Positions 1-64,000 of a stretch of 64,000 nucleotides of DNA are shown here, in pieces. Position numbers and translations under genes: made by a program. The stretch lies in NCBI RefSeq assembly GCF_000152805.1, contig NZ_CH902578.1, forward strand, positions 3,047,029-3,111,028. The letters run 5' to 3'. The stretch is from Maritimibacter alkaliphilus HTCC2654. GTDB lineage: Bacteria > Pseudomonadota > Alphaproteobacteria > Rhodobacterales > Rhodobacteraceae. Numbering within the stretch: the first letter of the stretch is position 1; the number at the start of each line of letters is the position of its first letter. A model generated the notes under the pieces. The model searched no databases. It saw only the letters and a list, made by a program, of their open reading frames with translations, and was not told the origin of the DNA.

Positions 1-416
1 GCATGGTCGGCAGCCCGAACTACTTCCAGAAATACGGTCGCCCGATGCGCATCGACGACCTGAACGAACACAAGCTTCTGCACTACAGCTCGCAATCCTC
101 GGGCAACGTGTGGAAAGTGCCGGCCCCCTCGGGCGAAGTGCGTCAGGTGCGCACCGCCGGGTGGCTTTCGGTCAACGACGGTCAATCGCTTCTCAACGCC
201 GCAATCGCCGGTCTCGGCATCGCTTACCTGCCCTCCTTCCTCTACGCCGACGCGCTGGAGCAGGGGCTGGTCGAGGACGCGATCCCCGAGCTTCCGATGG
301 ATGTGCAGGGCATTTACGCGGTCTACCCGCCGGGCCGTTTCACCCAGCCCAAGGTCCGTGCCTTCATCGACTTCCTTGTCGCGGCATTCAACGACAAGGG
401 CCCCGACAACTGGTAA
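1..416 (+). CDS. LysR-type transcriptional regulator, C-terminal part
   Basis: The window begins inside this gene, so the N-terminal winged helix-turn-helix is not visible; about 137 residues are read to the stop at 414-416. They resemble the distal half of the LysR effector-binding domain of the CrgA-like group: a GSPxYF opening, a strand-loop HKLLHYS, a VNDG stretch followed by AAIAGLGIAYLP, and a closing YPPGRFTQPKVRAFIDFLVA. These are family-typical signatures seen directly. The effector and target genes are unknown because the divergently transcribed neighbour that LysR genes usually control lies outside the window. A strong intrinsic terminator follows. Confidence 0.9.
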   Translation, partial: MVGSPNYFQKYGRPMRIDDLNEHKLLHYSSQSSGNVWKVPAPSGEVRQVRTAGWLSVNDGQSLLNAAIAGLGIAYLPSFLYADALEQGLVEDAIPELPMDVQGIYAVYPPGRFTQPKVRAFIDFLVAAFNDKGPDNW

Positions 417-463
417 TACGGACGGTCGGTCCAGACTTTCCCAGCCTGACATAAGGGCAACCT

Positions 464-507
464 GAGCACCAGAAGGATGGCAGTCCTCTGGTGCTCGTTC
501 TTTTTTG
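464..507 (+). terminator. Intrinsic terminator of the LysR gene
   Basis: A perfect 10-bp inverted repeat (464-473 GAGCACCAGA with 487-496 TCTGGTGCTC) is followed by a T-rich tract (GTTCTTTTTT). It lies 48 bp after the LysR stop, as expected for a Rho-independent terminator. Confidence 0.9.
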
Positions 508-574
508 AAGGCGACGACCCTTCGGGTGCGAATGTCTTTTGCGCGACGTCTCGGGTAAGGTTAAACTGTTAAGT

Positions 575-1186
575 ATGAGCGAATTACCCTGGATCGACAT
601 CGCGTCTTATGTCGCCTCGTCCCTGGTGTTCGTTGCCTTTTTCATGAAGGCGATCCTGCCGCTCAGATTGATGGCCATCGCATCGAATGTCGCCTTCATC
701 GTCTATGCCTTGGGCGCGGGGCTTGTTCCGATCCTCGTCCTTCACCTTTGCCTCTTGCCCCTCAATGCCTGGCGTATTCTGCAACATATGGCGGTCGTGC
801 GGCGTGTGCGCGATGCCGCCACCGGAGCGCCTGACATTCGCAAGATCCTGCCGCTGATGCAGATGCAGACCTATGGCGCGGGCGACGTGATCTTCCGCAA
901 GGGCGATCCGGGCCGGTCGCTCAGGTATCTGGCGGAAGGTCGCGTTCGGTTCGACGAAGTGGGGGTCGAGATCGGCGAGGGAACCGTTTTCGGCGAGATC
1001 GCTCTGTTCCTCGATACCCAAAGCCGCACCGCGACCGCGACCTGCCTGACCGACTGCACGGTTTATCGGTTGTCGAAGGAAAAGGTGATCGAACTCACCG
1101 TGCTCGATCCGGGTTTCGGGCTGTTCCTGACGCGCATGGTGGCCGAGCGTCTTCAACAGAATGTCGAGGCGACGCGGTCTGCCTAG
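575..1186 (+). CDS. Membrane-anchored cyclic nucleotide-binding domain protein
   Basis: A 203-residue protein from the ATG at 575; an in-frame TTG at 539 would add 12 residues. Residues about 5-70 form two or three hydrophobic membrane segments. Residues about 80-195 form a cNMP-binding (CRP-like) beta-roll: YGAGDVIFRKGD, then the phosphate-binding cassette GEIALFLDTQSRTATATC, where Glu and Arg normally contact the cyclic nucleotide. No helix-turn-helix follows, so it is probably a membrane sensor rather than a transcription factor. The domain is clear; ligand and output are not. It stands alone, with the convergent neighbour overlapping its stop by 3-4 bp. Confidence 0.8.
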   Translation: MSELPWIDIASYVASSLVFVAFFMKAILPLRLMAIASNVAFIVYALGAGLVPILVLHLCLLPLNAWRILQHMAVVRRVRDAATGAPDIRKILPLMQMQTYGAGDVIFRKGDPGRSLRYLAEGRVRFDEVGVEIGEGTVFGEIALFLDTQSRTATATCLTDCTVYRLSKEKVIELTVLDPGFGLFLTRMVAERLQQNVEATRSA

Positions 1187-2313
1187 GTCGGGCGTCGCGC
1201 GGTCCACATGCTACCGGCCTGTCGCCCCGCATCGCAAGCGAGAGCGAGCGCCCCGCGCGGGGTGAAGGAGTAGATCCGAACCTTGGTCGCTTCGACCCCC
1301 TGATCCGTCCAAGTGCGTTTGAAGTCGTCGAGCCGCCCCTGAAAGTCGATCCTCGACACACCCTTCCCGGCCAACTCCCGCAACAGATAGAACTGTTTCA
1401 GGATACCGGGCGCATACTTGCGGTAGTCTTCGTCATAGGCGGTCTTGTGTGCCCAGTAGGTGCCGCCATAGAGCTCGCCGATGCTCATGGCGATGGATTT
1501 GCCGTCGAGATCGAGAAAGGTCAGATGCAGCCGCCCATGTTCGGCCAGCGTGCGGCAGTAGAAGCGGAAGAAGCTTTCCTGCTGCGGGTCGGTCGCAAGC
1601 GCGACCCCGGCGCGGGATTTCCACCCGCTTGCCTCGATCGCGAGTGCGGTGTCGAGCAGGGCGTCGACGTCCGACACGGACGGTGTCAGAAACGCCGTTT
1701 CTAGCTTTCCAAGCTCCGTCAGCCGTCGTTCGCGCCGGCGGATGGATTGCGCGGTCTTTTTCTTCAGGTGCTGCGACGGGTCCGTCCACGTCGTGTCGAG
1801 GTTCAGCCACGGCTTTGCCAGCCCCGGCAGCGGGCGTGTCAGCACCAGTGCGCGGCCACGGGCCTCGTCCCGAAGGGCGGGGATGAGGGGCGAATGCGCC
1901 GGATAGTCGCCAAGCGTGATCGGGGCCCCGAAACCGATGAGGGCACGGGCAATCGCGGGAATAGCCGCTTCCGAACGGCGCGGAATTTCGACCCCGCCGC
2001 CTTCGTTACCCAGCAGGCTATACCAGCCGATCGCGTCGCGCCGCCGCATCAGGGGGATGAGTGCCTCGGGCCGCTCCGCATCGCCGACAAGGATGATCTT
2101 GGACTTGTCGCGCACCCCGTAGGACTTGAGCGAAATGTCCGACCAGACGCGCAGGTTCATCGGCGTGCGCCGATCCTCGGGCACGACCGCATCCCATGTG
2201 GCGGCCGAAACTTCATCGAGATCGACCGTGCGTATCGGCTGAAGTGCGTCCAGCGTTTCGGACTCCTCGCGTCCCAGTGTGCCCGAAGGGGTCATGTCGT
2301 CGGCAGTCAGCAT
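1183..2313 (-). CDS. FemAB/GNAT-superfamily acyltransferase (BioF2-like)
   Basis: A 376-residue protein with the double-GNAT layout of FemAB/CelD-like proteins. The basic hinge KKKTAQSIRRRERRL near the middle is followed by a C-terminal acyltransferase half (LHLTFLDLDGK, ELYGGTYWAHKTAYDEDYRKYAPGILKQF, and RIDFQGRLDDFKRTW). The pattern of soluble donor-binding core plus the YAPG..L signature is typical of the Acetyltransf_6 family, which acylates polysaccharide, peptide or lipid precursors. The substrate cannot be read from the sequence. It is monocistronic and convergent with the cNMP-domain gene. Confidence 0.75.
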   Translation of the reverse strand: MLTADDMTPSGTLGREESETLDALQPIRTVDLDEVSAATWDAVVPEDRRTPMNLRVWSDISLKSYGVRDKSKIILVGDAERPEALIPLMRRRDAIGWYSLLGNEGGGVEIPRRSEAAIPAIARALIGFGAPITLGDYPAHSPLIPALRDEARGRALVLTRPLPGLAKPWLNLDTTWTDPSQHLKKKTAQSIRRRERRLTELGKLETAFLTPSVSDVDALLDTALAIEASGWKSRAGVALATDPQQESFFRFYCRTLAEHGRLHLTFLDLDGKSIAMSIGELYGGTYWAHKTAYDEDYRKYAPGILKQFYLLRELAGKGVSRIDFQGRLDDFKRTWTDQGVEATKVRIYSFTPRGALALACDAGRQAGSMWTARRPT

Positions 2314-2465
2314 ATGTTCGGTCAGGTCTCGATAACAGTCTGGGAGGCCAGTGGTTCGAAGTGATCGAAAGTCAATTTACGGAACAATCCGGCGATAACA
2401 TGGCAATTGACCCGAAAATGCGCGCGCTATTAAGTGGACATAAGTGACCAGATAAGGGGGCCAAG

Positions 2466-3260
2466 ATGAAACTCGAAGGTAAGGTGATCGTCGTCACGGG
2501 CGGCGGAAGCGGCATCGGTCAGGAGCTGGTGCTCGCACTTCTCAAGCGCGGCGCACGGGTGGCCGCCGTAGACCTGCGGATGGAGGGGCTCGACGAGACG
2601 GCGGCCAAGGCGAACGCCGGGGATCGGCTTTCGCTGCACGAGGGCAATATCGCGGATCGGGAGGCGGTCATGGCGCTGCCCGCTGCCGTCGAAGCGGCCC
2701 ATGGCGCGGTGGATGGCCTTATCAACAACGCGGGCGTCATCCAGCCTTTCGTGGATTTCGCGGATCTCGACATGGCGGTGATCGACCGGATGGTGAACGT
2801 GAACCTCGTTGGTCCGATCAATGTGACCAAGGCGTTCCTGCCGTCGCTCTTGGCGCGGCCCGAGGCGCATCTGGTCAACGTGGCCTCGATGGGCGGGTTC
2901 ATCCCCTTTCCGGGGCAGACCATGTATTCAGCGACCAAGGCGGGCGTGAAGCTGCTGACCGAAGGCATCTATGCCGAACTGATGGACACGAAGGTCGACG
3001 TGTCCTGCGTCATGCCGGGCGCCGTGAACACGCATATCGCCGAGAATTCGGGCATCGAGATGCGCGGCGGTGCCGATGCGTCGAGTGCGCGCATGACGTC
3101 GGCCCCCGATGCGGCCCAGATCATCCTCGACGGGATGGAGGCGGGCAAGCTCCACATTCTCGTCGGGTCCGATGCCAAGATGCTGTTCCGTCTCGTGCGG
3201 CTCGCCCCGGCTTGGGCCATCGGGTTCATCCAGAAGCAGATGGCGAAAATGGTGAAGTGA
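2466..3260 (+). CDS. SDR family NAD(P)-dependent oxidoreductase
   Basis: A 264-residue classical short-chain dehydrogenase. It carries the TGxxxGIG cofactor motif (TGGGSGIG, residues about 11-18), the NNAG motif, the catalytic Ser in VNVASMGG, and the YSATK active-site Tyr/Lys pair. An Asp after the second beta strand (AVDLR) suggests NAD(H) preference, an inference. The start is the ATG at 2466 after a purine-rich leader (AAGGGGGCCAAG). The C terminus ends in a hydrophobic and basic stretch (LAPAWAIGFIQKQMAKMVK) that may associate with membrane. The substrate is unknown. Confidence 0.88.
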   Translation: MKLEGKVIVVTGGGSGIGQELVLALLKRGARVAAVDLRMEGLDETAAKANAGDRLSLHEGNIADREAVMALPAAVEAAHGAVDGLINNAGVIQPFVDFADLDMAVIDRMVNVNLVGPINVTKAFLPSLLARPEAHLVNVASMGGFIPFPGQTMYSATKAGVKLLTEGIYAELMDTKVDVSCVMPGAVNTHIAENSGIEMRGGADASSARMTSAPDAAQIILDGMEAGKLHILVGSDAKMLFRLVRLAPAWAIGFIQKQMAKMVK

Positions 3261-3263
3261 CGC

Positions 3264-4211
3264 CTAGTCGGTCGTGACGAGGATCGCCTCGACGCGGCGA
3301 TTGAAGGTGCGCCCCTCGTCCGACTGGTTCGAGGCGAGGGGGGAGAGATAGCCGATCCCTTCGGCTTCCAACTGGCTCGACGGCACACCGTGCGCGGTGA
3401 CGAGCCGCTCGAGCACCGACGTCGCGCGACGTTTCGAGATCGCGATATTCGCCGAGAGCGGGCCTTCGGCATCGGTATGCCCGACAAGGGCCACGCGCCG
3501 GGTCGGGTGGCTTTTCAGATAGGCGGCGAGGTCGGTGAGGCTGTCATACGTGCCGTCACCCAGAGCCGATGATCCGGTTTCGAACCTGAGATCGGTCAGA
3601 ACGTAGCGCCCGACGCTTTCCATCGCCTGACCCACGTCGCCAAGCGCCTCCTGCGGCACGGCGGTCTGGGTTTCGGGCGTTTCGGCTTTGGACGAGGTGA
3701 CGGTGGGGTCAGGCAATTCACCACGAGGTCCGACCTCGATCACCTGAATGTATCCGGCGCTTGCGGATCGGCTGACCAATACCGACGCGAACATGCCGCT
3801 GTCGCCGGGGACGTGGGCCGACAGGAACATGAAGTCGCCAAGGTCGACATGCATTTCGGGTTCGTGGACGACATCGGTGTCGAAACGGAAGTCGTAGCCT
3901 CCGCAGCTATCCTCATCGCATTCGAACAGGATGTCGTAGCCGTCGTCGATCAACTGATGACGAAAACCCAACATGATCTGATAGCTGGATTGCCCGGTGC
4001 CGCCGATCCGGTAGGCCCGGGTCAGAACCGCGCCCTCGGTGCGGATGGTCGGCATGACGTCGCCATTGTGGGCGCCGATCGGCAGATCATAGGTTCCGCC
4101 CGTCTCGCGCTCCTCGAACCTGAGCGCGGCGCCGGACGGCAGCAGCACTTCGGCCGCGACCGGGGAGGCGAGCCAGAGGCACGCAAGAGCGAAGGGGGCG
4201 GGACGGATCAT
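3264..4211 (-). CDS. OmpA-family envelope protein
   Basis: The start is set at the ATG at 4211, which overlaps the upstream gene's TGA as ATGA, giving 315 residues; longer readings run through the neighbouring gene. An N-terminal signal peptide (MIRPAPFALACLWLASPVAA) shows export. The last 110 or so residues form an OmpA C-terminal peptidoglycan-binding domain: LRFETGSSAL, GHTDAEG, SKRRATSVLERL, YLSPLASN, and the NRRVE signature. The middle region is unassigned. It is the last gene of a four-gene minus-strand operon and probably tethers the envelope to peptidoglycan. Confidence 0.85.
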   Translation of the reverse strand: MIRPAPFALACLWLASPVAAEVLLPSGAALRFEERETGGTYDLPIGAHNGDVMPTIRTEGAVLTRAYRIGGTGQSSYQIMLGFRHQLIDDGYDILFECDEDSCGGYDFRFDTDVVHEPEMHVDLGDFMFLSAHVPGDSGMFASVLVSRSASAGYIQVIEVGPRGELPDPTVTSSKAETPETQTAVPQEALGDVGQAMESVGRYVLTDLRFETGSSALGDGTYDSLTDLAAYLKSHPTRRVALVGHTDAEGPLSANIAISKRRATSVLERLVTAHGVPSSQLEAEGIGYLSPLASNQSDEGRTFNRRVEAILVTTD

Positions 4212-4774
4212 CGGGCCTGCGCGTGATACTCGTCGTTGGGTTGCATGTCCGTCGCGGCGGCGACCCGGTTCGACATATTGTAGAACCCGACGGTCGACGC
4301 GATGTCGAAGATGTCGCGATCCGAGAAACCCACGTCGCGCAGCGCCTGACGGTCGCTTTCCTCGATCTTCGCCGGTGTCTCGGTCAGTTTTTCGGCGAAA
4401 TGCAGCATCGCGTCCTGCCGTGCGTCCAGATGGGCAGCGCGGAAGTTCATCACCATCGCCTCGCCCAGCTTGGGGTCGCCCGACAGCTGGCGCACGGCGG
4501 CACCGTGGGCGACGAGGCAATAGAAACATTTGTTCACGCTCGACACCACGACCGCGATCATCTCGCGTTCCAGTTTGGACAGGCCGGAGTCGCCCAGCAT
4601 CAGGTCATTATACATCGCCGTGAAGGCGTTGAGCTTGGTGATGTCGAAAGAGTAGGCGCGCAGGACGTTCGGCACCATGCCGAGCTTTTCCATGCAGATG
4701 TCGAAGTATTTCTGCGTCGCCTCCGGCAGCGGATCGACGGGCGGCAGGTTCAATGCACCCAAGGGTTCGCTCAT
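4208..4774 (-). CDS. Peroxidase-related enzyme (AhpD/CMD family)
   Basis: A 188-residue carboxymuconolactone-decarboxylase-fold protein. The redox motif KCFYCLVAHG carries the CxxC pair and nearby His of AhpD-like peroxidases, and the C-terminal DIASTVGFYNMSNRVA is typical of the peroxidase-related (TIGR01926-like) group. It is predicted to be a cytosolic thiol-dependent peroxidase. It lies between a GNAT gene (1-bp gap) and the OmpA-like gene (4-bp overlap), so the genes are translationally coupled. The physiological reductant is not evident. Confidence 0.88.
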   Translation of the reverse strand: MSEPLGALNLPPVDPLPEATQKYFDICMEKLGMVPNVLRAYSFDITKLNAFTAMYNDLMLGDSGLSKLEREMIAVVVSSVNKCFYCLVAHGAAVRQLSGDPKLGEAMVMNFRAAHLDARQDAMLHFAEKLTETPAKIEESDRQALRDVGFSDRDIFDIASTVGFYNMSNRVAAATDMQPNDEYHAQAR

Positions 4775-4775
4775 G

Positions 4776-5519
4776 TCAGGCCTCCTCCGATTTGATCCGG
4801 TAGTGATATTGCCCGCGCAACGTCATGCCAAGTGCGGCATAAAGCGGGTTCGCCGCGGTATTGCCCTGCGTCACGGCAAGACCGATCACGTCGGCCCCGT
4901 GATCCAGCGCCCAGACGGCGCAGCGTTTGACGATCTGCCGGGCCACGCCTTTGCGCCGCTCGTCGGGGAGGACGTGAAGCGCGTGGATCAGGGCGAGGTT
5001 GTCGCGGATCGCCACGAACGCCGCCCCGCCCGGATAGTCGCCCGACCGCATCAGCACCCCGGCTTTCGGGTCGCCCGCACGTTCCATCACCGCCTGACGT
5101 TCCGGCCCGATGCCGCCATCCTGCCAGATGTCGCGGATCAGGTTGAGCGGCGGCCACATGGCATAGCACATGCCCATCTTGAACGCGCCGTCACCGGCCA
5201 GTCGCCGCGCATCGGCAGCCCAGAGGTTCGTGGGGTCCTTCACCTCGTAACCATGCGCGGCGAGCAGGTTGTCGAGCGCCCCCTCACCGTCGCGCACCAT
5301 GAATTGCGGCGTCTGGCCGAGCGCCCGCATGGCCGCTTCGGCCGTCGGCAGGTCGGCTTCGGTGACGGGCCAGTCCTCGGTGGCCGACGACACGCGGCTT
5401 CCGCCCCCCTTGCCTTCGCGGATGGTCCAAGCCCCTTCGCGATGGATCGAGGCGGGCGGCCAAGTGGCCAAGACAGCTTCGACAAGGGTTCGGCTGTCGG
5501 GGAGGGGGACGTGGCTCAC
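4776..5519 (-). CDS. GNAT family N-acetyltransferase
   Basis: A 247-residue protein with a C-terminal GNAT domain. The acetyl-CoA pyrophosphate-binding motif A is seen as HVLPDERRKGVARQIVKRC, followed by GLAVTQGNTAANPLYAALGM, the usual end of the fold. The N-terminal half looks like a degenerate second GNAT repeat. It is coupled by a 4-bp overlap to the upstream CinA-like gene. The acceptor is unknown. Confidence 0.85.
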   Translation of the reverse strand: MSHVPLPDSRTLVEAVLATWPPASIHREGAWTIREGKGGGSRVSSATEDWPVTEADLPTAEAAMRALGQTPQFMVRDGEGALDNLLAAHGYEVKDPTNLWAADARRLAGDGAFKMGMCYAMWPPLNLIRDIWQDGGIGPERQAVMERAGDPKAGVLMRSGDYPGGAAFVAIRDNLALIHALHVLPDERRKGVARQIVKRCAVWALDHGADVIGLAVTQGNTAANPLYAALGMTLRGQYHYRIKSEEA

Positions 5520-6247
5520 GCGAGGTTTCCCGGAAAAAGTTCGGCCAGCTTGACCATGGCCGCATCGACCTCGGACCCGTCATGGCCCCGGATCACGATG
5601 TTCGAGCCGAAAGCGCCGTTGTGCTGGAACGGGTAGGAGCCGATGGAAAGAGTCGGATGCGCTTCGGCCAGCCCGCGCAGAGGGCCGGCGATCTCGCCCT
5701 CGGGCAGTTCGATCCGAAGGGTCTGGCTTAGAAGCGGTGCGCCCCCCTTTATGGTCGGCAGAACCGAGGCGACCATCGCTTCGAACACGCTGGGCACACC
5801 GGCCATGACGTGCACGTTTTCGATGGTGAAGCCGGGGGCGACGGACACGGGATTTTCGATCAGCGTCGCGCCGTCGGGTATCCGCGCCATACGCATCCGT
5901 CCTTCGGTCGCCTCGACCCCACGGCGCTCGAAGAACGCTGTGAGCAGCGCGCGCGCGTCATCGCGAATGTCGATATGGACACCAAAGGCTTCGGCCACGC
6001 AGTCCGCGGTGATGTCGTCATGGGTCGGGCCGATCCCGCCCGATGTGAACACCTGATCGTAGGCCTCGGACAGGGACTTCACCGCGTTCACGATGGCGTC
6101 GCGGTCGTCGGAGACCACGCGCGCCTCTTTCAGATCGATCCCGTGCTGCGTCAGCGCCTGCGCTAGGACATGCATGTTGATGTCGCGGGTGCGGCCCGAA
6201 AGGATCTCGTCTCCGATGACGAGCATCGCGGCGGTGGGGTTTGTCAT
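5516..6247 (-). CDS. Competence/damage-inducible protein A-like (MoCF domain) protein
   Basis: A 243-residue protein made of the MoaB/Mog-type molybdopterin-binding domain found at the N terminus of CinA. The start reads AAMLVIGDEILSGRTRDIN, and the conserved TSGGIGPTHDD motif follows at residues about 69-79, then MAGVPSVFEAM. The C-terminal nicotinamide-nucleotide amidase domain of full CinA is absent, which is common in alphaproteobacteria. It is the first gene of the four-gene operon that continues with GNAT, AhpD-like and OmpA-like genes. Confidence 0.87.
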   Translation of the reverse strand: MTNPTAAMLVIGDEILSGRTRDINMHVLAQALTQHGIDLKEARVVSDDRDAIVNAVKSLSEAYDQVFTSGGIGPTHDDITADCVAEAFGVHIDIRDDARALLTAFFERRGVEATEGRMRMARIPDGATLIENPVSVAPGFTIENVHVMAGVPSVFEAMVASVLPTIKGGAPLLSQTLRIELPEGEIAGPLRGLAEAHPTLSIGSYPFQHNGAFGSNIVIRGHDGSEVDAAMVKLAELFPGNLA

Positions 6248-6366
6248 GTCTCGCTCCCGGTATGGCGTGGCGCGAATCTAGTCGCTTTTGCCGGGGGCCA
6301 AAAGGCCGAGTTGACCGGGGATGGGCGAAGGTTGGCCGGGCGGGGCGGGCCGCCCGGCCAGATGGA

Positions 6367-7542
6367 TCAAAGCCGTTCGATGGCGATGGCGATGCCCTGA
6401 CCGCCGCCGATGCACATGGTGATGAGGCCGATCTTGCCGCCGGTGCGCTCAAGCTCGTACATCGTCTTGACCGTGATGATCGCGCCGGTGGCGCCGACCG
6501 GGTGGCCCAGTGCGATGGCGCCGCCGTTCGGGTTCACCTTGGCTGGGTCGAATTTCAACTCGTTCGACACGGCCAGTGCCTGCGCCGCGAACGCTTCGTT
6601 CGACTCGATTACGTCGAAATCGCCGACCGAAAGGCCCGTGCGCTGCATGAGGTTCTGCACCGCCGGGATCGGGCCAATGCCCATGACCTCGGGCCGCACG
6701 CCCGCATGGGCGTAGCCCAGAATGCGGAACTTCGGCGTCAGGCCCGCCTTTTCGGCTGCCTCGGCGCGGGCGAGCACGATGGCCGCTGCCCCGTCGTTGA
6801 TGCCGCTCGCGTTGCCTGCGGTGACGCTGCCGTCCTTCTTGAACGCAGGGCGCAGTCCGGCGAGAGCTTCGGCGGATGTCTGTTTCGGGTGCTCGTCGGT
6901 ATCGAAGGCAACGGTGTCGCGCTTCACCTTCACCTCGACCGGAACGATCTGGTCCTTGAAGTAGCCCGCCTCGATGGCTTTGGCCGCGCGGGTTTGGCTT
7001 TCCAGCGCGAAGGCGTCCTGATCCTCACGGCTGATCCCGCATTCGCCCGCCACGTTTTCGGCGGTGACGCCCATGTGGCCGGTGCCGAACGGGCAGTTCA
7101 GCGCGCCCAGCATCATGTCCTGCGCGCCTGCGTCGCCCATTTTCTGACCCCAGCGGGCCTGCGGCAGGATGTAGGGCGAACGGCTCATGCATTCCGCACC
7201 ACCCGCAAGGCCGAAGTCGGCGTCGCCCAGCATCAGGTTCTGGGTCACCGAGACGATGGCCTGCGCGCCGGACCCGCACAGGCGGTTCACGTTCATGGCG
7301 GGGGTGGTGTCGGGCACGCCCGCCTCCATCGCCGCAACGCGGGACAGATACATATCGCGGGGTTCGGTGTTGATGACGTTGCCGAAAGCGACGTGCCCGA
7401 TCTGGCCGCCCTCGACGCCGGCGCGGGCGAGCGCCTCTTTCGCCGCCGTCGCGCCGAGTGTGATGGGGGGCGTCCCGGCCAGCGATCCGCCAAAGGTGCC
7501 GATGGCGGTGCGTGCGCCGCCGAGAATTACGATGTCAGTCAT
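6367..7542 (-). CDS. Acetyl-CoA C-acyltransferase (thiolase)
   Basis: A 391-residue thiolase. The ATG at 7542 is chosen because GGAGGA lies just upstream. It shows the active-site Cys loop (NRLCGSGAQAI), the conserved NGGAIALGHPVGATG with catalytic His, and the C-terminal MCIGGGQGIA with the second Cys. The family condenses or cleaves acyl-CoAs (acetoacetyl-CoA formation for polyhydroxybutyrate, or beta-oxidation). Length and sequence fit a BktB/PhaA-like biosynthetic thiolase, but substrate length cannot be decided. A MarR gene lies 50 bp upstream on the same strand. Confidence 0.92.
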   Translation of the reverse strand: MTDIVILGGARTAIGTFGGSLAGTPPITLGATAAKEALARAGVEGGQIGHVAFGNVINTEPRDMYLSRVAAMEAGVPDTTPAMNVNRLCGSGAQAIVSVTQNLMLGDADFGLAGGAECMSRSPYILPQARWGQKMGDAGAQDMMLGALNCPFGTGHMGVTAENVAGECGISREDQDAFALESQTRAAKAIEAGYFKDQIVPVEVKVKRDTVAFDTDEHPKQTSAEALAGLRPAFKKDGSVTAGNASGINDGAAAIVLARAEAAEKAGLTPKFRILGYAHAGVRPEVMGIGPIPAVQNLMQRTGLSVGDFDVIESNEAFAAQALAVSNELKFDPAKVNPNGGAIALGHPVGATGAIITVKTMYELERTGGKIGLITMCIGGGQGIAIAIERL

Positions 7543-7592
7543 GAAGTCCTCCGTGTATACGCCGACCATCTACAAAATATGCAAATAGTCCA

Positions 7593-8054
7593 TCAGAACG
7601 TTCCGTCAGCCGGATCTCTTTCCCGCGTCCGGGTGGTCAACAGGACCACCGCATCGCGGAAGGCGTCGTACTTGTCACCCAGAACGTCACGTAGTTCGGC
7701 GTCGTAGCCCTGCGCGATCGGGGCGAGCGTCTCGATCATTTCGCGCCCCTTGTCGGTCAGGGTAAGCTGGACGAGACGTCTGTCGGTTTCGTTCACAACC
7801 TTCTTGACGTATCCGCCCGCCTCGAGCCGCGTGGCCGCCCGGCTGACCTTGGGTTTGTCCATTCCGACCCGGCGCGTGATCTCGCGCACCGAAACGGCGT
7901 CTTCCTGGCTGAGATGCGCGACGACGCGCCATTCGGCAACCGTGATCCCGTAGCGTTCGCGATAATGGTAGGAAAACCCGGCGCTGACGGCCCGCGACAG
8001 TTCGTTCAACTGGTACGGCAGAAAGGTTTCGAGGTCGAATTTCGTCACGGGCAT
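7593..8054 (-). CDS. MarR family transcriptional regulator
   Basis: A 153-residue winged-helix regulator beginning at the ATG at 8054 after AAAAGGGGG; the open frame extends much further upstream without coding character. The DNA-binding region is VSVREITRRVGMDKPKVSRAATRLEAGGYV, followed by the wing NETDRRLVQLTLTDKG. It is divergent from an MFS transporter (114 bp between starts) and directly upstream of the thiolase. The usual MarR arrangement suggests it represses itself and one or both neighbours. Confidence 0.9.
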   Translation of the reverse strand: MPVTKFDLETFLPYQLNELSRAVSAGFSYHYRERYGITVAEWRVVAHLSQEDAVSVREITRRVGMDKPKVSRAATRLEAGGYVKKVVNETDRRLVQLTLTDKGREMIETLAPIAQGYDAELRDVLGDKYDAFRDAVVLLTTRTRERDPADGTF

Positions 8055-8168
8055 CCCCCTTTTGGCGGACATATGACGTGAAGGATCGCTAGGGCGCAAG
8101 GCTCGCACCCTTGTCATTCCCCGCGCTTTCGGTCCATCTGGCCGGACGCGGAACGGGAGGAGGACCAC

Positions 8169-9356
8169 ATGCGCGCCGGGATCGTCACACTCGTGGTGGC
8201 TTACGTGTTGAGCCAGTTCTATCGCGCCTTCCTTGCCGTCATGGCGCCGGTGCTGAACGCCGACATCGGCGCGACGCCCGAGGATCTGAGCCGTGCCTCC
8301 GGCCTTTGGTTCCTCGTCTTCGCCGCGATGCAGATTCCCGTAGGCTGGCTTCTGGACAACGTGGGGCCGAAAAAGACCTCGTCGATCCTTTTCGGGATCG
8401 GCGCTGCCGGGGGCGCGGCCCTTTTCGCCGTGGCGCAGGGGCCGGGCACCGTGAACATGGCGATGGCGCTGATCGGTATCGGGTGTTCCCCGGTCCTTAT
8501 GGCCAACTACTTCACCTTCGCCCGCGTGTTCGAGCCGCGAGTCTTTGGCACGCTCGCGGGCGTCGTTCTGGGCACGGGCACGTTCGGAAACGTGGTCGCG
8601 TCCTATCCGATGGCCTGGGCGGTCGAGACGATGGGGTGGCGCGAAACCATGTGGGGACTTGCTGCGATCAGCCTGCTCATCGCGCTGGTCATGGCGGTGC
8701 TGGTCAAAGACCCGCCGCCGTTCGAGCATGAGCCGGGGGCCAAGAAGGGCTCGGTCCTCACGCTGCTCGCCATTCCGGCGCTGTGGTTCATCATCCCGAT
8801 CCAGATCGTCAACTATGCCCCCGCCGCAGGTCTGCGCGGGCTTTGGGCGGGACCGTATCTTGAGGATGTCTTCGGCCTGACCTCGAACGGGATCGGGATC
8901 GTCACGCTGGTCATGGCGCTGGCGATGATCGCGGGCAACTTCCTTTACGGTCCGGCGGACCGCCTGTTCGGCACGCGCAAATGGGTGATCTTCTTCGGCA
9001 ACGGGCTGGCGGCTTTGAGCCTGTTCGGCCTCTGGCTCTTCCCCGACAACAGCGTGGTGACGACGACGCTCCTCCTGTCCGCCGTGGGGCTGTTCGGGGC
9101 GTCCTTCCCGCTCATCATGGCGCACGCGCGGGCGTTCTTCCCGCCGCATCTGGCAGGGGCCGGGGTCACGCTCATCAACCTGATGGGGATCGGGGGCGTG
9201 TCGCTGTTCCAGTTCGCGTCGGGAGGCATCTTCGCGGCAACGAAAGAGGGCGCAGCCTCGGCGGCCGCGCCCTATCAATCGTTGTTCCTGTTCTTCGGCA
9301 TACCGCTTCTAGTCGGGCTGGCGATCTACCTCTTCAGCACCGACCGCACGGATTAA
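8169..9356 (+). CDS. MFS transporter
   Basis: A 395-residue polytopic membrane protein with about 12 transmembrane segments and the MFS loop 2-3 region (PVGWLLDNVGPKKTSSI). The start at 8169 follows GGGAGGAGGACCAC. It belongs to the general NarK/nitrate-sugar-phosphate-like fold group by layout, but nothing in the sequence fixes the substrate. It is divergent from the MarR gene, which is the probable regulator, and convergent with the helicase gene (4-bp overlap). Confidence 0.87.
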   Translation: MRAGIVTLVVAYVLSQFYRAFLAVMAPVLNADIGATPEDLSRASGLWFLVFAAMQIPVGWLLDNVGPKKTSSILFGIGAAGGAALFAVAQGPGTVNMAMALIGIGCSPVLMANYFTFARVFEPRVFGTLAGVVLGTGTFGNVVASYPMAWAVETMGWRETMWGLAAISLLIALVMAVLVKDPPPFEHEPGAKKGSVLTLLAIPALWFIIPIQIVNYAPAAGLRGLWAGPYLEDVFGLTSNGIGIVTLVMALAMIAGNFLYGPADRLFGTRKWVIFFGNGLAALSLFGLWLFPDNSVVTTTLLLSAVGLFGASFPLIMAHARAFFPPHLAGAGVTLINLMGIGGVSLFQFASGGIFAATKEGAASAAAPYQSLFLFFGIPLLVGLAIYLFSTDRTD

Positions 9357-10672
9357 GCGGCGCTCCGGCTCCGCGAACGGCGGCGGCGCTGGCCGCTGCG
9401 GGCCGGCTTCTTGGCGCCCTGACCCTCGGACTTCGGTTTGGCTGCCGCTTTGGGCTTGCCGCCACCGCGCCGCGGGCCACGCCCGCGACCGCCGCCACCG
9501 CCATTGCCGCTGCGACCCTGTTTCGGGGGTGCGAGTTCTTCGGGCCGGTTGCCGCCCAGAACCGGAATGTCGATCTTCATCAGCTTCTGGATGTCGCGCA
9601 GGTAGCCAAGCTCATCGCCCGTGACGAGCGAGATCGCGTCGCCATCGGCGCCCGCACGCGCGGTGCGGCCGATCCGGTGAACGTAGTTCTCGGCCACGTT
9701 CGGCAGGTCGAAGTTGAACACGTGGCTCACGCCCGGAATGTCGATGCCGCGTGCGGCCACGTCGGTCGCCACGAGAACGCGGGCCTTGCCGTCACGAAAC
9801 GCGGCAAGCGCCCGGTCGCGCTGACCTTGGCTCTTGTTGCCGTGAATCGACACCGCGTCGAAGCCAGAAGCGCAAAGCTGCTTCATCAGCCGCTCGGCCC
9901 CGTGCTTGGTGCGCGCGAAGACCAGCGACAAACCGTCCGGTTCGTCCGAAAGGTAGGCTTTCAGGATGTCGATCTTGTCGCCCTTGTCCTGCGCCCAATG
10001 CACGCCTTGGGTGATCTTGTCGGCGGCCTTGCCCGGCGCGGCGACCTGCACCTTGACCGGATCGGTCAGGTAGGCGCGGCTGAGTTCCTCCATCTGTTTC
10101 GGCATGGTGGCGGAGAACAGCATGGTCTGGCGCGGCGTGCCAAGTTCCGGCGCGATCCGGCGCAGGGCGTGGATGAAGCCCATGTCGAGCATCTGGTCGG
10201 CCTCGTCGAGCACCAAGAACGTCGCCGTGTCGAGGCGCACGGCCTTGCGGTCCATCAGGTCGATCAGGCGGCCGGGGGTGGCCACCAGAATGTCGGTGCC
10301 TTTGGCGAGGATCTGAACCTGCTTGTTGATCGACTTGCCGCCGACCACGGTGTTCACCTTGATATGCGTGCCTTTGACATAGGCGATCAGGTTGTCGGCG
10401 ATCTGGTTCACCAGTTCGCGCGTCGGGGCGAGGACGAGGGCGCGCACGCCCTTGGGCTCGCGCTTGTCATGGCCGCCGAGAAGCTGTTGCACGAGCGGCA
10501 GGCCAAAGGCCGCCGTCTTGCCGGTGCCGGTCTGGGCCAGACCCAGAACGTCGGTGCCCGCAAGGGCGTGGGGAATGGCCTGCACCTGAATGGGCGAGGG
10601 GGTCTGGTATCCCGCAGCCTTCACGGCGGCGAGGAGTTTCGGGTCGAGCCCGAGATCGTTGAAGGTCGTCAT
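9353..10672 (-). CDS. rhlE: DEAD-box ATP-dependent RNA helicase, RhlE-like
   Basis: A 439-residue DEAD-box helicase. In order: FNDLGLDPKLLAAV (Q-motif region), AQTGTGKTAAF (Walker A), PTRELVNQ, TPGRLIDLM, VLDEADQMLDMGF (DEAD), SATMPKQM (SAT), ARTKHGAERL, ATDVAARGIDIP and YVHRIGRTARAGADG. The last 65 or so residues are a disordered Gly/Arg/Lys-rich tail, typical of RhlE proteins that remodel structured RNA or act with the degradosome, often in the cold. It is monocistronic, with a 365-bp leader region upstream. Confidence 0.92.
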   Translation of the reverse strand: MTTFNDLGLDPKLLAAVKAAGYQTPSPIQVQAIPHALAGTDVLGLAQTGTGKTAAFGLPLVQQLLGGHDKREPKGVRALVLAPTRELVNQIADNLIAYVKGTHIKVNTVVGGKSINKQVQILAKGTDILVATPGRLIDLMDRKAVRLDTATFLVLDEADQMLDMGFIHALRRIAPELGTPRQTMLFSATMPKQMEELSRAYLTDPVKVQVAAPGKAADKITQGVHWAQDKGDKIDILKAYLSDEPDGLSLVFARTKHGAERLMKQLCASGFDAVSIHGNKSQGQRDRALAAFRDGKARVLVATDVAARGIDIPGVSHVFNFDLPNVAENYVHRIGRTARAGADGDAISLVTGDELGYLRDIQKLMKIDIPVLGGNRPEELAPPKQGRSGNGGGGGRGRGPRRGGGKPKAAAKPKSEGQGAKKPARSGQRRRRSRSRSAA

Positions 10673-11037
10673 GTTGTCTTTCCGCGAAGCGCAAAGGCTC
10701 CGCCTGTCCGGCGCATCGGCGCCGTCATCGCTGGGACGCGCACGGGCCTCATGACAAAGCGATTGCCTGCCACCGTCCGGCGCGAAGCCCCCCGCGTGAA
10801 ATGGGAACCTGTATCGGGGCGCTTCGCCCCTGCATCCTGACCCTGCCGCCCATGTTTTTGGTCATTGTCGTGGCGACGGCGGCTCACGCGGCCGCGGTCA
10901 GGATGAGCGGCATATCGGGCGTGCCGTCACAAAAGTCAATGGAGCCTGTCACGAATGGTGAGCGATGAAACTCTTTCACCTCTCTCTGCATTCCTGTATC
11001 AGCGCCCGAAACCTGAGACACCGAAAAGGAGAGCCAG
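10673..11037. other. Gene-free divergent region between rhlE-like gene and asd
   Basis: This 365-bp stretch separates the divergent helicase and asd starts. No credible ORF is present. A GGGGCG/CGCCCC hairpin lies near 10817-10830, and the segment just before asd is less GC-rich and ends in a good ribosome-binding site (AAAAGGAGAGCCAG). It presumably holds both promoters and a long helicase leader. Confidence 0.5.
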
Positions 11038-12060
11038 ATGGGCTACAAGGTCGTCGTCTGCGGCGCCACGGGGAACGTGGGTCGCGAAATGCTCAACATC
11101 CTGGCCGAGCGCCAGTTCCCGGTCGACGAGATCGCCGCGCTCGCGTCGCGCCGGTCACTGGGAACCGAGGTGAGCTTCGGCGACAAGACCCTGAAGACCC
11201 AGGACCTCGACCAGTTCGATTTCTCGGGCTGGGACATGGCGCTGTTCGCCATCGGGTCGGACGCCACCAAGAAATACGCGCCGATCGCCGCCAAGGCCGG
11301 TTGCGTCGTGATCGATAACTCGTCGCTCTACCGCTACGACCCGGACGTGCCGCTGATCGTGCCGGAGTGCAACCCCGAGGCCGTGCACGGCTATTCCAAA
11401 AAGAACATCATCGCGAACCCGAACTGCTCGACCGCGCAGATGGTCGTGGCGCTGAAGCCGCTGCATGACCGTGCCAAGATCAAGCGCGTCGTTGTCTCGA
11501 CCTATCAGTCGGTCTCCGGCTCGGGCAAAGACGCGATGGACGAGCTGTGGAACCAGACCAAGGGCATGTTCGTGCCGGGGCAGGAGGTCGAGCCGTCGGT
11601 CTATCCGAAGCAGATCGCGTTCAACTGCATCCCGCAGATCGACGTGTTCATGGATTCGGGCGACACCAAGGAAGAGTGGAAGATGGTCACGGAGACGAAA
11701 AAGATCGTTGATCCGTCGATCAAGGTCACCGCGACCTGCGTGCGCGTCCCGGTCTTCGTCAGCCACTCGGAGTCGGTCAACGTCGAGTTCGAGGAATTCC
11801 TCGACGAGGACGAAGCCCGCGAAATCCTGCGTCAGGCGCCGGGCCTGCTTGTCGTCGACAAGCGCGAGCCGGGCGGCTACGTCACCCCGGTCGAGGCTGT
11901 GGGCGACTTCGCCACTTTCATTTCGCGCATCCGTCAGGACGTCACGATCGAGAACGGCCTGAACTTCTGGTGCGTGTCGGACAACCTGCGCAAGGGCGCG
12001 GCGCTGAACGCGGTTCAGATCGCCGAGCTTCTGGGCCGCGAGGTTCTGAAAAAGGGCTAA
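11038..12060 (+). CDS. asd: Aspartate-semialdehyde dehydrogenase
   Basis: A 340-residue enzyme that reduces L-aspartyl-4-phosphate to aspartate semialdehyde, feeding lysine, threonine, methionine and diaminopimelate synthesis. It shows the NADP-binding CGATGNVGREML, the catalytic Cys in ANPNCSTAQM, and the downstream TYQSVSGSGKDAMDEL. Length is usual for the family. AAGGAG sits about 8 bp before the ATG. It appears monocistronic; the next gene is convergent with a 4-bp overlap. The product would also supply the substrate class handled by ectoine metabolism, but no linkage is implied. Confidence 0.96.
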   Translation: MGYKVVVCGATGNVGREMLNILAERQFPVDEIAALASRRSLGTEVSFGDKTLKTQDLDQFDFSGWDMALFAIGSDATKKYAPIAAKAGCVVIDNSSLYRYDPDVPLIVPECNPEAVHGYSKKNIIANPNCSTAQMVVALKPLHDRAKIKRVVVSTYQSVSGSGKDAMDELWNQTKGMFVPGQEVEPSVYPKQIAFNCIPQIDVFMDSGDTKEEWKMVTETKKIVDPSIKVTATCVRVPVFVSHSESVNVEFEEFLDEDEAREILRQAPGLLVVDKREPGGYVTPVEAVGDFATFISRIRQDVTIENGLNFWCVSDNLRKGAALNAVQIAELLGREVLKKG

Positions 12061-12539
12061 TCGTCCTCGATCAGAATGAGATCATCGTCGCCGTCGGGGG
12101 AAACTCCGGCGGCGATGTCGTTCAGGATTTGCTGCATCCGGTGCGGATGGCCCGGCATCGGGCAACGGAATTTGCGCACCAAGCGCGCATAGGCAAAGCC
12201 AAGCTCAGACGATTTGCACAGCCGCGCGCCGGTCACCCGGTCATGGATGGTCAGGCCCCCGCCTGCGGGCCGGACCTCATACCCCTTCAGCGATAATCTC
12301 CCGGCAAGGTCCGCCCATCCATGCGCACTGGCCATCTCTGCTGCGAGGAGCCGCTGAAGGCGGGCGACGAGCGGCTCATCCGCCCGGTTGGGCGTCTTCG
12401 CCCCGATGTTGCGTTTCAATTCCTTCTCGACCAGCCCGCGCACGATCTGGCCCGGCGTCAGGTCTCGCGCTTCGGCAATACGCTCAAGCCCACGTATCAT
12501 TTCGGGCGGCATGGACAGGGTGACGGGTTCAAGGGTCAT
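12057..12539 (-). CDS. Hypothetical protein with N-terminal ribbon-helix-helix-like segment
   Basis: A 160-residue protein of unknown function. Residues 1-45 (VTLSMPPEMIRGLERIAEARD, then TPGQIVRGLVEKELKR) look like a CopG/ribbon-helix-helix DNA-binding unit. Residues about 75-140 form a second module (KGYEVRPAGGGLTIHDRVTG, LCKSSELGFAYARLVRKF, PMPGHPHRM) that resembles the tail of relaxase-like proteins. It ends in an acidic tail. It is isolated, convergent with asd, with no mobilisation genes nearby. Confidence 0.6.
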   Translation of the reverse strand: MTLEPVTLSMPPEMIRGLERIAEARDLTPGQIVRGLVEKELKRNIGAKTPNRADEPLVARLQRLLAAEMASAHGWADLAGRLSLKGYEVRPAGGGLTIHDRVTGARLCKSSELGFAYARLVRKFRCPMPGHPHRMQQILNDIAAGVSPDGDDDLILIEDD

Positions 12540-12662
12540 ACCCCACCCTCCCGCATCGTCCTTAACGATCGGTGAATTCGCGCCGACGAAAATCCCGGCG
12601 CTATGCCCGCGCCCCGCCCCGCGTTAGCGTGCCTTCACCTCAATTCAGGAGAGCACCCAGTC

Positions 12663-14297
12663 ATGCGCGCCACCGTTTCCCTCATCGCTCTGATCGCCGC
12701 CGTTCCCGCTAAGGCCGATACCTTCTTCGCGCAGGCCCCAGTGGCCGAAGCGATCATCTATCCCGACGGGGCGACACTGACCCTGCGCGCCGAACTCGAT
12801 CTGCCCGCGGGCGAGCACGTCGTCATGGTGCCTTACCCCGAGGCCGACGGCATGGGCAGCCTGCCACGTATCGCGGTGAGCGAGGGCGTGGTGGTCGGCG
12901 CCCTGGGTTTCCGGCGCGACGTGGTTTCAGACGCGCGCGACCTTTATACCGATGCGCAGGAGGAAGCAGCCGCCCAGATCGACCGGGCCGAAGAGGCGCT
13001 CGAAGCCAAGATGGACGAAATCGAGGTGGCTCGGGTGGACCTTGCGGCCTTGCAGGCCAAGGCCGACTATCTTGTGGCGATCACACCGCCGGCCGAGGCG
13101 ACGGCGGAGGAAATCCTCGCCATCGCAGACCTCGTCGCCACGCAGACAGCCGAAACCCGCGCCGCGCTTCTCGTCGCCAAGGCTGCCCTGCGGCCATTGG
13201 AGGAAGAGCTTTCCGATCTGAAGGGTGACCTTGCCGCGGCCCAAGCCGCGCTCACCCGCCTGTCCCCGCCGACGACCGAGAACGACATGCTGACCGTCGA
13301 GGTCGTCGTCGCCGAAGCGGGGCCGGTTGCGCTTGAGATGACCGAGCAGAGCTGGGCCGCTGGCTGGCGCGTGGATTACGACATGAACCTCGACCGCGAG
13401 GCGGGCGAGATCACGATGGACCGCAAGCTGATCGTCACGCAGGACGACCGGCGGGCTTGGACCGATGTGGCGCTGACCCTGTCGACAGCACGGCCCAACG
13501 ACCGCATCGCGCCAAGCGAGGTTTACCCGGACATGGCCGACATCTTCGACCCCGACGAGCGTCGCCCGATCCCGATGGCCCCGCGCGCGGAAATGGAGAT
13601 GGCGGACGAGGATATGGCCGTCGCGGGAATCGTGGCCGAACCCGCGCCGATGAAGACGGCCGGTTTGCAGATCGACGGGCTTGCGGTGTCCTATGTCTAT
13701 CCCGACCCGGTGACCATCGCGCCGGGCGAGGCGGCCGAACTTGCGCTCGACACGCTGACCATACCGGCCGATGTCACCATCGAGGCCGCGCCGCGTTGGG
13801 ACGAGACCGCGTTCCTCATGGCCGAGTTCACGAACGAGACCGGCGAGCCGATCCTGCCGGGCGAGGCGAGCCTGATGCGCGACGGTCATTTCGTCGGGCG
13901 CATGGCGATCCCGATGATCCCGGCGGGCGGCGACGAGGAACTGGCGTTCGGCCCGATGGAAGCGATCCGGCTCGACACGATCCTCAAGCGCAATGCGGAA
14001 GGGGACGCGGGGATCATCAACCGATCCTCCACGCGCGTTCAGGAGATCACCTTCACCGTCGAGAACCTATCGGACGAACCGCAGGAGGTTCGCGCGCTCT
14101 TTCCGCTGACCTTCTCGGAAAAGGAGGATCTGGAGGTCGAAATCGTCGCGTTGCCTGCGCCGGACGAAACCGACGTCGATGACCGCCGGGGCGTGTCGGC
14201 CTGGGATCTGACGCTTGCGCCGGGCGAGACGCGGGAGGTCGAGATCAAGATCACCCTCGACTGGCCCGAGGGGCAGGTGCTCAGTTGGAACCCGTGA
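12663..14297 (+). CDS. DUF4139 / mucoidy inhibitor A-like secreted protein
   Basis: The ATG at 12663 is chosen because AGGAG precedes it and a signal peptide begins there (MRATVSLIALIAAVPAKA); 544 residues. An N-terminal DUF4140-like domain (VAEAIIYPDGATLTLRAELD) is followed by a long charged coiled coil (residues about 95-200, rich in E/A/K), then the DUF4139 beta-rich domain (WRVDYDMNLDREAGEITMDRK, later SSTRVQEITFTVEN). The family's biochemical role is unknown; location is predicted periplasmic. It is monocistronic. Confidence 0.82.
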   Translation: MRATVSLIALIAAVPAKADTFFAQAPVAEAIIYPDGATLTLRAELDLPAGEHVVMVPYPEADGMGSLPRIAVSEGVVVGALGFRRDVVSDARDLYTDAQEEAAAQIDRAEEALEAKMDEIEVARVDLAALQAKADYLVAITPPAEATAEEILAIADLVATQTAETRAALLVAKAALRPLEEELSDLKGDLAAAQAALTRLSPPTTENDMLTVEVVVAEAGPVALEMTEQSWAAGWRVDYDMNLDREAGEITMDRKLIVTQDDRRAWTDVALTLSTARPNDRIAPSEVYPDMADIFDPDERRPIPMAPRAEMEMADEDMAVAGIVAEPAPMKTAGLQIDGLAVSYVYPDPVTIAPGEAAELALDTLTIPADVTIEAAPRWDETAFLMAEFTNETGEPILPGEASLMRDGHFVGRMAIPMIPAGGDEELAFGPMEAIRLDTILKRNAEGDAGIINRSSTRVQEITFTVENLSDEPQEVRALFPLTFSEKEDLEVEIVALPAPDETDVDDRRGVSAWDLTLAPGETREVEIKITLDWPEGQVLSWNP

Positions 14298-14395
14298 CGA
14301 CCGGTCGATTTTAACTCAACTAAAATCGTTTCCTTGAGGCACCGTTTCGCCGCAAGTCAGCGCGATTTGTGACCGAATTCTTAGCGAGAACGTAG

Positions 14396-14467
14396 GGGTC
14401 GGCGGACAAGCCGACCCTGCGGCAAAGCCCGCTCGGCCCGAGAGGCCCCAGCCGGAAACCGGTTTCC
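14396..14467. promoter_or_regulatory. Inverted repeats upstream of small-ORF cluster
   Basis: Two symmetric elements lie in the leader before the first small ORF: an 8-bp stem GGGTCGGC/GCCGACCC (14396-14403 and 14410-14417, loop of 6) and a 14-bp perfect palindrome GGAAACCGGTTTCC (14454-14467). Neither is followed by a T tract, so an operator or mRNA structure is more likely than a terminator. Confidence 0.4.
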
Positions 14468-14519
14468 CCTTCTTCAGAACAGCGGGCCAACAGCGGCCCC
14501 GAGCAAGGACCGGATCGTC

Positions 14520-14705
14520 ATGAACAGCATCGTCATCGCCTTTCCCAAGACACGCGCCGCCAATTCCAATGCGCCGCGTCTGCCTATGGCTGCCGCGAAC
14601 ATCGTGTCGCTCGAACGGTGGAAAGGCCGCACGCGCCCGCACCGCACCGCGAACGGCGTGTTCTTCATGACCCGTGTCCTCGCCACCTCCGGCGATTTCG
14701 CCTGA
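14520..14705 (+). CDS. Small ORF A1 of tandem small-protein cluster
   Basis: A 61-residue basic protein preceded by AAGGA. I know no domain match. It aligns with the ORF at 15473: both start with M-x-x-(I/V)-(I/V), contain a central N-(I/V)-V-S-(L/M)-x-x-W-K, and end in a VLA-S-G-x-x-A tail (VLATSGDFA against VLASGGSVA). It is followed after 23 bp by ORF B1, the same order as A2-B2. Conserved sequence shared by two copies and a ribosome-binding site support real coding; function is unknown. Confidence 0.55.
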   Translation: MNSIVIAFPKTRAANSNAPRLPMAAANIVSLERWKGRTRPHRTANGVFFMTRVLATSGDFA

Positions 14706-14728
14706 TCCAACATTCCGGGAGAATTACC

Positions 14729-14989
14729 ATGACCGCTTTTAACGCCACCACGACCACCGTCCTTGAAAGCGAAGGGTGTGAGGATCTGCCGATCGTCGAA
14801 AGGGTTCGCCGGGGCCGTCTGGCCGCGCTTGCCGCACTGCGGGCCGTGACCGCCGACTCAGGCAACGTCGTGTCCATTTTCGACGGCAGCCTGCCCAAGC
14901 GCGCGGACCGTCCGGTTTTCCATACCTGCCGAAAAGCCAGTAAAAACAAGCTCCCGCCGCTGATGCTTACGAATCCCATTGCGGCGTGA
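14729..14989 (+). CDS. Small ORF B1 of tandem small-protein cluster
   Basis: An 86-residue protein with a good ribosome-binding site (GGGAGAATTACC). Its core, VERVRRGRLAALAALRA followed by GNVVSIFD, is clearly homologous to ORF B2 at 15700 (EKARAGRLAALASLDA, HNVVSIFD). The C-terminal 30 residues are extra relative to B2, basic and unassigned. It is coupled closely to A1. No enzyme or DNA-binding motif is recognised; it may be a regulatory or structural small protein. Confidence 0.6.
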   Translation: MTAFNATTTTVLESEGCEDLPIVERVRRGRLAALAALRAVTADSGNVVSIFDGSLPKRADRPVFHTCRKASKNKLPPLMLTNPIAA

Positions 14990-15209
14990 ATGCGACTCAC
15001 TTGTGTCGGGGGTCATGGCAGGGCCGCATTTGAACCGGCTGGTTACCGCGAACTAGGGCGAAGGTGGGTCTGAAAGGGGCAAAAACCGGTATTTTTAGGT
15101 GTCGAAAGGGTGAAATGCCCCAGTCTTGCCCCATTTGAGCACATTTCCCGCCCGAATCGGGGCGCAGCTTTGTCCTCATCGGAACAGAAAAGTGCCAACG
15201 AGGTTTAGA

Positions 15210-15386
15210 ATGGCTGCCACCGCTCAGAACCAGAAAGACGAAAAGGTCGTTCGCTTCCCGAAGCCGTTCAAAGGCATCGCGAACCGCGACCGGAAAAAAC
15301 GTCTGCCCGAGCTGTCGAGCACCGACATCGAGGATTTCTTCTCGAATGCCGACAGCAAGGGCACCATCAAACGACTAGCGGCCTGA
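15210..15386 (+). CDS. Small ORF C of tandem small-protein cluster
   Basis: A 58-residue, highly charged protein with a GAGG element before the ATG at 15210. It contains EKVVRFPKPFKGIANRDRKKRL and a middle acidic helix (STDIEDFFSNADS), and ends GTIKRLAA, a tail shared with B2 (GSVVRLAA). It sits between the two A-B pairs. Function is unknown. The reading is supported by the tail similarity and codon character rather than by a known family. Confidence 0.55.
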   Translation: MAATAQNQKDEKVVRFPKPFKGIANRDRKKRLPELSSTDIEDFFSNADSKGTIKRLAA

Positions 15387-15453
15387 CCACCGCGCTCTCC
15401 TGACCACCTGACCAAACCTGACCACACGGCCACACAAAAACAAAACGGCCACA
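15383..15453 (+). repeat. Short direct repeats between small ORFs C and A2
   Basis: CTGACCA occurs four times in 42 bases (15383, 15400, 15408, 15418) and ACGGCCACA occurs twice (15426 and 15445). The segment is C-rich and G-poor on the coding strand, a composition expected of Rho-utilisation or protein-binding RNA sites. It lies in the leader of ORF A2. Confidence 0.6.
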
Positions 15454-15472
15454 AAATCCTGGGGAAACCAAA

Positions 15473-15646
15473 ATGACCAACGTTATCGACTTCACCGCCT
15501 ACGCCGCCAAAGCTCCGAAAGCTGCCGCTGGCAATGTCTACCAGAACAACGTCGTGTCGATGGCCGACTGGAAAGCCGCCGCGAATGCCCGCCGCTGCAA
15601 CCACGTCACCACCGACGTCCTCGCCTCCGGCGGTTCCGTCGCCTGA
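15473..15646 (+). CDS. Small ORF A2 of tandem small-protein cluster
   Basis: A 57-residue ORF beginning at the ATG at 15473 after CTGGGGAAACCAAA. It starts MTNVIDFTAYAAKAPKAA, contains NNVVSMADWKAAANARR, and ends VLASGGSVA. It is paralogous to A1 (14520) along most of its length. It is followed after 53 bp by B2. No known domain. The duplication of the A-B order is the main support for calling it a gene. Confidence 0.55.
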   Translation: MTNVIDFTAYAAKAPKAAAGNVYQNNVVSMADWKAAANARRCNHVTTDVLASGGSVA

Positions 15647-15699
15647 GCGACTGACCCCGACGCCCCCCAACGACACCCCTGAATTCTGGAGACACCCCA

Positions 15700-15882
15700 A
15701 TGACCCTCATCGAAAAAGCCCGCGCCGGACGCCTTGCCGCTCTCGCTTCGCTGGATGCCGCCAACGACCACGCCCACAATGTGGTTTCCATCTTCGACTT
15801 CGAACCTGTGAAAAAGGCCCAGCCGATCCCGGCCTTCAGCTCGATCCGTTCGCAAGGCTCCGTGGTGCGCCTCGCCGCCTGA
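15700..15882 (+). CDS. Small ORF B2 of tandem small-protein cluster
   Basis: A 60-residue protein with CTGGAGA before the ATG. The GRLAALASLDA and NVVSIFDFEPVKKA segments match B1. The end GSVVRLAA matches the tail of ORF C. A strong intrinsic terminator follows 21 bp after the stop, which marks the end of the small-ORF transcription unit. Function is unknown. Confidence 0.6.
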   Translation: MTLIEKARAGRLAALASLDAANDHAHNVVSIFDFEPVKKAQPIPAFSSIRSQGSVVRLAA

Positions 15883-15903
15883 TCGGCCCCGACAGTCGGA
15901 AAG

Positions 15904-15938
15904 ACGGATGCGGACGCCCTCGCCGCATCCGTTTTTCA
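15904..15938 (+). terminator. Intrinsic terminator of small-ORF cluster
   Basis: A perfect 10-bp stem ACGGATGCGG (15904-15913) / CCGCATCCGT (15923-15932) is followed by TTTTTCATTTT. It terminates the plus-strand small-ORF transcript; its T tract overlaps the 3' end of the convergent lipid operon. Confidence 0.9.
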
Positions 15939-16550
15939 TTTTCGGGACAACGCTTCGCGAAAACGGACCGCCCGCCTGACGAGGGTCAGGACCGTCCCGA
16001 TCAAAACCACCCAAAGCGCAAGTTCCAAGGTCGCATGACCGGCGATCCGGGGCAGCGCAATGGCCAGAAGCGCCGCGACGGTCATAGCCGCCATGCGGTG
16101 CGGTTTCGCCATCGGGCCTGAGAAATCCGCTTCCAGCCCCTGCGCGACACGTGCTTCACGGACATAGGCCGTGCCGACGGCGACCGATCCGACCGCCCAA
16201 CCGAGCGCGGGGTTGTCGACGGCAAGACCCGCACCGACGAGTATGGCGACATCCGCGATCCGGTCGGGAAACTCGTTCCAGAACGCGCCGTCCGCGGACG
16301 CTTTCCCCCCTTCGACCGCCACCATGCCGTCGAGCAGATTGCACAGTAGGCGCAACTGGATCGCTGCGGCCGCAACCACCAGCCACCCATCGGCGACACC
16401 GCGCGATGCCCAGAACGCCACACAGGCGAGGCCGGCGAACAGCACGGAAGCCTTCGAGATCGCGTTCGGCGTGACCCGCGTCCGGGCCAGCCCGCGTGCC
16501 AGTGCTTTGGCCCAGCCCGCGCTGCGTGTCGCAAGCGGGCGGCGGGTCAC
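15936..16550 (-). CDS. CDP-alcohol phosphatidyltransferase family protein
   Basis: A 204-residue membrane enzyme. The start is the GTG at 16550, which overlaps the upstream stop as GTGA; the open frame runs on without coding character. It transfers a CDP-activated diacylglycerol or alcohol to form a phospholipid. The signature region is N71-x2-D74-G75-x2-A78-V79-x8-G88-x3-N92-x3-D96, so the first and third Asp and the Arg of the canonical motif are replaced by Asn, Asn and Val. Several hydrophobic helices surround it. It is last in an operon with a small membrane protein, CdsA-like and PlsC-like genes. The alcohol acceptor is unknown. Confidence 0.82.
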   Translation of the reverse strand: MTRRPLATRSAGWAKALARGLARTRVTPNAISKASVLFAGLACVAFWASRGVADGWLVVAAAAIQLRLLCNLLDGMVAVEGGKASADGAFWNEFPDRIADVAILVGAGLAVDNPALGWAVGSVAVGTAYVREARVAQGLEADFSGPMAKPHRMAAMTVAALLAIALPRIAGHATLELALWVVLIGTVLTLVRRAVRFREALSRK

Positions 16551-16924
16551 TGTGCCCGGCTCGGTGCGAAGGACCGCCGAAGGGTGAAAGTGTATGTCGC
16601 GCCATAGATCGTGGCGACCGTGAAGGGCACGATAACCGTGGCCCAGAAGGCGGGCGTGCCTGCGAGCGTGTGGATCACGGTGAGCATGGTGGCCGAAATC
16701 GTGCTTGCCGCAAGCGTCGGCGGCAGCACGCCCGTCGTGCGTTGGGCCACCCATTCCAGCGCTTTCTTGATGAAGAACGTCATCGTGCCCGTGATCGCCC
16801 CCTGCACCAGCCCGGCGATCAGGGCGGCCGGCCAAGGATGACCGAGGTTCGCGATGAAGGCCCAGCCCCCCATCAGGAGAACGCCCGCAAGGACGTGAGC
16901 GATATTCGAATGCAGAACTGCCAT
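16547..16924 (-). CDS. Small membrane protein in phospholipid operon
   Basis: A 125-residue protein with three or four hydrophobic helices (IAHVLAGVLLMGGWAFI; AALIAGLVQGAITGTMTFFI; TISATMLTVIHTLAG; FWATVIVPFTVATIYGATYTF). No catalytic motif is visible. It overlaps the CDP-alcohol phosphotransferase start by 4 bp and shares 1 bp with the CdsA-like stop, so it is translationally coupled to lipid synthesis genes. It may be a scaffold, a transporter or a membrane-bound accessory; this is inference from context. Confidence 0.7.
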   Translation of the reverse strand: MAVLHSNIAHVLAGVLLMGGWAFIANLGHPWPAALIAGLVQGAITGTMTFFIKKALEWVAQRTTGVLPPTLAASTISATMLTVIHTLAGTPAFWATVIVPFTVATIYGATYTFTLRRSFAPSRAQ

Positions 16925-17868
16925 TAGACCGACCAGAAATACCTTACGACGTGGAAAAATACGGGCGCGGAAAACACAACGGAATCAAGACGATCGGTAA
17001 AGCCTCCGTGGCCTGCGATCAAGTGCCCCCAGTCCTTTACGCCCTTATCCCTTTTGATAGCCGACATTACCAATCCGCCGAAGAATCCCATGAGAGTGAC
17101 GAGAATGGCAAGTAAGGCTGCCTGCCATATGGCGAAGGGCGTGAGCCATGCGAGGAGCGCCCCGAGGGCCGAGGCCGAAAGGACGCCGCCTGCGAACCCC
17201 TCCCACGTTTTCGACGGTGACAGGGACGGGGCCACCGGGTGACGCCCGATCAGCTTGCCCCAGACGTATTGCAGCACGTCCGAGCCCTGAACGACGACGA
17301 CGAGCCATGCGATCAGCAGCACTTCGCGGCCTTCGAAGCCCGGAATGTCCAGCGTCAGAAGCGCCGGAACGTGGGAGGCGGCGAAAACCGCGACCATCAG
17401 GCCCCATTGGGTTTCGGCCACGCGGCTCAGAAAACGCGAGGTGTCGCCGCGCAGGGCGACGAGGATCGGCATGAAAAGGAAGGCGTAGACCGGGATGAAG
17501 ATCGAATAGAGGCCATACCAGTCGATGTAGATCAGCCAGTATTGCACCGGGATGACGACGAAGAACGATACCAGAAGCGCCCAGTGGTCGGCGCGGGCCT
17601 TGACGGTGAGGGTCAGGAACTCGCGCAGTGCCGCAAAGGACATCAGTGCGAACAGAACGACGACGCCGATACGACCGAACAGAAGCGCGAGCGCCAGAAG
17701 GATCACCATCGCCCACCACGAATTGATTCGGGCGTTCAGGTTTTCGATGACCGTGTTCGTGCCGTCCGCGTCGAAGCGACGGCGCAGCACCTCACCAAGG
17801 CCTGACGCCAGCGACAGAACCACCACGACGGCGAGCAGGAGGCGAAAGAACTCTTCGGGGGCGTTCAT
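16924..17868 (-). CDS. Phosphatidate cytidylyltransferase (CdsA-like)
   Basis: A 314-residue polytopic protein that matches the CDP-diacylglycerol synthase signature near its end: SAIKRDKGVKDWGHLIAGHGGFTDRLD, with the KD, HGG and DR-x-D positions conserved and one Pro/Gly replaced by Ala. An earlier SPSKTWEGFAGG is also family-typical. It makes CDP-diacylglycerol from phosphatidate and CTP. It sits in a coupled operon between PlsC-like and CDP-alcohol phosphotransferase genes, so it is probably a dedicated second copy rather than the housekeeping cdsA, which normally sits with uppS, dxr and bamA. Confidence 0.88.
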   Translation of the reverse strand: MNAPEEFFRLLLAVVVVLSLASGLGEVLRRRFDADGTNTVIENLNARINSWWAMVILLALALLFGRIGVVVLFALMSFAALREFLTLTVKARADHWALLVSFFVVIPVQYWLIYIDWYGLYSIFIPVYAFLFMPILVALRGDTSRFLSRVAETQWGLMVAVFAASHVPALLTLDIPGFEGREVLLIAWLVVVVQGSDVLQYVWGKLIGRHPVAPSLSPSKTWEGFAGGVLSASALGALLAWLTPFAIWQAALLAILVTLMGFFGGLVMSAIKRDKGVKDWGHLIAGHGGFTDRLDSVVFSAPVFFHVVRYFWSV

Positions 17869-18521
17869 GCGTCACGCTCCGGCTTGAGGGCGACCAACGC
17901 CTGTTCGGCTCGCTTCAGGAACGCCTCTTTCGTTTCCCCGTCGCCCAGATGGATCGGCGTGCCATAGGTGACCGTGCACAGCAGCGGCACCGGAACGATC
18001 TCGCCCTTGGGCAGGATGGCATTCAGGTTTTCGATCCACGTCGGCACGAGATCCACCTTGGGCCGTTTCGAGGCGACGTGGAACAGCCCCGTCTTGAACG
18101 GCAGGAGCGGTTCGGGCCCCATGTTGCGCCCGCCTTCGGGAAACAGGATCAGACTGGAGCCTTCGTCCAGCGCGCCGACCATGAGCTCGACAGGGTCTTC
18201 CGCCCGGTTTTCGGGGTTCCGGTCGATGAGCACGGCGCGAAACACGTCGCGACCGGCGAACGCGCGAAGCGGCGACTTGAGCCAGTAGTCGGCGGCGGCC
18301 ACGGGCCGGGTGCGGTCACGTAAAGCAGGGGGCAGGACGGCCCATGCGAGCACGAAATCCCCGTTCGACGTGTGGTTGGCGTAATAGATGCGTTGGGCGG
18401 GAACCGGGTCGATCCCCGCCCAGATCGCCCTAGGGGCCGTGACCAGCCGGGCGAATAGAACGATGGCATGTCCTGCGACGAGCGCCGCGAAGGCTTTCAG
18501 TCCTCGCAGCGCCCGGTGCAT
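17865..18521 (-). CDS. 1-acyl-sn-glycerol-3-phosphate acyltransferase-like (PlsC family)
   Basis: The ATG at 18521 shares one base with the upstream carbonic-anhydrase TGA, giving 218 residues. One N-terminal hydrophobic helix anchors it to membrane. It has the acyltransferase motifs NHTSNGD (HX4D) and FPEGGRN (FPEGxR). It would acylate lysophosphatidate or a related lysolipid with acyl-CoA/ACP, supplying phosphatidate to the CdsA-like enzyme next in the operon. Confidence 0.88.
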   Translation of the reverse strand: MHRALRGLKAFAALVAGHAIVLFARLVTAPRAIWAGIDPVPAQRIYYANHTSNGDFVLAWAVLPPALRDRTRPVAAADYWLKSPLRAFAGRDVFRAVLIDRNPENRAEDPVELMVGALDEGSSLILFPEGGRNMGPEPLLPFKTGLFHVASKRPKVDLVPTWIENLNAILPKGEIVPVPLLCTVTYGTPIHLGDGETKEAFLKRAEQALVALKPERDA

Positions 18522-19171
18522 CAGACCGGCTGGAAGGAGTCGGTTTCGGTTTCGTAGAACAACAGCCCGCCTTCCCCGATGTCGTGCCACAGGCCATGCA
18601 GCGAAAGCTCTTCCTTCTTCACGGCGTCCGCCACGAAGGGGAAGGTCATCAGGTTGTCGAGCGACACCTTCACGGCTTCTTTTTCAAGGTGATCGACGCA
18701 ATCCTGCCCGGAGTGGTGATCCTTGATCCGGTCGTAACCCGGTTGCAGCACGTCCATCCAGCGACCGACGAAACTTTCGGGCGCCTTCAGTTCGGGCGCG
18801 GCGCCGGTGGCCATGTCGTAGAAGCCTTTGACGCCCCCGCAGGACGAATGGCCGATCACGATGACATGCGCGACCTTGAGTGCCGTGACGGCGTACTCGA
18901 TGGTCGCCGAGGTGCCGTGCCGATTCCCGTCCGGTTCATAGGGCGGCACGAGGTTCGCGATGTTGCGGTGAATGAAGAATTCACCCTGATCGGCGCCGAA
19001 AATCGACGTCACGTGCACGCGGCTGTCGCAGCAGGAAATAATCATCGCGCGGGGATGCTGCCCCTCGCTCGCCAATCGGCGATACCATGATTTGTTCTCG
19101 GAATAGCTCGTCGCTTTCCAGCCTTGGTAACGCTGGACAAGATATTTCGGAAGCGGTCTCGCGTGGTCCAT
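18521..19171 (-). CDS. Beta-class carbonic anhydrase
   Basis: A 216-residue enzyme interconverting CO2 and bicarbonate. The zinc ligands and Asp/Arg dyad are visible: CCDSRV early, and HSSCGGVKGF with the H-x2-C pair. The conserved Gly-rich RNIANLVPP region is present. Length fits bacterial beta-CA. It is first of the five-gene operon; bicarbonate feeds acetyl-CoA carboxylase, which may explain its coupling to lipid genes, though that is inference. Confidence 0.93.
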   Translation of the reverse strand: MDHARPLPKYLVQRYQGWKATSYSENKSWYRRLASEGQHPRAMIISCCDSRVHVTSIFGADQGEFFIHRNIANLVPPYEPDGNRHGTSATIEYAVTALKVAHVIVIGHSSCGGVKGFYDMATGAAPELKAPESFVGRWMDVLQPGYDRIKDHHSGQDCVDHLEKEAVKVSLDNLMTFPFVADAVKKEELSLHGLWHDIGEGGLLFYETETDSFQPV

Positions 19172-19313
19172 GCTTCTCCCCGTTGTTGCGCGCGGTCAAA
19201 GCTGTTTAGGCGGATTTTTCGGGAAATTCGAGTGATTTCAAGATCACGCGGAAACCTTTTCTTGAGGCTGAGGGTGCACGGTTCATGCGCTTTGAGGGGA
19301 AAGGGTGAAGGTG

Positions 19314-19691
19314 ATGTCAGTTGCCGTTTTGAAATTGGCCGAAGCGGTCGCGCTCGACCGCGACCAGTTGGAGGTGCTTTACCGGCAATTGGGTCCGGTC
19401 GGGGCCGACAAGGTCGTGCAGCACGCGCTCGAGGAATTGTCGGCGCTGCTCGAAGCCCTGCCGGGGGATTATCGCGATGGACGCTTCGACGATCTCACGG
19501 CCGGGGCGCGCGCGCTTGCCGCCGTGGCGCAGCAGGTCGGCATGACAAAGCTTGCGCGCGTGTCGCGTGATTTGTCCGATCTCTCCTCCGGGCGCGACGC
19601 CCCGGCGCTGGGCGCTGTCATCGCGCGGCTGGAACGGATCGGGGATCGGTCACTGGTCGCTGTCTGGGATATGTCGGACGGGATCGGCTAA
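19314..19691 (+). CDS. Hypothetical HPt-like helical protein
   Basis: A 125-residue protein from the ATG at 19314 (a GTG at 19305 is also in frame). Its helical segment ARALAAVAQQVGMTKLARVSRDLSDL closely follows the shape of the histidine-phosphotransfer motif AHxLKGxAxxLGxxxLxxxxxxLE, but the phosphoacceptor His is Arg and the Lys-Gly is Ala-Ala. It may be a degenerate HPt domain that binds response regulators without phosphotransfer. It sits alone upstream of the aminopeptidase gene. Confidence 0.55.
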   Translation: MSVAVLKLAEAVALDRDQLEVLYRQLGPVGADKVVQHALEELSALLEALPGDYRDGRFDDLTAGARALAAVAQQVGMTKLARVSRDLSDLSSGRDAPALGAVIARLERIGDRSLVAVWDMSDGIG

Positions 19692-19775
19692 GGGGCGCAG
19701 GCCCCGCGCGGCCCCCGTTGCAGGTGCCCGCACATGGGATAGGGTGGCGCGGTCGACAATCTGACCGGAGCCAAC

Positions 19776-21157
<1,382 letters not shown>

Positions 21158-21161
<4 letters not shown>

Positions 21162-22036
21162 CCGACCGACGGCTTCTGAAATCGAACGGTCGCGTCGCGC
21201 ATGTGTCGTTGCGGGGTCAGGTCGACGCGGAAGCCTTTGTCCAAGGCGAGCGGCGGAGTGTGGCCGTTCCCGTCGCCACGCTCAGAGATGCCTTGGACCC
21301 CGCCAAACGTCTGCGGGAACTGGTGCTCCACGACACCTTCGTCGTGCTCGACGAGACGGATGGGCGCTGCTTCGGGTTTGCCGAGAAAGACGGCTATGTC
21401 GGCACCATCGCGTCCGACCTGCTCGCCGAACCCGGTTTTGAGCCGACCCACGTCGTCTCGGCGCGTCAGAGCTATCTGGTCGGTTCGCCCGAACTCAAGA
21501 CCGGAGACGAGGCTTTGCCGATTTCGCACGGCTCCCGACTGACCGTCTTCGCAACGCATGAGGGCGGTCGTTGGGGCGAGGTGGACATGCGGCGGCGCCC
21601 GAGCGAGATCGACAGGCACAAGACCGGACGCACGCAATATGTGCCCATGGCGCACCTGCGGCCCATCGCCGAGGTCGAAAGCGATCCGGTCGCTGTCGCC
21701 GAGCGGTTTCTGGGAACGCCTTATCTGTGGGGCGGGAATTCCGGGTTCGGACTGGATTGTTCAGGGCTGGTTCAGGCCGCTTTTCTCGCCTGCGGTCTGA
21801 CTTGTCCGGGTGACAGCGACATGCAGATGTCACTCGGTGAAGCTGCCGAAGGTCCGGCGCGGCGCGGCGATCTTCTGTTCTGGAAGGGTCATGTCGCGAT
21901 GGTCGCGGACGAGACGCGGATCATCCATGCCAACGCCCGTGCGATGGGGGTCACATACGAGGACATGGAGGCGGCGATTGCAAGGATCGAAGCGCAGGGC
22001 GATGGCCCGGTGACGGCGCATCGGCGCCTGCCGTAA
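21158..22036 (+). CDS. NlpC/P60 family cell-wall peptidase
   Basis: A 292-residue protein from the GTG at 21158, coupled to the upstream aminopeptidase. The N-terminal half carries SH3-like repeats. The C-terminal NlpC/P60 domain shows the catalytic Cys in GGNSGFGLDCSGLVQAAF, the His in DLLFWKGHVAMV, and the third residue in IIHANA. It cleaves gamma-D-Glu-meso-DAP-type bonds in murein peptides. No signal peptide is seen, suggesting recycling of imported muropeptides in the cytosol, in keeping with its coupling to an aminopeptidase. Confidence 0.9.
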
Positions 22037-22372
22037 TCACTCGACCGCGCGGATCAGCTTGCGTTCGAGCACGCGGAGCACCGTCTTGAGGTCCGCGCCA
22101 CGTTTCAGGATCTGCCCGTCCATGCCGATGACCGAATACTGGCCCTGCTTTCCGCGCAGCTTCGGCCGTTTCTCGATCCGGTAAAGCGGGTTTTCGGCGG
22201 CTCTGCGGAACACCGAAAAGATCGCGACGTCTTTCAGGAAACTCATGCCGTAGTCGCGCCATTCGCCGGCGGCGACCATGCGTCCGTATAGGCCAAGAAT
22301 GATGGAGAGCTCGTGGCGGTTGAATGCCACCTTCTCGTCTACGTTACGAGGGAACGGAGTGGGCGCGTTCAT
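22037..22372 (-). CDS. DUF2794 domain-containing protein
   Basis: A 111-residue protein with the alphaproteobacterial DUF2794 signature: FNRHELSIILGLYGRMVAAGEWRDY, RRAAENPLYRIEKRP, and ILKRGADLKTVLRVLERK. Function is unknown. It is convergent and adjacent to the NlpC/P60 gene, with a 345-bp gene-free region upstream. Confidence 0.88.
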   Translation of the reverse strand: MNAPTPFPRNVDEKVAFNRHELSIILGLYGRMVAAGEWRDYGMSFLKDVAIFSVFRRAAENPLYRIEKRPKLRGKQGQYSVIGMDGQILKRGADLKTVLRVLERKLIRAVE

Positions 22373-22717
22373 AGGGTAAGCCTGCGCCCAATTCGACGGT
22401 AAATCAATCCCCGGATGAGTGCGCCCGATTCACGACACAAAAAGACCGCTGGTTTACCGCGGGTCGCCCAAAATGGCGCCGCGATTGGTATGCAAACCTG
22501 ACCCTCGAAGCGCAAGCTTCCCCGGTGCCGCGTCAACAGCCCCCACCCAGTTTGCGGCGCCGGGATCCAAAACCCCACCCCAAGCGGTGGGGTTTTGCAT
22601 TTTTTCGCCTATGCGCCGGAAACAAGGGCGCTGGTTTTGCTTGATTGTGTTGGTGTTTTGCGCGGGGCGGGCTGCTCCGCCTTGCAACGCTGGGCCGCCT
22701 TGCGAAATTCAGAGGCT
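22373..22717. other. Gene-free region with strong terminator hairpin
   Basis: This 345-bp stretch lies between the DUF2794 start and the 3' end of the AEC transporter gene. No ORF with coding character was seen. It holds the DUF2794 promoter on the minus strand and the strong hairpin at 22569-22605. The right-hand part is GC-rich with imperfect repeats. A small RNA read rightward and ending at that hairpin is possible but unproven. Confidence 0.45.
22569..22605. terminator. Strong bidirectional-type intrinsic terminator
   Basis: A perfect 11-bp stem AAAACCCCACC (22569-22579) / GGTGGGGTTTT (22586-22596) is followed on the plus strand by GCATTTTTT. On the minus strand the stem itself provides the T tract, so it can also end the AEC transporter transcript. 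Confidence 0.85.
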
Positions 22718-23641
22718 TCAGCCCACCAGCGCGATGACGCCCGCGACCGTGAAGATCGACACGGCGGTCGAGACGAGGATCGCCGCCGACACGCGCATCG
22801 GTGCCACCCCGTAATGCTGGGCGAGGATGAAGACGTTGCCTGCAACGGGCAGGGCCGCCGTCGCGATCATGACCTTGGCCGAGAAGGCGTCGAGCGTGAA
22901 TACGAAGATCGCCATGACGGCCACCGCCGCGGGGTGCAGGACCAGTTTGGCGAAGGACAGCCAGACCGCGACCGACAGCCGTTCGGCCGATTTCGAGGCG
23001 AGCGAGGCGCCGATGGCGAAGAGCGCGCCGGGGGTGGCCGCCGCGCCCAGAAGCGTCAGCATTTCGGTGACGGGGCCGGGGAGCGGAATGCCCGTGGCCG
23101 ACCACGAAAAACCGGCGACGATGGACACGATCATCGGGTTCTTCACCAGCCCCATCGCCACGGTGCCCAGAACCTTGGGGCTGACACGTCCGTCACGCGT
23201 TCCCGTGATGAGGATCACGATGAGCGACGAGAATACGACGAGGTCCACGGCAAGGCACAGCATGACCGGCCCGATCGCCTCTTCCCCGAACAGAAGCGCC
23301 AGCATGGGCACGCCAAGGAAGCCGGTGTTGCCGATCACGGCGCATTGCGCCTCGACCGCGGCCTGTTCCACGCCGATGCGGCGAACGAGGGCGATGATGG
23401 TCGCGACGATGTAGATGGCCGAGGTGCCGATCAGGTAGGCCCAGATGAACGGCCAGCTCACCACGTCGCCCAGATTGAGCGTGGCCGAGAACCTGAGCAA
23501 CATCGCCGACAGGGCGAAGTAGAACACGAACTTGGTCAGTGCCGCCGTCGCCGCTTCCGAGAAAAAGCCCGTGCGCCCCGCGAGATAGCCAAGCGCGATC
23601 ACGGCGAAGAAGGGAAGAACCTGGATAAGGACAGCGACCAT
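22718..23641 (-). CDS. AEC family transporter
   Basis: A 307-residue inner-membrane protein with about ten transmembrane segments in the two-repeat auxin-efflux-carrier (AEC) layout. Recognisable features are GYLAGRTGFFSE near the start, and NTGFLGVPML and KNPMIVSIVAGF in the middle. AEC proteins move small organic acids such as malate or malonate; the substrate here is unknown. It lies 38 bp downstream of imuB on the same strand and may be cotranscribed. Confidence 0.85.
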   Translation of the reverse strand: MVAVLIQVLPFFAVIALGYLAGRTGFFSEAATAALTKFVFYFALSAMLLRFSATLNLGDVVSWPFIWAYLIGTSAIYIVATIIALVRRIGVEQAAVEAQCAVIGNTGFLGVPMLALLFGEEAIGPVMLCLAVDLVVFSSLIVILITGTRDGRVSPKVLGTVAMGLVKNPMIVSIVAGFSWSATGIPLPGPVTEMLTLLGAAATPGALFAIGASLASKSAERLSVAVWLSFAKLVLHPAAVAVMAIFVFTLDAFSAKVMIATAALPVAGNVFILAQHYGVAPMRVSAAILVSTAVSIFTVAGVIALVG

Positions 23642-23679
23642 GACCTGCCCCTAGCATGACCTGCGGGCGGCCACCATCC

Positions 23680-25329
23680 TCAAGCGAAGGCGCCGTGACA
23701 GAACCATCCGGCGCTCTGCGCGGCACCGTGGGCGAAGTAGAGCCACAGCCGTTCGCCCCGCGTCGTCGTCACCACCCAGTAGTCGCGCTGCCCGGTGCGC
23801 CAGGCGGGATCGTCCAGCCACCATTCCGGGGCGAGCCGTTCCGGGCCAAAGGCGCTGGCCACCCCGTGATCGCGTCCGCGCCAGCGAAAGGTTTCGGGTA
23901 GATGGGGCAGATCGGGGATCATCACCGGCTCCGGCGGCCACATCCTGAGCGGCCGTTCGCGGGCCGGGGCCTGCCAGTTCGTCGCGGGCTGGGAAAAGGC
24001 GGCGGCAAGCACGGTGGCGCCCTTTTCGGGGATATGGCTTTCGGCCGGGTGCAGGCGCACCATCGCCTCCAGCCCCAGCCGCGTGCCGATCCGCCCCAGA
24101 AGGTCGTCGAGCGCCGCGCCCGGACCACGGTTCGACACGGTCGCGCCCGCCTCCAGATGCCCGCGATGCTGGGTGGCGTGCACCGGCTCGTGACTGGTCA
24201 CAACCAGCCGCACCGCGTCGATGCCGAAGCCCGCGTCGACGTCGGACAGCTTCATGCCCAACAGCGGACGCATCCGGTGCGGGTCGGCGGTGGGGCGGGC
24301 CAGCCCGATCTCGACCGCCTGCATGGTGTGGTCGGTCCGCGAGAATTCGACCCTGACCCGCCGTGCGCCCCGGCCCGCGCGGGTCAGGCGGTCGCACAGT
24401 TCCGGCAGCAGGCGGTCGAAACAGGCGAGCAGATCCTCCTCCAGCCCGATGGGGTCGGGCAGGCCCATGCGCACGGCGAAGCGCACCGGCGGACGGGCGG
24501 GCGAGACGGGTTCGGGTTCGACGCCCAGCGCCTGATCCAGCCGGCGCACCATGTGCCGTCCGAACCGGCGGGCCAGACCTGCGCGCGGCGTGCCGAACAG
24601 GTCGTCGATCCGGCGCAGCCCCAGCCGCGTCAGCCCCTCGACCGTCTCCGTTTCAAGCCGGAGCGCGGCGACGGGCAGGGGGCCGATGGCCTGTCTGGTC
24701 TGTCCCACGGGCGCGATGCGCGGGGCGACCGACTGCGTGGCGGGCTTGGGGGCCGTGCCGCCGCGCGTCCAGTGTTTGCGCTTCACGGCACGGGATCGTG
24801 TCGCGCGCGCCTCCTGATCGATGGCGTCGCCGGAGCGGTGGCCGCTGCCCGCCACATTCGCGAACCGCGCCAGCGCCCATGCCGCGCCCAGCGTGTCGGC
24901 CAGCCCCAGCCGAACGGTCAGCCCCAGCGTGGTGCATTCCCGGTCGATCTCGGCGGCAAGCTCGTCTTCGCCGCCGAACAGATGCGCGCAGCCGGTGATG
25001 TCGAGGATCAGGCCGTCGGGGGCCTCTTCCGAGACCCACGGGCTGAAACGCCCCGCCCAGCGGCGGAGCGTGGTGAGGAACGCGGCCTCGGCCACCGGAT
25101 TGGCGGGCCGCGAGGTGAGGCCCGGACACATCGCCCGCCCGTCGCGCAGAGGCTGGCCAAGGCTCAGGCCCGCCGCCTGCGCTTCCGCGTTCATCGAGGC
25201 GATCACCTGCGCCCCGCGCTGATCCTCGACCACGACGAAAGGCCCCGCGGGCAGGCCGCGATCGAGGCGCAGCAGGCGCTCGGCGGCGAGGCGGGGGAAC
25301 CACAGCGACAGATGGCGTTTGGCAGGCAT
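23680..25329 (-). CDS. imuB: ImuB-like Y-family DNA polymerase homologue
   Basis: A 549-residue DinB/ImuB-related protein. It begins KRHLSLWFPRLAAERLLR, with MNAEAQAAGLSLGQPLRDGRAMCPGL in the palm and DGLILDITGCAHLFGGED where polymerases carry catalytic acidic residues. In ImuB proteins these are partly lost and the protein acts as a beta-clamp hub for DnaE2 in SOS mutagenesis. The C-terminal end is long, as usual for ImuB. The start at 25329 lies 22 bp after an SOS box. The usual imuA and dnaE2 neighbours are absent: cytochrome c lies upstream and an AEC transporter downstream. Confidence 0.85.
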   Translation of the reverse strand: MPAKRHLSLWFPRLAAERLLRLDRGLPAGPFVVVEDQRGAQVIASMNAEAQAAGLSLGQPLRDGRAMCPGLTSRPANPVAEAAFLTTLRRWAGRFSPWVSEEAPDGLILDITGCAHLFGGEDELAAEIDRECTTLGLTVRLGLADTLGAAWALARFANVAGSGHRSGDAIDQEARATRSRAVKRKHWTRGGTAPKPATQSVAPRIAPVGQTRQAIGPLPVAALRLETETVEGLTRLGLRRIDDLFGTPRAGLARRFGRHMVRRLDQALGVEPEPVSPARPPVRFAVRMGLPDPIGLEEDLLACFDRLLPELCDRLTRAGRGARRVRVEFSRTDHTMQAVEIGLARPTADPHRMRPLLGMKLSDVDAGFGIDAVRLVVTSHEPVHATQHRGHLEAGATVSNRGPGAALDDLLGRIGTRLGLEAMVRLHPAESHIPEKGATVLAAAFSQPATNWQAPARERPLRMWPPEPVMIPDLPHLPETFRWRGRDHGVASAFGPERLAPEWWLDDPAWRTGQRDYWVVTTTRGERLWLYFAHGAAQSAGWFCHGAFA

Positions 25330-25351
25330 GGCGGGCGGCAGCGCGGCTAAT

Positions 25352-25366
25352 GTTCACTTAATGTTC
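25352..25366 (-). promoter_or_regulatory. Alphaproteobacterial SOS (LexA) box of imuB
   Basis: The plus strand reads GTTC (25352-25355), seven bases, GTTC (25363-25366), an exact match to the GTTC-N7-GTTC LexA box of alphaproteobacteria. It lies 22 bp upstream of the imuB ATG on the minus strand, where it should overlap the promoter. Confidence 0.85.
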
Positions 25367-25505
25367 TCATAGGCGAACCGCAGGGCCGGAGTCGAGTCCC
25401 GGCAGTCCCCCGCCTCCTGACGGGGATGTGACTATGCAATCATGCCGCACCCGCTAAGGTGACCCGAAGACGCGCAAAACATATTGATCGCAAAGGGAAA
25501 TCCAG

Positions 25506-25946
25506 ATGAACGTCAAGACACTCCTTGCTTCCGCCGCTCTGGCCACGGCCGCTTTCGGCTTCGCGGCCCATGCCGAGTCGGACAACCCGACCATTCAGGC
25601 GCGGCAGCAGGCGATGAAAACCATCGGCCAGAATTTCAAAATCGTCGGCGACACGGCCAAGGGCACGATGGAATTCGACGCGGCCGCCATTCAGGCCGCT
25701 CTCACCACGATCTCCGAAACGGCGGCCACGGTGCCGACGTTGTTCGAAGAAGAAGTGGTGGACGCCGAAAGCGATGCGTCGGACGACATCTGGGCCAATT
25801 GGGACGATTTCGTGAGCAAGGCCGAGGCGCTTCAGGCCGCGGCGGCAGATGCGTCCGGCATGGTGTCGAGCGCGGATGATCTTGGTGCGGTGATGGGCTC
25901 GGTCGGCGGGGCCTGCGGCGCCTGCCACAAGCCCTACAAGCTGTAA
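25506..25946 (+). CDS. Cytochrome c' / c-556 family protein
   Basis: A 146-residue periplasmic cytochrome. A signal peptide (MNVKTLLASAALATAAFGFAAHA) is followed by a four-helix-bundle domain and a C-terminal haem site CGACHKPY (CxxCH), the class II arrangement. Family members take part in NO binding or electron transfer. AAAGGGAAATCCAG precedes the ATG. It is monocistronic and divergent from imuB. Confidence 0.92.
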   Translation: MNVKTLLASAALATAAFGFAAHAESDNPTIQARQQAMKTIGQNFKIVGDTAKGTMEFDAAAIQAALTTISETAATVPTLFEEEVVDAESDASDDIWANWDDFVSKAEALQAAAADASGMVSSADDLGAVMGSVGGACGACHKPYKL

Positions 25947-25997
25947 GTCTGGCAGGGCGTCCAACGGGCGCCCCGCACAGCCCTTAAGGGCAATGGA

Positions 25998-26270
25998 TCA
26001 CCCGCACCAGATGCGGGTGATGACCTCGTTCTCGTCCAGATCGACGTTAAGGCGGTTTTCCAGATAATCCCGTGTCACCGCATCGCCGGGCCGGATGATC
26101 CGAAGGTCCGGCCATTCGATCCGCGTGTTGGCATAGGGCTGGCCGACGAACTCCTGAAATGCCGGAGCCGGGCAGACGCCCAATTGCCCGCTCGGATCAT
26201 AGGTCACCGTCGCCCCCTGCTCGCACGCGCCGAGCGCGAGGGCCGCGATGGCGAGCGCACCCCACTTCAT
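25998..26270 (-). CDS. I78-type peptidase inhibitor lipoprotein, copy 2
   Basis: A 90-residue predicted lipoprotein from the ATG at 26270, which overlaps the upstream TGA as ATGA. Signal [16 protein letters not shown] ends in a lipobox Cys. The mature part has a Cys-bounded inhibitor-like domain: QEFVGQPYANTR, LRIIRPGDAVTRDYLENRLNVDLDENEVITRIWCG, the closing pattern of I78 peptidase inhibitors. It is a tandem paralogue of the upstream gene and probably guards the periplasm against proteases; target unknown. Confidence 0.78.
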   Translation of the reverse strand: MKWGALAIAALALGACEQGATVTYDPSGQLGVCPAPAFQEFVGQPYANTRIEWPDLRIIRPGDAVTRDYLENRLNVDLDENEVITRIWCG

Positions 26271-26548
26271 CCGCAATAGACCTTGGTGATGATGCCCGCC
26301 TCGTCGGTGTCGATATTCAGCCGGTCCGCGCGATAATCCATGGTCACCATCGAACCGGGCTCGAGGATACGGAGATCCTTGGACCGCACGAGTTCGGGGT
26401 GGTTCGAGATGTCGTCACCGACCAGCGATTGCATCTGGTCGGCCGCGCAAAGCTGCGGTTCGGGCATGGGCGTCGATGCGACGGGAGCCTCGGTCTGGCA
26501 GGCGGTGAGCGCCAGAAGCGCGGCGGGGATAAGGGCGAATTTCCACAT
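26267..26548 (-). CDS. I78-type peptidase inhibitor lipoprotein, copy 1
   Basis: A 93-residue predicted lipoprotein starting at the ATG at 26548; upstream frame extension lacks coding character. The signal [17 protein letters not shown] ends at a lipobox Cys. The mature part reads [49 protein letters not shown], matching the same I78-like pattern as its downstream neighbour. The two genes overlap by 4 bp and probably arose by tandem duplication. Confidence 0.8.
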
Positions 26549-26602
26549 GCGTCCTAGATATCCGTCCTTGGCGCAGGCGCAAGGCCATGCCATTGAACGG
26601 AC

Positions 26603-26614
26603 GCGAATATTCGC
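26603..26614. promoter_or_regulatory. 12-bp palindrome upstream of formaldehyde dehydrogenase gene
   Basis: GCGAATATTCGC is a perfect palindrome located 35 bp before the dehydrogenase ATG, and just after TTGAAC (26593-26598), a possible -35 box. It is a candidate operator for the dehydrogenase gene; the regulator is unknown. Confidence 0.4.
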
Positions 26615-26648
26615 CCAAGGTAGACGAAAGCGATTAGGGAGAGTTCTT

Positions 26649-27779
26649 ATGAAAACGCGCGCCGCCGTTGCCACGCAGGCCGGTAAACCCCTTGAAATCA
26701 TGGACGTGAACCTGGCCGGGCCGAAAGCCGGCGAAGTGCTCGTCGAGATCAAGGCCACCGGCATCTGCCACACCGACGAATTCACCCTGTCCGGTGCGGA
26801 CCCCGAAGGGCTTTTCCCGGCCATTCTGGGGCATGAGGGCGCGGGGGTCGTTGTCGAGGTCGGCGAGGGCGTGACGACGGTGAAGCCGGGCGATCACGTC
26901 ATTCCGCTCTACACGCCCGAGTGTCGCGAATGCTATTCCTGCACCTCCGGCAAGACGAACCTGTGCACCTCGATCCGTGCGACGCAGGGACAGGGCGTCA
27001 TGCCGGACGGGACCAGCCGTTTCACGACGCTCGATGGCGACCCGATCCTGCACTACATGGGCTGCTCGACGTTTTCGAACCACACGGTGTTGCCCGAAAT
27101 CGCGCTCGCCAAGGTGCGTAAGGACGCGCCGTTCGACAAGATCTGTTACATCGGCTGCGGTGTGACCACGGGCATCGGCGCCGTCATCAATACCGCCAAG
27201 GTGGAGATCGGCGCGACCGCCGTGGTGTTCGGGCTGGGCGGGATCGGCCTGAACGTCATTCAGGGCCTGCGCCTTGCCGGGGCCGACATGATCGTCGGCG
27301 TCGACATCAACCCGTCGAAAAAGGAAATGGCCGAGAAATTCGGCATGACCCATTTCGTGAACCCGAAGGAGCTGGACGAGGATATCGTCCCCTATCTGGT
27401 GAACCTGACCAAGCGGCGCGGCGACCTGATCGGTGGGGCGGATTACACATTCGATTGCACCGGGAATACCACCGTCATGCGTCAGGCACTGGAAAGTGCA
27501 CATCGCGGCTGGGGTGAATCGATCATCATCGGCGTCGCGGCGGCGGGGGCCGAGATTTCGACCCGTCCGTTCCAGCTGGTCACGGGCCGCGTCTGGAAGG
27601 GCACTGCCTTCGGGGGCGCCAAGGGCCGCACCGACGTGCCGAAGATCGTAGACTGGTACATGGACGGCAAGATCGAGATTGATCCGATGATTACGCACAC
27701 CATGCCGCTCGACGAGATCAACACCGGCTTCGACCTGATGCACAAGGGCGAGTCGATCCGGTCGGTGGTGCTTTACTGA
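26649..27779 (+). CDS. frmA: S-(hydroxymethyl)glutathione dehydrogenase / class III alcohol dehydrogenase
   Basis: A 376-residue zinc alcohol dehydrogenase from the ATG at 26649 after AGGGAGAG. It oxidises S-hydroxymethylglutathione (formaldehyde plus glutathione) to S-formylglutathione with NAD. Catalytic zinc ligands are seen in TGICHTDEF and GHEGAG, structural zinc Cys residues in [15 protein letters not shown], and the NAD-binding [12 protein letters not shown]. The length is exactly typical. It is not next to an S-formylglutathione hydrolase here. Confidence 0.96.
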
Positions 27780-27799
27780 CCCACGCCAGACGGCGTCGG

Positions 27800-27845
27800 A
27801 AAAAACGGCCGGAACCGCAGGGCGGTCTCCGGCCGTTGTCTTTCG
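27800..27845 (+). terminator. Probable terminator of the formaldehyde dehydrogenase gene
   Basis: A 9-bp perfect stem ACGGCCGGA (27805-27813) / TCCGGCCGT (27828-27836) is preceded by A6 and followed by TGTCTTT. The T tract is imperfect, so termination is probable rather than certain. Confidence 0.65.
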
Positions 27846-27870
27846 GTGAGCAGCCACTATCGGAGGACAT

Positions 27871-28656
27871 ATGACCCCCTTGGACGTCATCGAACTGACC
27901 ATAGGCGCGGTGATCGTCGTCTATGTTTTCGTCGATTTCATTTTCACCACCATCGGAACGAACGTCTATTTCTTCGTCTCCCATCGGCTTGCCCGTGGCG
28001 TGTTCGCGCTGCATCGAACGCTGCCTGACCTGCGCTGGAAATATCACGTCGTCGGTCCACTTTGCATGAGCGTCGTCGCGATCTGGTGGATCGCCGGGCT
28101 GGCAGTGGGCTGGACCATGATCCTGCATGCGCTCGAGCCCGGTATTCTGCGCCAAGGGCCGGAAACGCCGGCCTCGCTGATCGGGGCGCTGTCCCATGCC
28201 GGGCACATGCTGTCCACGGTCGGCGGCGGGATCACCAAGGCCGGGTCCATGGCGTCCGCGCTTTTGGGTGTCATGGCGGCGGTGACGGGTATGGTGGTTC
28301 TGACCCTGTCGGTCAGTTTCATCCTGTCGACGACACAGACCGTGCTGGCCGGTCGGTCGCTTTTGATGCTGACCCATGCCATTCCGCCGGAGGACGTGGA
28401 TTTCAAAAGCACGATCCTGCCCGATGTGGCGAGCCTCGTGTCCAACATCAATTCCGCCCCTTTCGCGCTGTTCTACAGCCATCCCGAGCCGGAAATGCGC
28501 CTGCCCGGCGCTCTCGCCTCCCTCTATCGCCAGACCGAAGGGGATACGCGCGCGGCGTTGGATCGGATCCTGAGCCGCATCGCGCTGGTCGAACGGCTGG
28601 ACGGTCCCGGTGATCTGGACGACTGGGCCAAACAATACGACATCGCAAGCGGGTGA
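27871..28656 (+). CDS. Membrane protein with potassium-channel-like pore segment
   Basis: A 261-residue protein. Residues about 6-35 and 62-88 are transmembrane helices. They are followed by a re-entrant-like stretch HAGHMLSTVGGGITKAG and a third helix (ALLGVMAAVTGMVVLTLSVSFIL). The layout helix-pore-helix and the TVGGG at the filter position resemble two-helix K+ channels, where the filter is normally TVGYG. The C-terminal 100 residues are soluble. Channel function is inference; no other family is recognised. Confidence 0.6.
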   Translation: MTPLDVIELTIGAVIVVYVFVDFIFTTIGTNVYFFVSHRLARGVFALHRTLPDLRWKYHVVGPLCMSVVAIWWIAGLAVGWTMILHALEPGILRQGPETPASLIGALSHAGHMLSTVGGGITKAGSMASALLGVMAAVTGMVVLTLSVSFILSTTQTVLAGRSLLMLTHAIPPEDVDFKSTILPDVASLVSNINSAPFALFYSHPEPEMRLPGALASLYRQTEGDTRAALDRILSRIALVERLDGPGDLDDWAKQYDIASG

Positions 28657-28710
28657 CGGCAGCGACCAAGTAGGATACCGAAGGCGCAGCCATACTAAGG
28701 ACAGCCCGAC

Positions 28711-29415
28711 ATGCCCGAAACCAAGCCTCTTCTCGCCGTCCTGATCGACGCCGACAATATCCCCGCCCGCTTCGCGGATGGCGTGTTGAAGGAGATCACG
28801 ACCTATGGCGAGCCTGCGCTGCGCCGCGTCTATGGCGACTGGTCCTCGCAAAGGCTTGGCCCTTGGAAATCCAAGGTGCAGGAACTGGGGATGGTCGCGC
28901 ATCAGGAAAGCGCGAATACCAAGGGCAAGAATGCCTCCGACATCGGTCTCGTGATCGACGCGATGGACCTTTTGCACACCGGGCGGTTCGACGGTTTCGT
29001 GCTCGTCTCGTCCGACAGCGACTTCACCGCATTGGCCAACCGCATCCGTGAACAGGGGCTGACCGTGATCGGGATCGGCGAAGGCAAGACGCCGGAAAGC
29101 CTGCGCAACGTCTGTTCGCGCTTCGTCATGATCGAAAACATCGTGGATGAAGAGGCCGAGAAACCCGCCGAGAAGAAAAAGGGTAAACGCGACCCGATGG
29201 ACGCGCTGCCGCTGATCTTCGGTGCGATGGCCAAGATCGATCAGGATGGCGAGTGGTTCCAGCTTGGCGTCGTCGGCCAGACCATTCAGGCCGACAATCG
29301 CGACTTCGATACCCGCAGTTACGGTCGCGCGAAATTGTCGGACCTGATCCGCGACACCAAGCGGTTCGAGATGAAGCGTGAGGGAAACCACGTCTACGTC
29401 CGTCGTCTGGACTGA
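28711..29415 (+). CDS. NYN-domain RNase-like protein with OST-HTH/LOTUS domain
   Basis: A 234-residue protein. Residues about 8-140 form a NYN (PIN-like, LabA/DUF88) nuclease domain with acidic motifs LIDADNIPAR, SDIGLVIDAMD and SSDSDFTALA. After a Lys-rich linker, residues about 165-234 form an OST-HTH/LOTUS RNA-binding unit (WFQLGVVGQTI, SYGRAKLSDLIRDTKRF). Together they suggest RNA cleavage or decay. It stands as a single gene. Confidence 0.85.
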   Translation: MPETKPLLAVLIDADNIPARFADGVLKEITTYGEPALRRVYGDWSSQRLGPWKSKVQELGMVAHQESANTKGKNASDIGLVIDAMDLLHTGRFDGFVLVSSDSDFTALANRIREQGLTVIGIGEGKTPESLRNVCSRFVMIENIVDEEAEKPAEKKKGKRDPMDALPLIFGAMAKIDQDGEWFQLGVVGQTIQADNRDFDTRSYGRAKLSDLIRDTKRFEMKREGNHVYVRRLD

Positions 29416-29435
29416 GGCCGCGACAAGCTGGACCC

Positions 29436-29478
29436 TTGAACTTGGCGGGCGCGTCGCTAGTTTGGAATCGTTCCAAAC
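29436..29478 (+). promoter_or_regulatory. mbfA promoter with Irr-type iron-control element
   Basis: TTGAAC (29436-29441), 16 bp, TAGTTT (29458-29463) form a plausible promoter. Overlapping the -10 is the perfect inverted repeat GTTTGGAA-TCG-TTCCAAAC (29460-29478), close to the iron-control element consensus TTTAGAA-N3-TTCTAAA bound by Irr. The placement would block transcription when Irr is bound. Confidence 0.7.
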
Positions 29479-29488
29479 AGGTGTGCAT

Positions 29489-30469
29489 ATGGTTCCCGGA
29501 TTCTCATTCTCCCGCCGTCGGTTCTCCGATCTGTCCGAGCAGGAAGTGCTCGCGCTCGCCATTTCCAACGAAGAGGATGACGCGCGCATCTACCGCCAGT
29601 ATGCCGAACGTCTGCGCGAGGAATATCCCTCCTCCGCGAAGGTGTTCGATGAAATGGCGGCGGAAGAGGACAACCACCGCAAATGGCTGATCGACGAGCA
29701 TGAGCGCCGTTTCGGCACGGTGATCCCCTTGGTCCGGCGTGAGCATGTGGCGGGTTATTTCCAGCGCCAGCCGGTGTGGATGATCGAAAACCTCGGGCTC
29801 GAGCGGATGCGAGCGCAGGCGCGCGAGATGGAGCGGCAGGCGGAACAATTCTACCGCAAGGCCGCCGACCGCTCATCAGATGCCGCCACGCGCAAGCTTC
29901 TGGGTGACCTCGCGGCTGCCGAGGCCGGGCACAATGACGTGGCCGGGCAGCTCGAACGCAAATACCTGTCGGGCGAGGCGCGGGAGCAGGAGGACGAAGC
30001 GGCGCATCGCCAGTTCGTCCTCACATGGGTGCAGCCGGGGCTGGCGGGCCTCATGGATGGCTCGGTGTCGACGCTGGCCCCGATCTTCGCCACCGCGTTC
30101 GCGACGAAAGACCCGCAGACCACGCTTTTGGTCGGTCTGGCGGCGGCGGTCGGCGCGGGCATCTCGATGGGCTTCACCGAGGCCGCGTCGGACGATGGCG
30201 AACTGTCGGGCCGCGGCTCTCCGGTCAAGCGCGGGGTGGCATCGGGGCTGATGACCACGCTCGGCGGTCTGGGCCACGCGCTCCCCTACCTGATCTCGGA
30301 TTTCTGGACCGCCACGATCATCGCGATCATCGTGGTGTTCGTCGAGCTTTGGGCGATCGTGTGGATTCAGAACAAATACATGGCGACGCCCTTTTTTCGC
30401 GCTACGTTCCAAGTGGTGCTGGGGGGTGCGCTGGTGTTCGCGGCAGGGGTGCTCATCGGGGGCGGTTGA
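29489..30469 (+). CDS. mbfA: Membrane-bound ferritin-like protein MbfA (ferritin-like plus VIT1)
   Basis: A 326-residue fusion from the ATG at 29489. Residues about 10-160 are a ferritin-like diiron domain with EEDDARIYRQYAERL, EEDNHRKWLIDEHE and AEAGHNDVA. The rest is a VIT1/CCC1-like membrane domain: LAGLMDGSVSTLAPIFATAFAT and GISMGFTEAASDDGE, with hydrophobic helices to the end. MbfA proteins export iron and protect against iron and peroxide stress; Irr regulation is known in rhizobia. The overlapping box here fits that. Confidence 0.9.
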   Translation: MVPGFSFSRRRFSDLSEQEVLALAISNEEDDARIYRQYAERLREEYPSSAKVFDEMAAEEDNHRKWLIDEHERRFGTVIPLVRREHVAGYFQRQPVWMIENLGLERMRAQAREMERQAEQFYRKAADRSSDAATRKLLGDLAAAEAGHNDVAGQLERKYLSGEAREQEDEAAHRQFVLTWVQPGLAGLMDGSVSTLAPIFATAFATKDPQTTLLVGLAAAVGAGISMGFTEAASDDGELSGRGSPVKRGVASGLMTTLGGLGHALPYLISDFWTATIIAIIVVFVELWAIVWIQNKYMATPFFRATFQVVLGGALVFAAGVLIGGG

Positions 30470-30482
30470 CGCCCCAGAGGCC

Positions 30483-31433
30483 TCAGACCGAGTTGACCAG
30501 TTTTCCTTCGGCGAAGAACGACAGGATGTTGTCCACCGCCAGCATTCCCATCGCCGTGCGCACCTCAAGCGTCGCGGTGCCGAGATGGGGCAGGAGCGTC
30601 ACGTTCTCCATCGCTCTCAGCGCCTCGGGCACCTCAGGCTCGTTCTCGTAGACGTCGAGCCCGGCCCCGCCGATGTCGCCCGCCTGAAGCGCGGCGATGA
30701 GCTCGGCCTCATCGACCACGTCCCCGCGCGAGATATTCACGAAGATCGCATGGTCCGGCATGGACGAGAACACCTCGCGCCCGATCAGGTGATGCGTCTC
30801 GGCCCCGCCCGGAACGGCGACGACAAGGAAATCGGCAAGCGCCGCCACATCCTCCAGCCGTTCACGCTGGCGCGCCGGAAATCCGACTTTCTTGGGCGAG
30901 CGGTTGTAGAAGATCACGTCCATGCCGAAACCGTGGTGGCAGCGTTTCGCTATCGCCTGACCGATCCGGCCCATGCCGATAACGCCCAGCGTCTTGCCGG
31001 TGACGTGCTGGCCGAGCATCTGCATCGGACCCCAGCCCTCCCACTGACCGGCCCGCACGATCCGCTCGCCTTCGCCGGCGCGCCGCGCGGTCATCAGGAT
31101 CAGCGTCATCGCGATATCCGCCGTCGCATCCGTCACCGCGCCGGGGGTGTTGGACACCGCCACCCCATGCGCCTTGGCCGCCGCCACGTCGATATGGTTG
31201 TAACCGACCCCGAAATTGGCGAGCAGCTTGCAGCGGATGTCGCCCGCCGCCTCGAACACCTCGCGCGAGAACGCGTCGCCCAGCGTCGGCAGAACCGCAT
31301 CGAAACCCGTGAGCGCCGCCAGCATCTCATCCCGGTCGAGCGGTTCGGTCGACTCCCGCAGGGTCACGTCGTGGGCGGCGCCCAGTTTGTTCAGCACGGC
31401 GTCGGGCAGGGGGCGGGTGACGAGGATCTCCAT
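30483..31433 (-). CDS. 2-hydroxyacid dehydrogenase (glyoxylate/hydroxypyruvate reductase type)
   Basis: A 316-residue D-isomer-specific 2-hydroxyacid dehydrogenase from the ATG at 31433, which shares one base with the upstream TGA. NAD(P)-binding GMGRIGQAIAKR, and the catalytic Arg (NISRG), Glu (YENEPEVPE) and His (LLPHLGTATLE) are all visible. It reduces glyoxylate, hydroxypyruvate or a similar 2-keto acid. It is third in a coupled operon after proC and csaA. Confidence 0.9.
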   Translation of the reverse strand: MEILVTRPLPDAVLNKLGAAHDVTLRESTEPLDRDEMLAALTGFDAVLPTLGDAFSREVFEAAGDIRCKLLANFGVGYNHIDVAAAKAHGVAVSNTPGAVTDATADIAMTLILMTARRAGEGERIVRAGQWEGWGPMQMLGQHVTGKTLGVIGMGRIGQAIAKRCHHGFGMDVIFYNRSPKKVGFPARQRERLEDVAALADFLVVAVPGGAETHHLIGREVFSSMPDHAIFVNISRGDVVDEAELIAALQAGDIGGAGLDVYENEPEVPEALRAMENVTLLPHLGTATLEVRTAMGMLAVDNILSFFAEGKLVNSV

Positions 31434-31771
31434 CAGAAAAGCCGCCCGCCGTTGGGCACGGATTTGTCCGGGGTGATGAGCACCACTTCGCCATCCGCAT
31501 CCGGCACGCCGAGGACGAGGATTTCCGACATGAATTTGCCGATCTGGCGCGGCGGGAAATTCACCACCGCCATGACGCCCATGCCGATCACGCTGGTCTC
31601 GGTGTAGTGTTTGGTGATCTGGGCCGAGGATTTCTTGACCCCGATCTCTTTCCCGAAATCGACCCAAAGCTTGATCGCGGGCTTGCGCGCCTCGGGAAAC
31701 GGCTCGGCCTTGACCACCGTGCCTTTGCGCACGTCGACCTTCAGGAAATCGTCAAAACTGATCTCGCTCAT
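31433..31771 (-). CDS. csaA: CsaA-like tRNA-binding domain protein
   Basis: A 112-residue protein composed of one tRNA-binding OB-fold: MSEISFDDFLKVDVRKGTVV, KPAIKLWVDFGKEIGVKKSSAQITKHY, VMAVVNFPPRQIGKFMSE. CsaA proteins act as small chaperones or bind tRNA. It is coupled to proC by a 4-bp overlap and to the dehydrogenase by 1 bp. Confidence 0.92.
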   Translation of the reverse strand: MSEISFDDFLKVDVRKGTVVKAEPFPEARKPAIKLWVDFGKEIGVKKSSAQITKHYTETSVIGMGVMAVVNFPPRQIGKFMSEILVLGVPDADGEVVLITPDKSVPNGGRLF

Positions 31772-32583
31772 GCGCCCAGTTCCTTGTCGCGCTTGATCGC
31801 GGCCTCGACCGCGCGTTCCAGAAGCGGCGGGAACCCATCGGTCTCGTTCATGAGCACTTCGAGGGCGGCTTGCGTCACACCGTTGGGCGAGGTCACGTTG
31901 ACGCGCAACTGGCCCGGGTCTTCGTCGGCGTTCTCGGCCAGATGCCCGGCGCCTGCCACGGTTGCCCTCGCCAGTTGCAGCGCCAGCTCTGGCGCCAGCC
32001 CATTCGCTTCGCCCGCCGCCGCCATCGCTTCGATCAGGTGGAAGGTATAGGCAGGCCCGCAGCCGGAAATCGCGGTCACCGCACTCATCTGGTCTTCACT
32101 CTCCAGCCGCACGACCTGACCCACGGCGGACAAGAGCGCCTCGGCCAGATCGGCGTGATCGGCACCCGCCGCGCCGTTCCCGATGATCGCGGTCACGCCA
32201 CGGCCCACGGCGGCAGGCGTGTTGGGCATCGCGCGCACGATGGGGGTCCGATCGCCCAGCATATCCTCATAGGTGGCGATGGTGATCCCGGCGGCGACCG
32301 AAACGAACAGGGTGGACCCGTTTCCCATCGCCTTCAGCGTCGGCAGCGCATCGGCCATCATCTGCGGTTTGACCGCGACCAGAACGACCGCGGGCGCAGG
32401 CGGCAGATCGGCGTTCAGGTTCAGACCCTCCAGCCCCTGCAACCATTCCGACGGTTTCGGGTCGTTCACCCAGACCGACGTGGCGGGAAGCCCGCCATCC
32501 AGCCAGCCCTTGAGCATCGCCGAGCCCATCTTGCCGCAACCCAGAAGGACCATGCCCTTCTCGCGGATGTCGTTCATGTCCAT
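31768..32583 (-). CDS. proC: Pyrroline-5-carboxylate reductase
   Basis: A 271-residue enzyme that makes proline from pyrroline-5-carboxylate. The nucleotide-binding loop LLGCGKMGSAML is at residues about 13-24, MPNTPAAVGRGVTAI in the middle, and the C-terminal P5CR signature region (GCGPAYTFHLIEAMAAAGEANGL) near the end. The start at 32583 is supported by AAGGAG nine bases upstream; a second in-frame ATG lies two codons later. First gene of a three-gene operon. Confidence 0.95.
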   Translation of the reverse strand: MDMNDIREKGMVLLGCGKMGSAMLKGWLDGGLPATSVWVNDPKPSEWLQGLEGLNLNADLPPAPAVVLVAVKPQMMADALPTLKAMGNGSTLFVSVAAGITIATYEDMLGDRTPIVRAMPNTPAAVGRGVTAIIGNGAAGADHADLAEALLSAVGQVVRLESEDQMSAVTAISGCGPAYTFHLIEAMAAAGEANGLAPELALQLARATVAGAGHLAENADEDPGQLRVNVTSPNGVTQAALEVLMNETDGFPPLLERAVEAAIKRDKELGA

Positions 32584-32652
32584 CGCTTGTCTCCTTCGTC
32601 GGCGCGGAGACTAGGCGGGCGGCACCCGGTGCGCAATGCGGATACGAAAACA

Positions 32653-32668
32653 GGGGGCCGAAGCCCCC
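32653..32668 (-). terminator. Intrinsic terminator of the YbjN-like gene
   Basis: On the minus strand a 6-bp GGGGGC/GCCCCC stem with a UUCG loop is followed by TGTTTTC. It lies 29 bp after the stop of the YbjN-like gene. Confidence 0.75.
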
Positions 32669-32696
32669 CGTCGCCGTTCATTGGAGATGAATTTCG

Positions 32697-33200
32697 TCAG
32701 GCGCGGCCGTAAGCCTCGGCCATCGCGATCTGCATGGCGGCTTCCACGCTCTTGTCGCCCCAGTTGACCAGTTGGAAGGCCGGGTAGAAGCGTTCGCAAT
32801 TCTGGACCGCCGAGGAAATCAGGCGTCCGATCTGCTCGGGCCCGGCCATCTGGCCGCCCGCGAGCACCAGGCCGTAGCGGAACACCATCAGGCGTTGTTC
32901 GTGCCAGTAGGTGAAGGCCCCGTCCCACACCATGTCGTTGGTCGCGTTGAGCGCCTCGTAGAGCATGGCGAGTTTTTCTTCGGGCGGCTCCATCTCGAAC
33001 GTCGTGATGAGCCGGAGCGTTTCGTCGTAGGGGCTCCAGGCGAGCGTGATCGAGTAGGTGCGCCACTGACCTTCGACCGCCATCGCGATCTGGTCGTCGG
33101 CCACACGGTCGAAGTCCCAGGCGTGGCTTTCCGCGAGAGTTTCGACGATGTCGATTGGATGCAGGTCTTCCGCTTCGAGATAGTGCTCGGTCGCCGCCAT
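32697..33200 (-). CDS. YbjN domain-containing protein
   Basis: A 167-residue cytosolic protein with the YbjN fold related to type III secretion chaperones: HPIDIVETLAESHAWDFDRVADDQI, WSPYDETLRLITTFEMEPPEEKLAMLYEALNATND, and the VFRYGLVLAGG strand. It carries the typical pattern but no catalytic residues. The function in free-living bacteria is unclear. It is a single gene with its own terminator and a 319-bp leader region. Confidence 0.87.
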   Translation of the reverse strand: MAATEHYLEAEDLHPIDIVETLAESHAWDFDRVADDQIAMAVEGQWRTYSITLAWSPYDETLRLITTFEMEPPEEKLAMLYEALNATNDMVWDGAFTYWHEQRLMVFRYGLVLAGGQMAGPEQIGRLISSAVQNCERFYPAFQLVNWGDKSVEAAMQIAMAEAYGRA

Positions 33201-33519
33201 GGCTTGCCCCTTCTGCTCGCTTCAGCCTTTGCGGATGCAGAAACGCAATGGCTGGTTGCCTGTACAGGGTGTGGCGTCTAGTGCGCCCCATCCCTACTAG
33301 ATATCGTGTGATATTCGTTGACTCCTGTAAAGGAGAAAGTCGAAAATCCGCTTTTTCCTAACGAATCGAGTCGCTTGAGGACTCGCGACTTGCACAAATC
33401 ACGCAATTTTTTCGAGATTTCCGGGCGTTAACCATCGTCAGGTGCGCGATTTGCAGCCGAACGGCGCGGGCCGTTCCGGCAGGTTGGTGCCGGGTCAGGC
33501 GGCGCAGCCCGCGATGCGC
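33201..33519. other. Gene-free region with alternative hairpins
   Basis: This 319-bp stretch is relatively AT-rich for the genome and has no credible ORF. It contains two mutually exclusive stems: CGAGTC/GACTCG (33367-33372 with 33380-33385) and AGTCGC/GCGACT (33369-33374 with 33385-33390). It presumably carries the promoter of the YbjN-like gene; the right part is the 3' flank of the GMC dehydrogenase gene. Confidence 0.45.
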
Positions 33520-35127
33520 TCAGGCGGCTCTGCCCCGGATCATGTCGGCGGCCTTTTCGGCGATCATGACGGTGGGCGAGGCGGTGTTGCCCGAGGTGAT
33601 CGTCGGCATGACGCCCGCATCGACGACCCGCAAACCGTCGATCCCGTGGACCTTGAGGTCCGGTCCGACGACGGCCATGGGGTCGGTTCCCATCTTCGTG
33701 GTGCCGACCGGATGAAAAATGGTCGAAGCGATGTCGCCCACGCTGCGCAAGAGGTCCGCATCCGTGGCGATGGCGGGGCCGGGAAGGAATTCTTCGGGCG
33801 CGTATTTCGCCATGGCAGGCATTTTCATCAGTTCGCGCGCCTGCTGCACGGATTTGACGGCCACCAGTTTGTCCTTCTCGGCGGAGAGGTAATTCAGCCG
33901 GATGTTCGGCTGTTCACCCGGATCGGTCGAGCGCAGATGCGACGTGCCGCGGCTTTCGGGCCGGAGGTTGCAGACCGAGACGGTGATGCCGGGGAACGGG
34001 TGCAACGGATCGCCCAGCTTGTCGGTCGTCAGCGGTTGCACGTGATATTCGAGGTCCGGTGTCGCGACGCTGTCGTCCGACCGGGTGAAAATGCCCAACT
34101 GCGAGGGCGCCATGGCAAGCGGACCGGAGCGTTTCAGCGCATATTCCATGCCCATCCGGGCCTTGCCGATCAGCGAGTTGGTCAACTGGTTCAGCGTCTT
34201 GGCGCCGGTGACCTTGTAGGCGGTGCGGATCTGAAGGTGGTCCTGAAGGTTCTTGCCGACACCGGGAAGCGCATGGGCGACATCGATCCCGAAGTCGCCG
34301 ATCACGTCGGGGTCGCCGATGCCTGACAACTCCATGAGCTTGGGAGAGTTGAGCGACCCGGCGGCCAGCAGCACCTCGCCCGCCGTCCGCGCCTCCTGCG
34401 GTGCGCCGTTGACGGTCCACCGCACGCCGACCGCGCGCTTGCCATCGAGGATCAGGCTTTCCGCCAACGCCCCTGTCACCACGCGCAGATTCGAGCGCCC
34501 CTGAGCCGGGCGCAGAAAAGCCTTGGCCGCCGACCAGCGCACGCCGCCCTTCTGGTTCACGTCGAAGAAACCGACACCTTCGTTCAGCCCATCGTTGAAG
34601 TCCGGCGAGAACGGGATGCCGAACTGGATCGCCGCTTCCTGCACCGCTTCGAGAATATCCCATTTCAGGCGTTGTTTCTGGACCTTCCATTCGCCGCCGG
34701 ACCCGTGAAGGTCCGACGCGCCGCCGTAGTGATCCTCGCTCCTGCGGAAATAGGGGAGGACATCATCCCAGCCCCAGCCCGTGTTGCCCAGTTGCCGCCA
34801 ATGGTCATAGTCCGCCGACTGCCCACGCATATAGATCATGCCGTTGATCGAGGTGCAGCCGCCGACGACCTTGCCGCGGGGATAGGCGAGCGACCGTCCG
34901 TTCAGACCCGGTTCCGGTCCGGTGGTCATCATCCAGTCGGTCTTGGGGTTCCCCATCGTATAGAGATACCCGACCGGCACATGGATCCACGGGTAGGTGT
35001 CCTTGCCCCCGGCTTCGAGCAGGAGAACGCGGGTGCCCGGATCCTCGCTCAGTCGGTTCGCAAGCACGCATCCGGCGGTTCCAGCGCCGACGATGATGTA
35101 GTCCCAGTTGCCGCCGATATCCGCCAT
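33520..35127 (-). CDS. GMC family oxidoreductase (choline-dehydrogenase-like)
   Basis: A 535-residue FAD enzyme from the ATG at 35127 after GGGAGCGGGTC. FAD-binding [21 protein letters not shown] at the start, GMC signature 1 ([18 protein letters not shown]) and signature 2 ([22 protein letters not shown]), and the C-terminal HPVGTTKMG and [24 protein letters not shown] are visible. It would oxidise an alcohol to an aldehyde with FAD. Choline dehydrogenase is the nearest relative, but many marine homologues act on other alcohols. Confidence 0.9.
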
Positions 35128-35253
35128 GACCCGCTCCCAAGTTTTCAACCGCTTCCATAGTCCCCGTAGCCAAGTTGACGCAAGGTTCGAGGGACGATTT
35201 GTTTCGCGTGCGACGAATTGCGCAAAGTGACGGGATCGCTTATTTCATCAGTC

Positions 35254-36018
35254 ATGAGGGCGGGCTATCGGCGCAAGATTCTTGTTGTGCTGGTCATGAC
35301 GGTGGTTGCCGTCGTGACCGGACCCTTTGGCACATTCTTCGATCTCACCATTCTCGAACGGGCCTATTACTGGCCCGTCGCGCTGGTGTTCATCACGGTG
35401 CCGATGATCGCGCTGACCGAGTTGACGCTTTATCGCTTGCCCGGAAACCTGCACCCGATCCTGCGCATCGCCATCGGTGCCTTCATCGCCGGGCCGATCG
35501 GGGCGACCGCGCTTTTGGTGCTCGATACGATGGTGCGGCATGCCGAGTTCACGCCCTACAACCTTGGCTTCCGGTGGGTGTTCGTCACCCTGATCGGCTT
35601 CGGGGTCGGGGTGTTCGAGGGCTATCTGCGCCCGATGTACCATGCCGCCCCCGAGCCTCAGCCCGACGCCGACAAGACCACGTCGAAACCGGCCGAACCG
35701 GAGCCGCCCCTGTTCGTGCGCAATCTCGAACCCGAGCTTGGGACCGAGCTGATCTCGATCACGACGCAGGACCACTATCTCGATGTCGTCACGTCGAACG
35801 GTGCGGGCCGCATTCTCAAACGTATGTCCGACGCGCTCGCAGAGTTGAACGGCTATCCGGGAATGCAGATTCATCGGTCGCACTGGGTCGCGCTTCACGC
35901 GGTCGAGCGGGTCGAAAAGGACGGGCGCAAATGTCAGGTGGTTCTGAAAAACGGAACCACGCTGCCGGTCAGTCGCCCGAACGTGCCTGTCCTGACGGAA
36001 GCATTGGAAAAACGCTAG
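35254..36018 (+). CDS. Membrane-anchored LytTR-domain DNA-binding protein
   Basis: A 254-residue protein from the ATG at 35254; a TTG at 35218 would add 12 residues, and the start is uncertain. Four hydrophobic helices occupy residues about 8-125. The C-terminal LytTR domain spans residues about 150-250: [71 protein letters not shown]. It lacks a receiver domain, so it is a one-component membrane regulator. Target genes are unknown. Confidence 0.82.
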
Positions 36019-36071
36019 GGTTCTCGACACGGGCCGGGCGGATGCCTAGGTCTGTCGGGAAAGGATCCGCC

Positions 36072-37088
36072 ATGACCGCCTATTCCATCCTCGATCTCGC
36101 GCCCGTTCCCGAAGGGTCGACGCCTGCAGACGCCCTCGCCAATTCCGTCGATCTTGCCCAGCACGCCGAACAATGGGGCTACACCCGGTACTGGTTCGCA
36201 GAACATCACAATTCGACCGGGATCGCGTCCGCCGCGACCTCGATCATGATCGGTCATGTTGCGGGCAAGACGAACACGATCCGCGTGGGGGCGGGTGGCA
36301 TCATGCTGCCGAACCACGCGCCGCTCATGGTGGCCGAACAGTTCGGAACGCTTGCGACGCTATATCCCGACCGGATCGACCTTGGTCTGGGCCGCGCGCC
36401 GGGCACGGATATGGCGACCGCGCGCGCCCTGCGGCGGATCATGCAGCAGGCGGATACCTTTCCCGAGGATGTGGTCGAACTCATGGGGTACTTCGAACCG
36501 CTGACGGAAGGTCAGCGGATCAAGGCGATTCCGGGCGCGGGCACGCGCGTGCCGGTCTACATGCTCGGCTCATCGCTCTTCGGGGCGCAACTGGCCGCGC
36601 ATCTGGGCCTTCCCTACGCCTTCGCCTCGCATTTCGCGCCGGACGCGCTGGACGATGCGCTTCATGTCTATCGCTCCAACTTCCAGCCCGGTCAGATCGA
36701 GAAGCCCTATTTCATGCTGGCGGCCAATGTCTTCGCCGCCGACACCGACGACGAAGGCAAACGGTTGCGCACGTCGATGCAGCAGGCGTTCCTGAACCTG
36801 CGCACCGGCAAGCCGGGGCCTTTGCCGCGGCCCGTCGACGACGCCTCGCTCATCGCGACGCCGGATCAACTGGCGATGGTGAACCATGCGCTGCGCGTCA
36901 CGGCCGTTGGCGGGCCGGACCGGGTGGCCTCGCAACTGAATGCGCTGATCGAGCGCTACCAGCCCGACGAAATGATCCTCACGGGCATGATCCATGACCA
37001 CGAGGCGCGCAAGACATCGTTCCGCATCGCGGCGGAGGTTCTGTCGGACCACGCGGGCGCCGCTCAGGCGGGTGTCGGCGCAGGTTGA
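36072..37088 (+). CDS. LLM class flavin-dependent oxidoreductase
   Basis: A 338-residue luciferase-like monooxygenase family protein: [47 protein letters not shown] and [11 protein letters not shown] are the family-typical segments. It would use FMN to oxidise a small substrate; which one is unknown. AAAGGATCCGCC precedes the ATG. Its end overlaps the convergent IclR gene by 25 bp. Confidence 0.9.
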
Positions 37089-37807
37089 GACAATCGCGCG
37101 CAGAAGGCTTTCAGCGCGGTCACCGGCGCACTGTCCGGTTCGGCGATTGAAACGTCGGTGCCGATGAGCGTGACCGCCGCCTCGACCTCGCCCTGCCAGT
37201 TGAGCACCGGGGCCGAGATCGCCGCGAGGCCGGGGATGAGATCGCCGGAAACCCAGGCATAGCCGTCATCGCGCACCTGCGCCGCGATGCTGCGGGCGTC
37301 CAGTGACGGCTGCGCGTCGCGTTCCTCGGCGAGTTTTGCCGCGATGACGTTCGGTTGCGCCCACGTCAGGAAGGTGCGGCCCGTGGCCGACCCCAGAAGG
37401 GGCATGGTCGTTCCCAGTCCAAGCGTGGTGACGATGAACCCGGCGGCACGCTCCCAGCGGATGATCGTCGGCCCGAAATTGCCCCAGATCGACAGCATCG
37501 CGGTCAGGTTCGTCTCGGCGCACAGGTCGGGCAGGGCATCGGCGGTGCGGTTGACGAAATCGAGCCGCGCCATGGCCGACAGCCCAAGCGCGATGGCACC
37601 GGGGCCGAGGTCGTATTTCCCGGACTTGCCCGCCTGCGCCGCCAGTCCCGCGTTCACGAAACTGGCGAGGTAGCGGTGCACCTTCGACGCGGGCATGTCG
37701 ACCCGTCGGGCAAGGTCGGAAAGCGAGAGGGGGGCGTTGGCCTGTGCCATCGCCTCGAGAACCCGCAACGCGCTGTCGAGCGACTGTATCCCGGCACTGT
37801 CAGCCAT
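37064..37807 (-). CDS. IclR family transcriptional regulator
   Basis: A 247-residue regulator. The N-terminal winged helix is [41 protein letters not shown]; the C-terminal IclR effector domain follows with [22 protein letters not shown] and [20 protein letters not shown]. IclR proteins commonly control aromatic-acid catabolism. It overlaps the thioesterase gene by 8 bp and lies next to the divergent fused monooxygenase/ligase gene, so it is the probable controller of that locus. Confidence 0.9.
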
Positions 37808-38225
37808 GATCCACCCCCTCGATCAAAGCGCGCAATTGGTCGGTCGGTGCCGCCGTCAGTCGCCCCTCACGTTCGGCGAAAATGCCGCGTGTTTCGTAGC
37901 CTTCGACCAGAACACGGTCGTCGATCCGCCCCGTATAAGGCACCGTCAGGCTGCGGTTGGCCCAGTCGATCGGGCCGAGGTCCAGCGTGAACAGGTCGCC
38001 GTCCAGTCCGGGCGACCGAAAGTCCGCGTCAGCGTGCATGAGGCCGATACCGCGCGCGCCGAGTTGTCTGCAAAGCGCGGCGTGGCCGCCGTGGCGCTCC
38101 AGCAGAAATGTGTGAAAGCACCTGTCGAACCAGCGAAAGAAATTGGGATAGAACACGATCCCCGCCGCGTCGCAGTGGCCGAAGCTGATCTGGACGTCGA
38201 TCTGGAAAAGCGGTGTTTCGGTCAT
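37800..38225 (-). CDS. Hotdog acyl-CoA thioesterase (4-hydroxybenzoyl-CoA thioesterase-like)
   Basis: A 141-residue single hotdog domain. The active-site segment FGHCDAAGIVFYPNFFRWFD contains the Asp of the 4-hydroxybenzoyl-CoA thioesterase family (usually H-x-D-x-x-G-x-V-Y/F). It would hydrolyse an aromatic CoA thioester, consistent with its position directly divergent from the CoA-ligase/hydroxylase fusion. Coupled to the IclR gene. Confidence 0.88.
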   Translation of the reverse strand: MTETPLFQIDVQISFGHCDAAGIVFYPNFFRWFDRCFHTFLLERHGGHAALCRQLGARGIGLMHADADFRSPGLDGDLFTLDLGPIDWANRSLTVPYTGRIDDRVLVEGYETRGIFAEREGRLTAAPTDQLRALIEGVDHG

Positions 38226-38252
38226 CTATTTTTCCGTTCTGTAAAACTTGTT

Positions 38253-38261
38253 GCATAATGC
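38253..38261. promoter_or_regulatory. Palindrome in thioesterase/fusion intergenic region
   Basis: GCATAATGC is a perfect 9-bp palindrome centred in the 89-bp divergent intergenic region, overlapping a possible -10 (CATAAT). The IclR protein encoded next door is a candidate binder. Weak evidence: short site, no second copy. Confidence 0.35.
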
Positions 38262-38314
38262 GGAATCGTTTCATACGATCCCGGGCAACGCAAGCTAGAC
38301 CGAGGGAGGGCGGA

Positions 38315-41041
38315 ATGGCTACGCTCAACACCATCGAAATCGTGGGCGGCGGCCCGGGCGGGCTGTATTCCGCGATCCTGTTGCGCCGCGCGTTCCCCAA
38401 CGCCCGCGTCCGCGTGACCGAGGCCAGCCCGCGTGGCGTCACCTGGGGCTTCGGTGTCGTCTTTTCGGATCAGGCGCTCGATTTTCTCAAGGCTGACGAC
38501 CCCGAAACCCATGATCTGATCGCGCCGCAGATGGAACGCTGGCGCAACATGACGCTCAACCACCCGGACGGGGCGGTGACGCTGGACGGTGTCGGCTTTT
38601 CGGCCATCGGCAGGCTGGAACTCCTGACGATCCTTCAGGACCGCGCCGAAGCGGTCGGGGCCGAGTTGGTGTTCGACACCCTCATCGACGACATCGACGC
38701 GCTCGACGCCGACCTCGTGATCGGCGCGGACGGCCTGAATTCGGTCGTGCGGCAAGCCACGCCCGAGGCGTTCGGGGCGACCGTCGAGAACATGACCAAC
38801 CGCTTTGCGTGGTTCGGCACGGACCGGCCTTTCGACACGCTGACCCAAACGTTCGTGCGCCACCCGAAAGGGGCGATGAACGCGCATCATTATCGTTACG
38901 CGCCGGATATGAGCACCTTCATCGTCGAGATCGAAGAAGGCGGGTTCTTCGCGCACGGCTTCGACAAGATGGACGAGGATCAAACCGCCGCCTATTGCGA
39001 AGAGGTCTTTGCCGACGTGCTGGAAGGCGCGAAGCTTATCAAGAACAAGTCTGTCTGGCGACAATTCCCCAAACTCTGGTGCAAAAGCTGGGTGTCGGGC
39101 AACCGCGCCCTGATCGGGGATGCCGTTCACACCGCGCATTTCTCGATCGGGTCGGGCACGCGCCTTGCGCTCGAAGACGCCATCGCGCTAGTCGAGGCGA
39201 TGAAGCGTTCGGCCACCGTCGAAGAAGGCCTCGCCGCCTATCAGGGCAGCCGTCAGCCCATCGCGAAAAAAATCGTGACCGCCGCCAACACCTCTTGCGC
39301 GTGGTATGAGACCTTCGGGGACCGGATCGAGCAAAAGCCGCTCGACTTCGCGATGAGCTACATGACCCGCTCGGGCCGCATCCCGCGCGACCGCCTTCGT
39401 AAGATCGCGCCGGAGTTCATGGCGGCCTATGAGGCGCTGCGCCCCGAGATCACGGACCCTGTCACCGACGACACCCCCGGCGCGCGTGAAATCGGGTTCG
39501 ACAAGTCGAAGCATCCGAACTGCTCTTCCGTCCTGTGGGACAACCTCGACCGCAACCCGGACAAGGTCGCGCTGACCGGACCTGCGGGCGATGTGACGTA
39601 TGCCGGCCTGATCGCCGATGCCGCCCGTTGGGGCAATGCGTTCAAGGCCGCGGGTCTGATCCAAGGCGACCGCATCGCGTTTTTCCTCGACGATACGCCA
39701 ACGTATCCTGCGGCCTTTTTCGGCGCGGTGCGGGCCGGGTTCGTGCCCGTGCTGCTCAACACCATGACGCCGCCCGATGTTCTGGCCTACTACCTCGAAG
39801 ACAGCGCAGCTCCCTTGGCCCTGACCGAACCCGGTCTGGTCGAGGTCTTCGCCAAGGCGGGCACCCGCGTGCCGCTGATCGTGAATGGCGAGGCGCCCGC
39901 CGGCACCCGCGCGGCTGCCGATTTCATCGCAGGTCAGCCCGACACGCTCGACCTTGCCCCCACCGGGCCGGACGACATGGCGTTCTGGATGTATTCCTCG
40001 GGCACCACGGGCCGACCCAAGGGCATCGTCCACCTGCATCACGACATGGCCTACAGCCAGCAGAGTTTCGCGGCGCATGTGCTGAAGCTAAGGGAAGACG
40101 ACATCTGCTTCTCGGTGCCGAAAATCTATTTCGCCTATGGCTTCGGCAACGCCTTCACCTTCCCGTTCTCCATCGGCGCGACCACGCTTCTGATGCCGGG
40201 CCGCCCGACGCCCGACGCCGTGCTGGACATGATCGAGACCTACAGGCCCACGGTGTTCTATGGCCTGCCGACGCTTTACACCGCGATCTGCAACGCGCCG
40301 GGCATCGCGGAACGGGATCTGTCGTCGCTGCGGCAATGCATGTCGGCGGCGGAAACCCTGTCCGAGGACGTGTTCAACCGCTGGAAGGCGCTCACGGGCC
40401 TCCCCGCGATCGAGGGTCTCGGATCGACCGAGCTTCTGCACGTCTACCTGTCGAACACCGCCGAGGAACAGCGCCTTGGCGCGGCGGGCAAGGCGGTGCC
40501 GGGGTATGAGATCGAACTGCGCGACGCGGACGGAAACCGCGTCGGGTCCGGGGTCGACGGTGTCATGTATGCGCGGGGCGGATCGTCCGCGCCGTGCTAT
40601 TGGAACCGTCCCGACAAAACCGCCGACACGATGCGCGGCGACTGGATCTACACCGGCGACCGTTTCATCGAAGAGGATGGGTTCTACTATTTTCAGGGCC
40701 GCGCCGACGACCTCATCAAAGTGTCCGGCCAGTGGGTCTGGCCGCTGGAAGTGGAGCGTTGCCTGAACGAACACCCGGATGTCCACGAATGTGCCGTGCT
40801 GGCACATGAACTACCCGACCGGCGGATGACGTTGCGCGCCGTCGTCGCCTTGCGGCAAGGGCACGTGCCGCGTGAAGGGCAGACCGAAGCCTTGCAGAAT
40901 TTCGTCAAATCGAGACTCGCCCCCTTCAAGTATCCGCGTTTCGTCAGCTACATTGAAGATCTGCCCAAGACCGGCACGGGGAAACTCGACCGTCAGGCCG
41001 TGAAGGCGATGCCGGTAGACGGAGCGGAACGCCTTGCATAG
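38315..41041 (+). CDS. Fused CoA-ester flavin monooxygenase / benzoate-CoA ligase family protein
   Basis: A 908-residue fusion. Residues 1 to about 385 form a class A flavoprotein monooxygenase: FAD-binding GGGPGGLYSAILLRRA (residues 11-26), WGFGVVFSD (44-52), and ALIGDAVHTAHFSIGSG. The WGFGVVFSD segment is typical of salicylyl-CoA 5-hydroxylase and anthraniloyl-CoA monooxygenase. Residues about 400-908 form a benzoate-CoA-ligase-type AMP-forming enzyme: P-loop YSSGTTGRPKG near residue 560, GLGSTELLHVYLSN, GDWIYTGDRF, and the catalytic Lys in PKTGTGKLDR near 889. One chain could thus activate an aromatic acid and hydroxylate its CoA ester. GAGGGAGGG precedes the ATG. The substrate is inferred. 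Confidence 0.88.
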   Translation: MATLNTIEIVGGGPGGLYSAILLRRAFPNARVRVTEASPRGVTWGFGVVFSDQALDFLKADDPETHDLIAPQMERWRNMTLNHPDGAVTLDGVGFSAIGRLELLTILQDRAEAVGAELVFDTLIDDIDALDADLVIGADGLNSVVRQATPEAFGATVENMTNRFAWFGTDRPFDTLTQTFVRHPKGAMNAHHYRYAPDMSTFIVEIEEGGFFAHGFDKMDEDQTAAYCEEVFADVLEGAKLIKNKSVWRQFPKLWCKSWVSGNRALIGDAVHTAHFSIGSGTRLALEDAIALVEAMKRSATVEEGLAAYQGSRQPIAKKIVTAANTSCAWYETFGDRIEQKPLDFAMSYMTRSGRIPRDRLRKIAPEFMAAYEALRPEITDPVTDDTPGAREIGFDKSKHPNCSSVLWDNLDRNPDKVALTGPAGDVTYAGLIADAARWGNAFKAAGLIQGDRIAFFLDDTPTYPAAFFGAVRAGFVPVLLNTMTPPDVLAYYLEDSAAPLALTEPGLVEVFAKAGTRVPLIVNGEAPAGTRAAADFIAGQPDTLDLAPTGPDDMAFWMYSSGTTGRPKGIVHLHHDMAYSQQSFAAHVLKLREDDICFSVPKIYFAYGFGNAFTFPFSIGATTLLMPGRPTPDAVLDMIETYRPTVFYGLPTLYTAICNAPGIAERDLSSLRQCMSAAETLSEDVFNRWKALTGLPAIEGLGSTELLHVYLSNTAEEQRLGAAGKAVPGYEIELRDADGNRVGSGVDGVMYARGGSSAPCYWNRPDKTADTMRGDWIYTGDRFIEEDGFYYFQGRADDLIKVSGQWVWPLEVERCLNEHPDVHECAVLAHELPDRRMTLRAVVALRQGHVPREGQTEALQNFVKSRLAPFKYPRFVSYIEDLPKTGTGKLDRQAVKAMPVDGAERLA

Positions 41042-41062
41042 GGTGCAAGTGTGAAAAGCAAC

Positions 41063-41092
41063 GGTCCGACAAGCCCGACGAACGGGCGGACC
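41063..41092 (+). promoter_or_regulatory. Hairpin between fusion gene and ABC substrate-binding gene
   Basis: Nested stems GGTCCG/CGGACC (41063-41068 and 41087-41092) and CCCG/CGGG (41074-41077 and 41083-41086) form a hairpin in the 65-bp gap. No T tract, so it is more likely an mRNA-stability or processing element than a terminator. Confidence 0.55.
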
Positions 41093-41106
41093 ACCAGGGA
41101 GGAACC

Positions 41107-42285
41107 ATGAAACGCATTATCTCGGCGGCACTGGCCGCCACAATGTTCACGAGCGTCGCGCAGGCGGAATCGGTCAAGATCGGCTTCGTCACCACGCTCA
41201 CCACCCCCGCCGCCGTGATCGGCAACCAGATGGAAAACGCGGTGAACCTCGCCGTCGAGCATCTGGGCGGCAAAGCGGGCGATCTGGATATCGAAGTGAT
41301 CTTCGGCGACGACGGCTTCGCACCGGAAACCGGCAAACAGGCGACCGACAAGCTGGTAAAGCAGGACGACGTCGATTTCGTCGCGGGCTACATCTGGTCC
41401 CACGTCCTGCTCGCCTCGCGCAAATCCGTGCTCGACGCAGGCAAGTTCCTGATTTCCGCCAACGCGGGCCCCAGCCAGATGGCCGGCAAGCTCTGCGATC
41501 CCAACTTCTTCTCGACCTCGTGGCAGAACGACCAGACCCCCGAGGCGATGGGCGACGTTCTGAACGATGCCGGGGTGAAATCGCTTTATATCATGGCCCC
41601 GAACTATGCCGCGGGCAAAGACATGGTGGCCGGGGTCGAGCGCACGTTCGAAGGCGAAATCGTCGGGCGCGACCTGACGAAATGGGGCGCGGATGCGCAG
41701 CTCGACTTCTCGGCCGAACTCGCCAAGGCGCGGGCGTCGGGTGCCGATGGTATCTTCGTGTTCTACCCCGGTGCGGCGGCCGGTGCCTTCATCAAGCAGT
41801 ATGACCAGGCCGGCCTTGCCGAAGAGCTTCCGCTCTACTCGGTCTTCACCGTCGACGCGATCTCGCTTCCGCGCCTGCAAGAGGCCGGGTTCACCGCTGT
41901 TCTGGGGTCGCAGACCACGCAGGAATGGGATCCGACGCTCGACAACGAAGCGAACGCCCGCTTCGTCGCGGATTACAAGGCGCAGTTCGGCGGATACCCG
42001 TCCTACTACGCGGCGCAGGCCTATGACTCGATCATGCTGATCGCGTCGGCGGTGGCCAAGGTCGGCAACACCGAGGACACCGACGCCCTGCGCGCGGCCC
42101 TCAAGGAATCCGATTTCGACAGCGTCCGGGGCGAATTCACCTACGGCAACAACAACATCCCGATCCAGAACTTCTACCTGCGCGAAGTGGTCGAGGATGC
42201 CGATGGCGTCTGGACCACGAAGGTCGTGAAAACCGTCTATGAGAACGCTCAGGACAACTTCGCGGCCGAGTGCCCGATGGAGTGA
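41107..42285 (+). CDS. Liv-type ABC transporter substrate-binding protein
   Basis: A 392-residue periplasmic protein. Signal peptide MKRIISAALAATMFTSVAQA is followed by a two-lobed type I periplasmic binding fold (VKIGFVTTLTTPAAVIGNQM; GYIWSHVLLASRKSVLDAGK; YIMAPNYAAGKDMVAGVE). The Liv/HAA family binds amino acids, amides or aromatic acids. Its place after the aromatic CoA-ligase fusion suggests an aromatic acid ligand. It is flanked by hairpins on both sides. GGGAGGAACC precedes the ATG. Confidence 0.9.
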   Translation: MKRIISAALAATMFTSVAQAESVKIGFVTTLTTPAAVIGNQMENAVNLAVEHLGGKAGDLDIEVIFGDDGFAPETGKQATDKLVKQDDVDFVAGYIWSHVLLASRKSVLDAGKFLISANAGPSQMAGKLCDPNFFSTSWQNDQTPEAMGDVLNDAGVKSLYIMAPNYAAGKDMVAGVERTFEGEIVGRDLTKWGADAQLDFSAELAKARASGADGIFVFYPGAAAGAFIKQYDQAGLAEELPLYSVFTVDAISLPRLQEAGFTAVLGSQTTQEWDPTLDNEANARFVADYKAQFGGYPSYYAAQAYDSIMLIASAVAKVGNTEDTDALRAALKESDFDSVRGEFTYGNNNIPIQNFYLREVVEDADGVWTTKVVKTVYENAQDNFAAECPME

Positions 42286-42295
42286 TCCTCAATCC

Positions 42296-42322
42296 GGCGC
42301 GGGCGGCCCGACTGCCCGCGCC
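42296..42322 (+). promoter_or_regulatory. Intercistronic hairpin after the Liv-type substrate-binding gene
   Basis: A perfect 9-bp stem GGCGCGGGC (42296-42304) / GCCCGCGCC (42314-42322) lies between the binding-protein gene and the permease gene, without a T tract. Such hairpins often protect the upstream message and allow higher binding-protein output. Confidence 0.65.
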
Positions 42323-42342
42323 AACTCCGGGAGCCCCCCCCC

Positions 42343-43266
42343 TTGGATTTTGCACTACTCGTCATCCAGACCCTCAACGGTCTGCAACTCGGGCTTTTGC
42401 TGTTCCTCGTCGCCTCCGGGCTGACGCTGGTGTTCGGCATTCTCGATTTCGTCAATCTCGCCCATGCGTCGCTTTACTTGATCGGGGCGTTCATCTGCGC
42501 CACGCTGACCTTCGCGCTGGGCAATTTCCTGATCGCCGTCGTCGTGGCCCTGCCGCTGACCGGGCTGATCGGATGGGCTGTCGAACGCTTCGTCGCGCGG
42601 CCTTTGTATGAGCGTGACCACCTCGACCATGTGCTCGCCACCTTCGGTCTGATCCTCGTGTTCGAAACCCTCGCTCACCTGATCTGGGGGCCCGAGGGGA
42701 TCGCCGTGCCGCTCCCCGAATTCCTTCAGGGCCAGATCGTGCTGTCGGAAACGCTCATCATCCCGTCCTACCGCTTCCTCATCATCGGGGCCGGGCTCGC
42801 CGCCGCCGGGGGACTGTTCTGGATGGTCAACTTCACGCGCCTCGGCATGTTGATCCGCGCGGGTGCCTCGAACCGCACGATGGTCTCGGCGCTGGGCATC
42901 AACATCGAAATGCTCTTCGGCCTCGTCTTCGCCATCGGCGCGACGCTCGCGGGGCTGGCCGGGATGCTCGTCGCCCCGATCACCGAAGCCAACATCGGCA
43001 TGGGCAACTCGATCATCATCACCGCCTTCGTCGTCATCATCGTGGGCGGCATCGGGTCGATGAAAGGGGCCTTCGTCGCGGCGCTTCTGATCGGGCTGAT
43101 CGACACGCTGGGCCGCTCGTTCCTCGACGATATCTTCAAGATCTTCATGTCGCCCTCCGCCGCCGAAAACTCGGCCCCCGCGATTTCGGCGATGCTCATC
43201 TACATCATCATGGCCGTGGTTCTGGCGCTGAAACCGCAGGGCCTGTTCCCGCCGAAGGTGCGCTGA
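42343..43266 (+). CDS. livH: Branched-chain amino acid-type ABC permease LivH
   Basis: A 307-residue permease with about eight membrane helices. It starts with a rare TTG at 42343 (GGGAG lies about 10 bp upstream; no upstream ATG fits). Family signature stretches include NGLQLGLLLFLVASGLTLVFGILDFVNLAHASLY at the start and GLAGMLVAPITEANIGMGNSIIITAFVVIIVGGIGSMKGAFVAALLIG near the end. It forms the channel with LivM. Confidence 0.9.
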   Translation: MDFALLVIQTLNGLQLGLLLFLVASGLTLVFGILDFVNLAHASLYLIGAFICATLTFALGNFLIAVVVALPLTGLIGWAVERFVARPLYERDHLDHVLATFGLILVFETLAHLIWGPEGIAVPLPEFLQGQIVLSETLIIPSYRFLIIGAGLAAAGGLFWMVNFTRLGMLIRAGASNRTMVSALGINIEMLFGLVFAIGATLAGLAGMLVAPITEANIGMGNSIIITAFVVIIVGGIGSMKGAFVAALLIGLIDTLGRSFLDDIFKIFMSPSAAENSAPAISAMLIYIIMAVVLALKPQGLFPPKVR

Positions 43267-43267
43267 G

Positions 43268-44239
43268 ATGAGCCGTCGCAACATCATCACCCTCGTCGTC
43301 ATGGCGCTGCTCGCGGTGCTGCCGCCGGTTTTCTACCTGACCGGCAACGCCTTTTACCTCGACCTCGCCACGCGCCTGACGATCCTCGCCATCGCGGCGG
43401 TCAGCCTGAACCTGATCCTGGGCTATGGCGGACTCATCAGCTTCGGTCACGCGGCCTACCTCGGGATCGGCGCCTATGCGGTCGGTATCCCGGCGCATCA
43501 CTGGCTTTACGGCGGTCTCGAAAGCCTCGGCCTCGCCACCACCTCGGGCTATGTGCAGATCCCGCTGGCGATCGGTGTCGCGGCGCTCTTCGCCCTCGTC
43601 ACCGGCGCGATCTGCCTGCGCACCAAGGGCGTCTACTTCATCATGATCACGATGGCCTTCGCGCAGATGATGTACTACGCCATCGTCTCGATCGAGGAAT
43701 ACGGCGGCGACGACGGGCTTGTGATCGACTCCCGGTCCGAGCTGCCCTTCATCGACCTCGACGACCCGCTGCAACTCTTCGGCCTCGCCTATGTCTCGCT
43801 CGTCGTCGCGATGCTGATCGTGCGGATGATCGTGAACTCGCGCTTCGGCATGGTCCTGCGCGGGGCCAAGGGCAACAACGAGCGCGTCGTGATGCTGGGC
43901 TTCAACACCTACCTGTTCCGCCTGACCGCCTATGTCATCGCGGGGGCCATGGCGGGCTATGCCGGCGCACTTCTGGGCAACTTCACCACCTTCATTTCGC
44001 CCGAGATGATGGACTGGGGCCGCTCCGGTGAGCTCATGTTCATGGTGATCCTCGGCGGCACCGCAACCCTCGTCGGCCCGGTGATCGGCGCCACGCTCTT
44101 CATCGTGCTCGAAGAGGTGCTCTCGTCGCTCACGGTCTACTGGCATCTGCCCTTCGGCCTGCTGCTGCTCGCCGTCGTGCTCTTCGGCAAGGGCGGGATC
44201 ATGGGGATGCTGCGCGCGGACAAGGAGGACAGCGAATGA
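43268..44239 (+). CDS. livM: Branched-chain amino acid-type ABC permease LivM
   Basis: A 323-residue permease partner of LivH. Visible: SLNLILGYGGLISFGHAAYLGIGAYAVGIP, RTKGVYFIMITMAFAQMMYY, and the EAA-like loop GAKGNNERVVMLGFNTYLFRLTAYVIAGAMAGYAGAL. Its start is one base after the LivH stop and its end overlaps LivG by 4 bp. Confidence 0.9.
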   Translation: MSRRNIITLVVMALLAVLPPVFYLTGNAFYLDLATRLTILAIAAVSLNLILGYGGLISFGHAAYLGIGAYAVGIPAHHWLYGGLESLGLATTSGYVQIPLAIGVAALFALVTGAICLRTKGVYFIMITMAFAQMMYYAIVSIEEYGGDDGLVIDSRSELPFIDLDDPLQLFGLAYVSLVVAMLIVRMIVNSRFGMVLRGAKGNNERVVMLGFNTYLFRLTAYVIAGAMAGYAGALLGNFTTFISPEMMDWGRSGELMFMVILGGTATLVGPVIGATLFIVLEEVLSSLTVYWHLPFGLLLLAVVLFGKGGIMGMLRADKEDSE

Positions 44240-44988
44240 CCATGCTGGAAACCAGATCGCTGATGAAATCCTTCGGCGGCATCCGCGCCACCGACGACCT
44301 GACCCTGTCGGTCGAGCCGGGCGAACTCCATGCCATCATCGGCCCCAACGGCGCGGGTAAAACCACCCTCATCACCCAGCTTTGCGGCTCGCAGAAACCC
44401 GACAGCGGCACGATCCTCTACAAGGGGCAGGACATCACGCGCGTCCCCGCCCACAAACGCGCCCGGCTGGGGATCACGCGCAGCTTCCAGATCACCTCGC
44501 TCATCCTCGACATGACGGTAATCGACAACATCGCGCTGGCAGTGCAGGCGCGTCAGGGGTCGTCGTTCCGACTGGTGCGCAATGCGCGTACGATTTCCGC
44601 GATCCGCGACCGCGCGATGGAGCTATTGACCCGCGTGGGCCTGTCCGACAAGGCAAATATGGTGACAAGCGCGCTCAGCCACGGCGAACACCGCCATATG
44701 GAGATCGCCATCGCGCTGGCCGCCGAGGCCGAACTCATGCTGCTCGACGAACCCATGGCGGGGCTGGGCGCCGAGGAAACCCGTGCGATGATCGACCTTC
44801 TGAACGGCATCAAAGGCCAGCACACCATCGTTCTCATCGAACACGACATGGACGCGGTCTTCGCGCTGGCCGACCGTATTTCCGTGCTGGTCTACGGCCA
44901 CATCATCGCGACCGGCTCGCCCGCCGAAATTCGCGCGAACAAAGACGTCGAAGCCGCCTATCTGGGCGAAGAAAGCGGGGCCGCCTGA
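44236..44988 (+). CDS. livG: ABC transporter ATP-binding protein LivG
   Basis: A 250-residue ABC ATPase. Walker A GPNGAGKTTLI, signature LSHGEHRHMEIAIALA (a His in place of the second Gly), Walker B LMLLDEPMAGLG, and H-loop IVLIEHDMD. It energises import with LivF. Shares one base with LivF's ATG. Confidence 0.92.
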   Translation: MTMLETRSLMKSFGGIRATDDLTLSVEPGELHAIIGPNGAGKTTLITQLCGSQKPDSGTILYKGQDITRVPAHKRARLGITRSFQITSLILDMTVIDNIALAVQARQGSSFRLVRNARTISAIRDRAMELLTRVGLSDKANMVTSALSHGEHRHMEIAIALAAEAELMLLDEPMAGLGAEETRAMIDLLNGIKGQHTIVLIEHDMDAVFALADRISVLVYGHIIATGSPAEIRANKDVEAAYLGEESGAA

Positions 44989-45689
44989 TGCTGGACGTAT
45001 CCGACCTCACCACCCATTACGGCACCTCGCAGGCGCTGTTCGGCATGAATTTCTCATTGGGCACCGGCGAGGTGGCCACGCTTCTGGGCCGCAACGGCAT
45101 GGGCAAGACGACAACGATCAACTCGATCATGGGGATCGTGAAGGCCTCCGGCGGGTCCATCGTCTTCGATGGCGAGGAACTGGTGGGCCGCCCCTCGTTC
45201 CGCACCGCCAACCTTGGGCTGGGGCTCGTCCCCGAAGGCCGCCAGATCTTCCCCAACCTGTCCGCGCGCGAAAACCTCGTCGCCACCGCGTCCAATCACC
45301 TGAACCAGCCCGACCCCTGGACCATCGACCGCGTCTTCGCGCTCTTTCCCGAGCTTGAAAGCCGGGCCTCCTCGATGGGCAACCTGCTCTCGGGCGGCGA
45401 ACAGCAGATGCTCGCCATCGGTCGCGCGCTCATGACCAACCCCAAGCTTCTGATCCTCGACGAGGCGACCGAGGGGCTCGCCCCCCTCATCCGCCAGAAA
45501 ATCTGGTCCGCGCTGGCCGACATCCGCGCCACGGGCCTTTCGATCCTCGTCGTCGACAAGAACCTTCACGACCTCATGCGCCTTGCCGACCGCCATTTCA
45601 TCGTCCAACGCGGCGAAGTCGTCTGGTCCGGCACCAGCGCCGAGTTGCAGGCCGACCAGACCGCCCGCGAAACCTGGCTCGGCCTCTGA
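44988..45689 (+). CDS. livF: ABC transporter ATP-binding protein LivF
   Basis: A 233-residue ABC ATPase. Walker A GRNGMGKTTTI, signature LLSGGEQQMLAIGRAL, Walker B KLLILDEATEGLAP, and a LVVDKN loop where most ABC ATPases carry the switch His, as usual for LivF. Last gene of the aromatic-uptake operon. Confidence 0.92.
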   Translation: MLDVSDLTTHYGTSQALFGMNFSLGTGEVATLLGRNGMGKTTTINSIMGIVKASGGSIVFDGEELVGRPSFRTANLGLGLVPEGRQIFPNLSARENLVATASNHLNQPDPWTIDRVFALFPELESRASSMGNLLSGGEQQMLAIGRALMTNPKLLILDEATEGLAPLIRQKIWSALADIRATGLSILVVDKNLHDLMRLADRHFIVQRGEVVWSGTSAELQADQTARETWLGL

Positions 45690-45719
45690 TCTTTCCGGTC
45701 TGAAAATATCCCGGGGGGT

Positions 45720-45739
45720 GCGGGGGGCTGGCCCCCCGC
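45720..45739. terminator. GC hairpin between convergent operons
   Basis: A perfect 8-bp stem GCGGGGGG/CCCCCCGC (45720-45727 and 45732-45739, loop CTGG) lies in the 77-bp gap between livF and the convergent amine oxidase. No T tract is present, so termination may need Rho or be partial. Confidence 0.5.
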
Positions 45740-45766
45740 CGGCGCGACCGCAGAGCGGGCGCAACC

Positions 45767-47116
45767 TCAGGGGTCTTCGATCCACTCCGCCGCCCATTGC
45801 CCGGACAGATAGGCACCGTGCGTGGTCGCATGATAGTCGAACGTCGTGTGCTCGCCCGCGAACACCAACCGGGCTGACGCCGGGGTCTCGAACGCCTTCC
45901 ACAGGCCCCGCGACGCACCTGCGACGGGAAACGAGTAAGCCCCCCGAAACAACGGATCGGTCGACCAAGCGGTCTTCAACACGGCCGTCGGCGCACCGGC
46001 ACCGTCGAATGCGGCGTCGAGCACCTCCAGCGCATCCTGCGTCGCCTCTGACGTGCTCATCCGGTCCGCCACGGGGGCGTAAGCGCCGAAAGACAGGCCC
46101 AAAAGTATGTTCTGGTCCGAGAAGGTCCGGTAGTTCAGCCAGTAATTCCAGCGCCCGCGCGGCTCGGTCACGATGCCGAAATACTGCGTGTCCACGTCCC
46201 AGAACGCCTGATCGAATTTCAGCGCGATCTTGGTCACGGTGCCTATGCCGATGCCCCGGATGGCGTCGGCATAGGCGGCCCGCAAGGGTGGGTCGAAGGT
46301 GACATCGCCCGCTTTCAGCACGCCCAAGGGCAGGGCGCAGACCACGTTGTCGCCGGTCACCTCGCCCCACGGGCCCGAGACCCGCGCGACCGACCCGTGC
46401 GCGATGCCCGTCACCCGATGCCCCGTGCGGATGTCCAGCCCCAGCGCCAAAGGTGCGAGCAGGCGGTCGTAGCCGTCCGGCAGGATCACGTCCGTGCCGG
46501 GAAACGCCTCGTCCTCGAAAGCGAGCGCCGCCGACACATCTTCCAACGGCGCGCCGAGATCGAACTCCACATAAGCCGATAGCATCCAGCGCGCTTCGGG
46601 GGTGCGCAGGATGTCGGGGTCGATGTCGTCGATCAACGCGGCGAGGCTGCGGGGATCGTCCTCACCCCCAAGCTCGTCATACAACGCGTCCTCGAAATCT
46701 TCGTAGAGCGTGTCCAAAGCCTTGGCCACGTCCTCGCCCATCTCGGTTCCGTTCGCATAGAGAACCTCAAGACTGTCGTCAGCGGTCACGAAGGTCTGTG
46801 CGCCCAGCTCATCCGCAAGTCCTGCCACCGGGTTGCCGCGCCCCGGTCCGTGAATCCAGCCCGCGCCCCACTCGAACGGAGCGCCAAGGCTGTGATCGGT
46901 CCGGATACGCCCGCCGATCCGGTCGCCAGCCTCCAGCACCACGATCTCCGCACCTGCGTCCTGCAATCGCCGCGCGGCGGAAAGTCCCGCGATCCCGGCG
47001 CCGACGACGATCACCTTCCGGCCGCCAAGTCTCTGCGCCTGAACGCGTCCCGCGTGTGTCGCCGCCAGCGCCGCCAGCGCGAACCTGATGCTGTCGCGGC
47101 GTGAAAGACGTGTCAT
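45767..47116 (-). CDS. Flavin monoamine oxidase family protein, Tat-exported
   Basis: A 449-residue FAD amine oxidase from the ATG at 47116; the longer open frame upstream is antisense to the KAS III gene. The N terminus TRLSRRDSIRFALAALAA is a twin-arginine signal. FAD-binding KVIVVGAGIAGLSAARRLQDAG, EAGDRIGGRIRTD and the C-terminal RLVFAGEHTTFDYHATTHGAYLSG match the polyamine/monoamine oxidase family. It would oxidise an amine in the periplasm. It is divergent from the KAS III cluster and may serve it. Confidence 0.88.
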   Translation of the reverse strand: MTRLSRRDSIRFALAALAATHAGRVQAQRLGGRKVIVVGAGIAGLSAARRLQDAGAEIVVLEAGDRIGGRIRTDHSLGAPFEWGAGWIHGPGRGNPVAGLADELGAQTFVTADDSLEVLYANGTEMGEDVAKALDTLYEDFEDALYDELGGEDDPRSLAALIDDIDPDILRTPEARWMLSAYVEFDLGAPLEDVSAALAFEDEAFPGTDVILPDGYDRLLAPLALGLDIRTGHRVTGIAHGSVARVSGPWGEVTGDNVVCALPLGVLKAGDVTFDPPLRAAYADAIRGIGIGTVTKIALKFDQAFWDVDTQYFGIVTEPRGRWNYWLNYRTFSDQNILLGLSFGAYAPVADRMSTSEATQDALEVLDAAFDGAGAPTAVLKTAWSTDPLFRGAYSFPVAGASRGLWKAFETPASARLVFAGEHTTFDYHATTHGAYLSGQWAAEWIEDP

Positions 47117-47260
47117 GACGTGGTCCCCGATCCGTTCCCCCAACGCTATGTAAGCGACCGCTCGCCGTCCAGCGCGATGTCCGGGCTTGGGAATTCGCGA
47201 GCGGCGGCGTACATAATCATCCGGGTCCGCCAAAGACGGCGGGGAAGCGGAGGAACACGG

Positions 47261-48241
47261 TTGATCACCATCCTCGGGACAGGCCGGGCGCTTCCCGCCC
47301 GTTGCGTCAGATCCGACACCTTCGATGAACGGATCGGCAAACCTGTCGGCTATCTCGCTGAAACGACTGGTGTCGCCGCCCGCTATGTGTGTGAGGCGGA
47401 AAGCCAGATCGACCTCGCCGAAACCGCGTGTCGGGCCGCGCTGGAGGATGCCGGTGTGGCGCCGGGCGACGTCGACCTGATCCTGTGCGGCAGCGCGGTG
47501 CCCTATCAGCCGATCCCGGCGACCGCCCCGGCGGTCATGCAAAGGCTGGGCATGGCGGATGGAAGCGCGGCCGCGTTCGACGTGAATGCGACGTGCCTGA
47601 GCTTCCTGACCGCGCTCGACACCGCTGCCCGCATGATCGCCACGGGGCAGGCGACCCGTGCGCTCGTGGTCGCGTCCGAGATCGCCTCCCGCGCGCTGCC
47701 GTGGGACAGGCAGCCCGAAGTCGCGGCGCTGTTCGGGGATGGCGCGGCCGCGGCGGTCGTCACCAAGGCGACCACAGGGGGTATGGTGGCGAGCCTCATG
47801 CGGACCTATCCTTCGGCTTACGATGCCTGTTCGCTCGGCTCCGGTGGCACGCGCTTCGACTACCACAAAGACCCCGATGGATTCGCCGCCCATGCGTGGT
47901 TCGGGATGGACGGGAAAGAGCTTTTCCGCCTTGCCTCCCGCCATTTCGGGGCGTTCGTGGACGACCTGCTCGCCCGCGCAGGCTGGGCGCGCGACGACGT
48001 CGACCTCGTCATCCCGCATCAGGCCAGCCCTGCCGCGCTCACCCACATGATCCGTCAGACAGGCTTTGCCCCCGACCGGGTGGTCGACATCATCGCCGAC
48101 CACGGCAACCAGATCGCGGCCTCGATCCCCTTCGTGCTCGATGTCGCGCGGCGGTCAGGGCGGATGCCGGAAGGGACGCGGACGCTTTTCCTAGGCACGT
48201 CGGCGGGTGTGTCTTTTGGGGGCTTGGCCTATGTCGCCTGA
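47261..48241 (+). CDS. 3-oxoacyl-ACP synthase III family protein (FabH/OleA-like)
   Basis: A 326-residue thiolase-fold enzyme. The TTG at 47261 is taken as start because GGAGGA lies 5-10 bp upstream and the fold begins there. Catalytic Cys112 lies in FDVNATCLSF, His in VIPHQASPAAL and Asn in DHGNQIAAS, the FabH triad. The IDLAETACRAALEDAG and LFGDGAAAAVV stretches are typical. It would condense an acyl-CoA/ACP with another acyl unit. It is first of a six-gene overlapping operon, so it is specialised rather than housekeeping FabH. Confidence 0.87.
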   Translation: MITILGTGRALPARCVRSDTFDERIGKPVGYLAETTGVAARYVCEAESQIDLAETACRAALEDAGVAPGDVDLILCGSAVPYQPIPATAPAVMQRLGMADGSAAAFDVNATCLSFLTALDTAARMIATGQATRALVVASEIASRALPWDRQPEVAALFGDGAAAAVVTKATTGGMVASLMRTYPSAYDACSLGSGGTRFDYHKDPDGFAAHAWFGMDGKELFRLASRHFGAFVDDLLARAGWARDDVDLVIPHQASPAALTHMIRQTGFAPDRVVDIIADHGNQIAASIPFVLDVARRSGRMPEGTRTLFLGTSAGVSFGGLAYVA

Positions 48242-49214
48242 GCGCATTCTCGTCACCGGAGCGACCGGGTTCCTTGGTGGTGCGCTGGTGCGAAGGCTTC
48301 TGGCAGACGGGCGGGACGTGGTCGCGCAGGGCCGGGACCCATCCGGGTGCGCGGCGTTGACGGCGCAGGGCGTTCCCGTCCTGCGGTGGGACGTTTCGGT
48401 GCCCCTGTCGGACGTGCCGCCCGCCTTGGCCGGTGTCACCCACATCGTCCACGGCGCGGGACTATCGTCGCCTTTCGGCTCTCGTGCAGCCTTCGAAGCG
48501 GCGAATCTCATCGGAACCCGGAACGTGGTCGATCTTGCCCGCCGCCTTGGGGTTCGTCGCTTCGTTCAGGTGTCCAGTTCGACCGTCTATTTCGCCCTGC
48601 GTGACCAGTTGGACCTGCGTGAGGACGACCCGCTTCCCAAACCCTTCAACCAATACGCCCGCACCAAGCGGCTGTCGGAAGAAATCGCGCTTGCCGCACC
48701 GGACATCGGCCCCCTCGCGATCCGCCCGCGCGGGCTGTATGGGGCAGGGGACACAGTGCTTCTGCCGCGCTTGCTCAAGACGGCCGCCGAACGCCCCCTC
48801 CCGCTTCTGCGTGGTGGGGCGGCCCGGATCGACCTGACCCATGTGGAGGATGTCGTCGCCGCGATCATCGCCGGGTTGGACGCACCGACAAGCGCGGAAG
48901 GAGAGGTGTTCAATGTGACCGGGGGCGAAACCATCCCGGTAACGCGTCTCGCCGAAAGCGCCTGCGCCCGCGCGGGCATTTCGCTTCGCTGGCGCAAGGT
49001 GCCCGTGACCCTCGGCCTCGCAGCGGCGTGGTCCGCCGAAAAGGCCGCGCTTCTGACAGGGAAAGGTGAACCCGCCATCACCCGATATGCGCTGGCGCTC
49101 TTCGCCTATGCCCAAAGCCTCGACATTTCCAAGGCCGAGCGCGTGTTGGGCTGGACGCCCCGCATCGGGTTCGAGGAAGGGCTGGATCGCACGTTCGCGA
49201 AGGCGGACCTATGA
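48231..49214 (+). CDS. NAD-dependent epimerase/dehydratase family reductase
   Basis: A 327-residue extended SDR from the ATG at 48231, overlapping the KAS III gene by 11 bp. NAD-binding GATGFLGGALVRRL near the N terminus, the active-site Ser/Tyr-x3-Lys as SSSTVYF and YARTKRLSEE, and IRPRGLYGAGD are visible. In Ole-type pathways a similar enzyme (OleD) reduces the KAS-like product; here that is an analogy from order and family. Confidence 0.87.
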   Translation: MSPERILVTGATGFLGGALVRRLLADGRDVVAQGRDPSGCAALTAQGVPVLRWDVSVPLSDVPPALAGVTHIVHGAGLSSPFGSRAAFEAANLIGTRNVVDLARRLGVRRFVQVSSSTVYFALRDQLDLREDDPLPKPFNQYARTKRLSEEIALAAPDIGPLAIRPRGLYGAGDTVLLPRLLKTAAERPLPLLRGGAARIDLTHVEDVVAAIIAGLDAPTSAEGEVFNVTGGETIPVTRLAESACARAGISLRWRKVPVTLGLAAAWSAEKAALLTGKGEPAITRYALALFAYAQSLDISKAERVLGWTPRIGFEEGLDRTFAKADL

Positions 49215-50035
49215 CCCCCGTCTTCGCCAACAGCGCCACCGTCCGGGCGCGTGAAAGCCTGATCCAGCGCGGGGGGCGGCGCAGGCCGGTGGAGCTTCGG
49301 GTGCGCTTCGGTCTGTTGGATCATCCGCGGATCGGCCCCGTCCTGATCGACACGGGATATACACGCGAAACGGTCGAAGGGGCGCGCAGTCTGGCGCTCA
49401 GGACATACGCACGCGCGCTTCGGCCCAAATTGAACGAAGCCGGTCAGCCAAGCGCCGTTCTGTCCCGTCGTGGTGTGTCGCCGGAGGATGTCGCCTGCAT
49501 CATCCTCACTCATTTCCACGCCGACCACATATCCGGCCTGCGCCAGTTTCCCAACGCCCGCATCATCGCCTGCGACAAGACCTTCGCGGCGATCAGTCGA
49601 AGGGGTGCGTTGGCCAACATACGCCACGGTATCTTTCCCGAACTTCTGCCAGACGATTTCTCCACCCGCCTCACAGGATTTTCGACTCTGCCCCGATCCG
49701 AGGTCACATTGCCCGGCGGCCAACCCGCCGGGGTGGATGTGTTCGGCGATGGCTCGGTCCTGACCGTCGATCTGCCCGGACATGCCGAGGGCCATGTGGG
49801 CCTGTTCTTCCCGTCGCTTGCAACGCCGCTGCTCTACGCCACCGACACGCAATGGATGCTGGACGCCCTCGACCACGGTCGCGCACCGGGCCTCCCCGCC
49901 TCGGTCATTGCGGACGATGTGAGCGCCGGACTGCAAAGCACCCGCGTCGTCCGGGCGGTTCGCGATGCGGGGGGGCAGGTCATGCTCTGCCACGACCCGG
50001 CGCAGCAGCCCTATGACGTGGAATCCGCGTTGTGA
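49211..50035 (+). CDS. MBL-fold metallo-hydrolase
   Basis: A 274-residue metallo-beta-lactamase-fold protein. Metal ligands are in THFHADH (His101, His103, Asp105, His106), LPGHAEGHVG, YATDTQW and the late LCHDP. A long N-terminal region precedes the fold. It could hydrolyse a lactone or thioester intermediate of the cluster; substrate not known. Overlaps its neighbours by 4 bp on both sides. Confidence 0.88.
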   Translation: MTPVFANSATVRARESLIQRGGRRRPVELRVRFGLLDHPRIGPVLIDTGYTRETVEGARSLALRTYARALRPKLNEAGQPSAVLSRRGVSPEDVACIILTHFHADHISGLRQFPNARIIACDKTFAAISRRGALANIRHGIFPELLPDDFSTRLTGFSTLPRSEVTLPGGQPAGVDVFGDGSVLTVDLPGHAEGHVGLFFPSLATPLLYATDTQWMLDALDHGRAPGLPASVIADDVSAGLQSTRVVRAVRDAGGQVMLCHDPAQQPYDVESAL

Positions 50036-51282
50036 TCGCCTTCGTCGAAGCGATCGGCACTTATGTCACGGCGCGGCGCATGGCCCGTCCCGGCATGTCG
50101 CGGGAAAGGTTCGAGGCATGGCAGGCCCGACAGGTCGACATCTGGCTGGCGCGTGATCTGCCGCGCGTGGCGGCCTATGCCCATGCGCCGAAAAGGCTGT
50201 CCGATCTGCCGATCACCGACAAGGCGACGCTCATGTCCGATTTCGCTGCCTATAACGTGCCGGGCCTGACTGCCGATGACGTGCGTCAGGCGATTCACGC
50301 GGATTGCCGGATCGGAAGCCTGACCGTGGGGCAGAGTACGGGAACCAGCGGCAACCGTGGCTATTTCGTCATTTCGAATGGCGAGCGGTTCCGGTGGCTC
50401 GGCGCGATCCTCGCTAAAGCGATCCCCGACATGCTGCTGGGGGGCGCGCGGGTGGCGGTGATCCTGCCGCAATCCACTCGGCTTTATGATGCCGCCCGCC
50501 GGACCCGGCGCATCGACCTGCGGTTCTTCGATCTCGTCGCGGGGCCGGAGGTCTGGCAAGACGACCTCGCGGCCTTCGACCCCACCGTCCTCATCGCCCC
50601 GCCGAGACTGCTGCGGCATTTCGCCGAGACAGGTCTTGCTCTCGCGCCCCGCCGCACCTTCGCTGCCGCCGAAACCCTCGACACGGTGGACCGGCCCGTG
50701 ATCGAAGCGGCCTTCGGTCCGCTCGAACAGATCTACATGGCGACCGAAGGTCTGCTGGCCGTGACCTGCCGAGATGGCACGCTGCACCTGTGCGAAGACT
50801 CGGTGAAGTTCGAGTTCGAGCCGGTGGGCGACGGCCTCGTCTCGCCGCTCATCACCGCATTCCGGCGGCAGGCACAGATCATGGCGCGCTACAGGATGAA
50901 CGACCTCCTGCGCCTCTCCACCGCACCCTGCCGCTGCGGCTCGCCGCTTTTGGCCGTGGATGAGGTCGTGGGGCGGATGGATGACCTCTTCCGTTTCGCA
51001 ACGGCGGTGCTGACGCCCGACGTGATCCGCAACGCCGTTGTGGACGCGCACCCGGCCATTCAGGACTTCCGCGTGATCCAGACCAGCCCCTCGACCGTCC
51101 AACTTGTCCTGTCCCGTGACATGTCAGACGCAGCGTGCGAGGCCGCGTTGGCCGCCCTGCGCACCCTGTTCGCGGCGCGGGCGGGCGGGGTGTCGGTGTC
51201 GCTCGAACGCAGACCCCTTACGCTCGATACGGGCCGCAAACTGCGCCGCGTCGAATGTCGGCTGCCGAAAGCGGCTGGATGA
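50032..51282 (+). CDS. CoF/F390 synthetase-like adenylate-forming enzyme
   Basis: A 416-residue protein from a GTG overlapping the upstream stop. It has the reduced ANL layout of PaaK/CapK/F390-synthetase relatives: P-loop STGTSGNRG (102-110), an MATEG segment, and the late YRMNDLLRL and CRCGSPLLAVDEVVGRMDDLFRF, with Cys pairs suggesting a metal site. It would activate a carboxylate by AMP, then pass it to an acceptor. No C-terminal Lys-bearing domain of typical CoA ligases is obvious. Identity of the acid is unknown. Confidence 0.8.
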   Translation: MIAFVEAIGTYVTARRMARPGMSRERFEAWQARQVDIWLARDLPRVAAYAHAPKRLSDLPITDKATLMSDFAAYNVPGLTADDVRQAIHADCRIGSLTVGQSTGTSGNRGYFVISNGERFRWLGAILAKAIPDMLLGGARVAVILPQSTRLYDAARRTRRIDLRFFDLVAGPEVWQDDLAAFDPTVLIAPPRLLRHFAETGLALAPRRTFAAAETLDTVDRPVIEAAFGPLEQIYMATEGLLAVTCRDGTLHLCEDSVKFEFEPVGDGLVSPLITAFRRQAQIMARYRMNDLLRLSTAPCRCGSPLLAVDEVVGRMDDLFRFATAVLTPDVIRNAVVDAHPAIQDFRVIQTSPSTVQLVLSRDMSDAACEAALAALRTLFAARAGGVSVSLERRPLTLDTGRKLRRVECRLPKAAG

Positions 51283-52409
51283 TCGCGGATCGACATATCA
51301 ACCTGGGCGCCGAAAACGACCCGGTCAGCGTCGCGGCCCTCGTATCGCTGTTTCGCGATCACCCGTCCCGTGACCTGATTGCAAACCTCACCACCCGCGT
51401 CGAGGTGCTGGAGGCGTGCGGGAAGACCTTTCCGATAACGCTGAACGACCGGACGGAACGCGGCAATTGCTACATCTGCCGACCGAGCGCGGGCTATATC
51501 GACTATGGGTTGGACGAGACCCGCCATTTCGTATCGAACCCCGCGCTACGTGCGGCCCTTCGCGGATTGATCCGAGCCTGCGGGCCGGTTCTTGCGGCAA
51601 GCGGGCTCGACCATCAGGTGCAGGTCAACAACTGGCTTTTCTCGACCAATCCGGTGCCCGCGCTCACCCTGTCCGACGCGACGTCCATCCGCGATACTCT
51701 GGTGGGCCGATACCCGGACCGCGCGATCGTGCTGCGGTCTTTGAACAGGCTGGCGGATCGGGACACCATCTCGGCACTGGGGCAGGCCGGGTTCATCCTG
51801 TTGCCAGCGCGTCAGGTCTATATCTTCGCGGACCGCAGCAGTGCCCCGAAGCTCAGCCGCAACATGAAGTGGGACCGCAAACTGATGCGCGCGACCCCGC
51901 ACGCGGCGGTCGCGAACGAGGCATTCGGTCCAGAGGATTTCGCCCGTGCGGAAGCCCTGTACGGTATGCTTTATCTGGACAAATACACGCCCCTCAACCC
52001 GCAATACAAGGCGCTCTGCCTGCGTGAGTTGCAACGAAGGGGGATCGTCGAATTCGCCGGTTTCCGGGATCGTGAGACGGGCATATTGACCGCCGTGACC
52101 GGCCTGTTCCGGTCCGGCACGACGCTGACCCAGCCCATCGTCGGTTACGATACGTCACGCCCGCAGGAGGAGGGGCTTTACCGGATGCTGATGGCGCTGT
52201 CGCAGGATCGGGCCAGCGCGGAGGGGTTGTTTTTCAACATGAGCGCCGGGGCAGCGGAGTTCAAACGGCTGCGCGGGGCCGAACCCGTGATCGAATACAC
52301 CGCCGTCTACGTCGCGCATCTGGGGCGGCGCGAACAGGCGGCGGTTCGGGTGATGGAGCGGGTGCTGACCGGTGTGGGCGTGCCGCTTCTGGAACGGTTC
52401 GGCCTATGA
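51279..52409 (+). CDS. FemAB/GNAT-superfamily acyltransferase
   Basis: A 376-residue protein from the ATG at 51279 (ATGA overlap). Two GNAT-like halves are present. The end SAGAAEFKRLRGAEPVIEYTAVYVAH is the typical FemAB/Acetyltransf_6 closing region, and LYRMLMALSQDRA precedes it. It would acylate the product of the preceding steps. The long YFRNxG signature is not seen, so it is a divergent member. Confidence 0.7.
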   Translation: MIADRHINLGAENDPVSVAALVSLFRDHPSRDLIANLTTRVEVLEACGKTFPITLNDRTERGNCYICRPSAGYIDYGLDETRHFVSNPALRAALRGLIRACGPVLAASGLDHQVQVNNWLFSTNPVPALTLSDATSIRDTLVGRYPDRAIVLRSLNRLADRDTISALGQAGFILLPARQVYIFADRSSAPKLSRNMKWDRKLMRATPHAAVANEAFGPEDFARAEALYGMLYLDKYTPLNPQYKALCLRELQRRGIVEFAGFRDRETGILTAVTGLFRSGTTLTQPIVGYDTSRPQEEGLYRMLMALSQDRASAEGLFFNMSAGAAEFKRLRGAEPVIEYTAVYVAHLGRREQAAVRVMERVLTGVGVPLLERFGL

Positions 52410-53389
52410 GTGACCAATGGCATGCCGTGGCGCTCTCGCGCGCCCTCGGGCGCAAGCCGAAACGGGCGTTCTTCGCGGGTCTGCCCGTGGTGCTGTTTCG
52501 CGATGGGCAGGGCAAGGCTGCCGCTCTGCACGACCGCTGCCCCCATCGCTTCGCCGCGTTGTCCGATGGCAGGACGCGGAACGGCGAGGTCGAATGCCCC
52601 TATCATGGCTGGCGTTTCGGGGCGGACGGGCGATGCACCGCGATCCCCGGCCTCGTCGGCTCGCTGCCGCATTTCCGCACCCGCCGTTTCGCGGTGACCG
52701 AGGCCGAAGGCGCGATCTTCCTGTCCGAAGGCGCGCCGGAAAAGGCCCCTTACGTCCACTGCCTGCAAGGACAGCACGTGATCGTCCGTCACGTGACGAG
52801 TTCCACGCGCTCGACCCTGATCGACACGGCCGAAAACATCCTCGACGCCACGCATACGCATTTCACCCACAAGGGCCTGCTGCGCGGACTATCCGCCAAA
52901 CGCTACATGGTCGCGGTCGAGGTGACGGGCGGGCCGGGTTGGGTCGAGGCCCGCTATACGGGCGAGGACCGGGCGCAAGGCGTGATCTCGAAGCTGCTGG
53001 AGGGCGAGCGGGTCAAGACCGTTGGTCGCTATCGTCATCCGGGCATTGCCGAACTCGAATACTGGGGGCCGAAGGGGATGGTGCTGGCGACGACCTTCCA
53101 CTTGCGGCAGACAGACGCGCATACGGTCGAGGGGATCGGCTGGCTCATAGGCCCGAAGCAGGGCGGGCTCGGCTATATCAAGGCGCTCGCCTTCAGGCCG
53201 ATGTTCCGGATCGCGTTGGAGCAGGATCGCCGCGTTCTGTCGACGGCCTTGGAGAACGCCCGACACGCGCCGGTCGCGAAGCCGGTGATCGGACCGCTGG
53301 ATTTCCTGCGCGAAGACATTGCGCGCATACAGGCGGGCGAGGTGCCGTTGGCCGCAGCCACACCGCGCCGGTTTCAGATCGAACTTTGA
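52406..53389 (+). CDS. Rieske non-haem iron oxygenase
   Basis: A 327-residue oxygenase alpha-subunit-like protein. The Rieske 2Fe-2S ligands are Cys45-x-His47 and Cys64-x2-His67 (CPHRF, CPYHGW). The catalytic iron facial triad is in AENILDATHTHFTH (Asp147, His150, His155). A ferredoxin/reductase partner must come from elsewhere. Its size fits the short Rieske oxygenases that hydroxylate or demethylate small molecules. Last gene of the cluster; its end overlaps the convergent ATP-grasp gene by 16 bp. Confidence 0.9.
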   Translation: MSDQWHAVALSRALGRKPKRAFFAGLPVVLFRDGQGKAAALHDRCPHRFAALSDGRTRNGEVECPYHGWRFGADGRCTAIPGLVGSLPHFRTRRFAVTEAEGAIFLSEGAPEKAPYVHCLQGQHVIVRHVTSSTRSTLIDTAENILDATHTHFTHKGLLRGLSAKRYMVAVEVTGGPGWVEARYTGEDRAQGVISKLLEGERVKTVGRYRHPGIAELEYWGPKGMVLATTFHLRQTDAHTVEGIGWLIGPKQGGLGYIKALAFRPMFRIALEQDRRVLSTALENARHAPVAKPVIGPLDFLREDIARIQAGEVPLAAATPRRFQIEL

Positions 53390-54531
53390 TCCGGCCCGTT
53401 CCATTCGATGTCGTATGTCGTCGCGGCGAGCAGGCTGATGCGCCGGCGTAGTGCCAGCCGCGCGAATTCGACCAACGCCACAAGCTGCGCTCTTTTTGCG
53501 CCCGGATCGCCGGGCCAGTCGAGCAACTCGTCCGTCTCTTGTCGGATGCGAAGGAAATCCCTCAGCCGGCCCTTTGCCAGCGCCGGGGCAAGACCGTAGA
53601 CCCAGAGCGCGAGGTGCACGGCCTGCGGCCTTGTCACGTCGGGGTCGCAGGTGGCCTCTCCCGCCAGCATCCGGGCGAAGGACGCGCCATCGCGAAAGAC
53701 ATACAGACCGCTGGTTGCCCGTGGATTGCATTCGAGCGGCAGGACTCGGCCGTCCGCCAGACGCATCAGGTCGAAAGACACCTGTCCGCTCCAATCCGTC
53801 CCGGCGACGAACCGCTCCACGAACGCGGTCACAGCCGCGTCCTCGACCGGGGCGAAGGCGACCGCCGCCCCCGTGCCCGCCCGAGCGAGCGCACGGTAGG
53901 TGGCGAGGGCAGAAAGCCGCCCTTCATGCGCGACGGCATAGGCGCAAAGCTCGGTGCCCGGCAAGTAGTCCTGCGCGACCCATGGCCGCGTGGGGGAAGG
54001 CGTGATCGCATCCAGCCCGCGGGGATCGGGGCGGATCAGAACGTGCTCTGCAAAGCGCGACCAGACCGGCTTGAACACCATGTCACCGGCGCGGTCCCGA
54101 ACCCTGTCGAGATCCGCAAGACCACGCAGCAGGTGCGTCTCGGGCACGTCGAGGCCAAGGCCGGCGCAAAGCTCGATGAAGGCGTGTTTGGAATGCGCCT
54201 GCGCGAGCCGGTCGAACCCCGGCGCGAACATAGGCAGTTCCAGCCCGGCCTCGTCGCGCAGGCGGGCGAGGTGAAAGACCTCTTCGCAAGTCGGCAGGAT
54301 CAGATCGACGCCCTCGCGCGCAACGATCCGCGAGATTGCCTGCCCATGGGCGTCCGGATCGAAGCGTGGCGATGGCGTGCGCTCGTACCGCGCGAACCCG
54401 GTCGCGGCCCCGATCGGGCGGCGCATCGTGTCGGTGAGAACGACCCTGTGTCCCGCGCTTCCCAACAGCCGCGCCATGTGTAGCGCGACGGGCGCGCGGG
54501 CGCCGGTGACGAGGAATGTCTGTCTCTCCAT
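53374..54531 (-). CDS. ATP-grasp domain-containing protein
   Basis: A 385-residue ATP-grasp ligase. An N-terminal preATP-grasp Rossmann-like segment (FLVTGARAPVALHMARLLGSAGH) is followed by MVFKPVWSRFAEHV, WVAQDYLPGTELCAYAV and the Mg-binding LPLECNPRATSGLYVF. ATP-grasp enzymes form amide or similar bonds through acyl phosphates. It lies 38 bp downstream of dppF on the same strand, but its function and overlap with the Rieske gene suggest it belongs with the KAS III cluster. Partners unknown. Confidence 0.83.
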   Translation of the reverse strand: MERQTFLVTGARAPVALHMARLLGSAGHRVVLTDTMRRPIGAATGFARYERTPSPRFDPDAHGQAISRIVAREGVDLILPTCEEVFHLARLRDEAGLELPMFAPGFDRLAQAHSKHAFIELCAGLGLDVPETHLLRGLADLDRVRDRAGDMVFKPVWSRFAEHVLIRPDPRGLDAITPSPTRPWVAQDYLPGTELCAYAVAHEGRLSALATYRALARAGTGAAVAFAPVEDAAVTAFVERFVAGTDWSGQVSFDLMRLADGRVLPLECNPRATSGLYVFRDGASFARMLAGEATCDPDVTRPQAVHLALWVYGLAPALAKGRLRDFLRIRQETDELLDWPGDPGAKRAQLVALVEFARLALRRRISLLAATTYDIEWNGPDQSSI

Positions 54532-54569
54532 GGCCGGACGCTAGGGGGCGTCAGGCCCCCGCGCAAGCG

Positions 54570-55520
54570 TCAGCCCTCGGGATACCAGCAGGCCGCCGGA
54601 TGCTCGCCCATCAGGTCCGGGCGCTGCTCGCGGCATTTGCTCTTGGCCTTCCAGCAGCGCGGCGCGAAGGGGCAGCCGTCGGGAATGTTGAGCGGCGAGG
54701 GCAGTTCGCCCTCCAGCTTGATTCGCTTCTTTTCAGGGTTCGGCTCCGTCGACGGCGTCGCCGAAAGAAGCGCCTTAGTATAAGGATGCCGGGGGTTGCC
54801 GAAGACCGCCTCTTTCGACCCGAACTCCACGGGCCGCCCGAGATACATCACCACCACGTCGTCGGCCACATGCCGCACCACCGACAGGTCGTGCGAGATG
54901 AAGAGATAGGCGAGGTCCAGACGCTCTTGCAGATCGAGCAGGAGGTTCAACACCTGCGACTGGATCGACAGGTCGAGCGCCGAGACGGGTTCGTCCAGCA
55001 CCAGAAGCTTGGGCTCCAGCATCAACGCACGGGCCACCGCGATCCGTTGGCGTTGCCCGCCCGAAAACATATGCGGGAAGCGGTCGTAATGCTCGGGCCG
55101 AAGCCCCACCAGTTCGATCATCTCGCGCGCTTTGGCCTGCCGTTCCTTGGCCGACATATCGGGGCGGTTGATCTTGAGCGGCTCTTCCAGAATGGCACCC
55201 ACCCGGTGACGCAGGTTGAGCGACCCGTAGGGGTCCTGAAACACGATCTGCACCGTGTCGCGCAGCGTGTCCCAGTTGTCGGGCGTCACGTCCTTGCCCG
55301 CGATGTTGAGCGTGCCCGCCGTCGGCTCTTCGATCATCGTGACGAGCCGCGCGAGCGTGGATTTGCCGCACCCGGACTCCCCCACGACGGCGAGCGTCTT
55401 GCCGGCCTCGATGGTGAACGAGGCTTCCGACAGGGCCTTGACCACGCTGGGTTTCGAGAACAGGCCGCCGCCCACTTCGTAGTGGCGGGCGAGGTTCTGC
55501 GCGGTGACGACGGTGTTCAT
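54570..55520 (-). CDS. dppF: Peptide ABC transporter ATP-binding protein DppF-like
   Basis: A 316-residue ABC ATPase from the ATG at 55520 (ATGA overlap with DppD). Walker A GESGCGKSTLARL, signature MFSGGQRQRIAVARAL, Walker B LLVLDEPVSALD, and the C-terminal oligopeptide/dipeptide Cys motif region (LPSPLNIPDGCPFAPRCWKAKSKC) that binds an Fe-S cluster in some DppD/F. Pairs with DppD. Confidence 0.9.
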   Translation of the reverse strand: MNTVVTAQNLARHYEVGGGLFSKPSVVKALSEASFTIEAGKTLAVVGESGCGKSTLARLVTMIEEPTAGTLNIAGKDVTPDNWDTLRDTVQIVFQDPYGSLNLRHRVGAILEEPLKINRPDMSAKERQAKAREMIELVGLRPEHYDRFPHMFSGGQRQRIAVARALMLEPKLLVLDEPVSALDLSIQSQVLNLLLDLQERLDLAYLFISHDLSVVRHVADDVVVMYLGRPVEFGSKEAVFGNPRHPYTKALLSATPSTEPNPEKKRIKLEGELPSPLNIPDGCPFAPRCWKAKSKCREQRPDLMGEHPAACWYPEG

Positions 55521-56491
55521 GCCACGCCCTCCTTCGCGTTGACCGGGTAGTGACAGCGCGCGAGGCCGAGTTCCGGCGGCTGCACCGGCGGGTCGGTCTT
55601 GCGGCAGGTGTCGTTGGCGAACCGGCAGCGCGGCGAGAACAGGCAGCCTTCGGGCCGGTCGTACTGCCCCGGCACGACGCCCGGAATGGTCGGCAGATGC
55701 CGCTCGGTCGCGCGTTCCGGCAGGGCCGCGAGCAGGGCCGAGGTATAGGGGTGGTGCGGTTCGGCGAAAAGCTTGCGCACCTCCTGTTCCTCGACCTTTT
55801 GCCCGGCATATTGCACCTGAACGCGCTGCGCCGTTTCGGCCACCACGCCCATGTCGTGCGTGATGAGGATCAGGCCCATCCCGGTCTCTTTCTGAAGATC
55901 CGTCAGCAGGTCGAGGATCTGCGCCTGAATGGTCACGTCGAGCGCGGTCGTCGGCTCGTCGGCAATGAGAAGGCGCGGCTTGCATGCGAGCGCCATCGCG
56001 ATCATCACCCGCTGGCTCATCCCGCCCGACATCTGGTGCGGAAACGCCTTGAGCCGTTTTTCGGGATCCGGGATGCCCACGAGATCGAGCAGTTCGACCG
56101 CCCGCCTGTGGCGTGCCGCGCGGTCCATCTTCATGTGGATGCGCAAGCTTTCCTTGATCTGGAAACCGACCGTGAAACAGGGGTTCAGCGACGACATCGG
56201 CTCCTGAAAGATCATCGACATATCGCGCCCGATCACCTTGCGCCGCGACTTGGCCGTCATGCCGCGCAGGTCCACGCCGTCGAAACTCATCTCGTCGGCG
56301 GTGATCGTCGCGGTCCACGGTAACAGCCCCATCATGGCGAGCATCGAGACGGACTTGCCCGAGCCGGATTCGCCCACGATCGACAGGATGTCGCCCTCGT
56401 TCACGGTGATGTCGACGCCGTCCACGGCGCGAAACTGGCCACCGGCGGTGTCGAAGTCGACGCTGAGATTGCGGATATTGAGGAGGGTCAT
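55517..56491 (-). CDS. dppD: Peptide ABC transporter ATP-binding protein DppD-like
   Basis: A 324-residue ABC ATPase. Walker A GESGSGKSVSMLA, signature QMSGGMSQRVMIAMAL, Walker B LLIADEPTTALD, and the C-terminal YDRPEGCLFSPRCRFANDTC motif typical of Opp/Dpp ATPases. Only 2 bp separate it from dppC upstream. Confidence 0.92.
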   Translation of the reverse strand: MTLLNIRNLSVDFDTAGGQFRAVDGVDITVNEGDILSIVGESGSGKSVSMLAMMGLLPWTATITADEMSFDGVDLRGMTAKSRRKVIGRDMSMIFQEPMSSLNPCFTVGFQIKESLRIHMKMDRAARHRRAVELLDLVGIPDPEKRLKAFPHQMSGGMSQRVMIAMALACKPRLLIADEPTTALDVTIQAQILDLLTDLQKETGMGLILITHDMGVVAETAQRVQVQYAGQKVEEQEVRKLFAEPHHPYTSALLAALPERATERHLPTIPGVVPGQYDRPEGCLFSPRCRFANDTCRKTDPPVQPPELGLARCHYPVNAKEGVA

Positions 56492-56493
56492 CG

Positions 56494-57405
56494 TCAGCTC
56501 CTCTTCAGTTTGGGGTCAAGCGCGTCGCGCAGGCCGTCGCCCATCAGGTTGATGGCCAGCACCGTGGTCAGGATCGCGACACCGGGGAAGGTGACGACCC
56601 ACCACGCGCGCAGGATGAATTCGCGGCTTTCGGCCAGCATGGTGCCCCATTCCGGTGTCGGCGGCTGCGCGCCCATCCCGAGAAAGCCGAGCGCGGCCAC
56701 GTCGAGAATCGCGTTCGAAAACGACAGCGCCGCCTGCACGATGATCGGGGCGAGGCAATTCGGAAGAACGGTGACGAACATCAGCCGTGGCAGTTTCGCG
56801 CCCGCGACCCGCGCGGATACCACGTAGTCCTTGGACAACTCCGTCATCACCGCCGCGCGGGTCAGGCGCACGTAGTGGGGTTGAAGCACGATGGCGATGG
56901 CGATCATGGCATTCAGCAGCGACGGCCCGAGAATGGCGACGAGGACGAGCGCGAGCAGCAGCGACGGGATGGACAGAATGATGTCCATGATCCGCATGAT
57001 GATCGTGTCGAGCCAGCGCGGTGCGAACCCGGCGATGAGTCCGGTCAGAATGCCGCCGGTCGCCGCGAGGATCACGACGATGGTGCCGACGAGGAACGAA
57101 TAGCGCGCGCCGTAGATCAGGCGCGACAGCATATCCCGCCCCAGCGGGTCGGTGCCCAGCGGATAGGTCCAGCTTCCGCCGTCCTGCCACGCAGGCGGCA
57201 CCAGCGTGGCGCCTCGGTTCTGGGTGGACGGTTCGAACGGGGAAATGAGCGGCGCGAAGATCGCGACGATCAGGAAGAAGATGAACACGTAAAAGCCGAT
57301 CACGGCCCCACGGTTCTCGCGGAAGTAACGCCAGAATTCCTTGAACCGGCCGGGGCGGACGGTCGTGGTCGGCGTGGTGTTGGTCGATGAACTCACGTCT
57401 GCCAT
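56494..57405 (-). CDS. dppC: Peptide ABC transporter permease DppC-like
   Basis: A 303-residue permease. After a soluble N-terminal stretch, the first helix (GAVIGFYVFIFFLIVAIFAPLI) and the EAA loop region (VVSARVAGAKLPRLMFVTVLPNCLAPIIVQAAL) are clear, and the end ALDPKLKRS is typical for DppC. Starts one base after dppB ends. Confidence 0.92.
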   Translation of the reverse strand: MADVSSSTNTTPTTTVRPGRFKEFWRYFRENRGAVIGFYVFIFFLIVAIFAPLISPFEPSTQNRGATLVPPAWQDGGSWTYPLGTDPLGRDMLSRLIYGARYSFLVGTIVVILAATGGILTGLIAGFAPRWLDTIIMRIMDIILSIPSLLLALVLVAILGPSLLNAMIAIAIVLQPHYVRLTRAAVMTELSKDYVVSARVAGAKLPRLMFVTVLPNCLAPIIVQAALSFSNAILDVAALGFLGMGAQPPTPEWGTMLAESREFILRAWWVVTFPGVAILTTVLAINLMGDGLRDALDPKLKRS

Positions 57406-57406
57406 G

Positions 57407-58414
57407 TCAGCGCTTCCGGATCTTGGGGTTGATGAGACCGTAGAGCAGGTCGACGATCAGGTTCACCACCATCACGAGAAGTGCCACGAGCAGCAGCCCG
57501 CCCTGCACAACCGGGTAGTCGCGGCGATAGATGCTGTCGACCATCCACTTGCCGATGCCCGGCCACGAAAAGATCGTCTCGGTCAGGATGGCTCCTGCAA
57601 GGAGCATACCCACGGACAGGCCGATCACGGTGATGACCGGGATCATCGCGTTCCTGAGCGCATGGACCCCATTCACCCGCGGCGGGGTCAGGCCCTTGGC
57701 GCGGGCGGTGCGGATGTAGTCTTCGCCCAGCACCTCGAGCATGGCCGAGCGGGTCTGGCGCGCGATGACGGCGAGCGGGATGGTGGCGAGCACGATGGAC
57801 GGCAGGATCAGGTGCCTTACAGCCGAAACGAACGCGCCATCCTGCCCCGACAACAGCGAGTCGATCAGCATGAAGCCGGTCACGTCGGGGAAATAGTAAA
57901 GCAGGTCGATCCGGCCGGACACGGGCGTCCAGCCCAGATTGCCCGAGAAAATGATGATGAGCAGCAGCGCCCACCAGAAGATCGGCATCGAATACCCGAT
58001 CAGGGCCGAGGACATGAGCGCGCGGTCGAAGAACTTGCCGCGGTTCACGGCGGCGATGACGCCCGCCGGAATGCCCAGCGTGATGGCGATGACGATGGCG
58101 CAGAACGACAGCTCCAGCGTCGCCGGAAACAGCGCGAAGAACTCGTCGAAGACGGGGCGCTTGGTGACATAGCTGGTGCCGAGATCGCCCTGAAGGACGC
58201 CGGTGAAGAAATCCCAGAACTGCACGACGAGCGGGCGGTCGAATCCGAACTGCTGGTAAAGCTCGTTGTAGCGTTCTTCGGTCATGCCGCGTTCGCCCGC
58301 CATGACGATGATCGGATCGCCGGGCAGCACGCGGATGAAGGAGAATGAGATGATGGTGACCCCGATGAACGTCGGGATGAAGGTCAGGAGCCTCCCGATC
58401 AGGTAACGTAGCAT
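57407..58414 (-). CDS. dppB: Peptide ABC transporter permease DppB-like
   Basis: A 335-residue permease. The opening MLRYLIGRLLTFIPTFIGVTIISFSFIRVLPGDPI and the EAA loop LGEDYIRTARAKGLTPPRVNGVHALRNAMIPVITVIG match DppB/OppB. The end DLLYGLINPKIRKR is typical. It follows dppA after 98 bp containing a strong hairpin. Confidence 0.93.
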   Translation of the reverse strand: MLRYLIGRLLTFIPTFIGVTIISFSFIRVLPGDPIIVMAGERGMTEERYNELYQQFGFDRPLVVQFWDFFTGVLQGDLGTSYVTKRPVFDEFFALFPATLELSFCAIVIAITLGIPAGVIAAVNRGKFFDRALMSSALIGYSMPIFWWALLLIIIFSGNLGWTPVSGRIDLLYYFPDVTGFMLIDSLLSGQDGAFVSAVRHLILPSIVLATIPLAVIARQTRSAMLEVLGEDYIRTARAKGLTPPRVNGVHALRNAMIPVITVIGLSVGMLLAGAILTETIFSWPGIGKWMVDSIYRRDYPVVQGGLLLVALLVMVVNLIVDLLYGLINPKIRKR

Positions 58415-58482
58415 CAGCGGGTCCTGCGGTTCGGCTGGGCGTCGGCCTGGCTTGTACGGATCATATCGGCTCCGGTCGGAAT

Positions 58483-58504
58483 GGCGGGGCCCGCAGGCCC
58501 CGCC
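58483..58504 (-). promoter_or_regulatory. Intercistronic hairpin between dppA-like and dppB-like genes
   Basis: A perfect 9-bp stem GGCGGGGCC (58483-58491) / GGCCCCGCC (58496-58504) with a CGCA loop follows the substrate-binding gene by 8 bp. No T tract. It probably shields the dppA message from 3' decay or attenuates the downstream genes. Confidence 0.65.
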
Positions 58505-58512
58505 AATTTGCG

Positions 58513-60084
58513 TTATTCAGCGAGGGAAACCTCGGTGAAGATGTGGCCGCCGAGCGGGTGGACCTTGTAGCCCTCCACTTCGGGGCGCATCGGCATGAAC
58601 ACGACCGAGTGCGCGATGGTCGCCCACGGGGCCTGCTCCTTGAAGATCACCTGAGCCTCTTCATAGAGCGCGGCACGCTCTTCCTGCGTCGGCAGGGTCT
58701 TGGCTTCCTGAATGATCTCTTCGAACGGCTCGTGGCACCACTGGGCACGGTTCGAACCGCCCACACCGTCACAGCCCAGGAGCACGGCGAGGAAGTTGTC
58801 CGGGTCGCCGTTGTCGCCGGTCCAGCCCAGGAGGACAGCACCGTCACGCTCGACGTCTTTCGAGCGGTCGAGGTATTCGCCCCACTCATAGGACACGATC
58901 TCGACGTCCACACCGATCTTGGAGAAGTCTTCCTGGATCAGTTCGGCCATACGGCGTGCGTTCGGGTTGTAGGGGCGCTGCACCGGCATCGCCCATACCT
59001 TCATCGAAAGGTCGGACACACCGGCCTCTTCGAGCATCGCCATCGCGCCTTCGGGATCGTAGGCGTCGTCTTCGATCGCGTCGTTGTAGGACCACATGGT
59101 CGGCGGGATCGGGTTCTTGGCGATCGAGCCGGAGCCCTGGAACACCACGTCGATGATCGCCTGCTTGTCGATCGCCATGTTCAGCGCCTTGCGCACCATC
59201 GGGTTGTCGAACGGTGCCTGCTGCGTGTTGTAGGCGAGGTAGCCGACGTTCAGCCCTTCCTGCTCCATCACGTTGATGCCGTCGTCATCCATCATCGCCT
59301 GAATGTCGGCGGGGTTCGGATAGGGCATCACGTGGCATTCGCCGGCGGACAGCTTCTGGTAGCGGACCGAGGCGTCGGGCGTGATCGCGAAGACCAGATT
59401 GTCGACCTTCGGCAGGCCTTCTTTCCAGTATTCGGGGTTCTTGGCGTAACGGATCACCGCGTCCTTCTGGTAGGCGACGAATTCGAACGGGCCGGTCCCG
59501 ATGGGCTGCTGGTTCAGCATCTCGGGCGTGCCGGCTTCGTCCATCGCGTCGGCGTATTCCTTGGACTGGATCGAGGCGAAGTCCATGGCGAGGTTCGCGA
59601 TGAACGGCGCTTCGGGACGGGTCAGAACGAACTTGACCGTCATGTCGTCGACCTTCTCGATGGACGAGATAAGGTCGGGCATCGACATGCCGTTGAAGTA
59701 TTCCCAGGAGCCTTCGGTCTCCATCTGGCGCATGAACGAATAGACCACGTCATCCGCGTTGAAGTCGCGGGTCGGGGTGAAGTAGTCCGTTTCGTGGAAC
59801 TTCACGCCGGAGCGCAGGTTGAAGGTCACTTCCAGACCGTCTTCCGAGGTTTCCCAGCTTTCGGCCAGACCCGGAACGACATTGGTGGTGCCCGTCTCGA
59901 ATTCGACGAGGCGGTTGTAAATCGGGTGCGACGAAGCGTCGAAGGTCGTGCCGGACGTGTAGAGCGCCGGGTCGAAGCCTTCGGGGCTGCCTTCGGAGCA
60001 ATAGACGAGCGTCGATTGCGCCGAAGCGGTGCCCGCGAGCAGGGCGAAAAGGCCCGCTGCGGTCAGTGTTTTTCTTAGAGACAT
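58513..60084 (-). CDS. dppA: ABC transporter substrate-binding protein, peptide family (DppA-like)
   Basis: A 523-residue periplasmic protein with signal peptide MSLRKTLTAAGLFALLAGTASA. The SBP family 5 fold is seen from LVYCSEGSPEGFDPAL, the LAESWETSEDGLEVTFNLRSGVKFHETDYFTPTRDFNADDVVYS block that contains the family signature, and AYNTQQAPFDNPMVRKALNMAIDK. The end AQVIFKEQAPWATIAHSVVFMPM is typical. Most likely a di- or oligopeptide. First gene of a five-gene operon. Confidence 0.92.
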   Translation of the reverse strand: MSLRKTLTAAGLFALLAGTASAQSTLVYCSEGSPEGFDPALYTSGTTFDASSHPIYNRLVEFETGTTNVVPGLAESWETSEDGLEVTFNLRSGVKFHETDYFTPTRDFNADDVVYSFMRQMETEGSWEYFNGMSMPDLISSIEKVDDMTVKFVLTRPEAPFIANLAMDFASIQSKEYADAMDEAGTPEMLNQQPIGTGPFEFVAYQKDAVIRYAKNPEYWKEGLPKVDNLVFAITPDASVRYQKLSAGECHVMPYPNPADIQAMMDDDGINVMEQEGLNVGYLAYNTQQAPFDNPMVRKALNMAIDKQAIIDVVFQGSGSIAKNPIPPTMWSYNDAIEDDAYDPEGAMAMLEEAGVSDLSMKVWAMPVQRPYNPNARRMAELIQEDFSKIGVDVEIVSYEWGEYLDRSKDVERDGAVLLGWTGDNGDPDNFLAVLLGCDGVGGSNRAQWCHEPFEEIIQEAKTLPTQEERAALYEEAQVIFKEQAPWATIAHSVVFMPMRPEVEGYKVHPLGGHIFTEVSLAE

Positions 60085-60168
60085 TTGTAACTCCCTGTTT
60101 GGGTCTCTCGCTCTGATCGGTCTTGCCTGAGGGAGGGTGCCGGACCCGGCGGCTCCATAAACGGAACC

Positions 60169-60187
60169 GCCCGCCTCACGGGCGGGC
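60169..60187 (-). promoter_or_regulatory. Leader hairpin of the dpp-like operon
   Basis: A 7-bp stem GCCCGCC/GGCGGGC (60169-60175 and 60181-60187, loop TCACG) lies in the predicted 5' untranslated region of the dppA-like gene. It may stabilise the message. Confidence 0.5.
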
Positions 60188-60237
60188 CAAGCTTGTTCTC
60201 CCTGTCATCCGGGGTCTTGCGCCCCATGTGATCAAAT

Positions 60238-60265
60238 TTCTTACGACGCAGTCGGGTCGAGACAA
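60238..60265 (-). promoter_or_regulatory. Predicted promoter of the dpp-like operon
   Basis: On the minus strand TTGTCT (60265-60260), 16 bp, TAAGAA (60243-60238) resemble sigma-70 -35 and -10 boxes, about 150 bp before the dppA-like ATG. Prediction by eye only. Confidence 0.4.
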
Positions 60266-60274
60266 CCCGTGCCG

Positions 60275-60311
60275 TTGCGTCAACTTTGACCATCAGGTCA
60301 AACTCACGCAA
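60275..60311. promoter_or_regulatory. Nested inverted repeat between dpp-like operon and GFA gene
   Basis: Two nested arms share one centre: TTGCGT (60275-60280) / ACGCAA (60306-60311) outside and TTTGACC (60285-60291) / GGTCAAA (60296-60302) inside, with a 4-bp spacer. The 37-bp element lies just upstream of the predicted dpp promoter and 73 bp before the GFA ATG. It is a good candidate operator for a dimeric regulator. Confidence 0.6.
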
Positions 60312-60383
60312 CCCTTATTTTTGTGAGGTGAATTGGACGGGTTCGAACAAACCGACAGGGCCCGGGTGGAAAGGGGATCGGGT

Positions 60384-60752
60384 ATGGAAACGGTGACGGG
60401 CGGCTGCCTTTGCGGAAATCTGCGCATATCGGCGCGGGGCGTGCCGGATCGCGTCGGGCTGTGTCATTGTCTGGATTGCCGAAAGCATCATGGCGCCGTG
60501 TTCTTTGCGGCTGCGTTCTTTCCCGCTGACGCCGTGACGGTGGACGGAGAAACGAAGCAGTATCAGGGTCGCCATTTCTGCCCCACCTGCGGCTCGTCCG
60601 TTTTCTCGGTCAGCGAGGGCGAATTCGAAGTGCATCTCGGCACGCTGGACGAGCCGGGCGTGTTCGAGCCGACATATGAACTGTGGACCTGCCGACGCGA
60701 GCCGTGGTTGCCGCAGCTGCCGGGGGTCGAGGGGTTCGAGCGCGACGGCTGA
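60384..60752 (+). CDS. GFA family (glutathione-dependent formaldehyde-activating-like) protein
   Basis: A 122-residue zinc protein from the ATG at 60384 after AAAGGGGATCGGGT. The GFA/CENP-V zinc ligands are all visible: TGGCLCGN, CHCLDCRKHHG and FCPTCGSSVF. The name comes from a disputed formaldehyde-glutathione activity; the family is diverse, so no firm function is implied. It is divergent from the dpp operon and convergent with the doeA-like gene. Confidence 0.9.
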   Translation: METVTGGCLCGNLRISARGVPDRVGLCHCLDCRKHHGAVFFAAAFFPADAVTVDGETKQYQGRHFCPTCGSSVFSVSEGEFEVHLGTLDEPGVFEPTYELWTCRREPWLPQLPGVEGFERDG

Positions 60753-60762
60753 CCCCGCCCTC

Positions 60763-61947
60763 TCAGTCCTTCACAAAGAGCTTCCGCTCGACGTTGCAGA
60801 GGGTCTGGGCCGGGCCGTCCTCGGTGATGAGGATCGTCTCGGTCGTCTCAAGCCCCCAATCGTCCATCCACAGTCCGGGCATGAAATGGAAGGTCATGCC
60901 GGGTTCAAGCACGGTTTCGTCGAAGGCGCGGATCGACACGGTGTGCTCGCCCCAGTCAGGCGGATAGGACAGGCCAACAGCATAGCCCGCGCGGTTGGGC
61001 CGTTCGATCCCGACCTTCAGCAGTTCCACGTCCAGCGCCCGCGCGATGTCGCAGGCCCGATTGCCCGCGCGCGCCACTTCGATCCCTTGGTTCAGACCTT
61101 CGGTCAGCGCCTCGGATGCGTCCTTCATGTGCTTGGGCGGCTTGCCGAAGAAAATCGTCCGACTGAGCGGCGCGTGGTAGCGGCGATAGCATCCCGACTG
61201 CTCGATGAAGGTCGCTTCGCCCTTCTTCAGCGCCTCGCCGTTCCACGTCAGGTGCGGGGCCGAGGCATCCGCGCCCGAGGGCAGGAGCGGCACGATCGCC
61301 GGGTAATCGCCCCAACTGTCGTCTTCGCCATGCACCGAGGTCTTGAAGAGTTCGCCCACCAACTCGTGCTTGAGCATCCCCGGCTCCGCGATCTCGACCG
61401 CCTTGCCGATCACCAGTTCGGAAATCCGCGCGGCGCGGCGCATGAACGCCAGTTCTTCGTCCGACTTCCTGAGCCGCACCCAGTTCACGAGCGTCGAGGC
61501 GTCGATGAAATCCGCCTCCGGCAACCCCTCGGCCAGCACCGCAAAGGCGCGGGCGGTGAAGAAGTAGGTCTCCATCTCGACCCCGATGCGCTTGTCGCCA
61601 TAGCCCATGATCCGCAGGTGGCTGGCAAGATCCTCCATCGGGTGAATGTCGGGCGCCTGAATATAGCGGTCGGCGTAGTAGATGATTTCATCATCATCCA
61701 TCCAGACCGTGCGCCGCGCCCCATTGGCGTCCTGAAGCCGCCCCCACCAGATCGGTTTGCCGTCGAGCGGCAGGATCACCCCCTGATGCACGTAGAACGA
61801 CCAGCCGTCGTAGCCCGTGATGTAATTCATGTTGGACGGGTTCGTCAGGAACAGAACGTCAATCCCCATCGCTTCCATGGCGGCGCGCGTCTGGGCGATG
61901 CGGCGGTCGAATTCCCCTTGGGTGAAATGCGCATTCTCGATCGGCAT
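60763..61947 (-). CDS. doeA: M24-family ectoine hydrolase (DoeA/EutD-like)
   Basis: A 394-residue creatinase-fold protein. The NYITGYDGWSFYVHQGVILPLDG and HPMEDLASHLRIMGYG blocks and the GCYRRYHAPLSRTIFFG segment resemble DoeA. The first M24 metal-ligand Asp is Glu and others are altered (YHAPLSRT), in line with the metal-independent creatinase/DoeA type. It would open the ectoine ring to N-acetyl-diaminobutyrate. The neighbouring Lrp/AsnC regulator and aldehyde dehydrogenase match the doe locus, which supports the call; other M24 hydrolases remain possible. Confidence 0.8.
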   Translation of the reverse strand: MPIENAHFTQGEFDRRIAQTRAAMEAMGIDVLFLTNPSNMNYITGYDGWSFYVHQGVILPLDGKPIWWGRLQDANGARRTVWMDDDEIIYYADRYIQAPDIHPMEDLASHLRIMGYGDKRIGVEMETYFFTARAFAVLAEGLPEADFIDASTLVNWVRLRKSDEELAFMRRAARISELVIGKAVEIAEPGMLKHELVGELFKTSVHGEDDSWGDYPAIVPLLPSGADASAPHLTWNGEALKKGEATFIEQSGCYRRYHAPLSRTIFFGKPPKHMKDASEALTEGLNQGIEVARAGNRACDIARALDVELLKVGIERPNRAGYAVGLSYPPDWGEHTVSIRAFDETVLEPGMTFHFMPGLWMDDWGLETTETILITEDGPAQTLCNVERKLFVKD

Positions 61948-62108
61948 GACGACTCCCGTTCCGTCTGGGTTGCTTGGGTCAGGCAGAGGATGGCGGAAAA
62001 GCCCGCAGGTTCAATGACTTTCTGGCGCAGTGACATGCGTGTCGGTTGGGTGAGGCCGAAATGCGTTCCTGCTGTTGGGAACCGCGAAAGTCGTGATAAA
62101 GGCCTGAT

Positions 62109-62588
62109 ATGGTTGCCCTCGACGCCACAGACCTCGCCATCCTCAAGGTGCTCGCCCGCGACGGGCGTATCACCAAGGCCGCGCTTGCCGACGCGGTGGG
62201 GCTGTCGCCCACGCCCTGCTGGAATCGCCTGAAGCGGCTGGAAAAGGCCGGGGTGATCGACGGCTACGGCGCGCGCTTCGACCTGCGCAGGATCGGGCCG
62301 TCGGTGACGGTCTTCGTTGCGGTCGAGATCGCGGATCACACCGCCGCCAGTTTCCGCATCTTCGAAGACGCGCTTACCCGGTATGACGAGATCACCGCCT
62401 GCTGGGCGCTGGGTGGCGGTTACGATTACCTCATGCAGGTCGTCACCCGCGACATCGACGCCTATCAACGCCTGATGGACGTGATGCTCGACGCCCGCAT
62501 CGGCCTGTCGCGGTATTTCACCTACATCGTGACCAAGCCCGTCAAAGGCGGCCCGCCGCCCCTGGGTCTGATCGCGGGAGAGGAATAG
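62109..62588 (+). CDS. doeX: Lrp/AsnC family regulator, DoeX-like
   Basis: A 159-residue regulator. The N-terminal helix-turn-helix is ATDLAILKVLARDGRITKAALADAVGLSPTPCWNRLKRLEKAGVI; the RAM effector domain follows (VTVFVAVEIADH, CWALGGGYDYLMQVVTRDIDAYQRLMDVML). It is divergent from the doeA-like gene with 161 bp between, and 109 bp upstream of the aldehyde dehydrogenase. In ectoine degraders such a regulator senses ectoine-derived metabolites. Confidence 0.88.
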   Translation: MVALDATDLAILKVLARDGRITKAALADAVGLSPTPCWNRLKRLEKAGVIDGYGARFDLRRIGPSVTVFVAVEIADHTAASFRIFEDALTRYDEITACWALGGGYDYLMQVVTRDIDAYQRLMDVMLDARIGLSRYFTYIVTKPVKGGPPPLGLIAGEE

Positions 62589-62609
62589 TCTCCCAAACCC
62601 TGCAGGCAG

Positions 62610-62626
62610 GAGAGGAATCCTCTCCG
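62610..62626. promoter_or_regulatory. Inverted repeat upstream of aldehyde dehydrogenase gene
   Basis: GGAGAGG (62610-62616), AAT, CCTCTCC (62620-62626) form a perfect 7-3-7 repeat with no T tract. Size and position fit an Lrp/AsnC-type operator, but an mRNA hairpin is also possible. Confidence 0.4.
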
Positions 62627-62697
62627 CAAGAGACCGAATTCGGCCTCGACGTCCGCGCGAATCCCCCATCTTGAGCCCATCGAACAGGAGGCTTGAG

Positions 62698-64000
62698 ATG
62701 CTCGACACAGCGATCCCGACCCACGTGGACATCACCGACAAGCGGCTTTTGCGCAGCTTCGCCTATGTGAACGGCAAGTGGCACGCGGCCTCGGACGGTG
62801 GTTCGTTCAACGTCACCGACCCCGCCAACGGCGCCTTTCTCGGGGAAGTCGCCAAGCTGACCGCAGAGGATTCCACCTCCGCCGTCGACGCCGCGCAGAT
62901 GGCCTTTGCCGACTGGTCCATGACCCTGCCGCAGGAGCGTGCCGCGATCATCCGCCGCTGGTTCGACCTGATGCTCGCCCACAAAGAGGATCTCGCCCGC
63001 ATCATGGTGCTGGAGCAGGGCAAACCGATCTCCGAAGCGCGGGGCGAAATCGACTACGCCGCCTCGTTCGTGGAGTTCTACGCCGAAGAGGCAAAGCGCC
63101 CGAACATCGAAGGCGTCACCTCGCACCTCCACGATGCCGAGGTCGAGCTGTGGCTCGAACCCGTCGGTGTCGTCGCCCTCATCACCCCGTGGAACTTCCC
63201 CTCTGCGATGCTGACGCGCAAGGCCGCCGCCGCGCTTGCCGCCGGCTGCACCATCGTTGCGCATCCGTCGCACGAAACCCCCTATTCCGCGCTCGCGCTG
63301 GCGGAACTCGCGGAACGCGCGGGCGTGCCGCCGGGCGTCTTCAACGTCGTCACCGGCCACGCGCCCACCATCGTCGAGCCTTGGACGCAGGACCACCGCG
63401 TTCGTGCCCTGTCCTTCACCGGCTCGACCGAAGTGGGCCGGCTCCTCTACCGCCAGTCGGCTGCCACCGTGAAACGGCTGGTCATGGAATTGGGGGGGCA
63501 CGCCCCGGTGATCGTGTTCAAGAACTGCGATCTGGACGAAGCCGTTGCCGAGACGATGAAAGCCAAATGGGCGACGTCCGGGCAAGATTGCCTCGGCGCG
63601 AACCGCATCTATGTCGAACGTGCTGTCTATGACGAATTCTGCCAGATGTTCACCGAAGCGACCGAAGCGCTGACCATCGGGCGCGGCATGGACGACCCCG
63701 ATATCGGCCCGCTGATGAACGAGAAAGCCGTGGCGAAACAGGAGGAACACGTTGCCGACGCGCTCGCAAAGGGCGCGACGCTCATGTGCGGTGGCAAACG
63801 CACCGAGCATGGCGATCTGTTCTACGCGCCCACCGTGCTCAAGGACGTGACCGACGACTGCCTCATCATGCGTGAGGAGACCTTCGGCCCCGTTGCCGCG
63901 ATCACCCCCTTCGACAGCGAGGATGAGGTGGTGCGCCGGGCGAACGATACGGAATACGGGCTTGTGGCCTATGTCCACTCGATGGACCCGCGCCGCATCT
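62698..64000 (+). CDS. Aldehyde dehydrogenase (succinate/aspartate-semialdehyde type), partial
   Basis: The gene begins at the ATG at 62698 and runs off the window; about 434 of the usual 490 residues are visible. It shows LITPWNFPSAMLTRKAAAALAAGC, FTGSTEVGRLL (NAD-binding), MELGGHAPVIVF with the catalytic Glu, SGQDCLGANRIY with the catalytic Cys, and EETFGPVAAI. The usual Lys in the KPA-x-x-TP loop is His (AHPSHETP). In ectoine loci this type (DoeC/Ssd) oxidises aspartate or succinate semialdehyde. CAGGAGGCTTGAG gives a strong ribosome-binding site. Confidence 0.88.
   Translation, partial: MLDTAIPTHVDITDKRLLRSFAYVNGKWHAASDGGSFNVTDPANGAFLGEVAKLTAEDSTSAVDAAQMAFADWSMTLPQERAAIIRRWFDLMLAHKEDLARIMVLEQGKPISEARGEIDYAASFVEFYAEEAKRPNIEGVTSHLHDAEVELWLEPVGVVALITPWNFPSAMLTRKAAAALAAGCTIVAHPSHETPYSALALAELAERAGVPPGVFNVVTGHAPTIVEPWTQDHRVRALSFTGSTEVGRLLYRQSAATVKRLVMELGGHAPVIVFKNCDLDEAVAETMKAKWATSGQDCLGANRIYVERAVYDEFCQMFTEATEALTIGRGMDDPDIGPLMNEKAVAKQEEHVADALAKGATLMCGGKRTEHGDLFYAPTVLKDVTDDCLIMREETFGPVAAITPFDSEDEVVRRANDTEYGLVAYVHSMDPRRI

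Follow-up and report, generated by a model that had tools for sequence, protein, structure and literature searches.

Ole (OleABCD) and lipstatin-type pathways combine a KAS III-like enzyme with an OleD-like SDR and an adenylate-forming enzyme, and the CorB and MxnB ketosynthases (corallopyronin, myxopyronin) join two acyl chains. The locus described here, in a 64,000-nt stretch of DNA (the window), has the same three enzyme classes as the Ole and lipstatin-type pathways, but differs from them in that its KAS lacks the catalytic Glu, its ligase is of the PaaK type and an MBL-fold hydrolase takes the place of OleB. Its KAS III shares several features with CorB and MxnB, but these act on PKS-bound chains, and no PKS was found among ORFs of at least 80 aa between positions 43000 and 58000 of the window, a size limit below which a small carrier protein could escape. 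The ligase matches end to end the family TIGR02304, ‘F390 synthetase-related protein’, a name without a function that does not imply F420 or F390 chemistry for this enzyme. The initial annotation knew of no named product for the gene set, and our literature search, which covered open-licence PMC papers, likewise found none, nor any work on this gene cluster, nor a substrate or product for any cluster member; in the passages retrieved from these papers, ‘F390 synthetase’ refers to other genes or stands in bare annotation lines.

Results

Six genes on the + strand occupy positions 47261–53389 of the window and are all present as ORFs. They encode a KAS III (47261–48241; TTG start with GGAGG upstream), an extended SDR of the 3beta-HSD/OleD-like type (48231–49214), an MBL-fold hydrolase (49211–50035), an F390-synthetase-related/PaaK-like adenylate-forming enzyme (50032–51282; GTG start), a FemABX/MprF-like tandem-GNAT transferase (51279–52409) and a Rieske non-haem iron oxygenase (52406–53389). 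As first annotated, the ORFs read in one direction and overlap at every junction, by 11, 4, 4, 4 and 4 bp in succession, and the enzyme types are borne out by Pfam matches to KAS III, Epimerase, Lactamase_B and Rieske, by a TIGR02304 match slightly under its cut-off and, for the FemAB-like protein, by fold and family relatives. The six genes are real, but the annotation had missed a seventh member, a convergent gene for a PRK06849-like ATP-grasp ligase (53374–54531, − strand), which overlaps the tail of the Rieske gene by 16 bp on the opposite strand and is conserved with the set. A promoter and terminator scan of the locus gave no promoter-like sites and 5 terminator-like sites against 4.2 expected. 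The whole block spans 47261–54560, its right edge being inferred from similarity to five cluster-free congeners, which ends at 54556–54578. Transporter operons lie on both flanks; on the right side, the ATPase gene of the transporter is found in cluster-free congeners too. The cluster occurs in 2 of 8 genomes of the genus, at the same site in both, and the seven-gene block looks like an accessory, optional operon. A phage origin was rejected: the pattern matched viral contigs at 92 places, but by tblastn not one of them encodes a relative.

The FabH-type Cys-His-Asn triad that had been noted in the KAS III is intact (C112, H253 and N283) and is preserved across an alignment of 110 rows, with C112 in 107, H253 in 108 and N283 in 108, the remainder being gaps except for one Gly at 253. 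In OleA, a catalytic Glu (E117) is supplied to the active site by the partner subunit, according to passages of PMC4578411; the literature consulted on CorB/MxnB and DUF3419/BtaA also includes PMC10685587 and PMC12304814. At the equivalent position the cluster KAS have Ile (64 rows), Leu (43) or a gap (3), whereas two OleA controls carry Glu, and an OleA reading of the cluster KAS was rejected on this replacement. The best NCBIfam model for the window KAS is PRK07204 (285 bits), which is also the best model for CorB (302 bits), both below the model cut-off of 402. The window KAS further has in common with CorB and MxnB a VNAxCLSF motif and the absence of the OleA/PpyS Glu, and in a small tree the cluster KAS come together with CorB/MxnB, away from both FabH and OleA (support 97/99); this tree holds 35 hand-picked cluster sequences, and its references include two FabH and two OleA only. 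An alternative topology in which these 35 form a clade apart from CorB/MxnB was not rejected (p-AU 0.471). By phmmer, the best match of the window KAS is a FabH, at 176 bits, and MxnB/CorB follow with 150 bits. The same genome has a separate housekeeping FabH at C4:815230 (391.5 bits), on which this role was rejected for the window KAS, and the cluster copy therefore appears specialised.

The SDR contains a GxxGxxG motif, and its Y142 and K146 are kept in 110 of 111 aligned rows; its best NCBIfam match is OleD, at 163.2 bits far below the cut-off of 580. In the MBL-fold hydrolase, the HxHxDH residues at 101–106 (H101, H103, D105 and H106) together with H191 and D212 form the dinuclear zinc ligand pattern of AHL lactonases and are kept in 113/113 rows, the last His (261) is found in 93 of 113 as aligned, and residue 215, W in the window, is always aromatic (W 106, Y 5, F 2). 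The closest solved structures are AHL and pyridoxo-lactonases, and scores against the NCBIfam equivalogs lie below cut-off (AttM, 76.1 vs 390 bits; AiiA, 49.2 vs 375 bits). The ligase scores 249.9 bits over its full length against TIGR02304, just under the cut-off of 251.9. Its STGTSG, TEG and GRxDD motifs and Lys403 we take to be the adenylation motifs and the C-terminal Lys; S102, G104, G107 and E239 are invariant in 119 rows and K403 is kept in 115, the other 4 being gaps. Cys246, His252, Cys300 and Cys302 look like a putative zinc site. In the collection searched, a profile of the ligase retrieved PaaK-like ligases first and another CoA ligase weakly.

The FemAB-like protein by itself has no Pfam or NCBIfam match, and 14 of 35 aligned family members, the window protein not among them, match PF13480 at E <= 0.01. 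Its predicted model (pLDDT 94.0) has a tandem-GNAT fold, and in a PDB fold search ranks 1–16 and 18 are streptothricin aminoacyl-tRNA-dependent peptide synthases, lysyl/alanyl-PG synthases or MprF, with acetyl/acyl-CoA GNATs lower in the ranking. The matches to MprF-type proteins, streptothricin synthases and FemX are moderate (TM 0.43–0.52), and despite the common predicted fold the window protein differs from these enzymes in sequence (8–17% identity), in length (376 aa vs about 800 for whole MprF) and in having its own set of conserved residues. The likeness makes an aminoacyl-tRNA a candidate donor. The Rieske protein carries both the [2Fe-2S] CxH...CxxH motif and the D..H....H mononuclear iron site; C45, H47, D147 and H150 are kept in 61/61 aligned rows and H155 in 60/61, the second Cys/His pair having been checked in the window protein only. 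Its solved relatives include the catabolic DdmC and KshA-like enzymes. The model of the ATP-grasp protein matches PurK and GAR synthetase best, and the first amino-acid ligase appears at rank 18.

Co-occurrence in related genomes had been named beforehand as a test of the initial annotation, and the genes do co-occur. The KAS-SDR-MBL-F390 core is present in 74 of 80 named loci, and all 6 that lack it sit at contig edges. Every further F390-positive genome in two samples was also covered, giving 26 loci of which 24 have the core, as do 10 of 12 opened plasmid-collection loci. It is this conservation elsewhere that marks the set as more than a chance arrangement. The claim of one biosynthetic-type operon is supported; the working unit, however, is not the six genes as annotated but the four-gene core plus exchangeable tailoring genes. 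The core stays together down to about 25–45% protein identity to the window proteins, and it occurs in Alpha-, Beta- and Gammaproteobacteria, part of E. coli among them, as well as in Bacillota and Fusobacteriota; the DNA of a relative that carries lipid-modifying genes has matches in 672 of the 5426 complete genomes of E. coli. The partner sets are FemX-like with Rieske and ATP-grasp; DUF3419; a glycosyltransferase; a sulfotransferase; and PAP2 with a hydroxylase and desaturases. Those at other loci belong to lipid- or headgroup-type families (DUF3419, FA_hydroxylase, FA_desaturases, PAP2, sulfotransferase and GT1-like), the FA_hydroxylase partner having OlsE as its best NCBIfam match (65 bits vs a cut-off of 475). 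Families related to those that tailor betaine lipids, ornithine lipids and sulfolipids (BtaA/DUF3419, OlsE and sulfotransferases) adjoin the same core in other genomes, whereas Pfam and NCBIfam matches place none of them among the window's seven genes. Going by family names, the DUF3419 protein may be betaine-lipid-synthase-like, and the glycosyltransferase and sulfotransferase may act as labelled. On a quick F390 tree the partner type switches 15 times, against a minimum of 5 and a shuffled mean of 35.1. No sought partner family was found in 7 of 114 labelled rows, nor in two further off-edge loci outside them (L123 and L133). Clustering of neighbour genes mostly brought up flanking genes of Mesorhizobium, a genus with strains that carry the seven-gene set, and antisense ORFs.

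Discussion

We tentatively propose, at somewhat less than even confidence, that the locus is an accessory operon making an acyl-derived amphiphile, a hydroxylated acyl scaffold that takes interchangeable polar groups, and we infer its reactions and their order as follows. The PRK07204-type KAS III would join two acyl units, at least one of them long, in the manner of CorB and MxnB; the SDR would turn the resulting ketone into a hydroxyl; the MBL-fold enzyme would hydrolyse a thioester or lactone to a carboxylic acid; and the F390/PaaK-type ligase would activate this carboxyl as an adenylate, perhaps also as a CoA thioester. These four core enzymes would give a scaffold common to all members. 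In the window's version the polar group is probably amino-acid-derived: the FemX/MprF-like transferase would attach an amino acid, with aminoacyl-tRNA as the probable donor, while another amide or ester may be made by the ATP-grasp ligase and a hydroxylation carried out by the Rieske enzyme. In other lineages the decoration of the same scaffold might instead be aminocarboxypropyl, sugar or sulfate, or additional hydroxyls or double bonds.

Some of the same evidence can be read through FabH-like chemistry, in which an acyl-CoA and malonyl-ACP are condensed and reduced, the MBL-fold enzyme hydrolyses the thioester and re-activation leads to a 3-hydroxyacyl-amino acid lipid, for which ornithine lipids would be the analogue. 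The intact His/Asn pair and best phmmer match of the KAS, the presence of an amino-acid-type transferase and an ATP-grasp enzyme in the cluster, and a housekeeping FabH elsewhere in the genome would fit; yet the KAS groups with CorB/MxnB rather than FabH, no O-acyltransferase is among the Pfam and NCBIfam matches of the seven genes, and hydrolysing a thioester only to re-activate the acid is wasteful, so that we regard this route as unlikely. We give a lower probability still to a beta-lactone pathway of the Ole or lipstatin kind, with a beta-keto acid made by the KAS III from two acyl units, reduced by the OleD-like SDR, closed to a beta-lactone by the F390-type enzyme as by OleC, and opened or limited by the MBL-fold enzyme. 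The partial likeness to Ole clusters that had been pointed out extends to the three enzyme classes of OleA, OleD and OleC and to the SDR, which scores best against OleD, and the MBL-fold enzyme keeps the metal ligands and aromatic 215 alongside its lactonase relatives. The likeness is nevertheless loose: the OleA Glu is Ile or Leu in 107 of 110 rows, the SDR score is far under the OleD cut-off, PaaK-like ligases come first in the ligase search, the AMP-ligase of a control Ole cluster (L138) is longer and different-looking by eye, and Pfam and NCBIfam searches found no alpha/beta-hydrolase of the OleB class among the seven genes. To say that the locus lacks OleC is to speak of the family only, because the F390-type ligase also forms adenylates and could take its place.

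Very improbable, in our judgement, is a catabolic or detoxifying operon in which the MBL-fold enzyme, ligase, SDR and thiolase-superfamily enzyme degrade an external lactone or acid and the Rieske enzyme starts the oxidation. The resemblance of the MBL-fold enzyme to quorum-quenching lactonases, the catabolic relatives of the Rieske protein and the flanking transporter operons all point that way, but a KAS III with FemX-like, ATP-grasp, glycosyltransferase and sulfotransferase partners looks anabolic, and the right-flank transporter gene is equally present where the cluster is missing.

Taking the amphiphile proposal further, the products may form a new class of bacterial lipids or signals, in which the core supplies a two-chain acyl scaffold and modular headgroups (amino acid, aminocarboxypropyl, sugar, sulfate, hydroxyl/desaturation) are swapped in evolution across Alpha-, Beta- and Gammaproteobacteria, Bacillota and Fusobacteriota, a possibility that we consider less likely than not. 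A core that stays together down to about 25–45% identity, with DNA of a relative present in 672 of the 5426 complete E. coli genomes, makes a specific product very probable. In the cluster, a ketosynthase of the CorB/MxnB type is joined to a ligase whose family is named just ‘F390 synthetase-related’, and the varying tailoring genes predict that the product would differ between lineages.

Gene organization and presence within the genus

Six overlapping genes on the forward strand (window 47261–53389) encode, in order, a KAS III, an extended SDR, an MBL hydrolase, an F390/PaaK-type ligase (TIGR02304), a FemX-like transferase and a Rieske oxygenase, with successive junction overlaps of 11, 4, 4, 4 and 4 bp. 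The KAS III start codon is TTG, with GGAGG upstream. A seventh gene, for an ATP-grasp ligase, lies on the reverse strand (53374–54531), and its tail overlaps that of the Rieske gene by 16 bp (53374–53389). Exactly this overlap occurs in 8 of the 34 loci with such a layout (the window, L002, L007, L013, L016, L023, L043 and L045); in the remaining loci the two genes lie anywhere between 19 bp of overlap and 661 bp apart. Upstream and divergent is a gene for a flavin amine oxidase (45767–47116, reverse strand) whose N terminus carries a twin-arginine-like signal, SRRDS; this gene is absent among the annotated neighbors of L002, L007 and L013 and gave no alignment in the congener G663. ABC-transporter operons flank the block on both sides.

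Among seven other genomes of the genus, only G663 contains the ligase, and its block aligns with window 47381–55723 at 75% identity. In five of the six remaining genomes (one of which, G668, is 81% complete with a contig that ends soon after), similarity of the right flank ends at window 54556–54578, just past the ATP-grasp gene; in the sixth, G669, the flanking gene was unmatched. Together, ligase presence and flank comparison place the cluster in two of eight genomes, both at one site, a patchy presence that either insertion or loss could explain.

A four-gene core is conserved across genomes

A ligase alignment, searched against the GTDB species genomes, yielded at least 577 confirmed relatives, the best 80 of which, skewed to Alphaproteobacteria because only top-ranked relatives were kept, were taken as named loci and scored with HMMs built from the first loci. 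KAS, SDR, MBL and F390 occur together in 74 of the 80, the other six being truncated by a contig edge, and the accompanying genes are less constant (FemX-like 58/80, ATP-grasp 56/80, Rieske 48/80). Two further genome samples, of the order and the phylum, were drawn without regard to neighbors; at E ≤ 1e-40 the ligase was found in 17/292 and 11/398 genomes, respectively, with the window's genome counted in both. We read all 26 loci of these samples besides the window's and found the full core in 24, with FemX-like in 10, ATP-grasp in 12 and Rieske in 10. Of the two exceptions, L123 has KAS, MBL and F390 plus an opposite-strand SDR ~3 kb farther along, and L133, the weakest match, lacks KAS, SDR and MBL. 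The 26-locus and 80-locus sets overlap, at least four contigs being of identical length in the two. Many loci are from Mesorhizobium, so the locus counts do not represent independent events.

In a plasmid collection the ligase matched 56 records, 12 of which were opened. Ten of these loci carry the full core, and three records, labeled Shinella, Rhizobium and putative Roseateles, carry all seven genes in identical layout, encoding proteins 50–64% identical to the window's. The order KAS-SDR-MBL-F390 is usual but not universal: ATP-grasp is second in two Bacillota loci, KAS is last in Fusobacterium, and the ligase faces the other genes in a group that includes Sphingomonas and Caulobacter.

We also observed several atypical contexts. 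Two MAG contigs labeled Flavobacteriaceae (L037) and Acidobacteriota (L058) carry the cluster with KAS sequences that fall among alphaproteobacterial ones, possibly through binning errors or transfers. On two large Pseudomonas plasmids (L006, L009), F390-like and ATP-grasp genes occur with most of the core missing and mainly hypothetical genes around them, perhaps reflecting a different use of the ligase. In Paracoccus alcaliphilus (L004:1–2745), annotated NRPS, phosphopantetheine-binding and AMP-binding proteins lie ~2.5 kb before the core.

Relationships of the ketosynthase and the other core and partner enzymes

The catalytic triad of the window KAS is intact. Of 110 cluster KAS rows, 107 have Ile or Leu at the position of the OleA glutamate and three have gaps, whereas two OleA controls, retrieved together with their cluster, have Glu; PMC4578411 gives this residue as the proposed base of OleA and PpyS. 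The same paper reports Val at this position in MxnB and CorB, which likewise lack the Glu, and places both in the FabH clade. A tree with 35 chosen cluster KAS nested CorB/MxnB within these (97/99) and kept them separate from two FabH and two OleA sequences, although a separate clade of cluster KAS was not rejected in the same tree (p-AU 0.471). PRK07204 is the best model for both CorB and the window KAS, each scoring under its cut-off. Counting against this grouping, a phmmer search of solved structures matched the window KAS best to FabH (176 bits), with MxnB and CorB at 150. Elsewhere in the same genome, a KAS III match (C4:2255096–2255503) within a 154-aa open frame is confined to the C-terminal region of the FabH model and is perhaps a fragment or a frameshift.

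The nearest solved structures to the MBL protein are lactonases; six metal ligands are present in 113/113 sequences and the last His in 93/113 as aligned. The ligase is PaaK-like with preserved adenylation motifs, and the window Rieske protein has both metal motifs. The FemX-like model (pLDDT 94.0) matched streptothricin-cluster aminoacyl-tRNA-dependent peptide synthases and lysyl/alanyl-PG synthases at the top of the PDB, with acetyl-CoA/acyl-CoA GNATs from rank 20 and FemX from rank 24; of 17 residues tallied across 73 sequences, all are invariant but D291, which is kept in 68. The ATP-grasp model (pLDDT 94.8) best matched PurK and GAR synthetase, with an L-amino acid ligase at rank 18 and PylC at rank 30.

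Tailoring genes vary around the core

Our tailoring census was limited to partner families already noticed, with HMM seeds from the same loci and gaps of at most 2.5 kb. FemX-like/Rieske/ATP-grasp combinations form the majority of the 80 named loci, which also include a GT1-like glycosyltransferase (8), DUF3419 (8), the family to which bacterial BtaA belongs, and a sulfotransferase (1). The 26 sampled loci include a sulfotransferase in five (four divergent, upstream), PAP2, hydroxylase and desaturases in three, and DUF3419 in one. A DUF3419 protein is named a putative betaine lipid synthase in PMC10685587.

Beside DUF3419 in L058 (10194–11048), L062 (10173–11024) and L068 is a protein whose L058 copy has the VanA_C iron domain as its sole Pfam match. 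On visual inspection this protein retains the iron-site motif but has no Rieske Cys/His ligands, which looks like a loss of the [2Fe-2S] cluster.

On a quick F390 tree with long branches (119 rows, 114 labeled; the unlabeled rows are three contig-edge loci, L123 and L133), tailoring labels change 15 times, against a minimum of 5 and a shuffled mean of 35.1. When only well-supported branches are counted, the minimum number of changes is seven for the FemX/Rieske/ATP-grasp set, five for clusters with none of the partner families sought, three for DUF3419, two for sulfotransferase, and one each for glycosyltransferase and the desaturase set. The tailoring labels thus track descent, with some exchange.

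One relative, read on a single E. coli record labeled plasmid (L003:5140–12021), has KAS-SDR-MBL-F390-PAP2-fatty acid hydroxylase-desaturase adjoining narGHJI. At the DNA level, 672 of 5426 complete E. coli genomes contain a match to it, and in 671 the match spans at least 80% of its length.

Discussion

We found no open-license paper naming TIGR02304, aden_form_hyp, PRK07204, PRK06849, ‘CoF synthetase’ or ‘F390 synthetase-related’; the product may have been described elsewhere. The constancy of the core, combined with partners from headgroup- and lipid-modifying enzyme families, argues for a hydroxylated acyl scaffold as the product of the core, through reactions that we infer throughout; exchangeable enzymes of these families would decorate it.
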